The translations under genes and the position numbers were made by a program. 64,000 nt of DNA from Gammaproteobacteria bacterium (lineage in GTDB: Bacteria; Pseudomonadota; Gammaproteobacteria; Steroidobacterales; GCA-2729495): the NCBI GenBank assembly GCA_030426355.1, contig JAUHYQ010000005.1, positions 1-64,000 of the forward strand. The letters run 5' to 3'. Shown piece by piece: positions 1-64,000 of the stretch. The notes beneath the pieces are model-generated. The model worked only from the letters and a program-made list of their open reading frames with translations, was not told the origin of the DNA and ran no database searches. Position 1 is the stretch's first letter, and each line of letters begins with the position of its first letter.

Positions 1-424
1 TGCGGCCGTATAGCGCGCTCTGCGGGCCTTTGACCACTTCTATTCGTTGCACATCGAGCAATGCGAAGTTCAGGCCTTCCCGACCGGCAGCGTACACGCC
101 GTCAATAAAAACTGCCGCGTTGGTTTCGCCGAAAATGTCGGTGGGCGCGACACCGCGAATGACCGGTACCGGTAGTGAGTTGCCGACCGGGCTAAAAAAG
201 TTCAGTCCCGGAGTGAAGGACGCGACGTCGTCAAGGTTTTCGATGCGCGCCTCTTCAATCACCCGCTCGCCTAAAGCTGTCACCGCGATCGGCACGTCCT
301 GCAGCCGCTCGTCGATTTTTCGAGCGGAGACAACAATTTCATCGACGGCCGCATAGCCCGACAGCGGTGCGAATAACAGCAAGGCTGCGCTACCGAAAAG
401 GAAATTACTGATACGAAAAGGCAT
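1..424 (-). CDS. TonB-dependent outer-membrane receptor, N-terminal part
   Basis: The gene reads leftward and runs off the window, so only about 141 residues are visible. The ORF track lists only a shadow here; I read this frame from the reverse complement. It starts MPFRISNFLFGSAALLLF, a signal peptide ending near GYAA. A plug domain follows: VDEIVVSARKIDERLQDVPIAV, then PVIRGVAP, AAVFIDGVY and IEVVKGPQSALYGR, all hallmarks of TonB-dependent receptors. Such receptors import scarce ligands (siderophores, vitamin B12, carbohydrates, lignin or steroid fragments) across the outer membrane using TonB energy. The ligand cannot be told from the plug. The start codon has a good ribosome site (GGGGAGA) upstream. 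Confidence 0.88.
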   Translation of the reverse strand, partial: MPFRISNFLFGSAALLLFAPLSGYAAVDEIVVSARKIDERLQDVPIAVTALGERVIEEARIENLDDVASFTPGLNFFSPVGNSLPVPVIRGVAPTDIFGETNAAVFIDGVYAAGREGLNFALLDVQRIEVVKGPQSALYGR

Positions 425-856
425 GCTGATTTCTCCCCAGAGATTTGTTCTATTCTAGCTATTATTCTTATCGCCGGAAGGATTTGGCGCAGGTTGGCCT
501 GGCGCGATTATTCTGACGATGATGTAAACCGCTAATAATACCGCCTGATATGCCCCTGCGAGCACAAAAGGCACCTAGGGTGCCCACTCGTCGAACGCAA
601 ACCCGCCCCACTTCGCATACGGTCTATTTAGTGACCAAGGCGCAAGCCATTGCGTCCTTCGCCGGCAGGTTTGGCGGGGCTGGCAAGCAACAAGCCCGGC
701 AACAAAAAAAGGGCCGGCTGATGCCGGCCCCGGGGGGGTTGCAACGCGGTTACCAGGCGCGTTGCGGCGATGACATACCAGTCATCATGCTCCGAAAATC
801 ACCGCCTAGGGGGGAGTGCGATGTCCCGGAATTTTTCTTCGTCGATGAAAAAATCG
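425..856. other. Gene-free stretch upstream of the receptor
   Basis: I find no gene here that I can support. The 175-residue plus-strand ORF beginning at 550 has no ribosome site and low-complexity, Arg/Pro-rich content, so I read it as chance. The stretch holds the 5' region of the receptor gene, a short inverted repeat GGCACC-TAG-GGTGCC at 570-584 of unknown meaning, and the terminator at 704-730 that ends the next leftward transcript. Confidence 0.5.
704..730 (-). terminator. Rho-independent terminator of the small membrane protein gene
   Basis: A perfect 8-bp stem, GGGCCGGC/GCCGGCCC with a 4-nt loop (711-730), is followed on the minus strand by seven T residues (plus-strand A7 at 704-710). 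The orientation ends transcription coming from the leftward gene at 857-1159 and insulates the receptor gene further left. Confidence 0.85.
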
Positions 857-1159
857 TTAGCCCCGCTCCTTCACAGCGGCGTCGGAAGCCGCCAGCAATA
901 ATGCCGGGGAGCGCGTCAGCTCGATTGCCAGATCGGCTGCCACGCTGTCACCCAGCTCTTTGGCAGCCTGCCGGGCACCGGCGCGAAACGAGTCCGTCAA
1001 CTCCGTGCGCGAGTGCTGTGCATGCTTCGCGACGAGGGTTGGCGCAATTTGAGTGGCCTGCTGCCCACCGGAGCTGATCACGTAGCCCGTGATTCCGGCC
1101 AGAAGCAGGGGCGTAATTCCGATTAAAGCGGGAATCATTGCTTTTGCCTGACCTTTCAT
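857..1159 (-). CDS. Small membrane protein, predicted sigma-54-dependent
   Basis: 100-residue protein of no family I recognise. Residues about 8-30 (IPALIGITPLLLAGITGYVI) form one hydrophobic segment. The rest is an Ala-rich, probably helical tail with alternating charges, including FRAGARQAAKELGDSVAADL. The ATG has a strong ribosome site (GAGGAAG). The gene forms its own unit: a sigma-54 promoter at 1213-1230, a short leader of roughly 45 nt, and a terminator at 704-730. It is divergent from a sigma-54 activator gene, its most likely regulator. I infer a small inner-membrane protein made on a specific signal, perhaps an envelope-stress or signalling peptide. Homology and function are unknown. 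Confidence 0.7.
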   Translation of the reverse strand: MKGQAKAMIPALIGITPLLLAGITGYVISSGGQQATQIAPTLVAKHAQHSRTELTDSFRAGARQAAKELGDSVAADLAIELTRSPALLLAASDAAVKERG

Positions 1160-1212
1160 TGCTGTACTTCCTCAATAATCCGCAAACGTCGTGTTGCGGT
1201 TCGGGCTTACTA

Positions 1213-1230
1213 TTGCAGGAAGCGTGCCAA
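1213..1230 (-). promoter_or_regulatory. Sigma-54 (-24/-12) promoter
   Basis: On the minus strand the sequence TTGGCACGCTTCCTGCAA matches the RpoN consensus TGGCACG-N4-TTGCA with one mismatch. GG and GC are separated by exactly 10 bp, as required. Transcription would start near 1203 and read into the small membrane protein gene starting at 1159. The gene on the other side encodes a sigma-54 AAA+ activator, so the promoter and its likely activator adjoin. Confidence 0.8.
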
Positions 1231-1284
1231 CTTTTTATATTTAAAAATATCAATAACTTATAGAAAAAGGTGCTCGCGATAATC

Positions 1285-1322
1285 CGTTAATAACGAAATA
1301 TCATGATTTTTAAATAACGAAA
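1285..1322. repeat. Candidate enhancer sites for the sigma-54 activator
   Basis: The 10-mer AATAACGAAA occurs twice, at 1289-1298 and 1313-1322 (24-bp period). The first copy sits in a perfect 11-bp palindrome CGTTA-A-TAACG (1285-1295). The tract lies about 55-110 bp upstream of the sigma-54 promoter at 1213-1230, the usual zone for activator binding. It also lies directly before the activator's own start, so autoregulation is possible. The role is inferred from position and repetition only. Confidence 0.45.
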
Positions 1323-1342
1323 AGCCGTGTATAGTTCGCCGG

Positions 1343-3187
1343 ATGAATACGCCTTACAGAAAAAAAGAACTGTTTTCGCGCATGCCCGTGATGGCCGCCG
1401 TGCTGGATACAAACGGCCGCTTTCTGGAAGTCAGCGACAGCTGGATAGAGCGGACGGGCTACACGGCGGAAGAACTCCGTGGCCGCTCGCCCGAAGAAAT
1501 CGCAACCAGGGAGTCAGCAAAGCGCATACGCGAGGAGCATTTGCCCGGCTTTCGGCGCACCGGCAAGTTGGATCACGTGTCGGTCGGATTTATTACCAGG
1601 GACGGTACGACGCTGGAACTGCTGATGAAGTCCCGCACGATATACGACAATCAGCGCAACCCGCTGTATTCGATCTCGGTGTTTTTCGAAACATCGGCTC
1701 TGGCGCGCGCTGAGCGGCGCTATGAAGATCTCTATCATTCCACTCCGGCAATGCTGCACACCATCGACACAGACGGTTGCATTACGGATGTCAGTGACCA
1801 TTGGCTCGACAAGCTTGGCTATATGCGCGAGGAGGTCATCGGCCGGTCTATTCTCGATTTTATGAGTGCGGATTCGAGCCAGAAATCCAAACAGCGCCTC
1901 AAAGACATTTTCGAAAAGGGCAACCTCAAGAATATCCCACGGCAAATGGTTACGAAGTCTGGCGAGGTGCTCGAAGTAGTGTGCTCAGCCCATACCGAGG
2001 TTGATAAGGTTCTGGGCATGCGCAGTCTGCTTGTGGCGACCAAGGACATGACCGAGCGCACGCGTGCGGAGTCAAAATTGCGCGAAGCCTACGGTGAAAT
2101 TGCCCGGCTAAAAGAGGAACTCGAGCGCGAACGTGACTACTTGCGGGAAGAAGTATCCGTGTCGATGAATTTCGGGCGTATCGTTGGCGAAAGCCCCGCT
2201 TTGGGTGCGATGCTTGCGCGGATTGAGGCGGTTGCGGATACCCCGGCCAACGTCTTGATCATTGGCGAAACCGGCACGGGCAAAGAACTGGTCGCCCACG
2301 CCATCCATGCGCGGAGTCGCCGCGCCGATGCACCGCTGGTAAAAGTTAACTGCGCCTCCATTCCGCGTGAGCTGTTCGAAAGCGAATTTTTCGGGCATGC
2401 CAAAGGTGCCTTTACAGGCGCGTATAAAGACCGGTTAGGGCGTTTTCAGTTGGCGGACGGCGGCACGATTTTTCTCGATGAAGTCGGAGAAATTCCTCTT
2501 GAGCTGCAAGGTAAGTTGTTGCGTGTATTGCAGGAACGTGAGTTTGAACGCGTCGGCGAAGACGTCACGCGGCGGGTTGACGTGCGCGTAATTGCGGCAA
2601 CCAATCGCGATTTGGAAAAAGAAGTCGAGGCCGGCAATTTTCGCGAAGACCTATATTACCGCCTGAGCGTTTTCCCGGTGCAGGTTCCGCCCTTGCGCAA
2701 GCGGGGCGACGATGTAATCCAGCTTGCCGTGCATTTTCTGGAAAAGATTTGTCGTGATTTCGGGCGATCCGTACCCAATTTTACGCAGACCCAGGTTGAC
2801 GAGATGCGTCGCTACGAATGGCCGGGCAACATTCGCGAGCTTAAGAATGTGATCGAGCGCGCCGTTATCTTGTCGCGGGAAGAGGGGCGGCTGGACTTGT
2901 CGCTGCCTGCCAACGGGGCGTCAGCGCGCACCGTTGATGCTAGCGAAGTCGTGCCTCTGCGGAGCGCCTCCGGCAATGGGCAGGGCTTTGTTACCGAGCA
3001 CCAGATGAAACAACAGCAGCGTGAAAATATCCGTCGCGCCCTGGAGCATGCCGGCTGGCGCGTATCAGGTGAGGGCGGCGCGGCCGAGTTGCTGGGTTTG
3101 AAGCCCAGCACTTTAACCGACCGTATGCGCACGCTTGGGCTCGAAAAGCCTGCCAATGTGAGGCGCAGCCGCAGGGCCGCGGAATGA
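1343..3187 (+). CDS. Sigma-54-dependent transcriptional activator, PAS-PAS-AAA+-Fis HTH
   Basis: 614 residues. Two PAS sensor domains (about 10-120 and 125-240) are followed by a short coiled linker (240-275), a full sigma-54 interaction AAA+ domain and a Fis-type helix-turn-helix (about 575-605, [20 protein letters not shown]). Visible motifs are Walker A GETGTGKE at 308-315, the sigma-54-contacting loop GAFTGA at 355-360, and Walker B TIFLDE at 375-380. No receiver domain is present, so the PAS domains presumably sense a ligand, redox state or partner directly. The stop codon overlaps the dacB start (ATGA), suggesting coupled translation. The divergent small membrane protein with its sigma-54 promoter is the obvious target. 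The signal is unknown. Confidence 0.93.
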
Positions 3188-4656
3188 CAAGCAACAGCTT
3201 CCTGTTGGGCCTCGTGGTGATGTCGCACTTCGCAGTCAGCGGTTCCGCGTGGGCGCAAGCGGCCGCCGACCCTGCCGACTGGTCCGACCTGCCCGCTCTC
3301 TTACAACGCGTGCTGGAGGCGCATGACATCAAGCCCGATCAGGTAGGAATTTACGTTCAGGCGCTGGATTCCGATCAGCCGCTTGTCAGTGCCAACCCGG
3401 TGAAGGGTTTTAACCCCGCCTCAACGATCAAGCTGGTAACAACCTGGCTCGCTTTGTCTGAATTGGGGCCTGATCGCACGTGGCCCACGGAAGTTTATCT
3501 GGGCGGCGAACTGGACCGAGGCACGCTGCGCGGTGATTTGGTAATCAAGGGTTATGGCGATCCGTATCTGCTTACTGAGCGGCTGTGGGCGTTGCAGCGG
3601 CAGCTGAAACTTCGTGGCCTGCAGCGTATCGACGGTGATCTGGTCATCGACAACGGTTACTTTGCGGTAGAGGATACCGATCCGGGTGCCTTTGATGGCG
3701 ACGAGCTCCGCGTTTACAACGTGTTACCCGATGCGCTGCTGGTAAATTTTCAGGCGCTGACGCTCTACTTTGCGCCGGATCCGGCTCGCAACAGTGTGCG
3801 CGTGTTTGCCGAGCCGATGCCGGCGAATCTCGCCATTGAAAACCGATTGCGTCTTAAGCCTGGTCGGTGTGGTGGATTTCGCAATGGTGTGAGTCTTGAA
3901 TTGCAGGGTGGCGCTGTGCGGAATCGACTGGTTGTCTCCGGAGACTACGGTGCGGAGTGCGCATTGTGGTCGATGAGCCGTTCGGTGCTTACAGCACCCA
4001 GTTACGCATACGGAGTGTTTCGTTCTCTTTGGGAGGAGTCTGGGGGTGTGCTCAACGGCACGCTCCGGGTTGATCCGAATGCGCTCGCCGGTTTTCCTCA
4101 AACCAGCGAACCGTTTTTGGTTGTAGAATCGCCGCCGCTGGGTGACCTGATTCGCTCAATCAACAAATACAGCAACAATGTGATGTCGCGACATTTGTTC
4201 CTTACCCTGGGGGCAGATGTATTCGGGGCGCCGGCAACCAGTGCCAAGGCTCGCAAAGCGGCAGAGCTGATTTTGCGGCGACAGGGTCTGGATACCTCAG
4301 CGTTGTATTTGGACAACGGCTCAGGTTTGTCGCGTGATGTGCGCATCAGTGCCGGCACCCTGGCCAGCATATTGCGCAATGCCGGCAGCAGCCCATGGTT
4401 TGCCGAGTATGTGTCGTCCATGTCATTGGCGGGCCTCGACGGTACATTGAAAAAGCGTTTTACAGCAGAGCCCGCCACGGGTCGTATGCATTTGAAAACC
4501 GGCCGAATTGATGATGTCTATGCGACCGCAGGATATGTGCATGCGGCGTCTGGCCGAGATTATGTTGTGGTGATTTTGCAGAATTATCCGGACGCCGATC
4601 GCGGACCCGGTGAAGAGGCGCAAGCCGCATTGTTGAGGTGGATTTATGAGCAGTAA
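3184..4656 (+). CDS. dacB: D-alanyl-D-alanine carboxypeptidase/endopeptidase (PBP4 class)
   Basis: 490-residue periplasmic class C penicillin-binding protein that trims stem peptides and cuts D-Ala-mDAP crosslinks in peptidoglycan. A signal peptide ends near AWAQA. The three active-site motifs are present: SxxK as STIK (Ser80-Lys83), SxN as SNN (330-332) and KTG (438-440). The long insert between the first two motifs is typical of DacB. The ATG overlaps the upstream activator's stop by 4 bp, and the next gene starts within its last 11 bp, so all three are probably one transcript. Linkage of this hydrolase to a sigma-54 regulator is unusual. Confidence 0.93.
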   Translation: MTSNSFLLGLVVMSHFAVSGSAWAQAAADPADWSDLPALLQRVLEAHDIKPDQVGIYVQALDSDQPLVSANPVKGFNPASTIKLVTTWLALSELGPDRTWPTEVYLGGELDRGTLRGDLVIKGYGDPYLLTERLWALQRQLKLRGLQRIDGDLVIDNGYFAVEDTDPGAFDGDELRVYNVLPDALLVNFQALTLYFAPDPARNSVRVFAEPMPANLAIENRLRLKPGRCGGFRNGVSLELQGGAVRNRLVVSGDYGAECALWSMSRSVLTAPSYAYGVFRSLWEESGGVLNGTLRVDPNALAGFPQTSEPFLVVESPPLGDLIRSINKYSNNVMSRHLFLTLGADVFGAPATSAKARKAAELILRRQGLDTSALYLDNGSGLSRDVRISAGTLASILRNAGSSPWFAEYVSSMSLAGLDGTLKKRFTAEPATGRMHLKTGRIDDVYATAGYVHAASGRDYVVVILQNYPDADRGPGEEAQAALLRWIYEQ

Positions 4657-5260
4657 AGCGCAGCTGTTGAGGTTTCGGTACTGGGTCGTGGCCCTTATGT
4701 TTGTGTGCGTGGGCGCGCAAGCAGAGACCGGTTATGTGACCGACATGTTGCAACTCGATATGTATGCCACGCAAGCCATGGACGGCGCACCGCTCAAAAA
4801 GCTGCGCAGCGGTGACAGCTTCGAGATTCTTGAACGCACGGGCCGCTATGCCCGGGTGCGTCTGCCGGGTGGGCAAAGCGGCTGGGTCAAGTCGCTGTAT
4901 TTGGTTACTACCGAGCCAGCACGTACCCGCTTGAATGCGCTGGAAAAGCAAAACGCTGATTTGCTGGCGCAACTTGATGCGCTCAACAAGCAGTTGGCGG
5001 AGCGAACATCGATGGTAGCTGAGCTTGAGGGTGATCGGGGTACCGAGGCCGAGCAGTTGGCCGCGGCCAGCGAAGAGCTTGCCGCTTTGCGCGACCGCAA
5101 CACAGCACTTGAGAATACCCTGTCGAGCTACGGCAGCAGCGTACCCCTAAGTTGGCTGATTATTATTTCACTGCTGGCGTTGGCACTCGGTGTCGCGGCT
5201 GGCTGGTACTTTATAGACAGTCGCAGTCGTGCCCGGCACGGCGGTTATCGCGTGTATTGA
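4646..5260 (+). CDS. SH3-domain envelope protein, TIGR04211/YgiM-like
   Basis: 204 residues. A signal peptide ends near GAQA, followed by a bacterial SH3 domain (about 27-92, with GYVTDMLQLDMYATQAMDGAPLKKL and GQSGWVKSLYL). A coiled coil follows (about 95-160, RLNALEKQNADLLAQLDALNKQL), then one C-terminal membrane helix (about 168-190) with a short basic tail. This layout is that of the YgiM/TIGR04211 family, bitopic proteins with a periplasmic SH3 domain of poorly known function, likely bound to peptidoglycan or envelope proteins. It overlaps dacB by 11 bp, which fits a joint cell-wall role. Its 3' end overlaps the convergent tetR gene by 16 bp. Confidence 0.85.
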   Translation: MSSKAQLLRFRYWVVALMFVCVGAQAETGYVTDMLQLDMYATQAMDGAPLKKLRSGDSFEILERTGRYARVRLPGGQSGWVKSLYLVTTEPARTRLNALEKQNADLLAQLDALNKQLAERTSMVAELEGDRGTEAEQLAAASEELAALRDRNTALENTLSSYGSSVPLSWLIIISLLALALGVAAGWYFIDSRSRARHGGYRVY

Positions 5261-5859
5261 TCATCGGCGCAAGGTGCCTGCAGTAAGGCAAGCATGGATT
5301 CCCGGTAGAGCTGCGCGCCGTCCGGATGCGCGGCATAAATCTTCAGCAACGGTACGGCCGTTCTGCTGATGACTCTAAAGCTGTATGCCGCATCGCGATT
5401 TCTAAGCAACCCTGCATCGGCCGCCTTGCGCAACACACGCTTTAGCACGCTGCCAAATTTCTGGTGGCCTGATTCGATATACGGTGCGATTCCCGGGTCA
5501 TTCAGTGCCGCAATTGCGAGCAGTGCCTCATGATGATGCGCCCATAGTGTCAGGTAGCACTCAATCGTGCCGACAAGCAGATTCTCAGGATCCTGCTTGA
5601 GGATTGACTCCAGGATCAGCGCTCCTTCATCGAATGCCGGATTCATGACGCTTGCCAGCAATTCCAGTTTGTTCGCGAAATAGCCGTAAAACGTGCGTCT
5701 GGAATAACCCGCGTCGCTGAGGATTTGTTCAACGCTTACCTTGTCCAGCCCGTGCTCAGCCACCAGTCTCACGGCACTGTTCTGTAACGCCAGGCGCACC
5801 CGCTGCCGGTTTCGCGCGCGACCCGCGGTGGCGCCGCCTGGTGCTGTTGCAAAGGTCAT
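5245..5859 (-). CDS. TetR-family repressor, divergent from the 8-TM cassette
   Basis: About 204 residues. The N-terminal helix-turn-helix is clear (AVRLVAEHGLDKVSVEQILSD then AGYSRRTFYGYFANKLELL), and the C-terminal ligand-binding half is divergent as usual. The track begins at a GTG (5874), but I prefer the ATG at 5859 because GGAAG lies 9 bp upstream of it, whereas the GTG has no ribosome site and abuts the operator. A perfect palindrome at 5877-5896 lies between this gene and the membrane protein gene at 5926. I infer autorepression and control of that cassette. The inducer is unknown. Confidence 0.88.
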   Translation of the reverse strand: MTFATAPGGATAGRARNRQRVRLALQNSAVRLVAEHGLDKVSVEQILSDAGYSRRTFYGYFANKLELLASVMNPAFDEGALILESILKQDPENLLVGTIECYLTLWAHHHEALLAIAALNDPGIAPYIESGHQKFGSVLKRVLRKAADAGLLRNRDAAYSFRVISRTAVPLLKIYAAHPDGAQLYRESMLALLQAPCADDQYTR

Positions 5860-5876
5860 GGAGAACGCTTCCACAA

Positions 5877-5896
5877 AGTATACAGGTATGTATACT
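5877..5896. promoter_or_regulatory. TetR operator between divergent genes
   Basis: AGTATACAGGTATGTATACT is a perfect 7-bp inverted repeat with a 6-bp spacer. It sits in the gap between the tetR gene (leftward) and the membrane protein gene (rightward). Each arm also contains TATACT reading outward, a good -10 hexamer on its own strand, although matching -35 boxes are weak. A repressor bound here would block both promoters at once. Confidence 0.75.
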
Positions 5897-5925
5897 ACAG
5901 GCTTTACATCCTGTGGAAAAGAGCA

Positions 5926-6861
5926 ATGGCAAGCACCAAGGCAGAGATATCTTCGTCGTCCGGAGAGCCTAAAGGCTCAAGACTTTGGCAGGCTCCCTAT
6001 GTCGGCATCGTTGTGCTTATTGCAATGCTGCTCGGTATCGGCCTTGCACACGCCGTCATGCGTGCGATTGAAGAAGCGCTCGGGCATGACCTGACCTATA
6101 TCGCGCAACTTTTTATCGGCGCTGCCGCGGTTATCTGGTTGTGGTACGGCGTTAAGTCCAAAAGTGAAAACTTTGCGACATGGACGGGGTTTTTTACCGG
6201 CATCGTTATCTGGATGACCTGGGTAGAACTCTTTTACATGTACTACGGGCGCAAGAATTTCGGCATGATGCCGCGCGTTGATGGTGGCGTGAGTACCGAG
6301 CCTGAGTATCTGATCATGACCGCAACAACGGGCGTGCTGATGTTTATGCTGGTGTTCTATATTTTTGATAAAGACACGCGTTGCAATATGTTCGTGTGGT
6401 TCCAGAAAAAACTGGGTCTGCGCGAAGGCCTGGGGCCCAGCACCAAGACTGCTCGCGATCGCAACTACGCCATCATCACTTTCATGGAAACGGTCTACGT
6501 GACATGGTTTTGCTACGCGTGGAACTTGCTGGTGTTCGATCCGGCTTTCGTCGGTTACGGCAAAGACGCATTTGTCGCTGAACTCGCAACCGTCTTCGTG
6601 TCAATAACCTGGGGCGGCTACTGCTTTAGCAGGTTGTTAAAGTATCGACGAACCTCGACAGCAGTTCGCTACGGCATCCCCACTGCCAATATCCTGTGGA
6701 TCTCGGTTGAGATCATGTCTGGATGGGGTTTAATGACCGAGGTTTGGTTGCAGCCCAGTAAGTATGTGGTGGAAGTGCTGGCGATTACCACAGCATTCGC
6801 TGTGTTGTCCGTGCTTATTTACAGAGCGCCCAAGAAACCATCGGAGTTGCAGGAATGGTAA
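5926..6861 (+). CDS. Unknown 8-TM integral membrane protein
   Basis: 311 residues; I do not recognise the family. Eight hydrophobic segments are apparent at about 23-48, 56-76, 84-109, 128-147, 186-208, 216-238, 252-272 and 279-300. The protein is rich in aromatic residues (WMTWVELFYMYYGRKNFGMM; FMETVYVTWFCYAWNLLVF). The two acidic/aromatic helices (WVELFYMYYG and FMETVYVTWF) look like an internal repeat or cofactor/ligand site. No transporter or rhodopsin signature (no retinal Lys) is visible. The gene follows a TetR operator and overlaps a small exported-protein gene by 7 bp, so the pair likely forms one TetR-controlled unit. It could be an oxygenase-like or redox membrane subunit or an exporter; I cannot decide. 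Confidence 0.7.
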   Translation: MASTKAEISSSSGEPKGSRLWQAPYVGIVVLIAMLLGIGLAHAVMRAIEEALGHDLTYIAQLFIGAAAVIWLWYGVKSKSENFATWTGFFTGIVIWMTWVELFYMYYGRKNFGMMPRVDGGVSTEPEYLIMTATTGVLMFMLVFYIFDKDTRCNMFVWFQKKLGLREGLGPSTKTARDRNYAIITFMETVYVTWFCYAWNLLVFDPAFVGYGKDAFVAELATVFVSITWGGYCFSRLLKYRRTSTAVRYGIPTANILWISVEIMSGWGLMTEVWLQPSKYVVEVLAITTAFAVLSVLIYRAPKKPSELQEW

Positions 6862-7289
6862 ATCGTATCGTCTCAGTAATAATTATGGGCATGCTTGCGG
6901 GCATAGCGGGCGCCGAGAATACGACCAGCCGAGTGAAGATTCATCCGGGCATGGGTGGCGTGTCCGATATTGGGAATACAGATTGCTCCCTCTTCAATGA
7001 AATGCACTACAACGGCCCGACCGGCATGGAACATCATGTCCTGACCTGGGTGCAGGGCTATGTATTCGCCAAGACGGGGGCGAACATCGATACGCTGCTG
7101 GAACCATTGCCCGATGGCGGGGGTTGGGATTTTGACAGTCTTAGCCGCGTGTTTGTGGATTACTGCAAGGCCAATCCAGATGCGAAGGTCTCCGCGGCAG
7201 CAATCAGCTTGTGGTCGGTTCTCGAGTCCGGTCAGTCTGCACCCTCAGCGCAGCTTGGCGTTACAGACCTAATGCAGGGCCGGCCGTAG
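6855..7289 (+). CDS. Small exported protein, Rap1a/HdeA-like layout
   Basis: 144 residues with a signal peptide ending near GIAGA. The mature part has a pattern seen in small periplasmic Rap1a/HdeA-like proteins: an early Cys (DCSLF), TWVQGYVFAK, then VFVDYCKANPDAKVSAAAISLW. The two Cys could form the one disulphide such folds carry. Family membership is tentative. The start overlaps the 8-TM gene by 7 bp, so the two are co-translated and probably act together at the inner membrane/periplasm face. The 3' end overlaps miaE, on the opposite strand, by 21 bp. Confidence 0.7.
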   Translation: MVNRIVSVIIMGMLAGIAGAENTTSRVKIHPGMGGVSDIGNTDCSLFNEMHYNGPTGMEHHVLTWVQGYVFAKTGANIDTLLEPLPDGGGWDFDSLSRVFVDYCKANPDAKVSAAAISLWSVLESGQSAPSAQLGVTDLMQGRP

Positions 7290-7853
7290 TTTGAGAGTGC
7301 TGCAGATTTCCGCTTCAAAGGCGGTTATTTCGTCCAGCCGTGCATTTACAAGTTCCGCTTCGTACTCTTTGTGCAACATTTGCACAAACACGTGCGCGTG
7401 CTTGACCTCGGCTTTCCACAGGCGTTCGTAGAATGCGGCCAGCTCTGGGTCAGCAATGTTTTCCGCGACCAACCGAAAACGTTCCGCGCCGCGGCGCTCA
7501 ATCACGGAGGAGATCAGCAGGCGGTCTATGAAGCGCTCATCCCGGCCATGCCGGGCGCGCGCAAGCAACTGGTTTACGTAAGGATCCGGTTCGTCTTTGC
7601 CCAGTTGCAGCCCCCGTTTCTCCATAAAGCTGTATGCCTCGGCGAAATGTTCCAGTTCCTCCAGAGCCAGCGCAATAAGCTGCGGAATAATTCCGTTGCG
7701 ATCCGGGTACTTGGCAATCAGGCTCATCAGCAGCGCATTGGCTTTGCGCTCACAACAGGCGTGGTCGATCAGAAAGCTGTCGAAATCATTTAGAACCGTT
7801 TTAATCCACTCCGGAGATGTGGTGTACCGAAGGTCTGGAGATTTACTGCCCAT
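7269..7853 (-). CDS. miaE: tRNA 2-methylthio-N6-isopentenyladenosine hydroxylase
   Basis: 194 residues, the usual size for MiaE, a diiron monooxygenase that hydroxylates the isopentenyl group of ms2i6A at position 37 of tRNAs reading U-starting codons. The four-helix ferritin-like ligand set is visible: Glu in DHACCERKAN, ExxH in LEELEHFAEAY, Glu in SSVIERRGAERF, and ExxH in WKAEVKHAHVF. It needs oxygen, which fits an aerobic host. It is a single gene divergent from glnK and overlaps the small exported-protein gene tail to tail. Confidence 0.93.
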   Translation of the reverse strand: MGSKSPDLRYTTSPEWIKTVLNDFDSFLIDHACCERKANALLMSLIAKYPDRNGIIPQLIALALEELEHFAEAYSFMEKRGLQLGKDEPDPYVNQLLARARHGRDERFIDRLLISSVIERRGAERFRLVAENIADPELAAFYERLWKAEVKHAHVFVQMLHKEYEAELVNARLDEITAFEAEICSTLKLRPALH

Positions 7854-7930
7854 ACGTCAACTCTCAAGGGATTTAAGCTAGAATAAGCACCGCTCGGGTT
7901 GGACTATTCTGCTCAGCCAAGAACAAATAA

Positions 7931-8287
<357 letters not shown>

Positions 8288-8341
8288 ACCCTTCGGTGGA
8301 GATGGCGGAAGCTGAAGAGGCCGGCAGGTTCAGGGGGAAGT

Positions 8342-9646
8342 ATGATTTCTAAGCGACGCAAATGGTTGTCCGTGGCGCCCTTGTCAGTGTTTTTGGCGCT
8401 GGCATCTGCGACAGCTCAGGCGGACGGCCTTGATAGCGGCGATACCGCCTGGATGCTCACGTCCACGGCGCTGGTGTTGTTCATGACGCTGCCCGGTCTC
8501 GCGCTGTTCTATGGTGGTCTGGTTCGCACCAAGAATATCCTGTCAGTTCTGATGCAGTGTTTTGCCATAGCGTGCATGGCGTCGGTATTGTGGTTCATTG
8601 TTGGCTACACCATGGCCTTTGGCGAAGACGGTAGCGGTTGGCTAGGAGGTTTCGGCAAGATATTCCTGCAGGGGGTTGATACAGATTCTCTGTCCGGTAG
8701 CTACCCGGAAACAGTGTTCGTGATGTTTCAGATGACGTTCGCGATCATTACGCCGGCACTGATTATTGGCGGCTACGCCGAGCGTATTCGTTTCAGTGCC
8801 ATGATGCTTTTCTCGGCGCTTTGGTTGCTGTTGGTATACGCACCGGTCGCACACTGGGTGTGGTCCGGCGACGGCTGGTTGGCCCAGCGCGGGTTTATGG
8901 ATTTTGCCGGCGGTGGCGTTGTGCACGTCAATGCGGGTGTCGCGGCACTAGTCGCAGCAATCTACATGGGGCAACGTAAAGGTTTTCCGATGACGCCCAT
9001 GCCACCGCACAACCTGGCGATGACCGTGACCGGAGCTTGCATGTTATGGGTAGGCTGGTTCGGCTTTAATGCGGGCAGCGCGCTGGCCGCTAACGGCAGC
9101 GCCGGCATGGCGATGCTGGTGACCCATATTGGAGCGGCCGCTGGCTCGCTGGCATGGATGGCCATGGAATGGCTGCGTTTTGGCAAGCCCAGTGTGCTCG
9201 GTATTGTCACAGGGATGGTTGCAGGCCTCGGAACGATCACACCGGCATCCGGTTTTGTCGGTCCCGCGGGCGCACTCATTATTGGCTTGTTGGCGGGCGT
9301 GATCTGTTTCTGGGCCACGCAGATTTTAAAACGCAGGTTCGAAATTGATGATTCGCTGGATGTATTTCCGGTGCACGGTGTGGGTGGCTTTCTCGGTTTG
9401 TTCATGACAGCTGTATTGGCTAACAAACTTGGCGGACAAGGTTTCCTGAGCGAGAAAATTACCTCCAGTGGTCAACAGTTTATAGAGCAGCTGATCGGTG
9501 CGGTGTCGATCGCCTTGTGGTGCGGCGTCGTTTCGTTGGTCTTGTTCAAAGTGATTGACATGATGGTTGGTTTACGGGTTTCAGAAGAACAAGAAACCGA
9601 AGGCCTGGATATCACGCAACACGATGAGCGGGCGTACAACGGCTAA
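8342..9646 (+). CDS. amtB: Ammonium transporter
   Basis: 434 residues with a cleavable signal peptide (ending near ATAQA) followed by 11 membrane segments of the Amt/Mep/Rh fold. The two pore histidines appear in GGGVVHVNAGVAALVAA and FPVHGVGGFLG, and the family signature region FYGGLVRTKN is present. It moves ammonium across the inner membrane and is gated by the GlnK protein encoded 54 bp upstream; the two form one operon with GGGGAAG before the ATG. A strong terminator at 9711-9744 ends the transcript. Confidence 0.95.
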   Translation: MISKRRKWLSVAPLSVFLALASATAQADGLDSGDTAWMLTSTALVLFMTLPGLALFYGGLVRTKNILSVLMQCFAIACMASVLWFIVGYTMAFGEDGSGWLGGFGKIFLQGVDTDSLSGSYPETVFVMFQMTFAIITPALIIGGYAERIRFSAMMLFSALWLLLVYAPVAHWVWSGDGWLAQRGFMDFAGGGVVHVNAGVAALVAAIYMGQRKGFPMTPMPPHNLAMTVTGACMLWVGWFGFNAGSALAANGSAGMAMLVTHIGAAAGSLAWMAMEWLRFGKPSVLGIVTGMVAGLGTITPASGFVGPAGALIIGLLAGVICFWATQILKRRFEIDDSLDVFPVHGVGGFLGLFMTAVLANKLGGQGFLSEKITSSGQQFIEQLIGAVSIALWCGVVSLVLFKVIDMMVGLRVSEEQETEGLDITQHDERAYNG

Positions 9647-9708
9647 TACCATTGGCCGGTACGCAAGATTGATGCAAGCTGTTCAATAGCGGGGTGGGGT
9701 TACTGTTG

Positions 9709-10332
9709 TTACGCGTCTGGTTTAAACCGGACGCGTTTTTTTTTGATTAGACGACTGCCCAGTAACGCCGTGAGAATAACTGCATAAATCAGCGGTTCGG
9801 TGATGACCTCTTTTACCTGCCACCAGAAGTGCCAGACAACAAGAATAGCAATGACGTAAACAAGTCGGTGCAGGGTTAGCCAGCGTTTTCCGAGCCGCAC
9901 CTGCCAACCCCGAGTTGAAGTGATACCCAGCGCAATCAGCCCGGTCAGCGCGAGCGCGCCAAGCGTGATGAACGGGCGTTCCAATATATCCTCAATGATG
10001 GCAGCCCAGTTCAGCCCCTGATCGGGAACAAGGTAGTTCAGTACGTGGGCACTGGCATAGAACAATGCGAACAGGCCTGTCATGCGGCGCAACTGAGTCA
10101 ACCATATGAATCCGGTCAGGCGCCGAACCGGTGTAATGGCCAGCGTGACCAGCAGCAGGCGTAAAGCCCAGATACCGGTGAAATCCTGGGTCGCCTCAAT
10201 GGGATCAGCGCCCAGATCATCTCCTGCCAGACCCAAAGCGCGCAAGATCAACCATGCGAACGGTGCCAGACATGCCATGAACCAGACGGGTTTTACGATC
10301 CGGCGCAGTTGCCGGCGGTTCGGAAAACTCAT
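9709..10332 (-). CDS. msrQ: Haem-binding membrane subunit of the MsrPQ methionine sulfoxide reductase
   Basis: 207 residues with about six membrane helices. This is MsrQ (formerly YedZ), a ferric-reductase-like b-type cytochrome that passes electrons from the quinone pool or flavin reductase to MsrP in the periplasm. Conserved helices include DFTGIWALRLLLVTLAITPVR, RRMTGLFALFYASAHVLNYL and LGKRWLTLHRLVYVIAILVVWHFWW, with histidines suited to haem binding. It lies 12 bp downstream of msrP in the usual PQ order. Its last codons overlap the amtB terminator. Confidence 0.93.
   Translation of the reverse strand: MSFPNRRQLRRIVKPVWFMACLAPFAWLILRALGLAGDDLGADPIEATQDFTGIWALRLLLVTLAITPVRRLTGFIWLTQLRRMTGLFALFYASAHVLNYLVPDQGLNWAAIIEDILERPFITLGALALTGLIALGITSTRGWQVRLGKRWLTLHRLVYVIAILVVWHFWWQVKEVITEPLIYAVILTALLGSRLIKKKRVRFKPDA
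9711..9744 (+). terminator. Rho-independent terminator of glnK-amtB, inside msrQ
   Basis: Ten-bp stem ACGCGTCTGG/CCGGACGCGT (one G-U pair), loop TTTAAA, followed by nine T on the plus strand. It ends the glnK-amtB transcript. The whole hairpin lies within the last codons and stop of the convergent msrQ gene, so those codons (ending RVRFKPDA) are shaped by the terminator. Confidence 0.9.
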
Positions 10333-10344
10333 GAACAGGCGTTG

Positions 10345-11301
10345 TCAGTAGTAGCGGGAAAGATCCATGTCCGCATAAAGCGAAGCGACTTCGTCTGCGT
10401 AACCGTTAAACATCAGCGTTGGTACTTTGGACGCAAAGAAACCACCGCCTATAGGACGTTCGCGAGCCTGACTCCAGCGCGGGTGATCCACTTCGGGATT
10501 TACATTGGCAAAAAACCCGTACTCAGACGGAGCCGCATCATTCCATGTTGTAAACGGTTCATCCTCGATAAAACTGATTCGCACAATTGACTTGATGCTC
10601 TTGAAGCCGTATTTCCATGGCACCACCAACCGCAACGGTGCACCGTTCTGGTTTGGCAACTCGACACCGTACAGCCCCGTAGCCAGTATGGTCAGCGGGT
10701 GCATGGCCTCGTCAATGCGCAAGCCTTCGCGATAGGGCCAGCGCAGCAGGCGACGGCGTTGACCGGGCATTTCGTCCGGGCGGTACACGGTCTCGAAAGC
10801 AACATATTTGGCGTTGGATGTGGGCTTAAAGCGCTTCAGCAAATCGCCCAGCGGAAAACCTGCCCAAGGCACCACCATGGACCATGCCTCAACACAGCGC
10901 AGGCGATAGACGCGTTCTTCCAGAGGATGTGGCCCAACGATGTCTTCGTAGGTAAATGTGCCGGTCACCTCGGCGGCACCGTCTACGGTGACGCTCCATG
11001 GTTTTGGTTTGAAGTCGCCGGAACGCGCGGCCGGATCTGATTTGTCCAGCCCGAATTCATAAAAATTGTTATAGCTGGCGATATCGGCAAATCCGGTGGG
11101 TTCCGCATCCGTGCTGTAAGGGCTCGGAGTCAGTTTGCCCAGTGGCTTAAAGTTCATGTCTGACTCGTCACCGTGCGCAGTGCCACTGATCATGCCAGCG
11201 GTGGTAATACCTGCAGCGCGCAGTAATTCTCGCCGGTTCAGGTAAACCGACTCGGGCGTGATTTCTGAGCTTTTAATAGCGGGTGGTTTTCTTATAAGCA
11301 T
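10345..11301 (-). CDS. msrP: Periplasmic protein-methionine-sulfoxide reductase, molybdopterin subunit
   Basis: About 318 residues from the ATG at 11301, which has AGGAAGA upstream; the track's longer start at 11382 has none. A Tat signal ([16 protein letters not shown]) exports the folded molybdoenzyme. The molybdenum-ligating Cys lies in [20 protein letters not shown], and [31 protein letters not shown] is a typical sulfite-oxidase-fold segment. MsrP repairs oxidised methionine in envelope proteins using electrons from MsrQ, encoded immediately downstream. msrA, the cytosolic counterpart, is encoded about 1.2 kb away. Confidence 0.95.
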
Positions 11302-11467
11302 AAGTGTCTTCCTGAGTGAACTTCGACAACGCAGCAGGGCTAAAAGTTGCCGACCGGGTTTCGTTGGGCAGAGCCACTGCACTTGCTCCTGCAGGGACTG
11401 CGTGTGATTCTACTGGCTCTGGCGCCGCCGTGGTAATCCGCTTGCGTCGCTATACTCCGGCTCTTTT

Positions 11468-12490
11468 ATGAATATTTTCTTAAAATTCAGTGTGCTAGTT
11501 GTGGTGGTGCTGTTATCAGGCTGTGAGCCGTCCGGCGTGAAAGAGCGGCCAGTGACCATTGCCGGTACCAGTTTTCCGGGCACCATAGGCGAAGGCCATT
11601 GGTTAGAGTTTCACCGCAAATTAGAGGCAGCCACCGGCGGGCGCATGCCTTTGCGGTTACTTATACACGGACAGCTGGGCTCAGAAGATCAGTTGGTGTC
11701 CGGGTTGCGTCGCGGGCGAGTTCAATTTGCCAATCTTTCGGCGATGGCGGTGAGTACAGTGGTGCCCGAGATGGCGTTGCTTTATGCACCGTTTTTGTTT
11801 GATAACGAAGCTGAATCGGATTACGTCTACGATCGTTACCTTACTCCGCTTTACAGCGAGTTGCTGGCTGCAAAAGGCCTGCATCTGGTTAGCTGGTACG
11901 AAATCGGGTTTATTCAAATTTACGGTAAGGAGCCCTTGCTGGTGCCCGAGCAGATGCAAGGTCTGCGGTTTCGCGTGGGCGCGGGTCCGGCAGCGCGATT
12001 ATTTGCGAAGGCCATCGGTGCCGATGTCATTCCACTGGGCTTTGCGGATGTGGTTGCATCCTTGCAGACGGGGCTGGTGGTCTCGGGCGAGCAGGCGGTT
12101 AGTCTGTACGCCCGGACCGGCATTGCGGGAGAGGCGCCGCACCTGGCCATGACCGACCACTCTTTTGGAGTATCGGCCATCGTGGCCAGCAAGTCATGGT
12201 GGGACGGCCTTAGCGAAGCCGAAAAGGCTGCCGTTATGGAGGCCTGGCCGCCAGCCCCCCGAACCCGGGCCGACGTGCGTGCCGAGTCCGCTGCCGACCT
12301 GAAAGCGGGGGCCGAATTGGGTATCCGGGTGCATCGTATCAGTGCGGAACAGCGTGATCTGTGGCGTAAGGCCACGGCACCGGTAACTGATAAACTGATA
12401 AAAACCATCGGCGGTCGTTCCGCCGATATATATGCCGTCATCCAAGCGGCACGAGAGGAATTTCGTGAGTCAGCCAGCACACTACGTTAA
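11468..12490 (+). CDS. TRAP-type (DctP) substrate-binding lipoprotein, orphan
   Basis: 340 residues. The N-terminus ends in a lipobox ([12 protein letters not shown]), so it is a lipoprotein rather than a free periplasmic protein. The DctP fold is clear: [39 protein letters not shown], and the ligand-binding Arg region [20 protein letters not shown]. Such proteins bind carboxylates or similar anions for DctQM permeases. No DctQ or DctM gene lies nearby, so it may serve a distant permease or act as a sensor. A TATACT box sits 16 bp before the ATG. It overlaps the likely msrA start by 26 bp, so the two are probably co-transcribed. Confidence 0.85.
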
Positions 12491-13028
12491 CGGTCATTCG
12501 ATAGTTGAACCTTTCCCCGACGGCATGCAAAAAGCCATGTTTGGAATGGGTTGTTTTTGGGGGGCGGAACGGAAGTTCTGGACGTTGCCGAATGTTTACG
12601 TGACAGCAGTTGGTTATTCGGCAGGCAACACGCCTAACCCGAGCTACCAGCAGGTTTGCAGTGGCTCTACCGGCCACAGTGAGGTGGTGCTGGTGGTGTT
12701 CGACCCGAACAAGCTGAGTTATGAATCATTGCTGCAGGTGTTCTGGGAGTCACACGATCCGACACAGGGCATGCGGCAAGGTAACGATATGGGCACCCAG
12801 TACCGCTCCGGCATCTATACCTACGATGAAACGCAACAGCAGCAGGCATTGCAATCACGCGAACGTTATCAGAGTGCTCTGAGTGCCGCCGGGTTCGGTG
12901 CCATAACCACAGAAATTATTCCTGCAACCGCGTTTTACTATGCGGAGGATTACCATCAGCAATACCTGGCCAAAAACCCGGGCGGTTATTGCGGTCTTGG
13001 CGGCACCTCTGTAGCTATGCCCGCCTGA
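12465..13028 (+). CDS. msrA: Peptide methionine-(S)-S-oxide reductase
   Basis: 187 residues from the GTG at 12465, chosen because GAGAGGA lies 6-7 bp upstream; the track's start at 12432 lies further inside the dctP-like gene and has no ribosome site. The catalytic Cys is in GCFWG (Cys30), and the family motifs [28 protein letters not shown] and [14 protein letters not shown] are present. MsrA reduces the S-epimer of methionine sulfoxide in the cytoplasm with thioredoxin. It lies near msrPQ, which act in the periplasm. Confidence 0.93.
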
Positions 13029-13034
13029 GCGGGC
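13019..13034 (+). terminator. Stem-loop at the msrA stop codon
   Basis: GCCCGC-CTGA-GCGGGC forms a perfect 6-bp stem whose loop holds the msrA TGA. Only two T follow, so it is a weak candidate terminator. Confidence 0.3.
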
Positions 13035-13049
13035 TTGCGGACATAGCTG

Positions 13050-13065
13050 TGTGACGCAGTTCACA
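13050..13065. promoter_or_regulatory. CRP/Vfr-type site upstream of the first HD-GYP gene
   Basis: TGTGACGCAGTTCACA matches the cAMP-receptor consensus TGTGA-N6-TCACA perfectly in both arms. It is centred about 107 bp upstream of the GTG of the HD-GYP gene at 13165. A second perfect site stands at nearly the same distance from the other HD-GYP gene (18533-18548). Confidence 0.7.
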
Positions 13066-13098
13066 CTGCACTGCTATCCTCGCTTCAAACTGTGACAT

Positions 13099-13164
13099 CT
13101 GCACCGCAAAATAATGCGGCAGCTACATAACATGGCCCTTCTGATGGGATAGCAAGGGCCTTTT
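13099..13164 (+). promoter_or_regulatory. Two-hairpin leader before the HD-GYP gene
   Basis: Hairpin 1: CTG-ca-CCGCA, loop AAATAA, TGCGG-CAG (13099-13122). Hairpin 2: GGCCCTT (13134-13140) pairs with AAGGGCC (13154-13160), followed by TTTT and then directly by the GTG start at 13165. Hairpin 2 looks like a terminator. Its 3' arm also contains AAGGG, the only ribosome site for the HD-GYP gene, so folding would both attenuate transcription and hide the start. It does not match the GEMM c-di-GMP riboswitch as I know it. Confidence 0.5.
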
Positions 13165-14496
13165 GTGTCAGGCAAGCGGATAAAAATTGACGCGGCCGAT
13201 TTAGTGCCGGGGATGTATGTCGCCCAGCTTGATCGGCCGTGGCTGGAAACGCCGTTTCTTTTTCAGGGCTTCGAGATCAGCGAGGAGTCAGAAATAGATC
13301 AGCTGCGGCACTACTGCCAGCACGTCTATGTCGATCTTAAGCGCAGCAGCATGTCCGCCGACGAGATTCAGGGCCGGCAGCGCAAGGCGGACGACCCGGT
13401 CCTGGTTGCGTTTGAACAGCGCAAACCGGGCCCCGCAGCAAAGCCCCCCGGTCTGGTTCGTCGTATCGCCAGCAAGTTCGCCCGAATTGATCCGACCGGA
13501 ACGATATCCAGGCGGTTAAGCGGGTTGCAGGACTATCGCAACAAAAGTAGCACCCGCAAAGAAGCCCCCAAAGCCGTTAGCACATATAACAACGCTGTAG
13601 CGATCATGAACGATGTATTGACGACGGTTCGTGATGGCCGCTCCGTCGATGTCGAAACGGTGCGCTCGGCCGTTACACCGATGATCGACAGCGTGTTGCG
13701 AAACCCTGACGCAATGTCATGGTTTGTGACGCTGCAAAAACAAGACGATTACAGTTACCACCACTCTATTGCAACTTCTGTGTGGGCCGTGGTGCTTGGT
13801 CGTCATCTGGGTTTTGATCGGCGCAGCCTCGACAAGCTTGCGATCGGTGGAATGTTGCTGGACATCGGCAAAACTCGTTTGCCGCAGGAAATCCTGCAGA
13901 AACCCGATCGCCTGAGTCCTCACGAAGCTGACCTTATATGCCAGCATGTTGATTTTAGTCTGGACATGGTTAAGTCATCGCACGGGATCAGCCGCGATAT
14001 TCTAGACATGATTCAGAGTCACCATGAGCGTCATGATGGCTCCGGTTATCCACAAGGCTTGTCCGGTGCCGACATCCCGGTATATGGACGCATTGCCGGT
14101 ATTGTCGACTGCTATGACGCCATGGTGACAACCCGACCCTATCAGAGCGCCCGCTCGTCATATGATGCTGTGCGCGAACTCAACAAGCATTCCGGCACGC
14201 TGTTTCAGAAAGAACTGGTCGAGCAGTTTGTGCAGGCGCTTGGTATGTTCCCCACCGGTAGTCTGGTTGAGCTGAATACCGGTGAGGTGGGAATTGTTGT
14301 CGAACAAAACCGTGTGCGGCGCTTGCGCCCCAAAGTCATGTTGCTGCTAGATCAGAGCAAGCAGCCAATAAAAAAGAACCGCACGCTGGATCTACGCAAG
14401 CTGCCGAGTGATTCCAAGAAACCCAATGCTGTCTGGATTGCGCACGGTCATGAAGCCGGAGCCTTCGGCATAGACCCGCAAGACTATTTCATGTGA
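13165..14496 (+). CDS. DUF3391 + HD-GYP domain protein, one metal ligand missing
   Basis: 443 residues. An N-terminal DUF3391 domain (KIDAADLVPGMYVAQLDRPW, HVYVDL) is followed by an HD-GYP domain (about 190-370). HD-GYP proteins are cyclic-di-GMP phosphodiesterases with a di- or tri-iron site. Seen here: His199/200 (YHHS), HH at 286-287 in SHHERHDGSGYP, and Asp in VDCYDAM. The diagnostic His-Asp is Leu232-Asp233 (MLLDIGK), so the histidine ligand is gone. It may have altered activity or act only as a c-di-GMP receptor. The GTG start fits the DUF3391 boundary. It lies 7 bp upstream of an EAL gene, so the two are an operon, with a CRP-type site and hairpin leader upstream. Confidence 0.88.
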   Translation: MSGKRIKIDAADLVPGMYVAQLDRPWLETPFLFQGFEISEESEIDQLRHYCQHVYVDLKRSSMSADEIQGRQRKADDPVLVAFEQRKPGPAAKPPGLVRRIASKFARIDPTGTISRRLSGLQDYRNKSSTRKEAPKAVSTYNNAVAIMNDVLTTVRDGRSVDVETVRSAVTPMIDSVLRNPDAMSWFVTLQKQDDYSYHHSIATSVWAVVLGRHLGFDRRSLDKLAIGGMLLDIGKTRLPQEILQKPDRLSPHEADLICQHVDFSLDMVKSSHGISRDILDMIQSHHERHDGSGYPQGLSGADIPVYGRIAGIVDCYDAMVTTRPYQSARSSYDAVRELNKHSGTLFQKELVEQFVQALGMFPTGSLVELNTGEVGIVVEQNRVRRLRPKVMLLLDQSKQPIKKNRTLDLRKLPSDSKKPNAVWIAHGHEAGAFGIDPQDYFM

Positions 14497-14503
14497 ACTG
14501 CTG

Positions 14504-15799
14504 ATGAAGACTAATCCGAATACGGCGAATCGCTACAGTGATCTTCTGGGGATTATTGACGACATGCGGGTCAGCGCAGCGAATGCAACGATCGCATTGG
14601 TGCTGGGAAAAATAGACGGTGTGGGCGGTTTGAATGCGCGATTTGGTTATGCAACCGGTGATAAAGTCATAGAAAGTTTTCATGAAAAAATTCGGGGTAT
14701 CGCCAGGCAAAGTGATATTGCACTGGAGACCAGCAGCAGTTCCTTCGCGTTTATCATTCATTCGCCGCTCCACGAGGGGCATGTCATGTTGGCGGCGGAG
14801 AAAATTGCCCGTATCGCCGAGGAATGGATTCAGATTAATGATACCCGTATGCGTCTGGATGTGAGCATGGGTTGCGCTTTAATTGATAATGCCCGGGACA
14901 GTTCTGATTTACTGTTGCAGCAAGCTGAGAAAGCACTCAGAAAATGTCGTTCGATAGACCAGCGCATGATTTTTTACGATGCGCAAGATGATGATACGTT
15001 AGGCACGTCCTCTCATCCCATGTTTGATGCGCACAAAGCCATCGAGAATGGCGAGTTTCGGGTGCACTATCAGCCGCAGTTCAATCTGAAAACCCGGCAG
15101 TTGGTTGGTGCCGAGGCGCTGGTTCGCTGGAGCGGGCCGGACGGTCTGGTTTCGCCGGGCAGCTTTATGAACGAACTGGAACGCGCCAGGGCACTGATGC
15201 CGCTGCTGCAATTCGTCATGAACAGTTCTTCACGCGAAATGGCCCGTTGGGTGCGGCGTAAACCGACCATGCAAGTTGCCATCAACTCAAGCGCAACGGA
15301 CCTTGAGGACGCCGATCTGGTAGAAATCATGCGCGAGGTTCTGGGTATGTGGAACCTGGATCCCGCGCAGTTGAAGCTGGAAATTACCGAAACCAGCCTC
15401 ATGCGCGATCCCGCACTAGGTATAGATACGCTATGTCGATTGCGCGAACTAGGCGTCAAAACCTCGATCGATGATTTCGGAACCGGTTATTCCAGTCTGT
15501 CGTGGCTAAAGAATCTGCCAGTAGATGAACTCAAGATCGATCGCTCTTTTGTACGCAACATTATTGATGACAAGCGAGACCGAAAGATTGTCGAGTCCAT
15601 TATTGATCTCGCCCACGCCATGAATCTGACAGTGGTGGCAGAAGGAATCGAGTCCGAGGGTGTGCTGCAGTTGCTTGCAGCGGCGGGTTGCGATGTGGGT
15701 CAGGGATTTTTCTTCAGTCAGCCGTTAACCGGTGCCGAGTTTGAGCGTTGTTGGCTAAACGATCGCCAAATTGCCTCTCTGGAGCCGGCCGCAACGTAA
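14504..15799 (+). CDS. Cyclic-di-GMP phosphodiesterase, degenerate GGDEF + EAL
   Basis: 431 residues without membrane segments. The GGDEF half (about 25-165) has lost its active site: the motif position reads SSSSF (77-81). It may serve only as a regulatory domain. The EAL half (175-425) keeps its catalytic set: EAL at 204-206 (GAEALVRW), Asn in VAINSSATDL, ITET, IDDFGTGYSS, the Lys in VDELKIDRSFV, VAEGIES and GQGFFFSQP. It should hydrolyse c-di-GMP to pGpG. It lies 7 bp after the HD-GYP gene and 7 bp before a small coiled-coil membrane protein gene. Confidence 0.92.
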   Translation: MKTNPNTANRYSDLLGIIDDMRVSAANATIALVLGKIDGVGGLNARFGYATGDKVIESFHEKIRGIARQSDIALETSSSSFAFIIHSPLHEGHVMLAAEKIARIAEEWIQINDTRMRLDVSMGCALIDNARDSSDLLLQQAEKALRKCRSIDQRMIFYDAQDDDTLGTSSHPMFDAHKAIENGEFRVHYQPQFNLKTRQLVGAEALVRWSGPDGLVSPGSFMNELERARALMPLLQFVMNSSSREMARWVRRKPTMQVAINSSATDLEDADLVEIMREVLGMWNLDPAQLKLEITETSLMRDPALGIDTLCRLRELGVKTSIDDFGTGYSSLSWLKNLPVDELKIDRSFVRNIIDDKRDRKIVESIIDLAHAMNLTVVAEGIESEGVLQLLAAAGCDVGQGFFFSQPLTGAEFERCWLNDRQIASLEPAAT

Positions 15800-15806
15800 T
15801 CGTCCA

Positions 15807-16205
15807 ATGACTACCGTTATCTCAACCGTGCTGGTTTCCTCTCCTGTCGCTTTTATGGCAGGTTGGTTGCTGTCAAAGGCCGTCGCCAATCACCTTGCTC
15901 GCGGCGTGCGGCCAAAATCGAGGGCGACCAAGCCAGTCGAGCCCATCGGCGTGGACGATCGTGATGCGCAGATTGCAGAGCTGCAAAGGCAACTCGACCT
16001 CGCGGAGGCACGCGTCGCGAAATCAAAACGGAGTTTCAAAGTCTGGCGCGAACGCATACGCCCGATAGCGCAGCAATTTCGTCAGCAACGCATGATAATC
16101 AGCGAACTTCGCGATGAACTCCGCCGGCGAGACTCGCTAGTGCGTCAGGCAGAACCAAAACAGCCTGCCACAACCAGCGCGGCACGTGAACCAACCAAGG
16201 TTTAG
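15807..16205 (+). CDS. Small membrane-anchored coiled-coil protein
   Basis: 132 residues from the ATG at 15807, 7 bp after the EAL stop (the track start at 15771 lies inside the EAL gene). One N-terminal membrane helix (VISTVLVSSPVAFMAGWLLS) is followed by a basic linker and a coiled coil (DRDAQIAELQRQLDLAEARVAKSKRSF) and an Arg-rich helix (RPIAQQFRQQRMIISELRDELRRRD). No family is recognised. Its place as the last gene of a c-di-GMP operon suggests a membrane tether or partner for the HD-GYP or EAL protein. Its stop overlaps that of the convergent DUF1838 gene by 4 bp. Confidence 0.7.
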   Translation: MTTVISTVLVSSPVAFMAGWLLSKAVANHLARGVRPKSRATKPVEPIGVDDRDAQIAELQRQLDLAEARVAKSKRSFKVWRERIRPIAQQFRQQRMIISELRDELRRRDSLVRQAEPKQPATTSAAREPTKV

Positions 16206-17164
16206 TCGCGCTGGAAGACGCTGCCGACCGGCTTCTGGTTATCGCCCCACCGCTGGTCAATTTCCTGCTTTGAGACTGTTAACTGGCTGGCGTTGTCACG
16301 CAAGGACTGCCATTGGCTTGGTGATTTAAGGTACTTGGGGTGATGTTTCTCGGTATAAGCGAGAATATTTGTCGGTATTTGTTTCACCCCGTCCAGCAGT
16401 TTGTATGAGTCGCTGTGATAAACCATGATCCCCGGCCGATTCCCCATTTCCATAAAGGGTAGCCACTGGCCGACTCGGGACCAGGAAGTTACGCAACTTG
16501 CTGACGTGATGTCCGGATTCATGACCTCGCTGACGCGACCGTTCATCATCCAAAGTTCTGCAGCCTGATATTTGTTATCCGCGGAATGCAGCGGGTAGTC
16601 GGCGCGCGGCATTATTGAATCCCGAAAGCTGAAAACGCTGATCCGGAACACGAGATCGTCGCCAACCACTGTATACGGCCACGGGAATGGGAAGCGTCCG
16701 CCGTCAAAGGCATAAAAACGGTGCACGGGATCATTCAGAATATGCATGACTTCGACCCGCTTGCCGGTGTACGGGTTTATCCAGTCATCGAGAATTTCCC
16801 CGGTGTCGGGATCAAGGTAATAGAGTAATTCGCGGTGATAAAAACGCCAGCCGTCTTCTACCTGTTCTGCGTGGCTGGCGCCAATACCGTAACTTCTGAA
16901 CAACAGTTTGTTGCCTTCGCCGGGCACCCAGCCCCACACCTCGCCGGGAAACCCGCCGATAACATCAGCGCCGGAAGTGTCGGCCTGCAATTTGATCAGC
17001 GCGGTGAGGTTGTCACGAGGGTTATCGAGGTCAAGCCAGGTTGCTGCCGCTGCCGAGCCAGCCCCCATAGCTGTCGCTGCTATGCCGGCTGCTCCGGCCA
17101 GAGCATCGCGGCGGGTAATGCGTTTTTCATATCCGGCCGGTATCGGGAACGTTGTCTTTTTCAT
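16202..17164 (-). CDS. DUF1838 Tat-exported protein (copy 1)
   Basis: 320 residues. A twin-arginine signal (KRITRRDALAGAAGIAATAMG) marks export of a folded protein. The mature part is DUF1838-like: LDLDNPRDNLTALIKLQADT at the start, then YLDPDTGEILDDWINPYTGKRVEVMH and NPDITSASCVTSWSRVGQWLPFMEMG. DUF1838 function is unknown; the proteins often occur near oxidoreductases. A second copy at 28611-29516 shares the same order of motifs (YFTDLQTGAILDTFKNPYNGK; NNPEITSAS) and overlaps a molybdenum hydroxylase subunit gene. This copy stands alone between two c-di-GMP gene units. Confidence 0.82.
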   Translation of the reverse strand: MKKTTFPIPAGYEKRITRRDALAGAAGIAATAMGAGSAAAATWLDLDNPRDNLTALIKLQADTSGADVIGGFPGEVWGWVPGEGNKLLFRSYGIGASHAEQVEDGWRFYHRELLYYLDPDTGEILDDWINPYTGKRVEVMHILNDPVHRFYAFDGGRFPFPWPYTVVGDDLVFRISVFSFRDSIMPRADYPLHSADNKYQAAELWMMNGRVSEVMNPDITSASCVTSWSRVGQWLPFMEMGNRPGIMVYHSDSYKLLDGVKQIPTNILAYTEKHHPKYLKSPSQWQSLRDNASQLTVSKQEIDQRWGDNQKPVGSVFQRD

Positions 17165-17242
17165 GCGCCGTATTATGCCTCACTTCGGCATACGCGCAGC
17201 TGCCATCCGGGACAGGCAGAGCGGTGTATTCACGGCGTGGTC

Positions 17243-18436
17243 TCAGGCGATGGTTTCGAGGTCCGGTGCGGTAAAGCCCGGGCTGGCCCGGTGGCGCGCA
17301 CGAATAATGGGATTCAGTCGGCTTGCATGGGCCGTGTGCGCATCCATCGGCATGCCGTTCGCTTTGCTGACTATGGCTATGCGCGGTGACAGGGGCCAGT
17401 GATGGTTTTGCGCGCAGACTACACCGATTGAGCCGTCCAGTAGTTCCACCCAGGTGCCGGTGGGATAGATGCCCATGGCACGAATAAACTCCTGCAATAG
17501 GGCGTCGTCGAATTTGATGCGACGCTGGCCATTAAGATAGCGCAATGCGGTGTGAGCAGAAATGGCCGGCGCATAGCGCCGATCCTGAGTAATGGCGTCA
17601 AAGGTATCGACAATTCCAGCAATACGGGCGAACAATGGAATCTCGGTGCCGCGTCGATTGTGCGGATAGCCACTGCCATCGAAGCGTTCATGGTGATTGC
17701 TCACCATGCTGACTACCCGATTCGGCACCTTATCCATGATGCGCACCAGCTCAACAGCGTGGCACACGTGCTTGCGTACCAAACCGGTTTCTTCGGCTGA
17801 GAGGTTGTCGGATTTGGCCAGGATGGGCACCGGCACTTCGATCTTGCCGATATCCATCAGCAATCCGCCCAGTGCGAGTTCCATAAGCGCGGTGCGATCG
17901 AAGCCCAGCTTGTCACCGTAGATAATGCAGGTGATGGCCGTGCCAATCGACCGCCGGTAGATATAACCGTCGCTATTATCGGTGCGGAGCAACCAGAGCA
18001 GTGCGTCCGGGCAGCGTTTTGCGCTTTCCACGGTCGGGACCAGACCGGCATTGAGCGTTGCAATATAAGGCAGCCGTCCACGCCGGACTTCCTTAACCAT
18101 GTCGCGAACCGTTTGGCGCAACAGATTAAGTGCCTGACGTGCCCACGGCAGTTCTTCTTCAATATCAAGACGTTCCACACGCGGTGCGAGCAGCGTCATG
18201 GGCAGTGGCTCAAACGGCAGCGCAATTTCGAGCGTTTCCTCGCTGCGGTGTGGATCGACATACACATAGGTGCAGTAGCGTCCTATGCGTTCAATCTGAT
18301 GTTGATCGCGTATATAGAAACCTCCCGGCGGGAAAGGAGTATGCAGCCAGAGACGATCCAGCGATGACACATACATGCCGGGCCGCAGGCGGTCGGCTTT
18401 TAATGCAACGAGATGGTCGTCGAGAGCACTGCCCAT
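17243..18436 (-). CDS. DUF3391 + HD-GYP domain protein, two metal ligands missing
   Basis: 397 residues and a diverged paralogue of the protein at 13165: DUF3391 (ALKADRLRPGMYVSSLDRLWLHTPF, CTYVYVDP) then HD-GYP. HHERFDGSGYP and VDTFDAI are intact. The first histidine motif reads YRRSIGT in place of a His-containing HHS-type sequence, and the His-Asp reads MDIGK, so two iron ligands are lost. Enzyme activity is doubtful; binding of c-di-GMP or protein partners through the GYP face is more likely. A purine-rich AAGAAGAAAA precedes the ATG. A perfect CRP-type site lies about 105 bp upstream of the start, as for its paralogue. Confidence 0.86.
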   Translation of the reverse strand: MGSALDDHLVALKADRLRPGMYVSSLDRLWLHTPFPPGGFYIRDQHQIERIGRYCTYVYVDPHRSEETLEIALPFEPLPMTLLAPRVERLDIEEELPWARQALNLLRQTVRDMVKEVRRGRLPYIATLNAGLVPTVESAKRCPDALLWLLRTDNSDGYIYRRSIGTAITCIIYGDKLGFDRTALMELALGGLLMDIGKIEVPVPILAKSDNLSAEETGLVRKHVCHAVELVRIMDKVPNRVVSMVSNHHERFDGSGYPHNRRGTEIPLFARIAGIVDTFDAITQDRRYAPAISAHTALRYLNGQRRIKFDDALLQEFIRAMGIYPTGTWVELLDGSIGVVCAQNHHWPLSPRIAIVSKANGMPMDAHTAHASRLNPIIRARHRASPGFTAPDLETIA

Positions 18437-18472
18437 GCGATTTTCTTCTTCTTATAATTTATAGGGCGTAAC

Positions 18473-18492
18473 GCTGCATTAGCAGATGCAGC
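18473..18492. repeat. Inverted repeat in the HD-GYP upstream region
   Basis: GCTGCAT-TAGCAG-ATGCAGC, a perfect 7-bp inverted repeat with no T tract. It lies between the CRP-type site and the start of the leftward HD-GYP gene. It could be an operator or a leader hairpin. Confidence 0.4.
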
Positions 18493-18532
18493 AATACAGG
18501 CAGAAACTTTATCAGGGCGCCGGCGGATAAAC

Positions 18533-18548
18533 TGTGACTCTCGTCACA
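18533..18548. promoter_or_regulatory. CRP/Vfr-type site upstream of the second HD-GYP gene
   Basis: TGTGACTCTCGTCACA matches TGTGA-N6-TCACA in every consensus position and is flanked by AAAC and CGCG. It is centred about 105 bp upstream of the HD-GYP start at 18436. It lies in the gap after the cytochrome gene, which ends at 18584. Confidence 0.72.
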
Positions 18549-18583
18549 CGCGTTTGCGGTGCGGCAGCCTTAAGTCAAATGCT

Positions 18584-19471
18584 CTAGTCCACGCTCTTGA
18601 GATACAGCGCGATAGCAGCACGGTCTTCGGCACTCAGTCGCGACGTGTTGTCTTCAATAACCGCCGCCATGCTGCCGCCCGTGAAATCCCCGTCCGGGGT
18701 CATGCCCAATTCCAGAAAAAACTCTATGTCGCTGAGATCCCACGCGGCTAAGCCGGATGAGCTGTTATTTATTGCTGGGGCGCCGTTGTCGCCGCCGCTT
18801 TTGGGGCTGCCGGCGAGCTCGACGCTCAGGTCAAGGCCGCCGGCCGGGCCTCGTCGTGTATGGCACTCTCCGCAGTGACCCAGATGCCGAACCAGATAGG
18901 CGCCGCGTTCTGTGCCAGGTTTCGGCGGATCATAGCGCCATGGTGAGTTCAGTTGCTTCCATATTCCGAGCATGCCGCGACCCGGGACGAACCAGTGAAG
19001 TTGATGCGGTCTGTTGAGTCGGCGCACCGGGGTCAGGCTGTCCAGATAGTCTTTGATAGCGAGTACATCGGCATCGGTCATGCCTGCGTATGAAGGGTAG
19101 GGGAATGATGGATAGTAGTGGCTGCCGTCAGGTGCAACACCGGCGCGCACTGCGGCAGAGAATTCCGCTTCGCTCCAGCCGCCGATGCCGGTTTCCATAT
19201 CGGGGGTGATGTTCGGCGTATAGAACACTCCGTAAGGTGTTTCTAATGTGTGCCCGCCGGCAAACGGTGCGCCGTTATTTTCTTTATCGGTATGGCAGCT
19301 CACGCAACCACTGGCTGCGGCCAGGTAGGATCCTCTTGCGACCCTGTCGGCACTTACCGATAAGGGTTTGCCGTTGGTTTCGCTGGCAATCCCGGGGACG
19401 ACAGCTGCCAGCAGCAGAAACAGTATCCGTAGTCTAACTGTGTAGTTTGCCGGATGCGGCAATCTAGTCAT
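18584..19471 (-). CDS. Dihaem cytochrome c, gluconate/alcohol dehydrogenase-type subunit
   Basis: 295 residues from the ATG at 19471 (GGCGGA upstream); the track start at 19510 lies inside the preceding gene. A signal sequence (LRILFLLLAAVVPGIAS) is followed by two CxxCH haem sites, CVSCH and CGECH, in domains of the type seen in the cytochrome subunits of membrane alcohol and gluconate dehydrogenases (GVFYTPNITPDMETGIGGWSEAEF; YLVRHLGHCGECHTRRGP). Those have three haems; the third domain is absent here. It overlaps the upstream cytochrome gene by 8 bp, so both are made together as periplasmic electron carriers. The partner dehydrogenase is not adjacent. Confidence 0.87.
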   Translation of the reverse strand: MTRLPHPANYTVRLRILFLLLAAVVPGIASETNGKPLSVSADRVARGSYLAAASGCVSCHTDKENNGAPFAGGHTLETPYGVFYTPNITPDMETGIGGWSEAEFSAAVRAGVAPDGSHYYPSFPYPSYAGMTDADVLAIKDYLDSLTPVRRLNRPHQLHWFVPGRGMLGIWKQLNSPWRYDPPKPGTERGAYLVRHLGHCGECHTRRGPAGGLDLSVELAGSPKSGGDNGAPAINNSSSGLAAWDLSDIEFFLELGMTPDGDFTGGSMAAVIEDNTSRLSAEDRAAIALYLKSVD

Positions 19472-19904
19472 CTTCCGCCTTGTAACGCTCGTGGCAGCCT
19501 TTGCACGCATCCGCGACCGCCTTAAAACCTTTTGCTATGTCTGCCTTGTTGCCGGTGGCCGCAATTTCGGCAAACGCAGCAGTGGCCTCAACGGCCGATT
19601 TTGCTGCCGCTGCGACCTTCTCGGGTTCGTCCCAGATCAACGGCAGCGCATCGGCGCCCTTGGAGCTCTCGGGAAACAAACCGCCAATCAGTGTTGCTGA
19701 TTCTGCCAAAGCGCGGGCGTTAACCTGCATTTCGTTCCCCCGGTCAACCTTGTTTTGCAGGATAAGCCCCATGGCGGCAACCTGATTGCTCATTGCTTCC
19801 ATGACCGCATGGCGATAACGGATTTCAGGGTTTTTCTGATTATCGTGCGCTACCGCCAGCAGCGGCAGTGACAGCGCAGCAAGAACAGTCAGTCGTTTAA
19901 TCAT
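19464..19904 (-). CDS. Class II (c'-type) cytochrome
   Basis: 146 residues. A signal peptide ends near AVAHD and a helical domain follows, with a single CxxCH near the C-terminus (ADACKGCHERYK), the mark of cytochrome c' and related four-helix-bundle class II cytochromes. RYRHAVMEAMSNQVAAMG matches the first helix of the family, with a Met available as distal residue. It likely carries electrons or binds NO/CO in the periplasm. The gene is first in a two-gene unit with the dihaem cytochrome, whose ATG lies inside its last codons. Confidence 0.88.
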   Translation of the reverse strand: MIKRLTVLAALSLPLLAVAHDNQKNPEIRYRHAVMEAMSNQVAAMGLILQNKVDRGNEMQVNARALAESATLIGGLFPESSKGADALPLIWDEPEKVAAAAKSAVEATAAFAEIAATGNKADIAKGFKAVADACKGCHERYKAEDD

Positions 19905-19937
19905 GGCAGAGATACTCCGTATTGAAATTCAGTTGCT

Positions 19938-20933
19938 TTAGTGTGCATCAGCGGCCGGACTGTCATTCGCCGCCCGCTCGACCAGCCCGGTCGCGCGATC
20001 ACCGGCTAAAAAGTTAATCACATCCGGCACAATTTCCGCGCCGGCCTCCTGCACAGCCATGTGCCCGACGTTGGGGTAGCTGATAAAGTTGATCGTCGGC
20101 GCGCTTTCCAGCAGGTGCAGAATTTCTTCGTGCTGCTCAAATTTGGCAGTCTGGTTGTCTTCGCCCCAAAGCAGCAGCACCGGAACGTTGATCGAGCGAT
20201 AAACCGAATAAATGTCGCCCGAGTCGTATTGCTTCAGGCGATCAAGCTGCGCTTCGCGTTGCCCGGGGTAGCGCCATAGCTCGAACCACTGATCGATCAG
20301 GTCATCGCTTAGTTTGGCATCGTCGCTGAACCCGCTCGTCAACATGGATTTGGGCAGGGCACGCGGCATGATGTATTTCAGCAGATAGGCAGCGTCCGGC
20401 ATGTCGCCCCGCGGGCCGGCTTTCTGCTCCTTACCTTCAATGGAGCCCGGGCTAAGGAGAATAAGGTTGTTAATTCGTTCCGGGTGCTTGGCGGTGTAAA
20501 GCACAGATACTGTTCCGCCCAGCGAGGTGCCAGCGATGGTGAAAGTATCCAGACCGACGGCATCAATAAATTTTTCGGTCAGTTCCATGGTGCGTTCCAG
20601 CGTGTAATCGCCGGTCGGGTCAGGACCCGAAAGTCCGTGGCTGGTCATATCGAAGCGGACGACGCGGTAGTCGTTCTTCAGGGCCTCCGCCCAGGGTTCC
20701 CATCCCAGCAGGCTGGCAAAGTTGGCGTGAATCAGCAATATAGCTGGGGCATCGCGCGGACCCTCGTCGCGATAATGGAGTCGCGCGCCCGCAACATTCA
20801 TGAAACGCGACTCGCTGTTCATGTATTTTGCTTCGAGCTGCTCGCGAGGGATATCGCGGTAGGCCCACAAGGCAAACAGCAGGGCGGCAACGGCTATCAG
20901 CACCAAACCAAGCAGCACCTTCAAAAATTTCAT
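19938..20933 (-). CDS. Membrane-anchored alpha/beta hydrolase
   Basis: 331 residues. An N-terminal membrane helix (VLLGLVLIAVAALLFALWAY) precedes an alpha/beta-hydrolase fold. The oxyanion region LLIHANFASLLGWEPWAEAL, nucleophile elbow GTSLG (TIAGTSLGGTVSV), acid in LLWGEDNQTA and His in YPNVGHMAVQEAG form the expected triad. The substrate is unknown; esters, haloalkane-like compounds or lactones are typical for relatives. It stands alone, divergent from the ABC operon. The 175-bp gap between them holds TATCGAC half-sites resembling the ABC operon operator, so shared control is possible. Confidence 0.85.
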   Translation of the reverse strand: MKFLKVLLGLVLIAVAALLFALWAYRDIPREQLEAKYMNSESRFMNVAGARLHYRDEGPRDAPAILLIHANFASLLGWEPWAEALKNDYRVVRFDMTSHGLSGPDPTGDYTLERTMELTEKFIDAVGLDTFTIAGTSLGGTVSVLYTAKHPERINNLILLSPGSIEGKEQKAGPRGDMPDAAYLLKYIMPRALPKSMLTSGFSDDAKLSDDLIDQWFELWRYPGQREAQLDRLKQYDSGDIYSVYRSINVPVLLLWGEDNQTAKFEQHEEILHLLESAPTINFISYPNVGHMAVQEAGAEIVPDVINFLAGDRATGLVERAANDSPAADAH

Positions 20934-21047
20934 CGCGACATCCTATCCTGTGTCAGGGGTGCTAAAACTACCGCGTAGCGCCGCCAAAGCAAAGCAAACG
21001 GGCGTTTTACTCACAATCTCGCGAGTACCGACTATCGACTTGGAATA

Positions 21048-21076
21048 TTGACCCTGCACGAAGTCGAGGGTTATAT
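21048..21076 (+). promoter_or_regulatory. Sigma-70 promoter of the ABC transporter operon
   Basis: TTGACC at 21048-21053, a 17-bp spacer and TTATAT at 21071-21076 give a good promoter for the rightward operon starting at 21109. The predicted start point near 21083 falls inside the adjoining inverted repeat. Confidence 0.6.
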
Positions 21077-21094
21077 ATCGACACTCTGTCGATA
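21076..21094. promoter_or_regulatory. Operator, probably for the operon's TetR
   Basis: TATCGACA-CTC-TGTCGATA is a perfect 8-bp inverted repeat with a 3-bp spacer. It sits directly after the -10 box and over the expected start point. The third gene of the operon encodes a TetR regulator, the natural candidate to bind here. A further TATCGAC half-site occurs at 21033-21039. Confidence 0.68.
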
Positions 21095-21108
21095 AATGAT
21101 AACGAGCC

Positions 21109-22248
21109 ATGTTTATAGCTATACGAGATTTGCGATTCGCCTGGGGCCGCTTTTTGCTGATGGCGGTCGTAGTGGCCCTGGTGGCCTTTCTCACCACCTT
21201 GCTGAGCGGGCTGGCATCGGGTCTGGTCAAAAACAACATTTCCGGGCTGGAGCAGCTGGACTTTACCCACCTCGCTTTTGAATACGGTAACAAGCCCAGC
21301 TACCGGAACAGTCTTATTGAGCGCGACATGTGGGAGGGGTGGCGAGAGCTGCAGGGAGTCGAGGAACTCGAGCCGCTGGGACACAGCACTTTTAACGCCA
21401 GGTTGCTGGACAACACATCGCTCGACGATGTGGTGCTTTGGGGCATAGAACCGGGCAGTTTTCTCGAGCCTGACGTGCTCGAGGGAGAGCAACTTGGAAA
21501 CGTGGAAAACGGCGTAATTATTTCAGAGTTGCTGGTAGAACGCGGCTTAAAGCTCGGTGACACTTTCAAACTGGATCGCGCACTAACCGAGCTGAAGGTC
21601 ATCGGCGTCGTCCAGGAGCTCAACATTGGCCACGTCCCCATTGTTTATACCCCGATACGCAAATGGCAGGAGGCAACTTACGGCCCGCCAGGTTATGACG
21701 GCAGCGAAAAGCTCCCCGACGTCTTGTTCGACTACGCCACATTGATCGCAATGAAGCTCGATTCCAGCGTTACTGACGAAGCTATTGCAGAAATGGATAT
21801 GGAGATGGGCACACTGACAGTTGACCGTCCAGGCGCATACATAGCGTCCACCGGTTACCGTGAAGAAATCATGACTGTGCAGATGATTCAGGGCTTTTTG
21901 CTGGTGATCTCTGCCGTGGTTATAGGAGCCTTTTTTACGGTGTGGACAATTCAACGCACCCAGGAAATCGGCCTCGTCAAAGCACTGGGTGCATCCAATG
22001 GCTATTTAATGCGTGATGCCCTGGGGCAGGTGGTCATCCTCATGCTGGTCGGAGCCGCCTTGGGTGTTGCAGTTGCGCTGCGGCTGGGGGTGATATTCGT
22101 GGAAGGCGGTTTCCCCTTTGCCATGGAATACAGCGCTGCCGCCGCCATGGCCGGTTTGCTTATTGCGGCGGGTTTGATTGGCAGTGCGCTCTCGGTCGGG
22201 CTGATTACCCGGGTAGATCCGATCATCGCATTGGGAGCGCAGAAATGA
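21109..22248 (+). CDS. ABC transporter permease, MacB/FtsX fold
   Basis: 379 residues with the four-helix MacB/FtsX layout: one N-terminal helix (about 12-34), a large periplasmic domain (35-255), then three helices (about 258-280, 305-330 and 340-365), with FtsX hallmarks RTQEIGLVKALGASNGYLMRDAL and ITRVDPIIAL. Such permeases use ATP hydrolysis for mechanical work on envelope substrates (lipoproteins, peptides, lipids, macrolides) rather than carrying substrate through the membrane. It overlaps the ATPase gene by 4 bp. No HlyD-type adaptor is next to it, but two exported CbiX-like proteins are encoded nearby. Confidence 0.9.
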   Translation: MFIAIRDLRFAWGRFLLMAVVVALVAFLTTLLSGLASGLVKNNISGLEQLDFTHLAFEYGNKPSYRNSLIERDMWEGWRELQGVEELEPLGHSTFNARLLDNTSLDDVVLWGIEPGSFLEPDVLEGEQLGNVENGVIISELLVERGLKLGDTFKLDRALTELKVIGVVQELNIGHVPIVYTPIRKWQEATYGPPGYDGSEKLPDVLFDYATLIAMKLDSSVTDEAIAEMDMEMGTLTVDRPGAYIASTGYREEIMTVQMIQGFLLVISAVVIGAFFTVWTIQRTQEIGLVKALGASNGYLMRDALGQVVILMLVGAALGVAVALRLGVIFVEGGFPFAMEYSAAAAMAGLLIAAGLIGSALSVGLITRVDPIIALGAQK

Positions 22249-22922
22249 GTCTGGAAATTAATGACGTTTCCCTTTTACTGGGCGATGGCGATCAGCAGGT
22301 TAAGGCGCTTGACCACGTCAGCGCGACGGTTCAACCGGGCGAGTTGATTGCGGTAGCAGGCCCTTCCGGAGCAGGTAAATCCAGCCTGCTTGCCGTATGC
22401 GGTGGCCTGCGGCAGCCCACTTCAGGCACCGTCTCGATTGGCGGCACCCGGATATCCAGCATGTCACCGGCTGATCTGACTCGCGTCCGCCGCGAAAAAA
22501 TTGGCTTTGTGTTTCAGCTTTCGAATCTGGTGCCGGCACTCACCTCTCTGGATCAGTTGCTGATGTTGGTGCATCTCCAGGGTCGACGACCCAACAAGGC
22601 CGACCGCGAACATGCGCGAGCGCTTCTGGATGAGGTGGGTATGTCACATCGTGCAGACCGCCGTCCGAATCAGTTGTCCGGCGGTGAACGCCAGCGCGTA
22701 GGCATTGCACGCGCCTTAATGACATCGCCGGAAATCATGCTGGTTGATGAGCCGACCTCAATGCTTGATCACAATCGCGGTCACGCTATCGTCGAGCTGC
22801 TTGCCGCCCGTTGTCGGGACCACGGCGTAGCGACGCTGATGGTTACACACGACCGAGGCATGCTAGATGCAGCCAGTCGTGTATTTAACATTCTTGATGG
22901 AAAATTGAGCGAGGCAGTCTGA
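22245..22922 (+). CDS. ABC transporter ATPase, LolD/MacB type
   Basis: 225 residues, the compact size of LolD/MacB-class ATPases. Walker A is GPSGAGKSS, the Q-loop region is GFVFQLSNLVPALTSLDQL, the signature is LSGGERQRVGIARAL, Walker B is IMLVDEPTSMLD, and the switch His is in LMVTHDRGM. It powers the permease encoded immediately upstream (4-bp overlap). Its stop shares one base with the tetR start (TGATG). Confidence 0.93.
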   Translation: MSLEINDVSLLLGDGDQQVKALDHVSATVQPGELIAVAGPSGAGKSSLLAVCGGLRQPTSGTVSIGGTRISSMSPADLTRVRREKIGFVFQLSNLVPALTSLDQLLMLVHLQGRRPNKADREHARALLDEVGMSHRADRRPNQLSGGERQRVGIARALMTSPEIMLVDEPTSMLDHNRGHAIVELLAARCRDHGVATLMVTHDRGMLDAASRVFNILDGKLSEAV

Positions 22923-23509
22923 TGCCCCGTATAGAAGCGGCCAGTATCGACGAACATGTGCGCCGGCAAACGGCCCGCATAACGGCGTCTGCTAAAAGGA
23001 TGTTTGCGCGCCAGGGCTTTCGGCGTACCGATATGGCAGATATCGCTGCCGAAGTGGGCCTGGCCCGTAACTCACTCTACCGTTATTTTCCGAACAAGGA
23101 CTACATCCTGCTTGCCTGTATAGAAGAGGACATGGCGCCTCATCTGGCGTGGCTTGAGACACTGACGGAGAGTTTTCCGGATGCACACGAAAGAGTGCTC
23201 GCCTGGGTGAACGCGCAGTTTGATCTGGCCACCGGGCCTTCTCACGTAACCATGGAATTCATGGCGGAAGTGGATAGAGGCAGTGTCGATCTCGCGCGGC
23301 GTATAGCCGAGCTGCACATGGCGCCCAATCGCGCATTGCAGCAAGCGTTGGCGGAGTTTCCCGAGCGTGCGGATCATGCCGGCCTGCATGCGGCCATGAT
23401 TGGCAACATGGTGCTGGCGGCAACCCGCGAAGCTCAGGGGAAGTCGGATACCGAAATGACGGTGATTAAGCGGGAACTGACCCGCGTCGTTGCCAGTCTG
23501 TTGAAATAG
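22922..23509 (+). CDS. TetR-family regulator of the ABC operon
   Basis: 195 residues. The helix-turn-helix is clear (AKRMFARQGFRRTDMADIAAEVGLARNSLYRYFPNKDYIL), and the C-terminal half is a typical divergent ligand domain. Translationally coupled to the ATPase gene, it is the third cistron of the operon whose promoter overlaps a perfect inverted repeat at 21076-21094. I infer negative autoregulation. Eighteen bp downstream begins the first CbiX-like exported protein gene, so it may control that gene too. Confidence 0.9.
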   Translation: MPRIEAASIDEHVRRQTARITASAKRMFARQGFRRTDMADIAAEVGLARNSLYRYFPNKDYILLACIEEDMAPHLAWLETLTESFPDAHERVLAWVNAQFDLATGPSHVTMEFMAEVDRGSVDLARRIAELHMAPNRALQQALAEFPERADHAGLHAAMIGNMVLAATREAQGKSDTEMTVIKRELTRVVASLLK

Positions 23510-23527
23510 TTACTGAAAGGAATAGTT

Positions 23528-24637
23528 ATGCTGCATTCTCACATTAATAAGCCCGCAAGCGCCGTTGCCGGCATTGCACTGACTTTGATTTTCGCTGCTG
23601 CCCCGGCCGTCGCGCAGGATGCCCATCAGCATCACGGCCACGGGGATATTCCCGCAATGGATGAGGATGGGCGCCGACTCGATCCCAATGCGGCGGCCCA
23701 TGAAATGACTGACGAGCAGCTTGCCGGTTTACGCGAGAAGGTCGCGCTGTATCGCGCCCTGACAGACCGCGAGGCACGCATGAACATGGCGATGATGGGC
23801 GCCAACTACGAGTGGTATATCAGCGACCCTGAGTTGCAAGGTGATGTCGGCGTACTGATACTTTCGCACGGGGTGGGTGAGAACAGCGACCGGCTTTTGG
23901 TGGAATCACTCAAGCCGATGGCGGAGCAACGCCCTTCAGCGATTGCCTTCGGCATGGCCATGATGATGTCGTCGCAAATCCAGTCGTCGGTGGATGACCT
24001 CACGGCGCGCGGCGTCAAGAAGATTGTGCTCGTACCGACTGCGCTTACGGAGTACAACTCCCTGAGTCGTCATTGGAAGTACATATTCAATATGTACGAT
24101 GAACCGTCCTATCTAGATGTACCGCGAGTAAAGTCAGACGCGACCTTTGTCATGACCAAACACTTTGATGATCACCCTCTGATCACTGAAATATTGCTGG
24201 ACTACACGTTGGAAAAAAGCAAAAACCAGAGCAATGAAGTGGTCATCATTGTCGGGCATGGCCCGGAAGAGATAGAAGACAACGAGCGTGACCTCGCGAT
24301 ATTGCAAAATCACGTTGATCGAATTAAGGCGCGGACTGACTTTGCCGATGTGAAAGTCATCAACGTACAGGACGACGCTCTGCCGCCGATAAGAAAGTCC
24401 AATGTGAAGAAGTTGCAGCGCTGGATTACGAGCGCCAAGCGTCGCGGTCAGGATGTCATTGTGACGGTCGCCGCTTCGGCAAGTTTCGGCGTGCAGCAGC
24501 ACATCGAGGAAGATCTGCGTGGTTTCGACTATGCATTTGCCGACAAGGGCTTTAACGAGCATCCCAACTACATCAAGTGGATCAATGCGGCGGTTGATGA
24601 AAGCCTCGCCAGCGAGAGTTTAGCGAACGCGAATTAG
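23528..24637 (+). CDS. Exported protein with two CbiX-like chelatase folds (A)
   Basis: 369 residues. A signal peptide ends near AVAQ, then a His-rich stretch (DAHQHHGHGD, 31-40). Two CbiX/SirB-like units follow, each starting with a beta-strand and His-Gly: VGVLILSHGVGENSDRL (His114) and VVIIVGHGPEEIEDN (His244). The pattern GVKKIVLVPTAL and DDHPLITEILLDY matches class II chelatases that put cobalt, nickel or iron into sirohydrochlorin. The second His of the first unit is replaced by Asn (EYNSLSRHW). Cytosolic chelatases lack signal peptides, so a periplasmic role such as metal or tetrapyrrole binding is inferred. A related lipoprotein is encoded at 25327. The gene follows the tetR gene by 18 bp. 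Confidence 0.72.
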   Translation: MLHSHINKPASAVAGIALTLIFAAAPAVAQDAHQHHGHGDIPAMDEDGRRLDPNAAAHEMTDEQLAGLREKVALYRALTDREARMNMAMMGANYEWYISDPELQGDVGVLILSHGVGENSDRLLVESLKPMAEQRPSAIAFGMAMMMSSQIQSSVDDLTARGVKKIVLVPTALTEYNSLSRHWKYIFNMYDEPSYLDVPRVKSDATFVMTKHFDDHPLITEILLDYTLEKSKNQSNEVVIIVGHGPEEIEDNERDLAILQNHVDRIKARTDFADVKVINVQDDALPPIRKSNVKKLQRWITSAKRRGQDVIVTVAASASFGVQQHIEEDLRGFDYAFADKGFNEHPNYIKWINAAVDESLASESLANAN

Positions 24638-25204
24638 CCCGGTTTTTATGCCTGCCCAGCGTCCGGCCGCGCTTAATAACAAGAGTGCTGCAACGGCGAA
24701 ACTCGTGTACATGCAGGCCAGTTTCGCCTTTTTGGCCAACACACCTAATTGCGCTGCGAGCTCTGCCGGTTCGGGCCATGCTGTAACTACCCAAAGAAAG
24801 TTCAGGTTCTCGAGGTAGTCGAATACGGTGGCCAGCATCAGCAGCAGCAACAGCTTGCGATCGACGGCTATGGCATACCAGCGTGGTGCGGCGTGGCGCA
24901 GCGCAAAAGCGCACACAGTCGCCATAAACAGTCCGGCCAATAGTGGAAAGGCAAAATCAATTGCCTGAAACAGATAATAGTCGGCAAAGGCCTGATCTGT
25001 GTAGCCGTTAAGCTGTTCAAAAACCTGCACCGCTTGCAAATTGTTCTGCATGTCAAACGGCACATTTCCCGACGACACGTCTGGAAACCCGGCGGTAATA
25101 AGGCTTAGCCCCCGCAGTGTGGCGAACTGCCCGACGAACAGCAGAAGTATTTTCCACCAGGATTCGGAGCAGCTTACGATGAAGCGATTCAATACGGATA
25201 TCAT
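24620..25204 (-). CDS. Unknown 4-TM membrane protein
   Basis: 194 residues and no recognised family. Four hydrophobic segments lie at about 15-37 (SWWKILLLFVGQFATLRGLSL), 80-104 (LFQAIDFAFPLLAGLFMATVCAFAL), 117-140 (LLLLLMLATVFDYLENLNFLW) and 160-178 (LACMYTSFAVAALLLLSAAG). A polar loop of about 40 residues follows the first helix. It reads against its neighbours and sits between the two CbiX-like genes, overlapping the first by 18 bp tail to tail. Its position suggests a link to that cluster, but nothing in the sequence shows the function. Confidence 0.65.
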   Translation of the reverse strand: MISVLNRFIVSCSESWWKILLLFVGQFATLRGLSLITAGFPDVSSGNVPFDMQNNLQAVQVFEQLNGYTDQAFADYYLFQAIDFAFPLLAGLFMATVCAFALRHAAPRWYAIAVDRKLLLLLMLATVFDYLENLNFLWVVTAWPEPAELAAQLGVLAKKAKLACMYTSFAVAALLLLSAAGRWAGIKTGLIRVR

Positions 25205-25326
25205 GGCAACGCACCACCTTTTGCATCAGCATATCAGCGATGGCTGATGTTACCATCGCCGGGCCACGCTGCCCCCGGGACGAACAAGTTGCGTTCACGC
25301 AGCGCGCTCAACGAGAGAGAATTGCG

Positions 25327-26412
25327 ATGCGTTTGCCGCTTATCCTGATGTTTGTATCAGTTTTTCAGATTGCCGGATGCGCGGGTAATCCGGCTTCGCG
25401 CGCGACGCTTATTGAAGCGGGCACCGAAGTTCGCGAAATACCGGCGGCACCGCCGGATGCCGAAGGGCGGCAACTCGAGCAGGTTCCTCACGTTATGGAT
25501 GCGGCAATGATGGCGGAGTTGCGACAGCGTTTAGATCGTTACAAGGGCCTGAACGATCAGATCATTATGCAATCCATGCGCGCGATGGGGCCAAATTACA
25601 CCCGGTACCTCAGCGATCAGTCGCTGCGCGGCGATATTGGCGTGCTCATTTTGACGCACGGTTTTGGCGACCACGGCGATCGCTTGCTGGGAAAACGCGT
25701 GCGTGCAATCGCCGAAGCCAAGCCCACTGCATTGGCAATGGGTATGAGCATGATGACTTCCGATCATGTGCAGTTGGCGCTGAACAATCTGGCCGCTGCG
25801 GGTGCGAAGGATATTATCGTTGTGCCGGCGATCAGTACCCGCTTCAACTCCATGATGCGTCAATGGAACTATATTTTTGATTTGCAGCCGGAACCCGCTT
25901 ATGCGTCGGTTCCTCATGTGATTCCACCCGCGCGTCTGCATATCGTATCCCCGCTTGAGGATCACGAGCTTGTGGGCGAAATTCTGGTGGAGTACGCAGC
26001 AGAAATAAGCACTGATCCTGCTCGCGAGGAAGTGATTATTGTTGCGCACGGCCCTGTTGGCAGTGAGGATAATCAGACCCAGCTCGCCATGCTTCGTCGG
26101 TTGGCCAATTACATTGACGTGCGGGCGGAGTACGCAGCGGTCAGCGCATTCACTTTACAGGATGACGCAGCGATTGATGTTCGCGTTGCCAACGTGCGCG
26201 CGCTACGTGATAAGGTTCGCGCGGCGGAAGAGTCCGGACGTAGTGTGCTGATTGTCACCAACTTGCTGGGTACTCGTCTGGTGCAAGGCAATTTGCGTCG
26301 CGACCTTACGGGGTTGAACTACAGGATGAATGCCAAAGGCCTCATCCAGCACCCGAACTTCATACGCTGGATTGAGTGGTCTGTCGCCACGGCGGCGGCT
26401 GACATAAAATGA
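25327..26412 (+). CDS. Lipoprotein with two CbiX-like chelatase folds (B)
   Basis: 361 residues from the ATG at 25327 (AGAGAGA upstream); the track start at 25240 would put 29 residues before the signal. The N-terminus ends in a lipobox (VFQIAGCAG, Cys18), so it is a lipoprotein. It is paralogous to the protein at 23528 along its length: IGVLILTHGFGDHGDRLLGK, GAKDIIVVPAIS, DHELVGEILVEYA, then a second unit VIIVAHGPVGSEDNQTQLAML. The His-rich stretch is absent, and the final unit lacks the His seen in copy A (VTNLLGTRLVQGNLRRDL). A periplasm-facing metal or tetrapyrrole role is inferred; the two copies may work as soluble and membrane-bound partners. Confidence 0.7.
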   Translation: MRLPLILMFVSVFQIAGCAGNPASRATLIEAGTEVREIPAAPPDAEGRQLEQVPHVMDAAMMAELRQRLDRYKGLNDQIIMQSMRAMGPNYTRYLSDQSLRGDIGVLILTHGFGDHGDRLLGKRVRAIAEAKPTALAMGMSMMTSDHVQLALNNLAAAGAKDIIVVPAISTRFNSMMRQWNYIFDLQPEPAYASVPHVIPPARLHIVSPLEDHELVGEILVEYAAEISTDPAREEVIIVAHGPVGSEDNQTQLAMLRRLANYIDVRAEYAAVSAFTLQDDAAIDVRVANVRALRDKVRAAEESGRSVLIVTNLLGTRLVQGNLRRDLTGLNYRMNAKGLIQHPNFIRWIEWSVATAAADIK

Positions 26413-26436
26413 CACCTTAATTCCAGGGGGATAATC

Positions 26437-27699
26437 GTGTTGGAGACTTACTACCTGTATGTGGGGCTGGCGCTGCTGTTTGGCATTTTTATGGCATGGG
26501 GTATTGGTGCCAATGATGTCGCCAACGCCATGGCGACCTCCATCGGCTCGGGTGCTCTCACTATAAGGCAGGCCCTGTTGGTTGCCGCGGTGTTTGAATT
26601 TGCCGGCGCCATTCTCGCGGGAGGTGAAGTCACTTCGACTATACGTAAGGGCATGGTGGATGCGTCTTTATTTGCTGACAGTCCGGAAGTGCTGATGCAG
26701 GGCATGCTGGCTTCCTTGCTGGCAGCAGGAACGTGGCTCTTGATTGCCTCAGTGAAGGGCTGGCCGGTGTCCACAACGCATTCGATTGTAGGTGCAATTG
26801 TGGGTTTTGCCGTCATCGCGGTGGGCGTTGACGCGGTTGAGTGGAGCAAAATCGGCACTATTGTGATGAGTTGGGTAATTTCGCCGCTGACAGCGGGCTT
26901 GATTTCCTACGCAGTGTTTTACTCCATTAAGAAATTGATCCTGGTACGAAAAAAGCCTTTCAAGCGCGCCAAGCGGTATGCTCCTTACTACGTGCTGGTA
27001 GCAGTCACCCTGATTGTATTGGTCACCATATTCAAGGGTCTCAAGCACGTGGGGCTTACCCTTTCGACCCTGGAAAGTTACTCCATCGCGCTGTTGTTCG
27101 GAGTGGTGGCGGCCTGGCTGAGCAGCATCGCGATCAACCGTGTGCGCATTGATGAAAATGCTCGCAGGCAGTTCGAGCACAAGAAGGTTGAAACGGTATT
27201 TGCAATTCTGATGATATTTACCGCCTGCACGATGGCTTTCGCGCACGGTTCCAACGATGTGGCAAATGCAATCGGCCCGGTTGCAGCGGTGGTTTCGATT
27301 GCTGAGCAGGGCTCGGTGGCGCAAAAATCGGGGGTGCCTATCTGGATTCTGGTGGTTGGCGGGCTAGGTATTGTCGTGGGTCTGGGTACTTACGGGCGCA
27401 AAGTAATCACGGTAGTGGGCTCACACATTACTCAATTAACTCCGGTGCGAGGGTTTTCGGCCGAAATCGCGGCGGCATTTACCATTGTCGTGGCATCCGG
27501 TACTGGCATGCCGGTTTCCACTACGCATACGCTTATTGGCGCGGTACTGGGTGTGGGCCTGGTTAAAGGCCGACGGGCAATTAACACCGGGGTGATAAAA
27601 GGAATCTTCTTGTCATGGCTGGTTACGGTGCCCGCAGGTGCCATGTTGTCGATTTTGTTTTATCTTGGGTTACGTGCGGTGTTGCCCGCGCCACTGTGA
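26437..27699 (+). CDS. PiT-family inorganic phosphate transporter
   Basis: 420 residues with about ten membrane segments arranged as two inverted halves. Both carry the family signature: GANDVANAMATSIGSGAL near the N-terminus and HGSNDVANAIGPVAAVVS in the second half, plus paired P-V-S-T-T-H motifs (GWPVSTTHSIVGAI; GMPVSTTHTLIGAV). PiT proteins take up metal-phosphate complexes by proton symport at low affinity. The start is GTG with a strong ribosome site (AGGGGG). No PhoU-like partner gene is adjacent. A bidirectional terminator follows the gene. Confidence 0.93.
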   Translation: MLETYYLYVGLALLFGIFMAWGIGANDVANAMATSIGSGALTIRQALLVAAVFEFAGAILAGGEVTSTIRKGMVDASLFADSPEVLMQGMLASLLAAGTWLLIASVKGWPVSTTHSIVGAIVGFAVIAVGVDAVEWSKIGTIVMSWVISPLTAGLISYAVFYSIKKLILVRKKPFKRAKRYAPYYVLVAVTLIVLVTIFKGLKHVGLTLSTLESYSIALLFGVVAAWLSSIAINRVRIDENARRQFEHKKVETVFAILMIFTACTMAFAHGSNDVANAIGPVAAVVSIAEQGSVAQKSGVPIWILVVGGLGIVVGLGTYGRKVITVVGSHITQLTPVRGFSAEIAAAFTIVVASGTGMPVSTTHTLIGAVLGVGLVKGRRAINTGVIKGIFLSWLVTVPAGAMLSILFYLGLRAVLPAPL

Positions 27700-27721
27700 T
27701 TGGCACTTTTTATTCGGCCAT

Positions 27722-27752
27722 AAAAAAACCCCGCTTCCGGCGGGGTTTTTTT
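27722..27752. terminator. Bidirectional terminator
   Basis: A7, then CCCCGC-TTCCG-GCGGGG, then T7: a symmetric intrinsic terminator that works in both directions. It ends the phosphate transporter transcript (plus) and that of the Cys-rich exported protein gene (minus). Confidence 0.93.
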
Positions 27753-27781
27753 ATGGCTTAAAGCCGTGAATTGATGAGGCC

Positions 27782-28153
27782 TTACTCGACCGCCACCCAG
27801 TCACCGCCCTGAAAGCCGCAGCCGATTTCAAGGCCGCCGGCATCGCCGGAGTAGTAGCGCAGTTTGGTGGCACCTAAATCACATGTGCCCACCAGTCCTT
27901 CGCTCGCACACGCGCCAGCAGCGTGCACGGCGTTGGCGTTGTCATCAGTTTCGCCGAGAGCTGTACAGCTTTCTGCACCTACCGGCTCCTGACAAACGTC
28001 AAAAGGCCCGGCAAACATATTTTCCTGCACATAGGTGCAGCTGCCTTCGCCTGAAATCTCGGGGCCGCCTTCATGAGCAGCTGCGAATACGGTGGAAGTA
28101 CTGCCCAGTGCAACAACAGCGGCAGCGACACTAAGAATCTGGTTAATTTTCAT
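27782..28153 (-). CDS. Small Cys-rich exported protein
   Basis: 123 residues. A signal peptide (ILSVAAAVVALGSTSTVFAAA) precedes an acidic mature part of about 98 residues with six Cys (SCTYVQ, DVCQEP, ESCTAL, GACASE, GTCDLG, IGCGF). These could pair as three disulphides in a small stable domain. I know no family for it. The ATG has an excellent ribosome site (GGAGGA), and the gene ends at a strong terminator, so it is a self-standing expressed unit. A secreted or periplasmic binding role is possible. Confidence 0.75.
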   Translation of the reverse strand: MKINQILSVAAAVVALGSTSTVFAAAHEGGPEISGEGSCTYVQENMFAGPFDVCQEPVGAESCTALGETDDNANAVHAAGACASEGLVGTCDLGATKLRYYSGDAGGLEIGCGFQGGDWVAVE

Positions 28154-28268
28154 TGTTACCTATCTCCTCCAATTTAGAGACTGTATTTGGAACTCGCAGC
28201 GCATCATATCAAAAGGATGCTGGCGTATACCCACTTTTTATGTATTGACCCGTTATATCGCGCGGCAG

Positions 28269-28469
28269 TCAATAGTGCGGCGGCCTTTCGTCGGCCGGAT
28301 CAGCATCGCCCCCCGACTCTGCGGTTATCACGCGCTGCCGCAAAGCTTCGCACTTGAGTTCCAGGGCATCGATATGCGCTTGCTGAGCGTAGACCACGTC
28401 ACTGATTTCACTCAGTGCCTGCTCCAGATGCGCCAGCTTTATTTCAATTTCTATAGATTGATTGGTCAC
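28269..28469 (-). CDS. slyX: SlyX-family protein
   Basis: 66 residues, the usual SlyX size. A single amphipathic coiled coil (IEIKLAHLEQALSEISDVVYAQQAHIDAL) is followed by a short tail ending in PPHY, the typical SlyX C-terminus. The role of SlyX is unclear; in enterobacteria it was named from its position next to slyD, which is not present here. The start has AGGATG upstream. Confidence 0.88.
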   Translation of the reverse strand: MTNQSIEIEIKLAHLEQALSEISDVVYAQQAHIDALELKCEALRQRVITAESGGDADPADERPPHY

Positions 28470-28610
28470 GGTTATACATCCTGTTGCGCCAATGTGATCG
28501 ACGCATTGTTCTCGCTGTGGTCATTTGCAGCGGGGCTTTCGTCATGCAGATTGCACAGCATAAACTATCCACGCCTCGCATTGATGCCGGCATTTATGAG
28601 GACAGACAGC

Positions 28611-29516
28611 ATGGCGACTCAACCTGCACGCCGGACAATTGCACCCGATACAGCAGAATCCGAAGCCCGGCGACAGTTTTTGCGTATCGGCGGCGCGGGC
28701 TTGTTGCTTGCCACCGCACCGTTGTCCCTTATGGGCGCGTCTGCTGCGCTGAATCTCGATGACCCTTGGGATCGTCTGACGGCATTGGCCAAATTGCGTG
28801 GCGACATCGACGGCAGTACGGTTATGTGGTGGATGAAAGGGGTTCGCTATGGCGTAGTGGACAATATCATCACGCCGTTGTTTGGCATGTTGATTGGCAG
28901 TTTTCAGCGACTGCGACCAATACCTGGCAAAGGCTTCGAACTCAACATGTTGGAAATGTCCTATTTCACCGATCTGCAGACCGGCGCAATCCTGGACACC
29001 TTCAAGAACCCCTATAACGGCAAGGTGGTCAAGGTTCCGGAGCAGCGTCTGGGCCCGTACCCGGTGCTTATGAGGCCCACCGGCGTGGTCTTGCCCGATG
29101 TGCCAATGTTCGGCGATGTCGAACTACAAACTCGGGTCGGCCCGGCCATCATTAGCGGCGACGACGTATGGATCCGTGATGACAGCACTGTGCGCGTCGA
29201 CTCGGATCACCCGATGATGGGCAAACACATCTACAACGAGCTGGTTACCTATCGCGGCCGATTGAGCGAACTCAATAATCCCGAAATTACATCGGCGAGT
29301 GCGGATATCAGCTTTCAGTCCGTCACCAGCTGGCGGGAATGGTTTGAAGCGGAGGACGTGGGCGGCCACACGACGGCACGTGCAAACGGCAGCAAGATTT
29401 ATCGCATTGAGGATTTTCCCGCCGAGTATCTCGCCGCCGCTCGTGAGCGACACCCCGAACTGATCGCTGATCCCGATGCCGTGCTTGACACCGCCCCACC
29501 ACTAAAACTTCCGTGA
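28611..29516 (+). CDS. DUF1838 Tat-exported protein (copy 2)
   Basis: 301 residues from the ATG at 28611 (AGGA upstream). The track extends the frame to 28092, but the added 173 residues cross the slyX region and look non-coding. A twin-arginine-like signal (EARRQFLRIGGAGLLLATAP) leads a DUF1838-type protein: LNLDDPWDRLTALAKLRGDI, YFTDLQTGAILDTFKNPYNGKV, LNNPEITSASADI. It resembles the protein at 16202-17164. The stop overlaps the GTG of the molybdopterin-binding subunit gene by 4 bp, so the two are co-translated. Both carry Tat-type signals, which suggests they act together in the periplasm. Confidence 0.83.
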   Translation: MATQPARRTIAPDTAESEARRQFLRIGGAGLLLATAPLSLMGASAALNLDDPWDRLTALAKLRGDIDGSTVMWWMKGVRYGVVDNIITPLFGMLIGSFQRLRPIPGKGFELNMLEMSYFTDLQTGAILDTFKNPYNGKVVKVPEQRLGPYPVLMRPTGVVLPDVPMFGDVELQTRVGPAIISGDDVWIRDDSTVRVDSDHPMMGKHIYNELVTYRGRLSELNNPEITSASADISFQSVTSWREWFEAEDVGGHTTARANGSKIYRIEDFPAEYLAAARERHPELIADPDAVLDTAPPLKLP

Positions 29517-31708
29517 TCACCCGCCGGCGTTTTTTTCTGGGCATCGCCGCAATCGCGGGTGGTGGCCTGGCGCTGACATGGTTGCGAAAAGAAAGTGACT
29601 CGCTCGCCGAGGCCTCGAACGTCCTGGAACCTAATGCATTTCTGCAAATAGCTCCCGACGGGCGCGTTATTTTTCAACTGGACAAGGTTGAGATGGGGCA
29701 GGGCACCATGACTGGCTTGCTGACGCTGGTGGCGGAAGAACTGGATCTTGATCCGTCGCGGTTTGAAGTGCGTTTCGCGCCGGTACGCGGAATCTTTCAG
29801 CGGCCGGTTTTGCAGATGACGGGTCAGAGTCGCAGCATAGTGGATAGCTGGGACATACTTCGCGAAACGGGTGCAACCGCCCGGGCGATGCTGCTTGCGG
29901 CTGCCGCCGCGCGTTGGCAGGTTGCGCAAGATGAGTTGCAGACCGACGATGGCCGGGTGTTGCACGTTGCCAGCGGTCGTGTTGCGGGTTACAGCGATCT
30001 GGCCGCTGCAGCTGCTGCACTGACACCGCCGTGGACGGTAAGGCTCAAAGAGCCGTCAGCGTATCGCTGGATTGGCACGGCGGTAGCCCGCAAGGATGTC
30101 CCGCAGAAAGTAAGCGGTGCAGCGGTATACGGCATGGACGTCTACCCTGAAGGATTGCTGACAGCCGTGGTGGCGCGCGTACCGGAACGCGCTGCCGTGC
30201 TGAAGCATTACCGGGCCGATACCGTAAGCTCGATGCCGGGTGTGCACGGCGTGGTCGAATTGCCAGCGGGTGTGGCCGTGGTTGCCGACACTTTCTGGGC
30301 GGCATACCGGGCTGTGCAGCAAGTAGAACTGGAGTGGGAGCCAGGGCCGCTGGCCGACATGGACGACATCCGGCTGCGCGAAATTCAGAGTGCCCAATTC
30401 GAGCGCAGTGAAGCCGATTACATGCACGGTAACGGCGACAGCACGGCGGTATTGAAGCATGCGGCGCGGGTTCTGAAGGCGGAGTACCGCACCCCGTACC
30501 TTGCACATGCCCCCATGGAGCCGATGAACGCGACCGTTCATGTGCAGCGCGAGCACTGTGACGTATGGGTACCCTCGCAAACTCCCGATATGGCGCAGGC
30601 TATTGTGGCCGAGTTGACCGGTTTGCGGCGCGAGCAGGTTGAGGTGCACACAACCTTTTTGGGTGGCGGTTTTGGTCGCCGCGTTTTGTGGGATTACGTG
30701 CTGGAGGCCACCCTGATCGCTCGTGAATTCGACCGGCCCGTCAAAACGGTCTGGACGCGTGAAGACGATATACGCCACGGCTACTATCGTCAGCAGACTT
30801 TGCATCGCATGCGAGCGGGTTTGGATGCGGACGGTCAGCCGGTTGCCTGGGAGCATTGTCAGGTTGCCGCGCCAACGGCAGGTGTTTTGATGGGGCCAAC
30901 CATGCGCACCTTATTGCCCGAAAGTCTTGCGGTGGAAACACGGCGGGCGGTAGGCGAATGGATGACGGAAAAGTCCGTGCAACTGGTTGCTGCGTTTCAG
31001 GCCCGCGAAGGGGCTCAGGATCTGATCTACGACTTTCCGGATGTGGATTTCGTGCAGTATGCTCACGACCCCGGTGTGCCGGTTTCCATCTGGCGTTCAG
31101 TCGGCAGTTCTTATAACGCATTCGTGGTGGAAAGTTTTGTTGATGAACTGGCATACGCAGCCAACACCGATCCGGTCGAATATCGTCGCGCCCGATTGCC
31201 CGATGCGCGCCACCGCGCGGTGCTGGATAAGCTCGCCGTGCTGGCTGGCTGGGGATCCGCTCCGCAAGGCCGTGCTCAGGGGGTGGCTTTGTTCAAGTCC
31301 TTCGATACCATCGTCGGGCAGATTGCAGAGGTATCGCTCGACGGTTCTGCGGAGGATCAGGCTATACGCGTGCACAGGGTGAGCTGCGTGGTCGACTGCG
31401 GAATTGCCATCACGCCCGATATCGTCAGGCAGCAGCTGGAAGGCGGCATTGTGTTTGGTTTAAGCGCGGCCTTGTACGGTGAGATAAACATCACGGCAGG
31501 TCAGATTCAACAAAGCAATTTTCACGATTATCGAATGGTGCGTATGGACGACGCACCTGATATCGACGTCGAAGTGATCCTCAGCGATGCCGAACCGACG
31601 GGGGTTGGCGAGCCGGGCGTGCCGCCAATCGCACCTGCGGTTGCCAATGCAGTATTTGCACTGACGGGCCAACGCCTGCGATCACTGCCCTTAAAATTGC
31701 AGCGCTAA
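29513..31708 (+). CDS. Molybdopterin-binding subunit, isoquinoline 1-oxidoreductase beta type
   Basis: 731 residues. A Tat signal (ITRRRFFLGIAAIAGGG) is followed by the IorB-type arrangement of the xanthine dehydrogenase family: PDGRVIFQLDKVEMGQGTMTGL, APMEPMNATVHV, LGGGFGRR, and the active-site Glu700 in VGEPGVPPIAPA. These enzymes hydroxylate N-heterocycles or aldehydes with a Mo-cytosine dinucleotide cofactor. They need a 2Fe-2S partner (IorA-like) and usually a cytochrome c, but neither gene is adjacent. The start is GTG, overlapping the DUF1838 stop. The substrate is unknown. Confidence 0.9.
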   Translation: MITRRRFFLGIAAIAGGGLALTWLRKESDSLAEASNVLEPNAFLQIAPDGRVIFQLDKVEMGQGTMTGLLTLVAEELDLDPSRFEVRFAPVRGIFQRPVLQMTGQSRSIVDSWDILRETGATARAMLLAAAAARWQVAQDELQTDDGRVLHVASGRVAGYSDLAAAAAALTPPWTVRLKEPSAYRWIGTAVARKDVPQKVSGAAVYGMDVYPEGLLTAVVARVPERAAVLKHYRADTVSSMPGVHGVVELPAGVAVVADTFWAAYRAVQQVELEWEPGPLADMDDIRLREIQSAQFERSEADYMHGNGDSTAVLKHAARVLKAEYRTPYLAHAPMEPMNATVHVQREHCDVWVPSQTPDMAQAIVAELTGLRREQVEVHTTFLGGGFGRRVLWDYVLEATLIAREFDRPVKTVWTREDDIRHGYYRQQTLHRMRAGLDADGQPVAWEHCQVAAPTAGVLMGPTMRTLLPESLAVETRRAVGEWMTEKSVQLVAAFQAREGAQDLIYDFPDVDFVQYAHDPGVPVSIWRSVGSSYNAFVVESFVDELAYAANTDPVEYRRARLPDARHRAVLDKLAVLAGWGSAPQGRAQGVALFKSFDTIVGQIAEVSLDGSAEDQAIRVHRVSCVVDCGIAITPDIVRQQLEGGIVFGLSAALYGEINITAGQIQQSNFHDYRMVRMDDAPDIDVEVILSDAEPTGVGEPGVPPIAPAVANAVFALTGQRLRSLPLKLQR

Positions 31709-31729
31709 GAGCCGCATTTTAAGCGGCTC
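31709..31729. terminator. Stem-loop between convergent genes
   Basis: GAGCCGC-ATTTTAA-GCGGCTC, a perfect 7-bp stem filling most of the 25-bp gap between the molybdopterin subunit gene and the convergent yyaL-like gene. It has no T tract on either side, so any terminator function is uncertain. Confidence 0.4.
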
Positions 31730-31733
31730 CCAG

Positions 31734-33800
31734 TCAGGCTTCTTTTACCGCCATGATTAGTTCTTCGCGCGAGGTCAGCGGCAGGTCGCATTGCATGCCT
31801 TTACAGCGATAGGCAATCGTAGCGCCCGTCGCGGCGCGTTCCGCCAGTGCGCCGGGCAGCGCGGTTTCTTCAGCCGGTATGGCGAATATCAAGCGTCGCG
31901 GCGCATAGAGCGCGCTTATTGTGCGTGACCATTCTGTTGCTTCGGCGCGCCTGCCGCGAATCACGATAATTTCCGGAGGGTCCAGGTACTCGTCGAGCGC
32001 AATAATGAGGCTGGCATGGCCGTGCGGAAAATCTGCCATAAGCGTTCCGCCCGCCTGCAGGGTTCGTTCGGCCGCATTCAAATAGCGGCGTTCGCCCAGC
32101 AGATGACCCAGCCGTCCCAGCGCGAGAGCGGCTACGCCGTTGCCGCCAGGCATGGAATCATCACTGAAGGTACGCGAGCGATGCACCAGCTTTTCATGGT
32201 CGCGGGCGGTGAAGTAAAAGCCGCCTCTCGCCTCGTCGGCGAAATCGTTCAGCAAGCGATCCGCCAGTTGTGTCGCAAACTCTAGTAACGTTGTATCCCA
32301 GCGTGCCTGCAATACTTCCAACAGGGCGTCGATTAGAAACGCATGGTCGTCCAGATAGGCAGAGAACCTGGCCTGTCCGTCAGCATGGACGGCCAGCAGT
32401 TGTTTTCGGCCTCCGTTTTGGTCAACGAGATTAGTGCGCAGGAACTGTACCCCGGACACGGCTGCGTCAATGAGATCGTCACGCCCCAGCGCCCGGCCCG
32501 CGATCGCCATGCCCCGGATCATTAGCGCGTTCCACGAAGTCAGAATTTTTTCGTCTCGCCCTGGCCAGATGCGCTGATTACGAATATTCAGCAGTTTTTC
32601 GCGGCTGCTGTTGATCAGCGCAATGGCACCGGAGTTTATTTGTCCTGCGGCGCCAGCAGCATTCTCAATGGAGTCGCGTACCTGCAGATGCCATTGGCCT
32701 TCGAAATTTGGTGGCAAGTTCAGGCCGAATCGACATCCGAACGCGGCGTACTCCGATTCCGTAAGCGCTGCGGCCACTTCGACAGGCTGCCACGCATAGA
32801 ACTTACCTTCCTTGCCTTCGGAATCGGCGTCCAGCGTTGACCAGAATCCACCGTCCGGGCTGCGCATCTCGCGCAATGCCCAGTCGGCCGTTTCATGTGC
32901 AGCCCGGCGGAAGGTGTCATCACCGCTGGCTTGCCAGAGTTGAGCCAGCAACGCGAGCAGAGGCCCGTTGTCATAGAGCATTTTTTCAAAGTGCGGAATA
33001 CGCCATTCCCGATCCACCGAATAGCGAAAAAAGCCGCCACCCAGTTGGTCGTAAATGCCGCCCTCTATCATGCGCGTGAGAGTCAGAGCGGTCATGAACA
33101 GTGCCTGCACATCCGGTTCTTCGCCGTGAGCCGATGCGCGCCAGTGACGCAACAGGTATTCCAGACTGCTGACATGCGGAAACTTGGGTGCATCACCGAA
33201 GCCGCCCCAGTCCGCATCGAAGTTGCCTTCGAGTTGTGCCCGTAAGCTCGCCAGCGGCGCCGCGTCAGGCTTATCAGCGGGGTCAGCCGAGCCGGCCTCA
33301 AAACTTCCGAGTGCATGCACCACGGCGGTCGCCTGTTGCGCAACTTCATCGCGGTGCGTCTCGAAATGCTGTGCGACCTTCACCAGAAGTTCGGCAAACG
33401 CGGGCATGCCGTAGCGGGGTTCGTTGGGGAAATAGGTGCCGGCAAAAAACGGCAACTGGCCGTCGGGGGTCAGAAAAACGGTCAGCGGCCAGCCACCGCC
33501 CCGGCGCGTGATCAACTGATGAGCGGTCTGATAAATCTTGTCTATGTCTGGACGTTCCTCACGGTCGACCTTGATGTTGACAAACAGCCGGTTCATCACC
33601 GCCGCCGTGGCTTCGTCTTCAAAAGATTCGTGGGCCATTACGTGGCACCAGTGACAGGCAGAATAGCCGATGGACAGCAACACCGGTTTATCTTCCCGGC
33701 GCGCTTTCTCCAGCGCTTCTGCACCCCAGGGATACCAGTCGACCGGATTATCGGCATGCTGGAGCAAATACGGACTGGTTTCATTTTGTAGACGATTCAT
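31734..33800 (-). CDS. YyaL/SSP411-type thioredoxin-domain protein (DUF255)
   Basis: 688 residues, the usual length of the family. The N-terminal thioredoxin-like DUF255 domain (1-165) opens with [25 protein letters not shown] and holds a CxxC ([10 protein letters not shown]) and [18 protein letters not shown]. The rest is an alpha/alpha barrel like that of glycan epimerases and glycosidases ([43 protein letters not shown]). It is conserved from bacteria to human SPATA20, but the reaction is unknown. It is a single gene, divergent from lgt with about 47 bp between the starts. Confidence 0.92.
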
Positions 33801-33847
33801 GCGTGCATCATACGGAATCTCGACCAGCCCGGTGCTAGACTTGACCC

Positions 33848-34633
33848 ATGTTTGTTTACCCAGAGATTGACCCCATTGCGATAGAGCTGGGGCCGTTGGC
33901 CGTGCGCTGGTACGGCCTCATGTACGTCATTGGTATTCTCGGCGGATGGTGGCTGGGCCGGGTGCAGGCTCGCCGTCCCTGGTCACCGCTGACCGCTGTG
34001 CAGGTTGATGACATGGTCACGTGGATAGCGTTGGGCGTCATTCTCGGTGGCCGGGTGGGCTCAATTCTGTTTTACAACTTCGGCGCTTTTCTCGACGATC
34101 CGTTGATGCTGTTGCGAATCTGGGAGGGCGGCATGTCCTTCCATGGCGGTTTTCTGGGTGTGCTGGTGGCGATGTGGTTCTACGGCCGAAGCACGGGTGC
34201 GGGGTTCTGGGCGTTGACCGATTTTATTGCCCCGGTTATTCCCATTGGCCTTGGCGCCGGCCGGATTGGCAATTTTATCAATGGCGAACTGTGGGGCAAA
34301 GTTACCGATGTGCCATGGGCGGTGGTCGTGAATGGCGTTCCTCGACATGCCTCGCAGCTGTATGAGGCTGCCCTGGAAGGCTTGGTGCTGTTCGTGTTGC
34401 TGTGGACTTTTGCATCCCGGCAGCGGCCGCGCATGGCGGTTTCCGGCTTGTTTCTGGTGGGTTACGGCGTTGCCCGCTTCGGGGTGGAGTTTGTGCGCCT
34501 GCCGGACGAACCCATCGGCTACATGGCCTGGGGCTGGCTGACCCGCGGTCAGTTGCTGACAGCACCGATGATAATATGGGGCGTGATTTTGCTGGTGCTG
34601 GCGTACCGTCGCAGCGCCGCAACCGCTTCCTGA
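33848..34633 (+). CDS. lgt: Prolipoprotein diacylglyceryl transferase
   Basis: 261 residues with about seven membrane helices. Lgt moves diacylglycerol from phosphatidylglycerol to the lipobox Cys of prolipoproteins, the first step in lipoprotein maturation. The signature [15 protein letters not shown] is intact; the essential His region is in [10 protein letters not shown] and the Arg in [16 protein letters not shown]. It is followed 33 bp later by thyA, a common gammaproteobacterial pair. Lipoproteins encoded in this window (RlpA, the DctP-like protein, CbiX copy B) are its substrates. Confidence 0.95.
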
Positions 34634-34666
34634 GACAACGTCAGATTATTTGTTACGGAGATAGCC

Positions 34667-35461
34667 TTGCAGCAGTATCTTGATCTCATGCGCCACGTTC
34701 GCGATCACGGCGCGCGCAAAGAGGATCGAACCGGCACCGGCACCCTGAGCGTGTTCGGTTATCAGATGCGATTCGATCTGGCCCGTGGTTTTCCGATGGT
34801 CACAACCAAGAAATTGCATACGCGTTCTATTATTCATGAGTTGCTTTGGTTTCTTAACGGTGACACCAACGTCAAGTATCTCAATGACAATAAAGTCAGT
34901 ATCTGGGACGAGTGGGCAGACGAGAACGGTGATTTAGGCCCGGTATATGGAGCGCAATGGCGTTCCTGGCCGGCACCGGACGGGCAGCGTATTGACCAGT
35001 TGCAGCAGGTACTCGATACGTTGTGCAGCGACCCGGATTCCAGGCGCATTATCATCAGCGCGTGGAACGTTGCAGAACTCGACAAAATGGCATTAATGCC
35101 TTGCCACGCGTTGTTTCAGTTCTATGTGGCAGAAGGCAAGCTGTCGTGTCAGCTTTATCAGCGCAGTGCGGATATCTTTCTGGGCGTGCCTTTCAACATA
35201 GCTTCTTACGCCTTGCTGACTCACATGGTTGCCCAGCAGACGGGGCTCAGGGTCGGCGAGTTTATCTGGACAGGCGGCGATTGCCACTTATACTCCAATC
35301 ATCTTGACCAGGTAGAAGAGCAGCTGGCGCGCAAACCCTTGCCGCTACCTAAGCTCGCGATTCGCCGGCGGCCCAATAGCATCACGGACTATCACTTCGA
35401 CGATTTTGAAATTATCGGTTACGAGTACCACCCGCATATTTCCGCGCCGGTTGCAGTTTAA
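34667..35461 (+). CDS. thyA: Thymidylate synthase
   Basis: 264 residues, the same length as the E. coli enzyme, with catalytic Cys146 in [12 protein letters not shown] and the folate/dUMP motifs [37 protein letters not shown] and [12 protein letters not shown]. It methylates dUMP to dTMP using methylene-tetrahydrofolate, the same pool MetF draws on. The start codon is TTG; the alignment to family N-termini ([14 protein letters not shown]) and GGAG 6 bp upstream support it. The slow codon may keep expression low. The stop overlaps that of apaH (TTAA shared). Confidence 0.95.
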
Positions 35462-36294
35462 AAAACTTTCGCTTGCCGGCTGTCCACTTGCACCAGCGGT
35501 GCAGGTTCGTCTAGACGCAGCGCCGATAATTTCCCGCCCCAGACGCAGCCGGTGTCCAGACCGATCACGTTGGCCTCGTTGATATAGCCCAGTGTTGACC
35601 AGTGCCCGAAAACAATTCGCGCCGAAGCGGCCTTGCGTTTCGGCATTCGGAACCATGGCGTCAGCTTGCAGTCGCTGCGGGCTGCATAATGTTCGGGGGC
35701 CAGTTTTGCGGCAAAATCCAGACTCCCGTCCGGGTTGTAATAGCGCATGCGCGTAAAACAGTTAACGATAAAGCGTTGTCGGTTTATGCCGCTCAGATTG
35801 TCTGACCAACGGTTCGGTTTAGCGCCGTACATTTGCCTTAAGAAGCTTTCCGGTTCATCGCCCTGCAGCACTGACTCGACCTCTGCTGCATAGCCAAGGC
35901 ATTCATCCAATCCCCATTCGGCACAGATACCGGCGTGCACCATAAGCGTATTCAGGGACGGATCATGATGAACCAGTGGGCGGTTCCGCAGCCATCCTGT
36001 CAAGTCGTTGCAATCCTCGGCTTCGAGCACCGCTTGCAGGCAGGCATCGGGTGCAGGTGCGTTATTTGCCAAGGCCAGCGCGAGCAAATGCAAGTCGTGA
36101 TTGCCCAGCACCGTGATGGCACTATCGCCCAGAGACTTTACCAGGCGCAGCGTTTGCAGCGACTGCGGGCCGCGATTGACCAGATCACCGACAAACCAGA
36201 CGCGATCCGTTACGGGGTCGACATTCAGGACATCGAGCAGCTGCTGCAGTTCATCGCAGCAGCCCTGCACGTCCCCGATGGCATATACGGCCAC
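35458..36294 (-). CDS. apaH: Bis(5'-nucleosyl)-tetraphosphatase, symmetrical
   Basis: 278 residues. The metallophosphatase motifs are in order: [49 protein letters not shown] and FGHWSTLG. ApaH splits Ap4A into two ADP and also removes Np4 caps from mRNA. It is the last gene of the lptD-surA-pdxA-rsmA-apaG-apaH unit, the same order as in E. coli, and meets thyA tail to tail. Confidence 0.95.
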
Positions 36295-36297
36295 GGC

Positions 36298-36699
36298 TTA
36301 GTTCAGTACGCCCGGCACCGCCAGCCGGAATACGGGTATGGGCGCATCAAAACCAGTGCCTTCTGCACTGACCATGCCATAGCGTCCTTCCATGGTGCCG
36401 ACCGGCGTTTCCAGAATCGCGCCGCTGGTATAAGTGTGCGCCGCGCCCGGCTTGATGACGGGTTGTTCGCCGATCACGCCATCGCCGTGCACTTCCTGCA
36501 GGCGACCGTCTGCATCCGTTATCAGCCAGTGTCGTGTCAGCAGTTGAACGCTCTCACTGCCAAGATTTTCGATGGTGATGGTGTATGAAAAAACATAGCG
36601 GCGTGCGGCCGGATTTGATTGCTCGCGCAAATACATGGCTTTGGTAGTGATGCGCACGGTTTTCGCGAGGTCGCCGCTTTGTTCAGTTTTTTGGTTCAT
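36298..36699 (-). CDS. apaG: ApaG protein
   Basis: 133 residues, a single fibronectin-III-like ApaG domain (YVFSYTITIENLGSESVQLLTRHWLITDADG and GVIGEQPVIKPGAAHTYTSG). The GxGxxG-like HGDGVIGEQP loop is typical. The function is not settled; mutants of relatives affect Mg/Co efflux. It lies between rsmA and apaH in the conserved operon, with only 3 bp to apaH. Confidence 0.93.
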   Translation of the reverse strand: MNQKTEQSGDLAKTVRITTKAMYLREQSNPAARRYVFSYTITIENLGSESVQLLTRHWLITDADGRLQEVHGDGVIGEQPVIKPGAAHTYTSGAILETPVGTMEGRYGMVSAEGTGFDAPIPVFRLAVPGVLN

Positions 36700-36716
36700 T
36701 GCATTAGTTTAGCGGT

Positions 36717-37517
36717 TCAGCGCCGCGCTATCCGCGTCAGGGAAACAAAATCATGAACGGTCAACTGTTCTGCGCGTTGCTTGGGATCTACTCCGGCCGC
36801 AGCGATGGCGGCTGAGTCCATAACCGGTTGCAGGGCGTTGCCGAGTTGTTTGCGGCGTTGCCCGAATGCGCAGCGAAGAATTTCGTCGAAAACGGGCCAT
36901 TCCTCCGGTTGTACCAGCGGTACAGCGAGCGGGGAGAGACATGCAAAGGCCGATTCCACCTTGGGAGCCGGCTGAAAGGCGCCGGATTTGATAGTGAACA
37001 GCGACTCAACGTGACAGCGCGCCGCCAGGGCCACGCTAAGCCGTCCGTAAGTGCGACTGCCCGGCCCTGCCGCCATGCGCTGCACCACTTCTTTCTGCAG
37101 CATCACGTGAATGTCGCTAAACAGGTGGTAGTGATCCAGAATATGAAATAACAGTGGAGTCGAAATGTTATAAGGCAGGTTTCCGGTTAAACGCATCGCG
37201 GAACCGGCATCAGCACCCTGTTCAGCAGAATCTATCAGCTGTGCAAAGTCAAAGCGCAATGCATCTGCGCGATGTATCGTAATCCTTCTGGCCCAGTCTT
37301 GTTGTTCAAGATCGGCTGCCAGATCCCGATCGATCTCAATAACATCCAGTTTATTGCAGAGCTGGCTCAGCGGTTTGGTCAGGGCGCCCCGGCCCGGGCC
37401 GATTTCAACCAGATGATCGCCCGGCTGCGGATCAATAGAGGCAACGATGTGCCCGATAACGTTTGCGTCGTGCAGGAAATTCTGTCCGAAGCGCTTGCGC
37501 GCCGGACGGCTGGTCAC
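36717..37517 (-). CDS. rsmA: 16S rRNA adenine-1518/1519 dimethyltransferase
   Basis: 266 residues. The SAM-binding site is clear (RKRFGQNFLHDANVIGHIV, HLVEIGPGRGALTKPLSQ, DVIEIDRDLA), and the catalytic motif is TGNLPYNISTPLLFH (NLPY). RsmA (KsgA) dimethylates two adjacent adenines near the 3' end of 16S rRNA late in 30S assembly. It overlaps pdxA by 4 bp and uses SAM supplied by the methionine cycle encoded later in the window. Confidence 0.95.
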   Translation of the reverse strand: MTSRPARKRFGQNFLHDANVIGHIVASIDPQPGDHLVEIGPGRGALTKPLSQLCNKLDVIEIDRDLAADLEQQDWARRITIHRADALRFDFAQLIDSAEQGADAGSAMRLTGNLPYNISTPLLFHILDHYHLFSDIHVMLQKEVVQRMAAGPGSRTYGRLSVALAARCHVESLFTIKSGAFQPAPKVESAFACLSPLAVPLVQPEEWPVFDEILRCAFGQRRKQLGNALQPVMDSAAIAAAGVDPKQRAEQLTVHDFVSLTRIARR

Positions 37518-38530
37518 GAGTGCACCCGCGCGCCGCGCCGCTGGTTCTGGCTGACTATATCTTCCGCCAATTGCAGCGCCGCCTTCAGACTGCCTGCATC
37601 TGCTTCACCTTTGCCTGCCAAAGAGAGCGCCGTGCCGTGATCAACCGACGTGCGCACGATTGGTAACCCCAACGTGATATTCACCGCACGGCCAAAGCCG
37701 GCGTGTTTCAATACCGGCAAACCCTGATCGTGATACATCGCCAGCACGGCATCAAAGTGCGCCAGCGATTCTCGAGTGAAGGCACTGTCGGCGGGTAGCG
37801 GCCCCGATACATTGAGGCCGTGCCCGCGTAACTCCTGAATAGCCGGCTCAATGCTGTCGCGTTCTTCGTGCCCCAGCAGCCCGGCTTCACCGGCATGCGG
37901 ATTGAGGCCGAGTATTGCGATGCGGGGTGACGTGATTCCGAACAGCTGCTGTAACCCGGTATTCAGAATTGTGGCGGTTCGGGTGATCCGTTCATGCGTA
38001 ACGTTTGCCGGCACCTGCGAAAGTGGCAGGTGTGTAGTCAGCAGCGCGACGCGCAGATCGTCAGCGCAAAGCAGCATGACGGGTAGCGGTGCTCCGCACA
38101 GCTCAGCAAAATATTCTGTATGGCCGGAAAACGGTGTGCCGGACTCGGTAATGACGCTTTTTTGCACCGGCGCTGTTACGACGGCAGCAAATTCGCCGGA
38201 CAGGCAACCGGTGCCCGCCCGTTCCAGGGTGGCTAAAACGTAGTTCGCATTGGCCGTGTTAAGTACACCCGGCGTGCAGGGTGCGGACAACGCAACGTGA
38301 TCCACGACAATGCGCCCGCCGCCACTCGGGACGGGCGACGCCCGGCGGTCGTAGGGCAGGGTGGTTAGCGGCAGCCCCAGTTGCGCTGCTCTTGTCTGGA
38401 GCAGGGCCGCATCGCCGATAACCACCAGTTCGCACGCGTGAGCATCCTGGGCCAGAGCAGCAACCAGATCCGGGCCTATGCCGGCAGGTTCGCCAGCGGT
38501 AACGGCGATGCGCTGAACCGGGATGTTCAC
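37514..38530 (-). CDS. pdxA: 4-hydroxythreonine-4-phosphate dehydrogenase
   Basis: 338 residues, normal for PdxA. Motifs: IAVTAGEPAGIGPDL at the N-terminus, metal-binding His in TPFSGHTEYFAELCG, LNPHAGEAGLLGHEE, and MYHDQGLPVLKHAGFGRAVNITLGLP. The enzyme oxidises 4-phosphohydroxy-threonine in the DXP-dependent pyridoxal phosphate pathway. It sits between surA and rsmA as in E. coli, 3 bp after surA, and couples to rsmA by a 4-bp overlap. Confidence 0.95.
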   Translation of the reverse strand: MNIPVQRIAVTAGEPAGIGPDLVAALAQDAHACELVVIGDAALLQTRAAQLGLPLTTLPYDRRASPVPSGGGRIVVDHVALSAPCTPGVLNTANANYVLATLERAGTGCLSGEFAAVVTAPVQKSVITESGTPFSGHTEYFAELCGAPLPVMLLCADDLRVALLTTHLPLSQVPANVTHERITRTATILNTGLQQLFGITSPRIAILGLNPHAGEAGLLGHEERDSIEPAIQELRGHGLNVSGPLPADSAFTRESLAHFDAVLAMYHDQGLPVLKHAGFGRAVNITLGLPIVRTSVDHGTALSLAGKGEADAGSLKAALQLAEDIVSQNQRRGARVHS

Positions 38531-38533
38531 TAC

Positions 38534-39841
38534 TCAGAGTCGATATTCGACAAAGGCTTCGTCACGCATTTGACGCACCCAGAGCTCGGTCTCTTCGGCG
38601 AGCTTGCTTTCGCGTATGGCCATAATAGCGCGTTGCTGACGAACATCGTCGGTGGTGTCGTGCACCCTGCGCTCCAGAAGCTGGATGATGTGCCAGCCGA
38701 ACGGTGACTGAAACGGCTCGCTTATTTCATCGATTTCAAGATCGTTCATGACTTGTTCAAATTCGGGCACGAAGGTGCCGGGCCCGGCCCATCCGAGGTC
38801 GCCGCCTTCGATGGCTGAACCCGGGTCTTCAGAGACTGCTTTGGCAATAGCGCTAAAGTCATCGCCGCCCATAATGCTTGCGCGGATGTCCTTAAGGCGC
38901 TGCTCAATCACGGCGTCATCCATGATCTCATCCGGCTTCAGCAAAATATGCCGGGCTCTGACCTGGTTCTCCATGATGCGCTCATTGCCTTCTACCGCTT
39001 CGAGGCGCACCACGTGAAAGCCGCTGGCGCTCCTTACCGGTGCTGCCGTCTCGCCGGCTGCCAGCTCGGGCACAATCGTTGCGAACAGCGTCGGCAGGGA
39101 ATCACCCTCGCGCCAACCCATGCTGCCCCCTTCGAGCGCATTCTGTGCATCCGAATACGCGACCGCGAGTTTTGCAAAGTCTTCGCCGTCCAGGACGCGC
39201 TGATAAATTTCCTGTGCTTTCTGTTCCGCTGCCGCAATATCTTCCGGCGTTGCTGCAGACGATATCGATATGAGGATGTGCGAAATCTTAAAGCGCTTGT
39301 CGCGATACGATGAGCCTTGCTCGCGTTCCAGGTATTCTTCCAGTTCGCGCGGGGTCACGCTGATTCTTGATATGACTTCGCGCTGCCGGAGTTGCTCCAC
39401 GATCAGTTGTTGGCGCATTTCCTTGCGGTAGGCGTTGTAATCCACGCCATCTGCCGCCAGCAGCTGCGGAAGCTGCCCTAATGTAGTGCCATTGCGTCGT
39501 GCCACGTCTGCCAGTGCCCGATTCAACATGCTGTCGGGTACCGTAATTCCGCCCTGCGCAGCGCGTTGCAGTTGCAACTCGCTGATAACCAGCCGTTCCA
39601 GTATTTGCGGAATCAGTACTTCCCGCGGCGGAAGATCGGTGTTTTCTTCACGCAGACGTTGAACGATCAGCTTAGTTTGTTCATCCAGCTCGCTCAGCAA
39701 TACCACGCCGTCATTTACCACGGCCGCAACGCCATCGAGCAGTACGCCCGTATCACTCAAATCCAGATTTTGCGCCATTGCCGAAACCGGCAAGGCGCCC
39801 GCCAGTATCAGACCGGCTGCTATGTGCTTAAGCTTTTGCAT
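38534..39841 (-). CDS. surA: Periplasmic chaperone/peptidyl-prolyl isomerase
   Basis: 435 residues with a signal peptide ending near SAMA. An N-terminal chaperone domain (VAAVVNDGVVLLSELDEQ) is followed by two parvulin domains (about 180-285, FKISHILISI; and 290-395, VRARHILLKPDEI and FGWHIIQLLERR) and a C-terminal helix. SurA escorts unfolded outer-membrane proteins to the Bam complex, LptD being a major client; lptD is the gene just upstream. Confidence 0.95.
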   Translation of the reverse strand: MQKLKHIAAGLILAGALPVSAMAQNLDLSDTGVLLDGVAAVVNDGVVLLSELDEQTKLIVQRLREENTDLPPREVLIPQILERLVISELQLQRAAQGGITVPDSMLNRALADVARRNGTTLGQLPQLLAADGVDYNAYRKEMRQQLIVEQLRQREVISRISVTPRELEEYLEREQGSSYRDKRFKISHILISISSAATPEDIAAAEQKAQEIYQRVLDGEDFAKLAVAYSDAQNALEGGSMGWREGDSLPTLFATIVPELAAGETAAPVRSASGFHVVRLEAVEGNERIMENQVRARHILLKPDEIMDDAVIEQRLKDIRASIMGGDDFSAIAKAVSEDPGSAIEGGDLGWAGPGTFVPEFEQVMNDLEIDEISEPFQSPFGWHIIQLLERRVHDTTDDVRQQRAIMAIRESKLAEETELWVRQMRDEAFVEYRL

Positions 39842-39892
39842 GTTGTTATCGTCGACAAATGGGCTGCTGCCGCGGGTGGCCCGGGCAGGTGC

Positions 39893-42106
39893 CTAGAAAC
39901 GTGTGCCGTCTAGGATATCACGCTGCAGGTCGTCTGAGGTTTTGTTGCCGAAGTTCGAAAAGCCTTTCAGGGCAAACTGCAGGGCCAATATGGATTCTGT
40001 CTCGTCGGTGCCCCTGGAGACGGTGCGCCTGCTCAACAGGCTGATTCCCCAGCAGCAGCTTTCATACTCTACGCCAAGGAACCGATCCAGCGCCAGATTA
40101 TCAGGAATGGAATAGTTATAACGACCGATGACATTCCATTGCGTTCCGATCGGGTAGCTAAAGCTAAAGTCCGTCTGCTCCAGCGAGTCTCGTGCATAAC
40201 GATAGGCGGCATTAAACGCTTTACCATCGCCTGGCCGGTACTTGAGTCGTATCGACGTGCGATCGGACGCCTTGATGTCCGTGTCGTATTGGTAGCGCAA
40301 GTCTACATTCCACTTTTTCCAGACCTTGATGCCGAGTTCGGCAATGTAATCCGTCGAATTCTGAGCGGATGGAATTTCACCTGGGAGTATTACGTCGCCA
40401 CCATCAAAGAACACGGTTTGCCCGACTGTGGCAGTGAGCAGTTCTCTACCGTCATCCGCTTGCAGCATCCGGGCGGTAACGCCCATGCTGAGCTGATTGG
40501 TGTCGGACAGACGATCCGGCCCCAGAAATCGGTTATAGCGATACAACTGAACGAGGTTAAAGTCCGGCCGTATGGTGTCAAAAACCGGTAAATCATTCTG
40601 ATTCCGGAATGGAATGTAAGCGTAAAGAACGCGCGGTTCGAGAGTAACAAGGTAACGGTCGCTATCGCCGGCAAGGCGTTCAAAGACCGCCCCGGCATCC
40701 ACGCTTGCAATAGGCGCAAGTCGTGACGGCGACCCGTCCGAAGTGGTGGTCAAGTCCTGCAGGCTGTAGGCGGTGTAATCCACGATGAGCTGCGGTTGTA
40801 TATACAGACCGCCTCGTTGCATGGGTATGGAGACCCCGGGTTGCACGTTGATACGCGCACCGGTGGTGCTGTCTTTGCGATAAAAGTAGTTCGCTTCCGA
40901 TGCAAACTGATAGTCGAGCCCCAGCCATTTGTCCCGCCAGTTGCCAACTGCCATCAGTTGCGGGAGTTGCTGATAGGGTTCATCCGGTTGAGTAACCGCT
41001 GCATCAATGGTCTGGTAACCCTGAAAGCGCCCCATTAACGACCAGATTTCGTCGTAGTATTCGAAAGTGATGCTGCGGTTCAGGTGTGTTTGGCTGCTGC
41101 TCGACTGGCGCGCGCTAAGGTCTTCGAAATATTGATTATCTGAGACGCCGACTGCTTCTGTGGTCGCGCGCCAGGATTTCGGCAATGAGGTCGTTACGTG
41201 CAGATCGTATTGCCACCGGTCTATATTGGCCTGGTCATCACTTGGCAGGTAGTCCAGCCACAGGATGGCGTTGTTCCGGCGAGTCATCAGTCGGCTTTCC
41301 GCGCCGAGCTGCAAGCCGCGTTTAGACATGTAATGCGGCTCCACGGTCATGTCGTAATTGGGCGCGATATTCCAATAGTAAGGTTGTGTGACTTCGAAGC
41401 CACGACTATCGCTGGTCCCGATGCTTGGAAACAATAACCCTGACTTGCGATCGTCAGTAATCGGATACGTGAAATAGGGCAGGTACAAAAACGGCACGCC
41501 TTTGAAGCGCAGACTGGCACGTTTGGCTGTACCTGTTCCGCTTTGTCGATCCAGCTTTATGGAATCTGCTTGCAGCATCCAGCTGTTGTTGCCAGGCGGG
41601 CAAGAGGTGTAACTGACTTTTTCCAGTCGAACGACGCCGGTTTTGGTCACGCTGACATTCTTTGCTGAGCCCCGCGCCGGCGTGTGGCCGATCAGGAAAT
41701 CCGTGTCGCCTAACTCGAGGCGCCCGTTTAGCGTGTCATAAAGCGCGCTGCTGCTGCTGAAACGACTGTCGGCATCGCTGAACTCCACCCCGTCTGCGGC
41801 ATTAAATATGCCGGTTTCGGCATCGTAGCGCCCGCTGCCAGCTTTGATCAGATTGCCCCGACTGCGAATTTCCACTGCGCCGTCAAACTCTGCGCTGCCG
41901 CCCGTCTGAATGCTGGCATTGTCGGTGGTGAGTTCGACAACGTCGTCAGGCAGAGCAACGCTGTCACCAGTCGTGGTCACCGCAACCGGGAGTGTATCGG
42001 CCCAGCAGGCAATTCCGCGGGCGGACTCTGCACGGCTGCTAATTGGCAAGCTCAGCGCCGCGAGGCTGGATAGCAGAGTCAGCAGGCTTGCAATAGTGAT
42101 GCGCAT
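39893..42106 (-). CDS. lptD: LPS-assembly outer-membrane protein
   Basis: 737 residues. A signal peptide ends near SSRA, then comes the periplasmic OstA-like beta-jellyroll (about 50-200; DDVVELTTDNASIQTGGSAEF, IRSRGNLIKAGSGRYD) and the large barrel, with GVPFLYLPYFTYPITDDRKSGLLFPSIG typical of LptD. Cys are seen near the N-terminus (GIACW) and in the C-terminal part (YESCCWG), as needed for the disulphides that mature LptD. LptD with LptE inserts LPS in the outer leaflet. First gene of the surA-pdxA-rsmA-apaGH unit. A TATAAT lies only 9 bp before the ATG. Confidence 0.94.
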   Translation of the reverse strand: MRITIASLLTLLSSLAALSLPISSRAESARGIACWADTLPVAVTTTGDSVALPDDVVELTTDNASIQTGGSAEFDGAVEIRSRGNLIKAGSGRYDAETGIFNAADGVEFSDADSRFSSSSALYDTLNGRLELGDTDFLIGHTPARGSAKNVSVTKTGVVRLEKVSYTSCPPGNNSWMLQADSIKLDRQSGTGTAKRASLRFKGVPFLYLPYFTYPITDDRKSGLLFPSIGTSDSRGFEVTQPYYWNIAPNYDMTVEPHYMSKRGLQLGAESRLMTRRNNAILWLDYLPSDDQANIDRWQYDLHVTTSLPKSWRATTEAVGVSDNQYFEDLSARQSSSSQTHLNRSITFEYYDEIWSLMGRFQGYQTIDAAVTQPDEPYQQLPQLMAVGNWRDKWLGLDYQFASEANYFYRKDSTTGARINVQPGVSIPMQRGGLYIQPQLIVDYTAYSLQDLTTTSDGSPSRLAPIASVDAGAVFERLAGDSDRYLVTLEPRVLYAYIPFRNQNDLPVFDTIRPDFNLVQLYRYNRFLGPDRLSDTNQLSMGVTARMLQADDGRELLTATVGQTVFFDGGDVILPGEIPSAQNSTDYIAELGIKVWKKWNVDLRYQYDTDIKASDRTSIRLKYRPGDGKAFNAAYRYARDSLEQTDFSFSYPIGTQWNVIGRYNYSIPDNLALDRFLGVEYESCCWGISLLSRRTVSRGTDETESILALQFALKGFSNFGNKTSDDLQRDILDGTRF

Positions 42107-42114
42107 CTCTTGAG

Positions 42115-42120
42115 ATTATA
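42115..42120 (-). promoter_or_regulatory. -10 box close to the lptD start
   Basis: On the minus strand TATAAT ends 9 nt before the lptD ATG. If used, the transcript would start about at the ATG and be nearly leaderless. No convincing -35 box lies at the right distance, so this is a weak call. Confidence 0.3.
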
Positions 42121-42208
42121 GAGCAGTGATCCGGTTACGTCCCCAATTGTCGCGGCTCAGGTTAGTATCGGCTTGCTCGTGCAAACAATCATGAATCCGG
42201 GTTGCCAA

Positions 42209-42898
42209 ATGAAAGCAATGATTCTTGCCGCAGGACGAGGGGAACGAATGCGACCCCTTACTGATGCCGTGCCGAAACCACTGATCAAAGTCGGCGGTCG
42301 CCCCTTGATCGACTACCATTTGGCCGCGCTGGCGAATGCAGGTATCCGGGATGTCGTGGTCAACGTGGCATGGCAAAAAGCTCAATTGCGGGAACATCTC
42401 GGCGACGGGAGCACTTTCGGTCTGCAATGCGATATCAGTGATGAAGGGGACGCTGCGCTGGAGACCGGCGGCGGAGTTTTTCGGGCGCTGCCAAAGCTTG
42501 GTTCCCGGCCCTTCTGGTTGGTAAACGGTGATGTCTATGCGGAATACGGGTTTGAGCAGCAAACCCTGATGGCCGGCAGGCTCGCGCACCTGCTGTTGGT
42601 GCCTAATCCGGCCCATAATCGCGCCGGCGACTTTGCCCTGACTGGCGGCGAGGTCTCGAATCAGGGCGCTGCGATGCTGACTTACAGCGGCCTGGCCATT
42701 TTGCACCCCGAATTGTTTGCCGGCTGCAAGGACGGCGTGTTTCCGCTGGCACCGCTGCTTCGCAAAGCTGCCGATGACGGCCGCGTCAGTGGCGAGTTAT
42801 TGAACGGGTACTGGTGTGACGTCGGCACACCGGAGCGGTTGGCCGCGCTAAACGATCGTTTGCAACATCACGACTCCGCGAGGCCTACGCCCAGTTGA
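42209..42898 (+). CDS. murU: N-acetylmuramate-1-phosphate uridylyltransferase
   Basis: 229 residues from the ATG at 42209, which aligns with the family start (MKAMILAAGRGERMRPLTD); the track begins 36 bp earlier at a TTG. It is a nucleotidyltransferase with LAAGRGERMRPLTDAVPKPLIKVGGRPLIDYHL and WLVNGDVYAEYGF. MurU makes UDP-MurNAc in the peptidoglycan-recycling shortcut that bypasses de novo synthesis. In Pseudomonas it is preceded by the kinase gene amgK next to lptD; here amgK is missing from that place. Its 3' end overlaps lipB by 31 bp. Confidence 0.85.
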   Translation: MKAMILAAGRGERMRPLTDAVPKPLIKVGGRPLIDYHLAALANAGIRDVVVNVAWQKAQLREHLGDGSTFGLQCDISDEGDAALETGGGVFRALPKLGSRPFWLVNGDVYAEYGFEQQTLMAGRLAHLLLVPNPAHNRAGDFALTGGEVSNQGAAMLTYSGLAILHPELFAGCKDGVFPLAPLLRKAADDGRVSGELLNGYWCDVGTPERLAALNDRLQHHDSARPTPS

Positions 42899-43530
42899 GC
42901 AGATAGCTTTTTCACCAGGTCGGCACCGACCGTGTCCAGAGACGGTATGTCCGTCGGTTTTTCTATCGCTTTCAGCGCTGCGATACTGGTAACGGCCAAC
43001 CCTTTATAACCGCAGGGGTTAATGCGGCTGAAGGGTTCGAGATCGGGGTTAACATTTACTGCGATCCCGTGATAGCAGCAGTTTCTGCGGATTCTCAGGC
43101 CAATGCTGGCGATCTTCTGGTTGTCCACGTAGACGCCCGGTGCCCCTTCGCGTCCGGTAGCCCTAATGTCGTAGCCAGCGAGGGTGCCTATAACGCTGTT
43201 TTCCAGTTGGCATACCAGGTCGCGTATGCCAAGTCTCAATCGCTTCAGATCCAACAGCACATAGGCAACGAGCTGACCCGGGCCGTGGTAGGTAACCTGG
43301 CCACCGCGGTCCACCTGCACTACCGGTATGTTTCCCGGAGCGAGGACATGTCCGGGGTCGGCGTTGGTGCCCAGCGTAAATACCGGCGGGTGTTGCAGGA
43401 GCCAGATTTCATCGGCCGTGTCGTCGTCTCGTTGCAAAGTAAAGTCGAGCATCCGTTGTAGCGTTAGAGAATAATCCACGCTACCGAGCGCGCGCACCAC
43501 GATCGGTCCGGGAATAGGGTGATTGCTCAC
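42868..43530 (-). CDS. lipB: Octanoyl-[acyl-carrier-protein]:protein octanoyltransferase
   Basis: 220 residues with the LipB motifs LLQHPPVFTLGTNADPGHVL, RGGQVTYHGPGQLVAYVLLDL, KIASIGLRIRRNCCYHGIAVNVN and the catalytic Cys in INPCGYKGLAVTS. LipB moves octanoate from ACP to lipoyl domains of pyruvate and 2-oxoglutarate dehydrogenases and the glycine cleavage system; LipA then adds sulphur. lipA is not in this window. The gene follows the DUF493 gene (ybeD) closely, as in E. coli. Confidence 0.95.
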   Translation of the reverse strand: MSNHPIPGPIVVRALGSVDYSLTLQRMLDFTLQRDDDTADEIWLLQHPPVFTLGTNADPGHVLAPGNIPVVQVDRGGQVTYHGPGQLVAYVLLDLKRLRLGIRDLVCQLENSVIGTLAGYDIRATGREGAPGVYVDNQKIASIGLRIRRNCCYHGIAVNVNPDLEPFSRINPCGYKGLAVTSIAALKAIEKPTDIPSLDTVGADLVKKLSAQLGVGLAES

Positions 43531-43541
43531 GTGCGGCGCCG

Positions 43542-43808
43542 TCAGAAAACCATTAAGACGAGTTCGTGATCGTGCAACGCCTGATAAATGGCGTCCACCT
43601 GCGGTTTGTTTTCTGCAATGAATGTCACGGTTACTGATATAAAGTTTCCGTTTGCACTGTGCTGTTCGCGCACATCGTCTTGCGGATGAAACTCGGCAAG
43701 TATCGCGACGGTTTCTATAACGGATTGACGGAAACCTTCGCTCTTTCTGCCCAGAGCTTTAATGGGAAAGGCAACGGGAAACTCCAGTAATGTCTCGTCT
43801 TCAGCCAT
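43542..43808 (-). CDS. ybeD: YbeD/DUF493 family protein
   Basis: 88 residues forming one ACT-like DUF493 domain (LLEFPVAFPIKALGR at the start, then NFISVTVTFIAENKPQVDAIYQALHDHELVLMVF at the end). YbeD lies between dacA and lipB in many gammaproteobacteria, as here. A regulatory or lipoate-related role has been suggested in general terms; the function remains open. Confidence 0.92.
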   Translation of the reverse strand: MAEDETLLEFPVAFPIKALGRKSEGFRQSVIETVAILAEFHPQDDVREQHSANGNFISVTVTFIAENKPQVDAIYQALHDHELVLMVF

Positions 43809-43824
43809 GCCTGATCAACCGGAA

Positions 43825-44976
43825 TTATTCGAACCAGAGCAGCAGTTCGTCCCACGCTGTGCTGAGCAGCCCGCCCTCCGGAATGTCCACCGCACTGTAA
43901 ACCGGAGCCGATGCGAGTGTATCGATACCGAGTTTTGCGCTGACCCTGCCGATGGAGTCGCTCGTAGTCAGTGGGGCGACAATATTCCTCGGCACCTCCA
44001 GCTCAGTCTGAACGCTATCCAGAGCACCACGTGGAACGGCTACGTAGACAGCATCATTGACGACCAGATCGGTGATGTCGCTTTCGCCTTTCCACACCCG
44101 CGCATTGCTGACCACCTCGCCTGCATCCCACAGTTTATGGCTTTCGAAAAACCGGAAGCCATAATTAAGCAGGGCCTGAGATTCGTTGGCACGAGCCGAT
44201 GGGCTTTTAGTGCCCAATACCACGGCAATCAATCGCATGTTGTCGCGTTCGGCGGATGACACCAGGCAGTAACCGGCCGACTCCGTATAGCCGGTTTTCA
44301 TACCGTCCACACTTTCATCCCGCCAGAGCAGGGCGTTGCGGTTGCCCTGGGTGATGCCGTTGTATGTGTATTGCTTTTGTGAATACCACTTGTAGTAATC
44401 GGGGAATTCACGAATCAGTGCCGAGGCAAGCTTTGCGATGTCGTTTGCCGACGTAACGTGACCGTCGGCAGGCAGGCCGGTGCTGTTGCGGTAATGAGTC
44501 CGGTCCATGCCAAGTTCGCTGGCCAGTTGATTCATTATTTCGGCAAACGTTTCTTCAGTGCCGGCGACGTGCTCAGCTAGCGCAACGCTGGCATCGTTGC
44601 CGGACTGCACTATCATGCCGGGGAGCAAATCCTTTACGGGTACGCGTGTCCCAACCTCAATAAACATGCGGGAGCCCGGCGTCCGCCAGGCTTTTTCGCT
44701 GACCAGTACTTCGTCATCAAGGCTGATTTGCCCGGCACGGATGGCGCGGAATACTGCGTAGGCTGTCATTAGTTTGGTGATGCTGGCGGGGTCGAGCGGG
44801 CTGTCAGCATTCTTGCTTGCCAGCGGTTGCCCGCTGGCGAAATCCATCAGCAGGTATGCCTGGGCGTTCAGCGCCGGTGCTGATGGCGCCGCAATCTGGG
44901 CTACTAATATTTGCGGCAGTAGCAACGTGACAGCAGCAACGGAGAGAATAAATGCACGTAATTGACGGTACTTCAT
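43825..44976 (-). CDS. dacA: D-alanyl-D-alanine carboxypeptidase (PBP5/6 class)
   Basis: 383 residues with a signal peptide ending near VAQ. Active-site motifs are SITK (DPASITKLMTAY), SGN (IVQSGNDASVAL) and KTG (GMKTGYTESAG). The C-terminal region forms the PBP5 beta-domain and ends in a short amphipathic helix (GLLSTAWDELLLWF) that anchors such proteins to the inner membrane. It removes the terminal D-Ala and limits crosslinking. It is encoded between rlpA and ybeD. Confidence 0.94.
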   Translation of the reverse strand: MKYRQLRAFILSVAAVTLLLPQILVAQIAAPSAPALNAQAYLLMDFASGQPLASKNADSPLDPASITKLMTAYAVFRAIRAGQISLDDEVLVSEKAWRTPGSRMFIEVGTRVPVKDLLPGMIVQSGNDASVALAEHVAGTEETFAEIMNQLASELGMDRTHYRNSTGLPADGHVTSANDIAKLASALIREFPDYYKWYSQKQYTYNGITQGNRNALLWRDESVDGMKTGYTESAGYCLVSSAERDNMRLIAVVLGTKSPSARANESQALLNYGFRFFESHKLWDAGEVVSNARVWKGESDITDLVVNDAVYVAVPRGALDSVQTELEVPRNIVAPLTTSDSIGRVSAKLGIDTLASAPVYSAVDIPEGGLLSTAWDELLLWFE

Positions 44977-45000
44977 AACCGGATCAGATCCTGATTTGTG

Positions 45001-45840
45001 TTAACGGAGGTCGGCAGGCTGCCGGGAGTGGCCGGGGTCTTCTACCACCAGTCGGGGGTTCGTGATATTCAGTGACGCGACTTGCGTGGCTACGCGATCG
45101 TAGTCGCCTATGCTGGTAAACGGGCCGATGCGCACGCGGTACATCGCCGGGGTTTCGCCGTCAGATCCATGCACGGCTACGCCCGCAATGCCTTGATTCG
45201 TCAAGTGTGTCGCCAGCGTCCGGGCATTGTTCGGTTCTCCAAAGGCGCCGACCTGCATGTACATCAATGCCCCCGGATTCGCACCGACCGGTTCCGTAAT
45301 CTTCTCGCCCGGCGGCGCAGCTGCAGCGGTAATGGCGCCTGTATACGATGTATTCAGCGCTTCGACTTCAACCTGTGCCGTGCCGGCTCCGATGATATCG
45401 AGCTCCTGAGCCGCCGCATACGACAAATCAATCAGGCGGTTCTTCACGAAAGGCCCACGATCATTAACGCGCACTATAACGGAGCGACCGTTACTCAGAT
45501 TGGTAACTTTTACGTTGGTCGGCAGCGGCAACGTCTTATGAGCTGCCGTCATGCGGTGCATATCGTAGCGCTCACCGTTGGACGTGGGGTTGCCGTGAAA
45601 CTTTTTGCCGTACCACGAAGCCACGCCGCGCTCTTTGTACCCTTCGCTGCTCGTCATGACGATGTAGCGCACCCCGAAGACTTCATAGAACGGTGGATTG
45701 CCCCGACGTGTGCGCGTCATGTCCTGATTGGCGGGCGCTTTGGATGTTGCTTGGGCAACGGGGGTTTCCCAGCGCGTTGTGCTGCAACCGCTGATTAGCA
45801 GGGCTAAGGTTATGAACAGTGTCGAGCCGGCAAACCTCAC
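45001..45840 (-). CDS. rlpA: Septal-ring lytic transglycosylase lipoprotein
   Basis: 279 residues from a GTG at 45840 that overlaps the mltB stop (GTGA); the track start at 45909 would add 23 Arg-rich residues before the signal. Lipobox LLISGCSTT. The double-psi beta-barrel domain has the active-site pattern GVASWYGKKFHGNPTSNGERYDM and VRVNDRGPFVKNRLIDLS. A C-terminal SPOR domain (about 205-275; MYMQVGAFGEPNNARTLATHL) binds denuded glycan strands at the septum. RlpA cleaves such strands during daughter-cell separation. Confidence 0.94.
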   Translation of the reverse strand: MRFAGSTLFITLALLISGCSTTRWETPVAQATSKAPANQDMTRTRRGNPPFYEVFGVRYIVMTSSEGYKERGVASWYGKKFHGNPTSNGERYDMHRMTAAHKTLPLPTNVKVTNLSNGRSVIVRVNDRGPFVKNRLIDLSYAAAQELDIIGAGTAQVEVEALNTSYTGAITAAAAPPGEKITEPVGANPGALMYMQVGAFGEPNNARTLATHLTNQGIAGVAVHGSDGETPAMYRVRIGPFTSIGDYDRVATQVASLNITNPRLVVEDPGHSRQPADLR

Positions 45841-46895
45841 AATGCATTCTCGGCCAATTCGCCGGCTGCGCGATCGGCGGCTTGCATGATTTCGTTGCCC
45901 AGCTGCCATGCCGCCAATGCGTACATCACGCTGCGGTTGTAACGGGTGATGACGTACAGGTTATGAAATCCAACCCAGTATTCATCGCCTTTTTCACCTT
46001 CGAGCCGCCAAAGTCCAGCTGCTGCGTCGCCGTCCAGCTCGGTCGCGAACAACACGCCCGCCTCACTGAGCCGGTTGACGCTGGAGCCGGGCTTCAGGTC
46101 TGTTTGCAATTCAGGTTCGGCGGCGCGCTCACTCAAAGTTGCCGTGGCCGCAACCGGCTCGCCGGCTTTCCACTTGTGAACCGCAAAGTAGTTGCCCACG
46201 CTCGCCAGTACGTCATCCCAGTTGCCGATCAAGTCGCGTTGTCCGTCACCGTCACCGTCTACCGCATAGGCGCGATAACTGCTGGGAATAAACTGCGGCG
46301 GCCCCATTGCGCCGGCGTAAGAGCCCACCAGGGAATCGAGTTCCAGCCCTTCCTCGCGTGCCAGCAAGAAAGCCTGTTGGAATTCCGAGCGGAAGAATTT
46401 TGCGCGCGGCGGATAATCAAAACCCAGCGTAGCCAGTGCATCAATTACGCGGTGGCTTCCTGTAATTCGCCCGAAAAAACTTTCCACGCCGACAATCCCC
46501 AGAATCATTTCCGGAGGTACGCCGGTTTCTGCTTCGATTAATTCAAGCCGTTCCCGATGTTGAGCGTAGAACTCTACCCCTGCATCGATACGTTTGGGCG
46601 TAAGAAAGATTGCCCGGTATTCATGCCAGGGTTTGACGCGTTCTGCCGGGCGGCTCATCGCATCCAGAATGCTTTGCTGTGTCTTGCTGTCCGCCAGTAC
46701 ACTGCTGACATACTCGCGATCCAGCCCATGTTCCTCAACCATCTGCGCAACAAAACTTTGCACGTCATCGCGTTGCAGGTCGAGAGCGGCAGCGGGGGTG
46801 GTGAGGCCTGTAAGTGACAGCGTCATCGTCACGGCAAGGGGTGTAATTGTCTGCAAAGCCGACATCGGCCTCGCGGTAAAGGAAATCCGTTTCAT
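45837..46895 (-). CDS. mltB: Membrane-bound lytic murein transglycosylase B
   Basis: 352 residues. A signal sequence (TITPLAVTMTLSLTGLTTPAAA) without a lipobox suggests the soluble form. The catalytic Glu is in LGIVGVESFFGRITG, and GAMGPPQFIPSSYRAYAVDGDGDGQRDL is the family signature with a calcium-binding-like loop. MltB cuts glycan strands to anhydro-MurNAc ends. It overlaps rodA by 4 bp at its start and rlpA by 4 bp at its end, so all belong to one long envelope operon. Confidence 0.94.
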   Translation of the reverse strand: MKRISFTARPMSALQTITPLAVTMTLSLTGLTTPAAALDLQRDDVQSFVAQMVEEHGLDREYVSSVLADSKTQQSILDAMSRPAERVKPWHEYRAIFLTPKRIDAGVEFYAQHRERLELIEAETGVPPEMILGIVGVESFFGRITGSHRVIDALATLGFDYPPRAKFFRSEFQQAFLLAREEGLELDSLVGSYAGAMGPPQFIPSSYRAYAVDGDGDGQRDLIGNWDDVLASVGNYFAVHKWKAGEPVAATATLSERAAEPELQTDLKPGSSVNRLSEAGVLFATELDGDAAAGLWRLEGEKGDEYWVGFHNLYVITRYNRSVMYALAAWQLGNEIMQAADRAAGELAENAL

Positions 46896-48016
46896 CTTGG
46901 CAGCAGCTTCCGGTGCGTCTGAATGGACATCAGAATACCGAAACCAGCCAACAGGGTCACCATTGATGTGCCGCCGGCGCTGACCAGTGGCAGCGGCACA
47001 CCCACGACCGGGACCAGACCGGTAACCATGGCCGTGTTGACGAATATGTAGAAAAAGAAGGTAAAGCTGATCGCGCCTGCCAGCAGTCGCGAGAAGGTGT
47101 CTTGCGCTGCAGCAGCGATATAGAAGCCCCGCGCCACAATCATCAGGTACAGCAGCAACAGAATCGATACGCCGAAAAAGCCAAATTCTTCGCCGATCAC
47201 GGCAAAAATGAAATCGGTGGAGCGTTCCGGAAGGAATTCGAGTTGTCCCTGGCTGCCGTTAAGCCAGCCCTTGCCGAATCCCCCGCCGGAGCCGATCGCA
47301 ATTTTCGATTGAATAATGTGATATCCCGCGCCCAGTGGATCCTGCTCCGGGTCCAGCAAGGTCAGGACACGCTGCTTTTGGTAGGGGCGCATGAAATACC
47401 AGAGCAGCGGCATGGCAGCCAGTGTCAGTGCGCCGGAGAAAAATACAAAACGCAGACTGATGCCGGCCAGAAAAATGACCGTTGCGCCGGTCAGACCGAT
47501 CAAAATGGCCGTTCCCAGGTCGGGCTGCAGCGCGATCATGCCCACGGGCAGAGCAATCAAGGTGAGCAGCCCACCGATCATCAGCAGTGAAGGCGGCAAG
47601 GCACGGTCGTGCAACAGCCACGCAAGCATGGCCGGCACGGCCAGCTTCATCAGTTCAGAAGGCTGAAATCGCACACCGATATCGAGCCAGCGCTGCGCAC
47701 CGCCGCCTATCTCGCCCCTCACCAGCACCAGCGCCAGCATGACCAGACCCGTCGCAAACAGCCAGGGGGAGGCGCGGCGCAGCCAGACCGGCTCCACCTG
47801 CGCAACAGCGAGCATTATCAGGGCGGCCACACCAATTTTTGCGGCCTGGCCCCACAGCGGATCGAGGCGGCCGCCGGTGGCGCTATACAACACGAAAGCG
47901 CCAAGAACCAGCACCGTGCCAATGCCAGCCAATAGAGGCGGGTCAACGTGCATGCGTTGCAATAAGCGGCTAAAAAAGCTGTGTTGCCCCGCGCCGGTGT
48001 CGGTAGCGCGCGCCAC
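46892..48016 (-). CDS. rodA: Peptidoglycan glycosyltransferase of the elongasome
   Basis: 374 residues with about ten membrane helices. SEDS-family motifs: LQPDLGTAILIGLTG, IGSGGGFGKGWLNGSQGQLEFLPERSTDFIFAVIGEEFG and the C-terminal VPLPLVSAGGTSMVTLL. RodA polymerises glycan from lipid II along the side wall with the transpeptidase PBP2, encoded directly upstream (mrdA; one base shared). Confidence 0.95.
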   Translation of the reverse strand: MARATDTGAGQHSFFSRLLQRMHVDPPLLAGIGTVLVLGAFVLYSATGGRLDPLWGQAAKIGVAALIMLAVAQVEPVWLRRASPWLFATGLVMLALVLVRGEIGGGAQRWLDIGVRFQPSELMKLAVPAMLAWLLHDRALPPSLLMIGGLLTLIALPVGMIALQPDLGTAILIGLTGATVIFLAGISLRFVFFSGALTLAAMPLLWYFMRPYQKQRVLTLLDPEQDPLGAGYHIIQSKIAIGSGGGFGKGWLNGSQGQLEFLPERSTDFIFAVIGEEFGFFGVSILLLLYLMIVARGFYIAAAAQDTFSRLLAGAISFTFFFYIFVNTAMVTGLVPVVGVPLPLVSAGGTSMVTLLAGFGILMSIQTHRKLLPR

Positions 48017-49878
48017 TACAGAGCCACCTTGTTTAAATAGGCATCAATAACCTGCCGCGCGACCGGGCCGGCCACGCCGCTGCCACTGCCGCCGTTCTCG
48101 ACAATGACGGCAACCGCGATGCGCGGGTCATCGACGGGGGCGAAGGCGACAAACAGCGCATGGTCGCGCATGCGCTCCGCCAGTTCCTCGGCGTTATATT
48201 TCTCATCCTGGGCGACCGAAACCACCTGAGCCGTGCCGCTTTTCCCGGCCAGACGCCATTTAGAGTTAACACCGAGTGCGCGTGCCGTGCCTTTCGGGTC
48301 GTAGATCACCGCTTCCATAGCACCGATGATCTGATCCCAGCGCTCCGGCGTGGTCACACGCACCGGCGGCAAATTGCGCGGTTGGCGCACGGCCACGGCT
48401 CCCGACACCGGGTCGCGCATGCCCCTTACCAGCGACGGCCGATAGCGTATGCCGCGCATAGCAATCGTGGCCGTGGCGTGCGCCAGCTGCAGCGGGGTCG
48501 TTAGCATAAAACCCTGCCCGATTCCTGCGATGACCGTTTCACCCGGATACCAGATCTGATCTTCCGGATCCGCGAAATTGCGGCGCTTCCATGAGCGGGT
48601 CGGCACCAGTCCGCCACTTTCGGGGCCGATGTCCAGCCCGGTGGTCTCGCCCAGTCCGAACTCCTGCAAGGTGACGGCCATGGCATCAATGCCGATTTCG
48701 TTGGCGAGGTCATAAAAATAGGTGTCGCAGGATTGCGCCACGGCATCACGAAGGTTTACCAGGCCGTGCCCTTCGGGCTTCCAGTCGCGGTATCTATGTG
48801 TGCTGCCCGGGAGACTGAAATGGCCGCGGCAGAATATCTGCTGGTTTGCGCTGACTGCATTTTGCTCAAGGCCAGCCAACGCGATAATGGGCTTTATTGT
48901 TGATCCGGGCGGGTACTTGCCGCGCAACGCGCGGTTAAACAGCGGTTGATCGACGTCAGTTTGCAACGCATTAAATTCTGTGCGGCTCAGGCCGGCCGTA
49001 AAGCTGTTGGGGTCGAAGTTCGGCGTGCTGGCCAGCACCAGCACTTCGCCATTGCGCGGATCAATAGCGGCCACGGCGCCTCGTCTGCTGCCCAATGCCT
49101 TTTCGGCTGCGATCTGTGTATCGATATCCAGGCTAAGAAGCAGGTCACGGCCGGGCACTGACAATTGCGTATCCAATACCTGCATAACCCGGCCATGCAC
49201 ATTGACCAGAACGTCCTGATGCCCGACCGTGCCGTGCAATTCGTTTTCGTAGGCTCTTTCCGTGGCCACTTTGCCAATGTACGAGGTGCCTGCGTAGGCG
49301 GCCGGGTCGAGTTTGTCCTGATCGGTGGCACTGATGCCACCGACGTAGCCCAGTGCATGTGCGGCAACCGTTCCGAACGGGTAAGTACGTGCCAGCCGTG
49401 CCCGAATTTCCACGCCTGGAAAATAGGGTCGCAGCACGGCAAAACGCGCCACGTCTTCGTCAGTCATTTTTTGTCGAATGGGTATGCTGTCGAAACGTCT
49501 GCGACTATTAATGAGTCCGCGCACCCGGTCTATATTTTCTTGCTCGAGCAGGCCGCTGGCGCTGAGGCGTTCCAGTGTGTCGTCTAAATCCGGCACCTGC
49601 TCCGGCGTGATCTCAAGCTGATAGCTTGGGGTATTTTCAACCAGCAGTTTTTGGTTGCGGTCAAAAATCAGCCCACGCGTTGGCGGCAAGGGCTGTACGC
49701 GTATGCGGTTGCCCTGAGACTGTGCGGCATAGTAGTCGGCGTTGACCAGTTGGAGGTTCGCCAGACGCACAACCACGATGCCCATCATGATCAGTGCCAG
49801 AAACGCACAGATAAGAATGCGGTTGTTAAACAACTGCTTTTCGCGCCAGTGATCCTTGATCTGATTCGCGTGTTTCAT
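48016..49878 (-). CDS. mrdA: Peptidoglycan transpeptidase PBP2
   Basis: 620 residues: a cytoplasmic tip, one membrane helix (NNRILICAFLALIMMGIVVVRL), a pedestal domain (QPLPPTRGLIFDRNQKLLVEN) and a transpeptidase domain. Motifs are SxxK as STIK (YPPGSTIKPIIA), SxN as SCD (AVAQSCDTYFYDLA) and KTG as KSG (LAGKSGTAQVVS), the usual PBP2 variants. It crosslinks side-wall peptidoglycan with RodA and is the mecillinam target. It is encoded next to mreD-mreC-mreB, which organise the same machine. Confidence 0.95.
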   Translation of the reverse strand: MKHANQIKDHWREKQLFNNRILICAFLALIMMGIVVVRLANLQLVNADYYAAQSQGNRIRVQPLPPTRGLIFDRNQKLLVENTPSYQLEITPEQVPDLDDTLERLSASGLLEQENIDRVRGLINSRRRFDSIPIRQKMTDEDVARFAVLRPYFPGVEIRARLARTYPFGTVAAHALGYVGGISATDQDKLDPAAYAGTSYIGKVATERAYENELHGTVGHQDVLVNVHGRVMQVLDTQLSVPGRDLLLSLDIDTQIAAEKALGSRRGAVAAIDPRNGEVLVLASTPNFDPNSFTAGLSRTEFNALQTDVDQPLFNRALRGKYPPGSTIKPIIALAGLEQNAVSANQQIFCRGHFSLPGSTHRYRDWKPEGHGLVNLRDAVAQSCDTYFYDLANEIGIDAMAVTLQEFGLGETTGLDIGPESGGLVPTRSWKRRNFADPEDQIWYPGETVIAGIGQGFMLTTPLQLAHATATIAMRGIRYRPSLVRGMRDPVSGAVAVRQPRNLPPVRVTTPERWDQIIGAMEAVIYDPKGTARALGVNSKWRLAGKSGTAQVVSVAQDEKYNAEELAERMRDHALFVAFAPVDDPRIAVAVIVENGGSGSGVAGPVARQVIDAYLNKVAL

Positions 49879-49906
49879 AAGCTGTATTTATAGATTCCCG
49901 GGCGCG

Positions 49907-50401
49907 CTAAAAGTTGCTGGTGCGCATTTCGCTTTGCATGCGTACCCGGTCGAGCAGGGCCATTACCGGTTGCCACAGCAGCGTGCCGCAAAGCACAGCA
50001 GGCCAGCGATTCAGGCCTGAAAGCCCGTACCCGGCTATACCTTCGACCACGAATAACAGAGCCGCAGCGAGCGTCAGCAGGGCGAGCACCGTCATGGTCA
50101 TCTGCCACAACGGGAAAATTCTGATCTGCAAATGAAAGCGCACCGATATGTAAGTGACCGCACACAAGGCCAGGGCGTTCTGTCCTAGTAGCTGTCCGTG
50201 CAAAATATCCAGCACAATCCCCAGCGCAAACGCAGTGAACAGGCCAAAGCGCTCGGGCCACATCATCGTCCAGTAAATCAAAACCATGGCGGGCAGTGGG
50301 GGGCGAAAGGCCTGTACCGCATCTGGCAACGGCATGATTTCGATGGCTATGGCGGCGAGAAAGGTTACCAGAACCGGCCAGGTGCGGGTGGGCCGCGCCA
50401 T
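49907..50401 (-). CDS. mreD: Rod-shape determining membrane protein MreD
   Basis: 164 residues with about five membrane helices. The family segments PLPDAVQAFRPPLPAMVLIYWTMMWPERFGL and GIVLDILHGQLLGQNALAL are clear. MreD links MreC, RodA and PBP2 in the elongasome. Its start overlaps the mreC stop by one base. The nearby ORF at 49875-50261 is a frame shadow. Confidence 0.93.
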   Translation of the reverse strand: MARPTRTWPVLVTFLAAIAIEIMPLPDAVQAFRPPLPAMVLIYWTMMWPERFGLFTAFALGIVLDILHGQLLGQNALALCAVTYISVRFHLQIRIFPLWQMTMTVLALLTLAAALLFVVEGIAGYGLSGLNRWPAVLCGTLLWQPVMALLDRVRMQSEMRTSNF

Positions 50402-51300
50402 CAGGGCTGCTCCGGTTCGGCGGGAGGCATGTCGTCGTCGCTGTCGGCCATGCCGGCGTTACCTTCCGGCTTGATCAGCAGAACTTCGCGCATCCGGTTT
50501 AACGCGGCCGCAGGTGCTGCGTCGATTTCCAGAAACGGCTGTCCCGTTGTGCCACGAATGTTTTTAACGGTGGCAACCGGATAGCCCGGCGGAAATTTCC
50601 CACCCAGCCCGGAGGTAACCAGCAAGTCGCCTTCGCGGACATCGGCGTTACCCGGCAGAAAAGGCAGCGACAAGCGGTCCAGTTCGCCGGTGCCTACGCC
50701 AATGGTGCGCAATCGGTTGCGGGCTATTTCCACGGGCACGGCGTGATCAACATCGGTGACCAGCATGACCTCGGACGTGTAATGCCGATCCCGGGTAATT
50801 TGTCCGACGATGCCGTCGGCATCAATCACCGGTTGACCGACAAACACACCGTCCTTACCGCCGCGATTAATGACGATCATATTGCGGAACGGGTTCATGT
50901 CCACCGACACGATTTCGGCAATCAGCATTTGTTCGCCAACCTTGGCGGTGGAATCAAGCAGAGCACGCAGTCGTGCATTCTCCGCCTCGAGTGCGGCCAT
51001 GCGTTGCAAGCTGGCGCTGCGCATCAGCGCTTCGTCCTGCAAGCGCCGGTTTTCCGCCTGCAACGCGTCACGGGTTGCGATGCTTTCAGATAACGCGCGG
51101 CTCAGATCAAAGGGAGCACTGACCAGAAATTCCACCGGATAAAGCAACACCGAAAGGCTTTTGCGCACCCCGGTCAGGTATTCATTCCGATGGTCGAGCG
51201 CCATCAGCGCAATGGAAACAATGCACAGCAGAATCAACTGCAGGCCAGGACTGGCGTTACGAAACTGGCCCGGTTCACGCTCCACGCTTGTCAGAGCCAT
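50401..51300 (-). CDS. mreC: Rod-shape determining protein MreC
   Basis: 299 residues: a short cytoplasmic start, one membrane helix (LQLILLCIVSIALMALDH), a periplasmic coiled coil (about 70-110; ALQAENRRLQDEALMRSASLQRMAALEAENARLRALL) and two beta-barrel domains (IVINRGGKDGVFVGQPVIDADGIVGQI; GDLLVTSGLGGKFPPGYPVATV). MreC dimers bridge MreB filaments to PBP2. The acidic tail DSDDDMPPAEPEQ is an ornament. It lies 23 bp downstream of mreB. Confidence 0.94.
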   Translation of the reverse strand: MALTSVEREPGQFRNASPGLQLILLCIVSIALMALDHRNEYLTGVRKSLSVLLYPVEFLVSAPFDLSRALSESIATRDALQAENRRLQDEALMRSASLQRMAALEAENARLRALLDSTAKVGEQMLIAEIVSVDMNPFRNMIVINRGGKDGVFVGQPVIDADGIVGQITRDRHYTSEVMLVTDVDHAVPVEIARNRLRTIGVGTGELDRLSLPFLPGNADVREGDLLVTSGLGGKFPPGYPVATVKNIRGTTGQPFLEIDAAPAAALNRMREVLLIKPEGNAGMADSDDDMPPAEPEQP

Positions 51301-51323
51301 GATCTGACCCTCGTATTCCGGTT

Positions 51324-52800
<1,477 letters not shown>

Positions 52801-52810
52801 CGGGGCAGGT

Positions 52811-54268
52811 ATGGCGGAGCAACGACATACTTTGGCCGAGATGGCGCGCTTGCTGGAAAGCGGTGCGATCAGCAGTCGGGAGCTGACCGAGGCGAGCCTT
52901 GCGCGGATTGAGGCTCGCGACAGCGAACTGAACGCCTTTATCACGGTAACGGCCGAAACCGCGCTGGCGGCTGCCGATCGCGCCGATCAGCAGCGTGCCA
53001 AAGGTAATGCGGGGCCCTTAACCGGCATACCCATTGCCCAGAAAGACATCTTCTGTACCGCAGGCGTGGCAACGACCTGTGCATCCAGAATGCTGGAAAA
53101 TTTTGTTTCGCCCTATGACGCAACCGTAGTGGAACGTCTGAACGCAGCCGGATTAATCAGCGTTGGCAAGACCAATATGGATGAATTTGCCATGGGGTCG
53201 TCAAACGAGACCAGCTACTTTGGTGCTGTTAAGAACCCGTGGGACCCGGCCCGGTCTCCCGGCGGCTCTTCCGGCGGTTCGGCCGCGGCCGTTGCTGCCG
53301 GTTTGGTGCCGATGGCAACCGGCACCGATACGGGTGGTTCGGTGCGCCAACCCGCCGCGCTGTGCGGCATTACCGGCTTCAAGCCGTCATACGGGCGCGT
53401 GTCGCGATACGGCATGATTGCTTTTGCTTCGAGTCTGGACCAGGCCGGTGTGCTGGCGCTGACCGCCGAAGACGCTGCGCTGATCACGCAATTAATTGCC
53501 GGTTTCGACGAGCGTGATTCCACCTGCTCAGACCAGCCGGTACCGGATTACATGGCGGCCCTCGCGAGCAGCGTAGCGGGCAAGAAAATCGGTGTGCCAA
53601 CGGAGTACTTCGACGGTCTGGATGACAATTGCGCGCAAGCCATGCACGCGGCGTTCGATGTATACAGGCAACTGGGTGCCGAGATTATTGATGTTCACCT
53701 GCCCAATTTGCCGTTGGCCGTGCCGACCTACTACGTGGTATCGCCCGCCGAAGCGTCCAGCAACCTGTCGCGTTTTGACGGCATACGGTTTGGCTACCGG
53801 GCCGATGGCGCGGAAGACATTGAGAGTCTGTACAAACAAACCCGTTCGGTCGGATTTGGCGATGAGGTCAAGCGGCGCATCATGACCGGCACCTACGTGC
53901 TGTCGGCCGGTTATTACGATGCCTACTACCTCAAGGCGCAAAAAGTTCGTCAGCTGATCAGTAACGATATGGCCAGATGTTTCGAGCAGGTGGACATTAT
54001 TGCGGGGCCGACCACGCCAACGCCGGCTTTCCGTCTGGGCGAGAAAGTTGATGATCCGGTGCAGATGTATCTGAATGACATCTATACCGTGTCCGCAAAT
54101 CTGGCCGGGTTGCCGGGCATTTCGGTTCCCTGCGGTTTGGTCGACGGTCTGCCGGTGGGGCTGCAACTTATCGGGCCGCATTTTGCCGAGGCTGCCGTGC
54201 TTAATTTTGCCCATCAGTATCAGTTGCACAGTGACTGGCACAAACTGTTACCGGGGGGCACCAACTGA
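52811..54268 (+). CDS. gatA: Aspartyl/glutamyl-tRNA amidotransferase subunit A
   Basis: 485 residues from the ATG at 52811 (GGGGCAGG upstream), in place of the track's TTG at 52793. It is the amidase subunit; the Ser-cisSer-Lys triad lies in [10 protein letters not shown] (Lys), [16 protein letters not shown] (cis-Ser) and [15 protein letters not shown] (nucleophile Ser). It frees ammonia from glutamine and channels it to GatB. Its presence with gatB suggests the host relies on transamidation for Gln- and/or Asn-tRNA. The stop shares one base with the gatB start. Confidence 0.95.
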
Positions 54269-55698
54269 TGCAGTGGGAAGTTGTCATTGGCCTGGAGGTT
54301 CACGCCCAGCTTGCGACCCATAGCAAGATTTTCTCTGGCGCATCAACTGCTTACGGCGCCGAGCCGAACACGCAGGCCGATCTGGTCACGCTCGGGTATC
54401 CCGGGGTGTTGCCGGTGTTGAATCAGGAAGTGGTGGTGATGGCCGCGAAGTTTGGTCTGGCGGTAGGCGCTACTGTCGCGCCCCGCTCGGTTTTCGCACG
54501 CAAAAATTATTTTTATCCCGATTTGCCGAAGGGTTATCAGATCAGTCAATACGAGCTGCCCATCGTCGAGCACGGCCATATTGACCTGACTCTCGAGGAC
54601 GGTTCAGTCAAGCGAATTGGAATTACGCGCGCCCATCTTGAGGAAGATGCGGGTAAGTCCCTGCATGAAAACATGGGCGGCAAAACCGGTATTGACCTGA
54701 ATCGCGCCGGCACTCCGTTACTCGAGATTGTTTCCGAACCGGATATGCGTTCCGCAAAAGAAGCGGTGAATTACATGCGCCGTATTCATCAGATTGTTCG
54801 GTATCTGGGGATTTCTGACGGCAATATGCAGGAGGGGTCATTCCGCTGTGACGCCAACGTGTCAGTGCGGCCTGTGGGCCAGCAAGAACTCGGTACGCGC
54901 ACCGAAATTAAAAACCTGAACTCATTCCGCTTTGTCGAGAAAGCCATCAATTTCGAAATTGAACGACAGATAGAAGTCATCGAGGACGGTGGCAAAGTCG
55001 TTCAGGAGACGCGCCTTTATGACTCCGATCGCGACGAGACGCGTTCGATGCGCGGTAAAGAAGAGGCAAATGATTATCGCTATTTCCCGGATCCGGATTT
55101 GTTGCCGGTGGAGATATCCGCCGAATTTCTCGAGTCTGTAAAAGCGGCTATGCCGGAGCTGCCGCAGGCCAAGGCCGCGCGCTTCGCCGCGCAATACGGC
55201 CTGAAATCCGTGGATATCGAAGTGCTGACCGCTGCACAAGGGACGGCCGATTATTTTGAGGCAGTGGCTGCAGGTTGCGACGCGAAGCTCGCTGCGAACT
55301 GGGTTACCGGTGAGTTGGGTGCAGCGCTCAATCGCGATGGTCTGGACATTGCCGAGTCACGCATCGGTCCCGCCGCGCTTATCGGCCTGCTGAAACGCAT
55401 CGAAGACAACACAGTCTCCGGAAAGATCGCCAAAGATGTGTTTGCAACGATGTGGGACGAGGGCAGTGACGCCGATGCCATCATCAATGCCAAGGGCCTT
55501 AAACAGATTACTGACACCGGGGCGATTGAAGCAGCGGTTGATCGGGTGATCGCCGAAAATCCCGAGCAGGTGCAGCAGTTCCGCGAAGGCAAAGACAAGG
55601 TGTTGGGATTCTTTGTGGGCCAGGTGATGAAAGCGACTCAGGGCAAGGCCAACCCCGGGCAGGTTAATCAAATGCTGCGCGACAAACTTAATTCCTGA
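54268..55698 (+). CDS. gatB: Aspartyl/glutamyl-tRNA amidotransferase subunit B
   Basis: 476 residues. The kinase/cradle part has [55 protein letters not shown] and [12 protein letters not shown], followed by the helical and YqeY-like tail domains (NKLGDK-type end [21 protein letters not shown]). GatB phosphorylates the mischarged Glu or Asp on tRNA and transfers ammonia to it. It couples to gatA by TGATG. Confidence 0.96.
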
Positions 55699-55712
55699 TA
55701 CAAGGTTCGTGC

Positions 55713-56600
55713 ATGTCCCGTAGCAAACCGCCCGCCAGTAACGTCGATAAATTACGTCGTTTTGTGTTCGAACAAGAGGACATACGCGGCAGTATTGTTC
55801 GGCTTGATGCGGTCTGGCAGCGATTGCGCGAATCCGATGATTATCCGGACAGCGTGTCGGCCCTGCTTGGCGAGGCGCTGGCAGCAACCGCACTGCTGGG
55901 TCGTAATCTCAAGTTTGACGGCCGTATGACGCTGCAAGTGCAGGGTGGCCAGCATGTGCGCTTACTGGTCTTGCAGTGTGACAATCATCTGCGGCTGCGC
56001 GGTCTGGCGCGGTTCGGCGATGACTTGCCGGACGCGTTCACAGAGCTTGTTGATGGCGGCGCGCTGTGTATTACGGTGGAATCGGGTAAGGCGCGGGAGC
56101 GCTATCAGAGCATTGTGCCGCTGTCTGAAATCGATCTTGCGCAGTGCCTGGAGCATTACTACAAACAGTCTGTGCAATTGCCAACGGTGTTTTTGCTCGC
56201 GGCGGATGAAGATCGTGCCGCCGGTTTAATGTTGCAGGTGATGCCCGAGCGCGTGTCCGGCAGCGGAGCGTGGCAGCGGCTCACCGCCAGCCTGGCTAAT
56301 ATGGACGTGATGCGCATGAGTCAGCTGGATGACGAGACGTTGCTATCGGTCGTTTTTCCCGAAGACGATATACGGCTGTTTGAGCCGGACCCCGTAGAGT
56401 TTCATTGCGATTGCTCTGTTGAGCGCATCGAAAATATGCTGCGCATGTTAGGCGCGCACGAGCTCGTCGATCTGGTCACGGATCAGAATATCGTCGAGGT
56501 GCGTTGCGAGTTTTGCAATCAGCCCTACAGCGTCACGTCAGAACGAATTTATGCACTTGCTGCTGAATTGAGCGGCGGTCAGGGCAAATTTGTGCATTAG
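55713..56600 (+). CDS. hslO: Redox-activated chaperone Hsp33
   Basis: 295 residues. The N-terminal chaperone domain (RRFVFEQEDIRGSIVRLDAVWQ) is followed by a C-terminal zinc centre with CxC (HCDCSVERIENML) and CxxC (VRCEFCNQPYSVT). Oxidation of the four Cys releases zinc and turns Hsp33 into a holdase under hypochlorite or peroxide stress. It lies 14 bp after gatB and may be co-transcribed. It complements the Msr repair enzymes encoded at 9.7-13 kb. Confidence 0.95.
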   Translation: MSRSKPPASNVDKLRRFVFEQEDIRGSIVRLDAVWQRLRESDDYPDSVSALLGEALAATALLGRNLKFDGRMTLQVQGGQHVRLLVLQCDNHLRLRGLARFGDDLPDAFTELVDGGALCITVESGKARERYQSIVPLSEIDLAQCLEHYYKQSVQLPTVFLLAADEDRAAGLMLQVMPERVSGSGAWQRLTASLANMDVMRMSQLDDETLLSVVFPEDDIRLFEPDPVEFHCDCSVERIENMLRMLGAHELVDLVTDQNIVEVRCEFCNQPYSVTSERIYALAAELSGGQGKFVH

Positions 56601-56636
56601 CTGCCGCACTCAAGCTGGCGACAATAAAGATTCCGA

Positions 56637-57227
56637 TCAAAATGCAAATCGTGCCGCCAGCCCGACCGAGTTGACATCGTCGCTAAGCTGACCGGTCAGG
56701 GCCAGAGATAAAGCCTCGGTGAAATGGAAACGTGCGCTGCCAATCAGGCTCTGGTCGCTTTCCCCATCAATATGAAAATGCCGAATAGTACCTTCGGCTT
56801 CAATGTGCTCCGTGAGTAGTGCACGCACACCGACCGCGATGGAGTAGCCCACGTCGCTTTTCTGCTTGCTGCCCGCGCGTGCTTTCGAATGGTGAATTGC
56901 AACCGGCGCAATGAAGTCCACTTTATCGAATAAAGGGAAGTGCGCCGTGAGTCCGGCCGCAAGATCGCGCGTATCGATGTCACGTGGTGCACCTGTTTTG
57001 CTGGTCTCCACCTCGCCGGTCGTGCCGGACAAAACGGCTGCAAAATTTTCAGTCAGGTTGTAGGAAACAATGCCGCCAAGCCGGTTGAAGTCCGTATCGG
57101 TTCCTGATCGGTCCACCTCCCCCGTCATGTACAGGCCTTCAACGTAGGTGTAATTCAGTTCGTCGACAGCCAGTGCCAGACCCGGCAGTAGCAGGGCCGC
57201 TGCGGCCGCTATTTGGCGCAATTTCAT
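56637..57227 (-). CDS. Outer-membrane beta-barrel protein, small
   Basis: 196 residues. A signal peptide (IAAAAALLLPGLALA) is followed by alternating polar/hydrophobic strands (LNYTYVEGLYMTGEVDRSGTDTDFNRLGGIVSYNL; FAAVLSGTTGEVE; LAAGLTAHFPLF) and a C-terminal strand ending in Phe (SVGLAARFAF), the usual BamA targeting signal. The length suits an eight-stranded barrel of the OmpA/OmpW-like type. It is divergent from sahR; the sahR operator lies 92 bp upstream of its start. The function is unknown. Confidence 0.78.
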   Translation of the reverse strand: MKLRQIAAAAALLLPGLALAVDELNYTYVEGLYMTGEVDRSGTDTDFNRLGGIVSYNLTENFAAVLSGTTGEVETSKTGAPRDIDTRDLAAGLTAHFPLFDKVDFIAPVAIHHSKARAGSKQKSDVGYSIAVGVRALLTEHIEAEGTIRHFHIDGESDQSLIGSARFHFTEALSLALTGQLSDDVNSVGLAARFAF

Positions 57228-57313
57228 CGTTGATCTCCATGCATGACGGCTCGGTTATTGAGCCGGGGCGTATTGGCGCCAAAGTATCGGTCAGAAAACC
57301 CGCAAATACGACC

Positions 57314-57342
57314 TTTACAAATATAAAGAAAGCTTTATATTT
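57314..57342 (+). promoter_or_regulatory. SahR-type operator overlapping the sahR promoter
   Basis: A perfect 10-bp inverted repeat, AAATATAAAG-AAAG-CTTTATATTT (arms 57319-57328 and 57333-57342), lies 7 bp before the sahR ATG. It overlaps a promoter made of TTTACA (57314-57319), a 16-bp spacer and TATATT (57336-57341). ATA/TAT dyads are typical ArsR-family targets. Binding would block the polymerase. The start point would fall about at the ATG, so the transcript is probably leaderless. Confidence 0.78.
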
Positions 57343-57349
57343 AGCCCCC

Positions 57350-62944
<5,595 letters not shown>

Positions 62945-62969
62945 TCTGCGAATCGAAAAAGGGGGGGCA

Positions 62970-63350
62970 GTGACCGACTACAAACAAGTGTATCTGGCAT
63001 CGGCAGAAGCCTACAAAGCGGGGGATATAGACGGGATGCTGTCATATGCCACGGATGACTTTTCCTGGTACAACCTGGAGCCGCAAGGTCCGGTATTGCT
63101 GAGCGATACCAAGGAAAAGGCCAAGATGGGGATGCAGTTTATTCTGAACAATCCGGATTACCTGTCCGGGCACGTGGATTACGCCAAGGCCTTCGGCAAT
63201 GTGGTCGTCGTGGTGGAAACGGACCGTATCCGTAAAAACGGCGACGAAGTCCTGCAACGGCGCATGAGTGTATACGAATGCAAAAACGGCAAGTTGCATC
63301 GCTGCATAAGTTTGCCTGTTGCTGACGAAAGTACCGGTGGTGACGCATGA
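62970..63350 (+). CDS. SnoaL/NTF2-like small protein
   Basis: 126 residues from a GTG at 62970, preceded by a run of seven G that can serve as the ribosome site; the track start at 62925 lies inside metH. The fold appears NTF2/SnoaL-like: YLASAEAYKAGDIDGMLSYATDDFSWYNL, then strands FGNVVVVVETDRIRKNGDEVLQRRMSVYECKNGKLHRC. Such proteins act as isomerases, hydrolases or small-ligand binders; the role here is unknown. It is linked to the next gene by a 4-bp overlap, and both may be read through from metH. Confidence 0.75.
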   Translation: MTDYKQVYLASAEAYKAGDIDGMLSYATDDFSWYNLEPQGPVLLSDTKEKAKMGMQFILNNPDYLSGHVDYAKAFGNVVVVVETDRIRKNGDEVLQRRMSVYECKNGKLHRCISLPVADESTGGDA

Positions 63351-63976
63351 ACATTGCCATTCTGGGAGCTGCCGGACAGACCGGTAAGCAACTGATTGAA
63401 AAGGCATTGGTGGCCGGCCATACGGTTACAGGATTGGCACGAAGTCCGGAAAAGATTTTATTCGACGACCCGCGTGTCATTAAGCGCGCAGCTGATGGTT
63501 TCGACGAAGCGTCTGTTATTGCCGGCCTCGAAGGTGCCGATGCTGTCATTACCACGGTCGGCAAAACCAATTTGCGCGATAAGCGCGTAAACCTCAGCAC
63601 GGCAGCGCATGCCGGTGTCATCGCCGGTATGCGGAAACACAACATTAAGCGCCTGCTGGCTATTTCGTCGACCGGTGCGGCGCGCATCAAGCGTGACGGT
63701 ATACGCCGCAACATCTACCTGTTTTTGCGGCGCAAGTACTACCGCGACATGTACGACATGGAAGTGCAGGTGTTGGGCAGCGGTCTGGATGCAACCGTTT
63801 TGCGCGCGCCATTTCTGATTAATGGACCGGCTCAGCGACAGTACAACGTGATTAAAGATGAAACATACCCTAATGGTAGCCGTGTATCGCGTGCTGATCT
63901 GGCGCAGTTCGCGCTGGATGCCGTCGAGCAGGGAACTTACATTAACGAGGTTGTTGCGATAGCGGACCCGCTATAG
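63347..63976 (+). CDS. NAD(P)-binding atypical short-chain dehydrogenase-like protein
   Basis: 209 residues. The Rossmann start NIAILGAAGQTGKQLIEKAL carries the GxxGxxG of atypical SDR/NmrA-type proteins. LEGADAVITTVGKT, KRLLAISSTGAARI and LDATVLRAPFLINGP follow the same family plan. It lacks the YxxxK of classical SDRs, so it may be a reductase of the flavin/biliverdin type or a nucleotide sensor. The ATG overlaps the stop of the SnoaL-like gene. The gene is complete, ending 24 bp before the window edge. Confidence 0.82.
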   Translation: MNIAILGAAGQTGKQLIEKALVAGHTVTGLARSPEKILFDDPRVIKRAADGFDEASVIAGLEGADAVITTVGKTNLRDKRVNLSTAAHAGVIAGMRKHNIKRLLAISSTGAARIKRDGIRRNIYLFLRRKYYRDMYDMEVQVLGSGLDATVLRAPFLINGPAQRQYNVIKDETYPNGSRVSRADLAQFALDAVEQGTYINEVVAIADPL

Positions 63977-64000
63977 TACGCCGCCGCATACGGGGCAGTC

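Follow-up and report, generated by a model that had tools for sequence, protein, structure and literature searches.

Conserved CRP-type sites at class II spacing point to cAMP-linked control of two DUF3391/HD-GYP genes and an EAL gene in a gammaproteobacterial family

Circuits in which CRP controls c-di-GMP enzymes are already known, and the promoter positions from which CRP acts are well described. At the E. coli deo promoter CRP sits near -40 and near -90, a tandem or class III arrangement. The published class II and class I positions of CRP are -41.5 and -82.5 (PMC11894529, PMC5957442). The route by which CRP lowers c-di-GMP signalling in Vibrio cholerae and Pseudomonas putida is the transcription of metabolic enzymes or effectors (PMC11139211), and in Myxococcus xanthus the CRP-like protein MrpC activates the HD-GYP gene pmxA via two sites centred at -191 and -232 (PMC8844925). 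The HD-GYP proteins themselves vary in activity. PA4108 of P. aeruginosa, whose N-terminal domain was described as uncharacterized, is active and very slow (PMC3774798), and V. cholerae VC2497, a DUF3391-HD-GYP protein, is reported to depart at one residue essential in PmGH and to have had no phosphodiesterase activity in any assay (PMC4212101). What is new in the locus described here is a probable family-wide instance of such a circuit, one whose promoter anatomy is unusually clear and whose conservation is unusually deep.

We analysed a window of 64,000 nucleotides (the whole of the stretch considered, from contig JAUHYQ010000005.1 of a gammaproteobacterium in the Steroidobacterales), in which an earlier note had pointed to two palindromes upstream of paralogous DUF3391/HD-GYP genes on opposite strands. 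Pfam agrees with this domain assignment for both genes, HD1 on the plus strand and HD2 on the minus strand, and they are the only DUF3391 genes in the genome. The two loci comprise the following features:

12432-13028, plus strand: msrA-type gene upstream of HD1, a conserved neighbour; the gap between it and HD1 holds the HD1 promoter
13050-13065, no strand assigned: TGTGACGCAGTTCACA, the distal of the two CRP-type sites at the HD1 promoter, its centre at about -82.5 relative to the predicted start, a class I position
13091-13106, plus strand: TGTGACATCTGCACCG, the proximal CRP-type site at the HD1 promoter, with a degenerate downstream half and its centre at -41.5, a class II position
13128-13133, plus strand: predicted HD1 -10 element TAACAT, 29 bp from the centre of the proximal site, in the column of the orthologues' near-invariant TATTAT
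13165-14496, plus strand: HD1, DUF3391 plus HD-GYP (Pfam), 443 aa; the HD dyad reads LD (LDIGK), HHE..GYP is intact
14504-15799, plus strand: GGDEF-EAL protein, apparently in one operon with HD1; its GGDEF motif is degenerate (SSSSF) and its EAL domain retains the catalytic residues
17243-18436, minus strand: HD2, DUF3391 plus HD-GYP (Pfam), 397 aa; MDIGK, first metal His and HD-dyad His missing, HHE..GYP intact
18506-18511, minus strand: predicted HD2 -10 element TAAAGT, 29 bp from the site centre, corresponding to TA(A/C/G)AGT of the orthologues
18533-18548, no strand assigned: TGTGACGAGAGTCACA when read on the minus strand, the CRP-type site at the HD2 promoter, its centre at -41.5, a class II position
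18584-19510, minus strand: cytochrome c gene upstream of HD2, a conserved neighbour; the gap between it and HD2 holds the HD2 promoter

Both palindromes, TGTGACGCAGTTCACA at 13050-13065 and TGTGACTCTCGTCACA at 18533-18548, match TGTGA-N6-TCACA exactly, as the earlier note had claimed. The window contains no further exact match (0.07 expected by chance), and none of 100 shuffles of the window contained two, which bears out the view that the pair is unlikely to have arisen by chance. A count over the whole 2.82-Mb genome (99.7% complete) gave eight exact sites and one match to the reversed-pattern control; with one mismatch allowed there were 50 sites versus 33 control matches. A clear excess over background is limited to the exact sites, and one-mismatch sites are mostly uninformative. 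The one-mismatch motif, which barely exceeds its control, was dropped as a definition of the genome-wide regulon.

The palindromes are centred 107.5 bp (HD1) and 104.5 bp (HD2) upstream of the start codons, and this near-symmetry had been taken as significant. We now regard it as coincidental and reject it as meaningful, since the start-codon distance of the site ranges from about 55 to 128 bp among relatives and since, measured from the predicted -10 elements, the perfect site of HD1 falls at -82.5 and that of HD2 at -41.5. The corresponding transcription starts are predicted at about 13140 on the plus strand and about 18499 on the minus strand.

To place these sites in a wider context, we compared the sequences upstream of HD1 (29 orthologues) and HD2 (27 orthologues) within the same bacterial family, counting a site as conserved if it had no more than two mismatches and lay 30-140 bp upstream, with 200 dinucleotide shuffles as control. 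Such a site is present in 21 of 29 HD1 orthologues (shuffle mean 0.83, maximum 4) and in 16 of 27 HD2 orthologues (shuffle mean 0.76, maximum 5), although the genomes are related and non-independent, so that the contrast with the shuffles overstates certainty. The conserved sites cover seven genera for HD1 and six for HD2; the possibility raised earlier that they would be absent upstream of orthologues can be set aside. Most of the remaining promoters (8/29 HD1, 11/27 HD2) keep GTGA or GTCAC in place. All 28 aligned HD1 promoters share the GTGA of the upstream half, and CCAC(A/G) is the usual form of the downstream half; in HD2 promoters it is the GTCAC of the downstream half that is nearly invariant, with an upstream half of (C/T)GTG.

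The stretch between site and -10 element is conserved in length and not in sequence. We chose the best site of each orthologue without -10 information and scanned for TAnnnT at 8-59 bp from its centre. The hexamer lies at 28-29 bp for 18 of 21 HD1 sites and at 28-30 bp for all 16 HD2 sites, and almost none occurs at other distances from 8 to 59 bp (background about 0.0056 per position). With 29 bp between the site centre and the -10 hexamer, CRP is placed at -41.5, as at class II promoters. Within the genome that the window comes from, TAnnnT occurs at exactly 29 bp for five of the eight exact sites, upstream of HD2, a PAS hybrid sensor kinase (L003/L175), an exopolysaccharide-type sugar transferase (L072), a small ORF (L001) and a putative small RNA (L071); because the gap was first noticed in the HD1 and HD2 orthologues, this genome-wide figure is a largely independent check. 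The promoter design is a family feature, kept across most of the family. Extending it to the whole order was rejected: in other families only 5/18 orthologues have a site within 140 bp and 2/18 have the spacing, a sporadic occurrence.

We consider it likely that the palindromes are operators of a CRP/Vfr-type global regulator at two CRP-dependent promoters, co-activating the HD1-EAL and HD2 units. Chance palindromes would be the simplest alternative, and a few matches are indeed expected in a genome of this size, as the single reversed-control match illustrates; the conservation, the fixed -10 spacing, the rarity in the window and the five exact sites with TAnnnT at 29 bp contradict this reading, to which we attach negligible weight. 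The palindromes also lie about 20-50 bp past the stop codons of the msrA and cytochrome c genes, both conserved neighbours, and could on that account be read as 3'-end terminators of those genes. We rejected this as hardly credible: no T-run follows either palindrome, the terminator scan lists none there, and what is conserved is the half-sites and their distance to the -10 of the downstream gene, not stem pairing.

The anatomy of the HD1 promoter gives its perfect palindrome a secondary place. The proximal site TGTGACATCTGCACCG aligns with the invariant GTGA-N6-CCAC block of the HD1 orthologues and has the 29-bp gap to TAACAT; in the window it is itself weak, a four-mismatch site of which only the upstream half fits TGTGA-N6-TCACA. 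The perfect site, 41 bp further upstream, is best understood as an accessory distal site beside this degenerate, deeply conserved proximal one. A second site is found 39-60 bp above the first in several HD1 relatives, other genera included, and in the nearest HD1-bearing relative (G001/L086) CGTGAACTGCGTCACA stands 56 bp above the proximal site. Within the window's genus the downstream half of the proximal site is degraded and two of three members with HD1 have a near-consensus distal site, which may compensate for it. The region 13134-13164, directly before the HD1 start codon, also contains GGCCCTT-N13-AAGGGCC followed by TTTT. This element could terminate read-through from msrA and leave HD1 transcripts unaffected, because the predicted HD1 start sits within its left arm.

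At HD2 the architecture is simpler, with the perfect site itself separated by 29 bp from TAAAGT. A TTGACATAA/GCATAAT-like element is conserved in HD2 orthologue promoters (L120-L143), at about -75 and some 20 bp above the CRP site; in the window it lies at about 18567-18578 on the minus strand, right after the stop codon of the cytochrome c gene; it could be an alpha-CTD target or a second promoter. The latter option bears on whether CRP might bind and repress, for instance if it kept RNA polymerase from using another promoter. CRP is capable of repression, but a -10 element at fixed spacing from a site at -41.5 is activation geometry, and we think repression quite unlikely. An Rfam search of the HD1 and HD2 leaders for a riboswitch gave nothing relevant.

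These promoters resemble E. coli class II and tandem promoters in the TGTGA-N6-TCACA core, in the -41.5 centre and, at HD1, in a second site at the class I position of -82.5 (PMC11894529, PMC5957442). They differ in that the start sites are predicted and the targets are c-di-GMP signalling genes, and, unlike at deo-type promoters, no second regulator such as CytR was identified at HD1 or HD2. The resemblance to MrpC and pmxA is that of a CRP-family factor, an HD-GYP gene and tandem sites 41 bp apart, as at HD1; MrpC, however, is a developmental regulator with its own consensus, whereas the present case involves a CRP/Vfr orthologue and two DUF3391 paralogues.

A regulator suited to these sites is encoded in the genome, so that the objection of a missing CRP-like protein does not apply. 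Among five confident CRP/FNR-family genes, one (L006), adjoining an rpe-like gene, encodes a 224-aa product with a cNMP-binding domain and a CRP helix-turn-helix (Pfam PF00027, PF00325, PF13545). The product matches Vfr and E. coli CRP with phmmer E values of about 1e-76, and its closest relatives in the PDB are Vfr and CRP; judged from its domains and matches, it is a CRP/Vfr-type protein. Orthologues are present in 39 of 40 family genomes at 82-99% identity, and are thus much more conserved than HD1 (42-67% identity in the family). Genomes G010, G011 and G012 (genus g3) keep the CRP orthologue and gave no HD1 or HD2 match at the thresholds used; the CRP matches of these three and of G039 have one stop codon within the matched stretch.

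The recognition helix of the protein reads SREMAGR and so retains R-E-x-x-x-R, which in E. coli CRP reads GTGA. Two FNR-like paralogues that we examined have instead a helix of the form xETVSR, an FNR-type sequence expected to read TTGAT-type half-sites. With five family members in the genome, another of them (the product of L005, L007, L009 or L011) might use the sites; given the helices of these two, and given that among the proteins read only the CRP/Vfr orthologue has the GTGA-reading R-E-x-x-x-R, we regard this as very unlikely.

The nature of the ligand was assessed from the binding pocket, with E. coli CRP numbering and an alignment with Vfr. G71, E72, R82 and T127 are kept, S83 is S or T, and S128 is N throughout. 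The genome has one class III adenylyl cyclase, with an FHA domain; a class I adenylyl cyclase was looked for in the genome and none was found. By homology, cAMP would be the ligand of the CRP/Vfr orthologue. A different outcome follows if the protein is Clp-like, CRP-shaped but c-di-GMP-sensing, in which case the sites would form a feedback loop with c-di-GMP controlling its own turnover genes. Xanthomonas Clp is described as a CRP-family factor inhibited by c-di-GMP (PMC4212101), and the protein does match the Clp structure 3iwz (E 9e-58) and has N at pocket residue 128. The match to Vfr and CRP is nevertheless far better (about 1e-76 versus 9e-58), of the six positions that contact cAMP five are retained or show conservative changes, and the genome has a cyclase, making a Clp-like regulator unlikely.

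We turn to the proteins that such a CRP would control. HD1 and HD2 share with VC2497 the DUF3391 and HD-GYP domain pair. Both have the HHE...GYP signature and neither has the HD dyad of an active HD-GYP phosphodiesterase; hydrolysis by either is doubtful because the HD-dyad His is lost. The same His is missing from the HD1 and HD2 orthologue motifs listed and from many DUF3391 proteins outside the family. DUF3391 HD-GYP proteins here and in several other gammaproteobacterial groups (loci L022-L041) read LLLDIGK, and HHE..GYP is kept in the family. The GGDEF-EAL gene follows HD1 closely here and is found after it in most orthologous loci. Its EAL domain is a strong match (PF00563, E 1.7e-68), and comparison with known EAL motifs (EALVRW, NSS, ITE, DDFGTG, KIDRSF, AEGIE and QGFFF in the translation) indicates that the catalytic residues are intact, so that the EAL protein after HD1 is, by its motifs, the intact phosphodiesterase of the locus. 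The link to c-di-GMP turnover is therefore drawn most safely through the EAL gene of the HD1 operon, as both HD1 and HD2 lack the HD-dyad His. In the connection between cAMP and c-di-GMP proposed in the earlier note, the cAMP ligand is assigned from homology.

Together these data allow us to propose a model of joint control by a CRP/Vfr-like protein, as first suggested in that note and now supported by the presence of the regulator, the conserved sites and the fixed -10 spacing. At HD2, a single CRP dimer at -41.5 would overlap the -35 region and contact RNA polymerase, as in class II activation. The HD1-EAL operon would have a consensus dimer at -82.5 in addition to a weaker, conserved one at -41.5, a tandem layout of class II plus class I ('class III'). 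As cAMP from the single class III adenylyl cyclase rises, CRP would switch on both units together; the surest consequence would be more EAL phosphodiesterase and hence less c-di-GMP. HD1 and HD2 would be atypical or weak hydrolases, or else partners that bind c-di-GMP. What can be predicted most safely is an increase, under CRP, in the EAL phosphodiesterase and in two HD-GYP proteins of atypical make-up. In V. cholerae and P. putida it is mostly repression of synthesis genes or effectors (cdgA, vpsT, vpsR, gcsA) that operates, whereas here CRP would activate genes for breakdown or sensing.

Two CRP sites elsewhere in the genome were noted. A perfect site with TAAATT at 29 bp lies between tRNA-methyltransferase-like and gpsA-like genes (L176, G000:C7:162627-162760), where the roughly 45 nt that come next, closed by a hairpin and T8, make up a candidate small RNA activated by CRP. 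Its loop sequence in the hairpin, CAGGGACG, fits the CsrA/RsmA consensus, CANGGANG, and genomes G003 (L180) and G001 (L183) retain the CRP site, the -10 and a GCCAGGGACGGC core. The candidate had no match in Rfam, and its fold was not better than that of shuffles (z -1.0). The second (L077, G000:C3:147419) differs from the motif by one mismatch, has TATCAT at 29 bp and precedes an argR-like and then an argG-like gene.

A conserved distance between site and -10 element across genomes can lift a weak motif observation to a strong regulatory prediction. In this family, cAMP very probably controls c-di-GMP genes via CRP. More tentatively, and with a good deal of doubt, the class II wiring of CRP to both DUF3391 paralogues may be family-wide and the paralogues may be c-di-GMP-sensing adaptors rather than enzymes, cAMP then setting both the capacity for c-di-GMP sensing and its breakdown. 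The analysis ties the little-studied DUF3391/HD-GYP group to a global regulator, and proposes, in a concrete form open to testing, how an uncultured lineage wires together the two bacterial second messengers that are known best.
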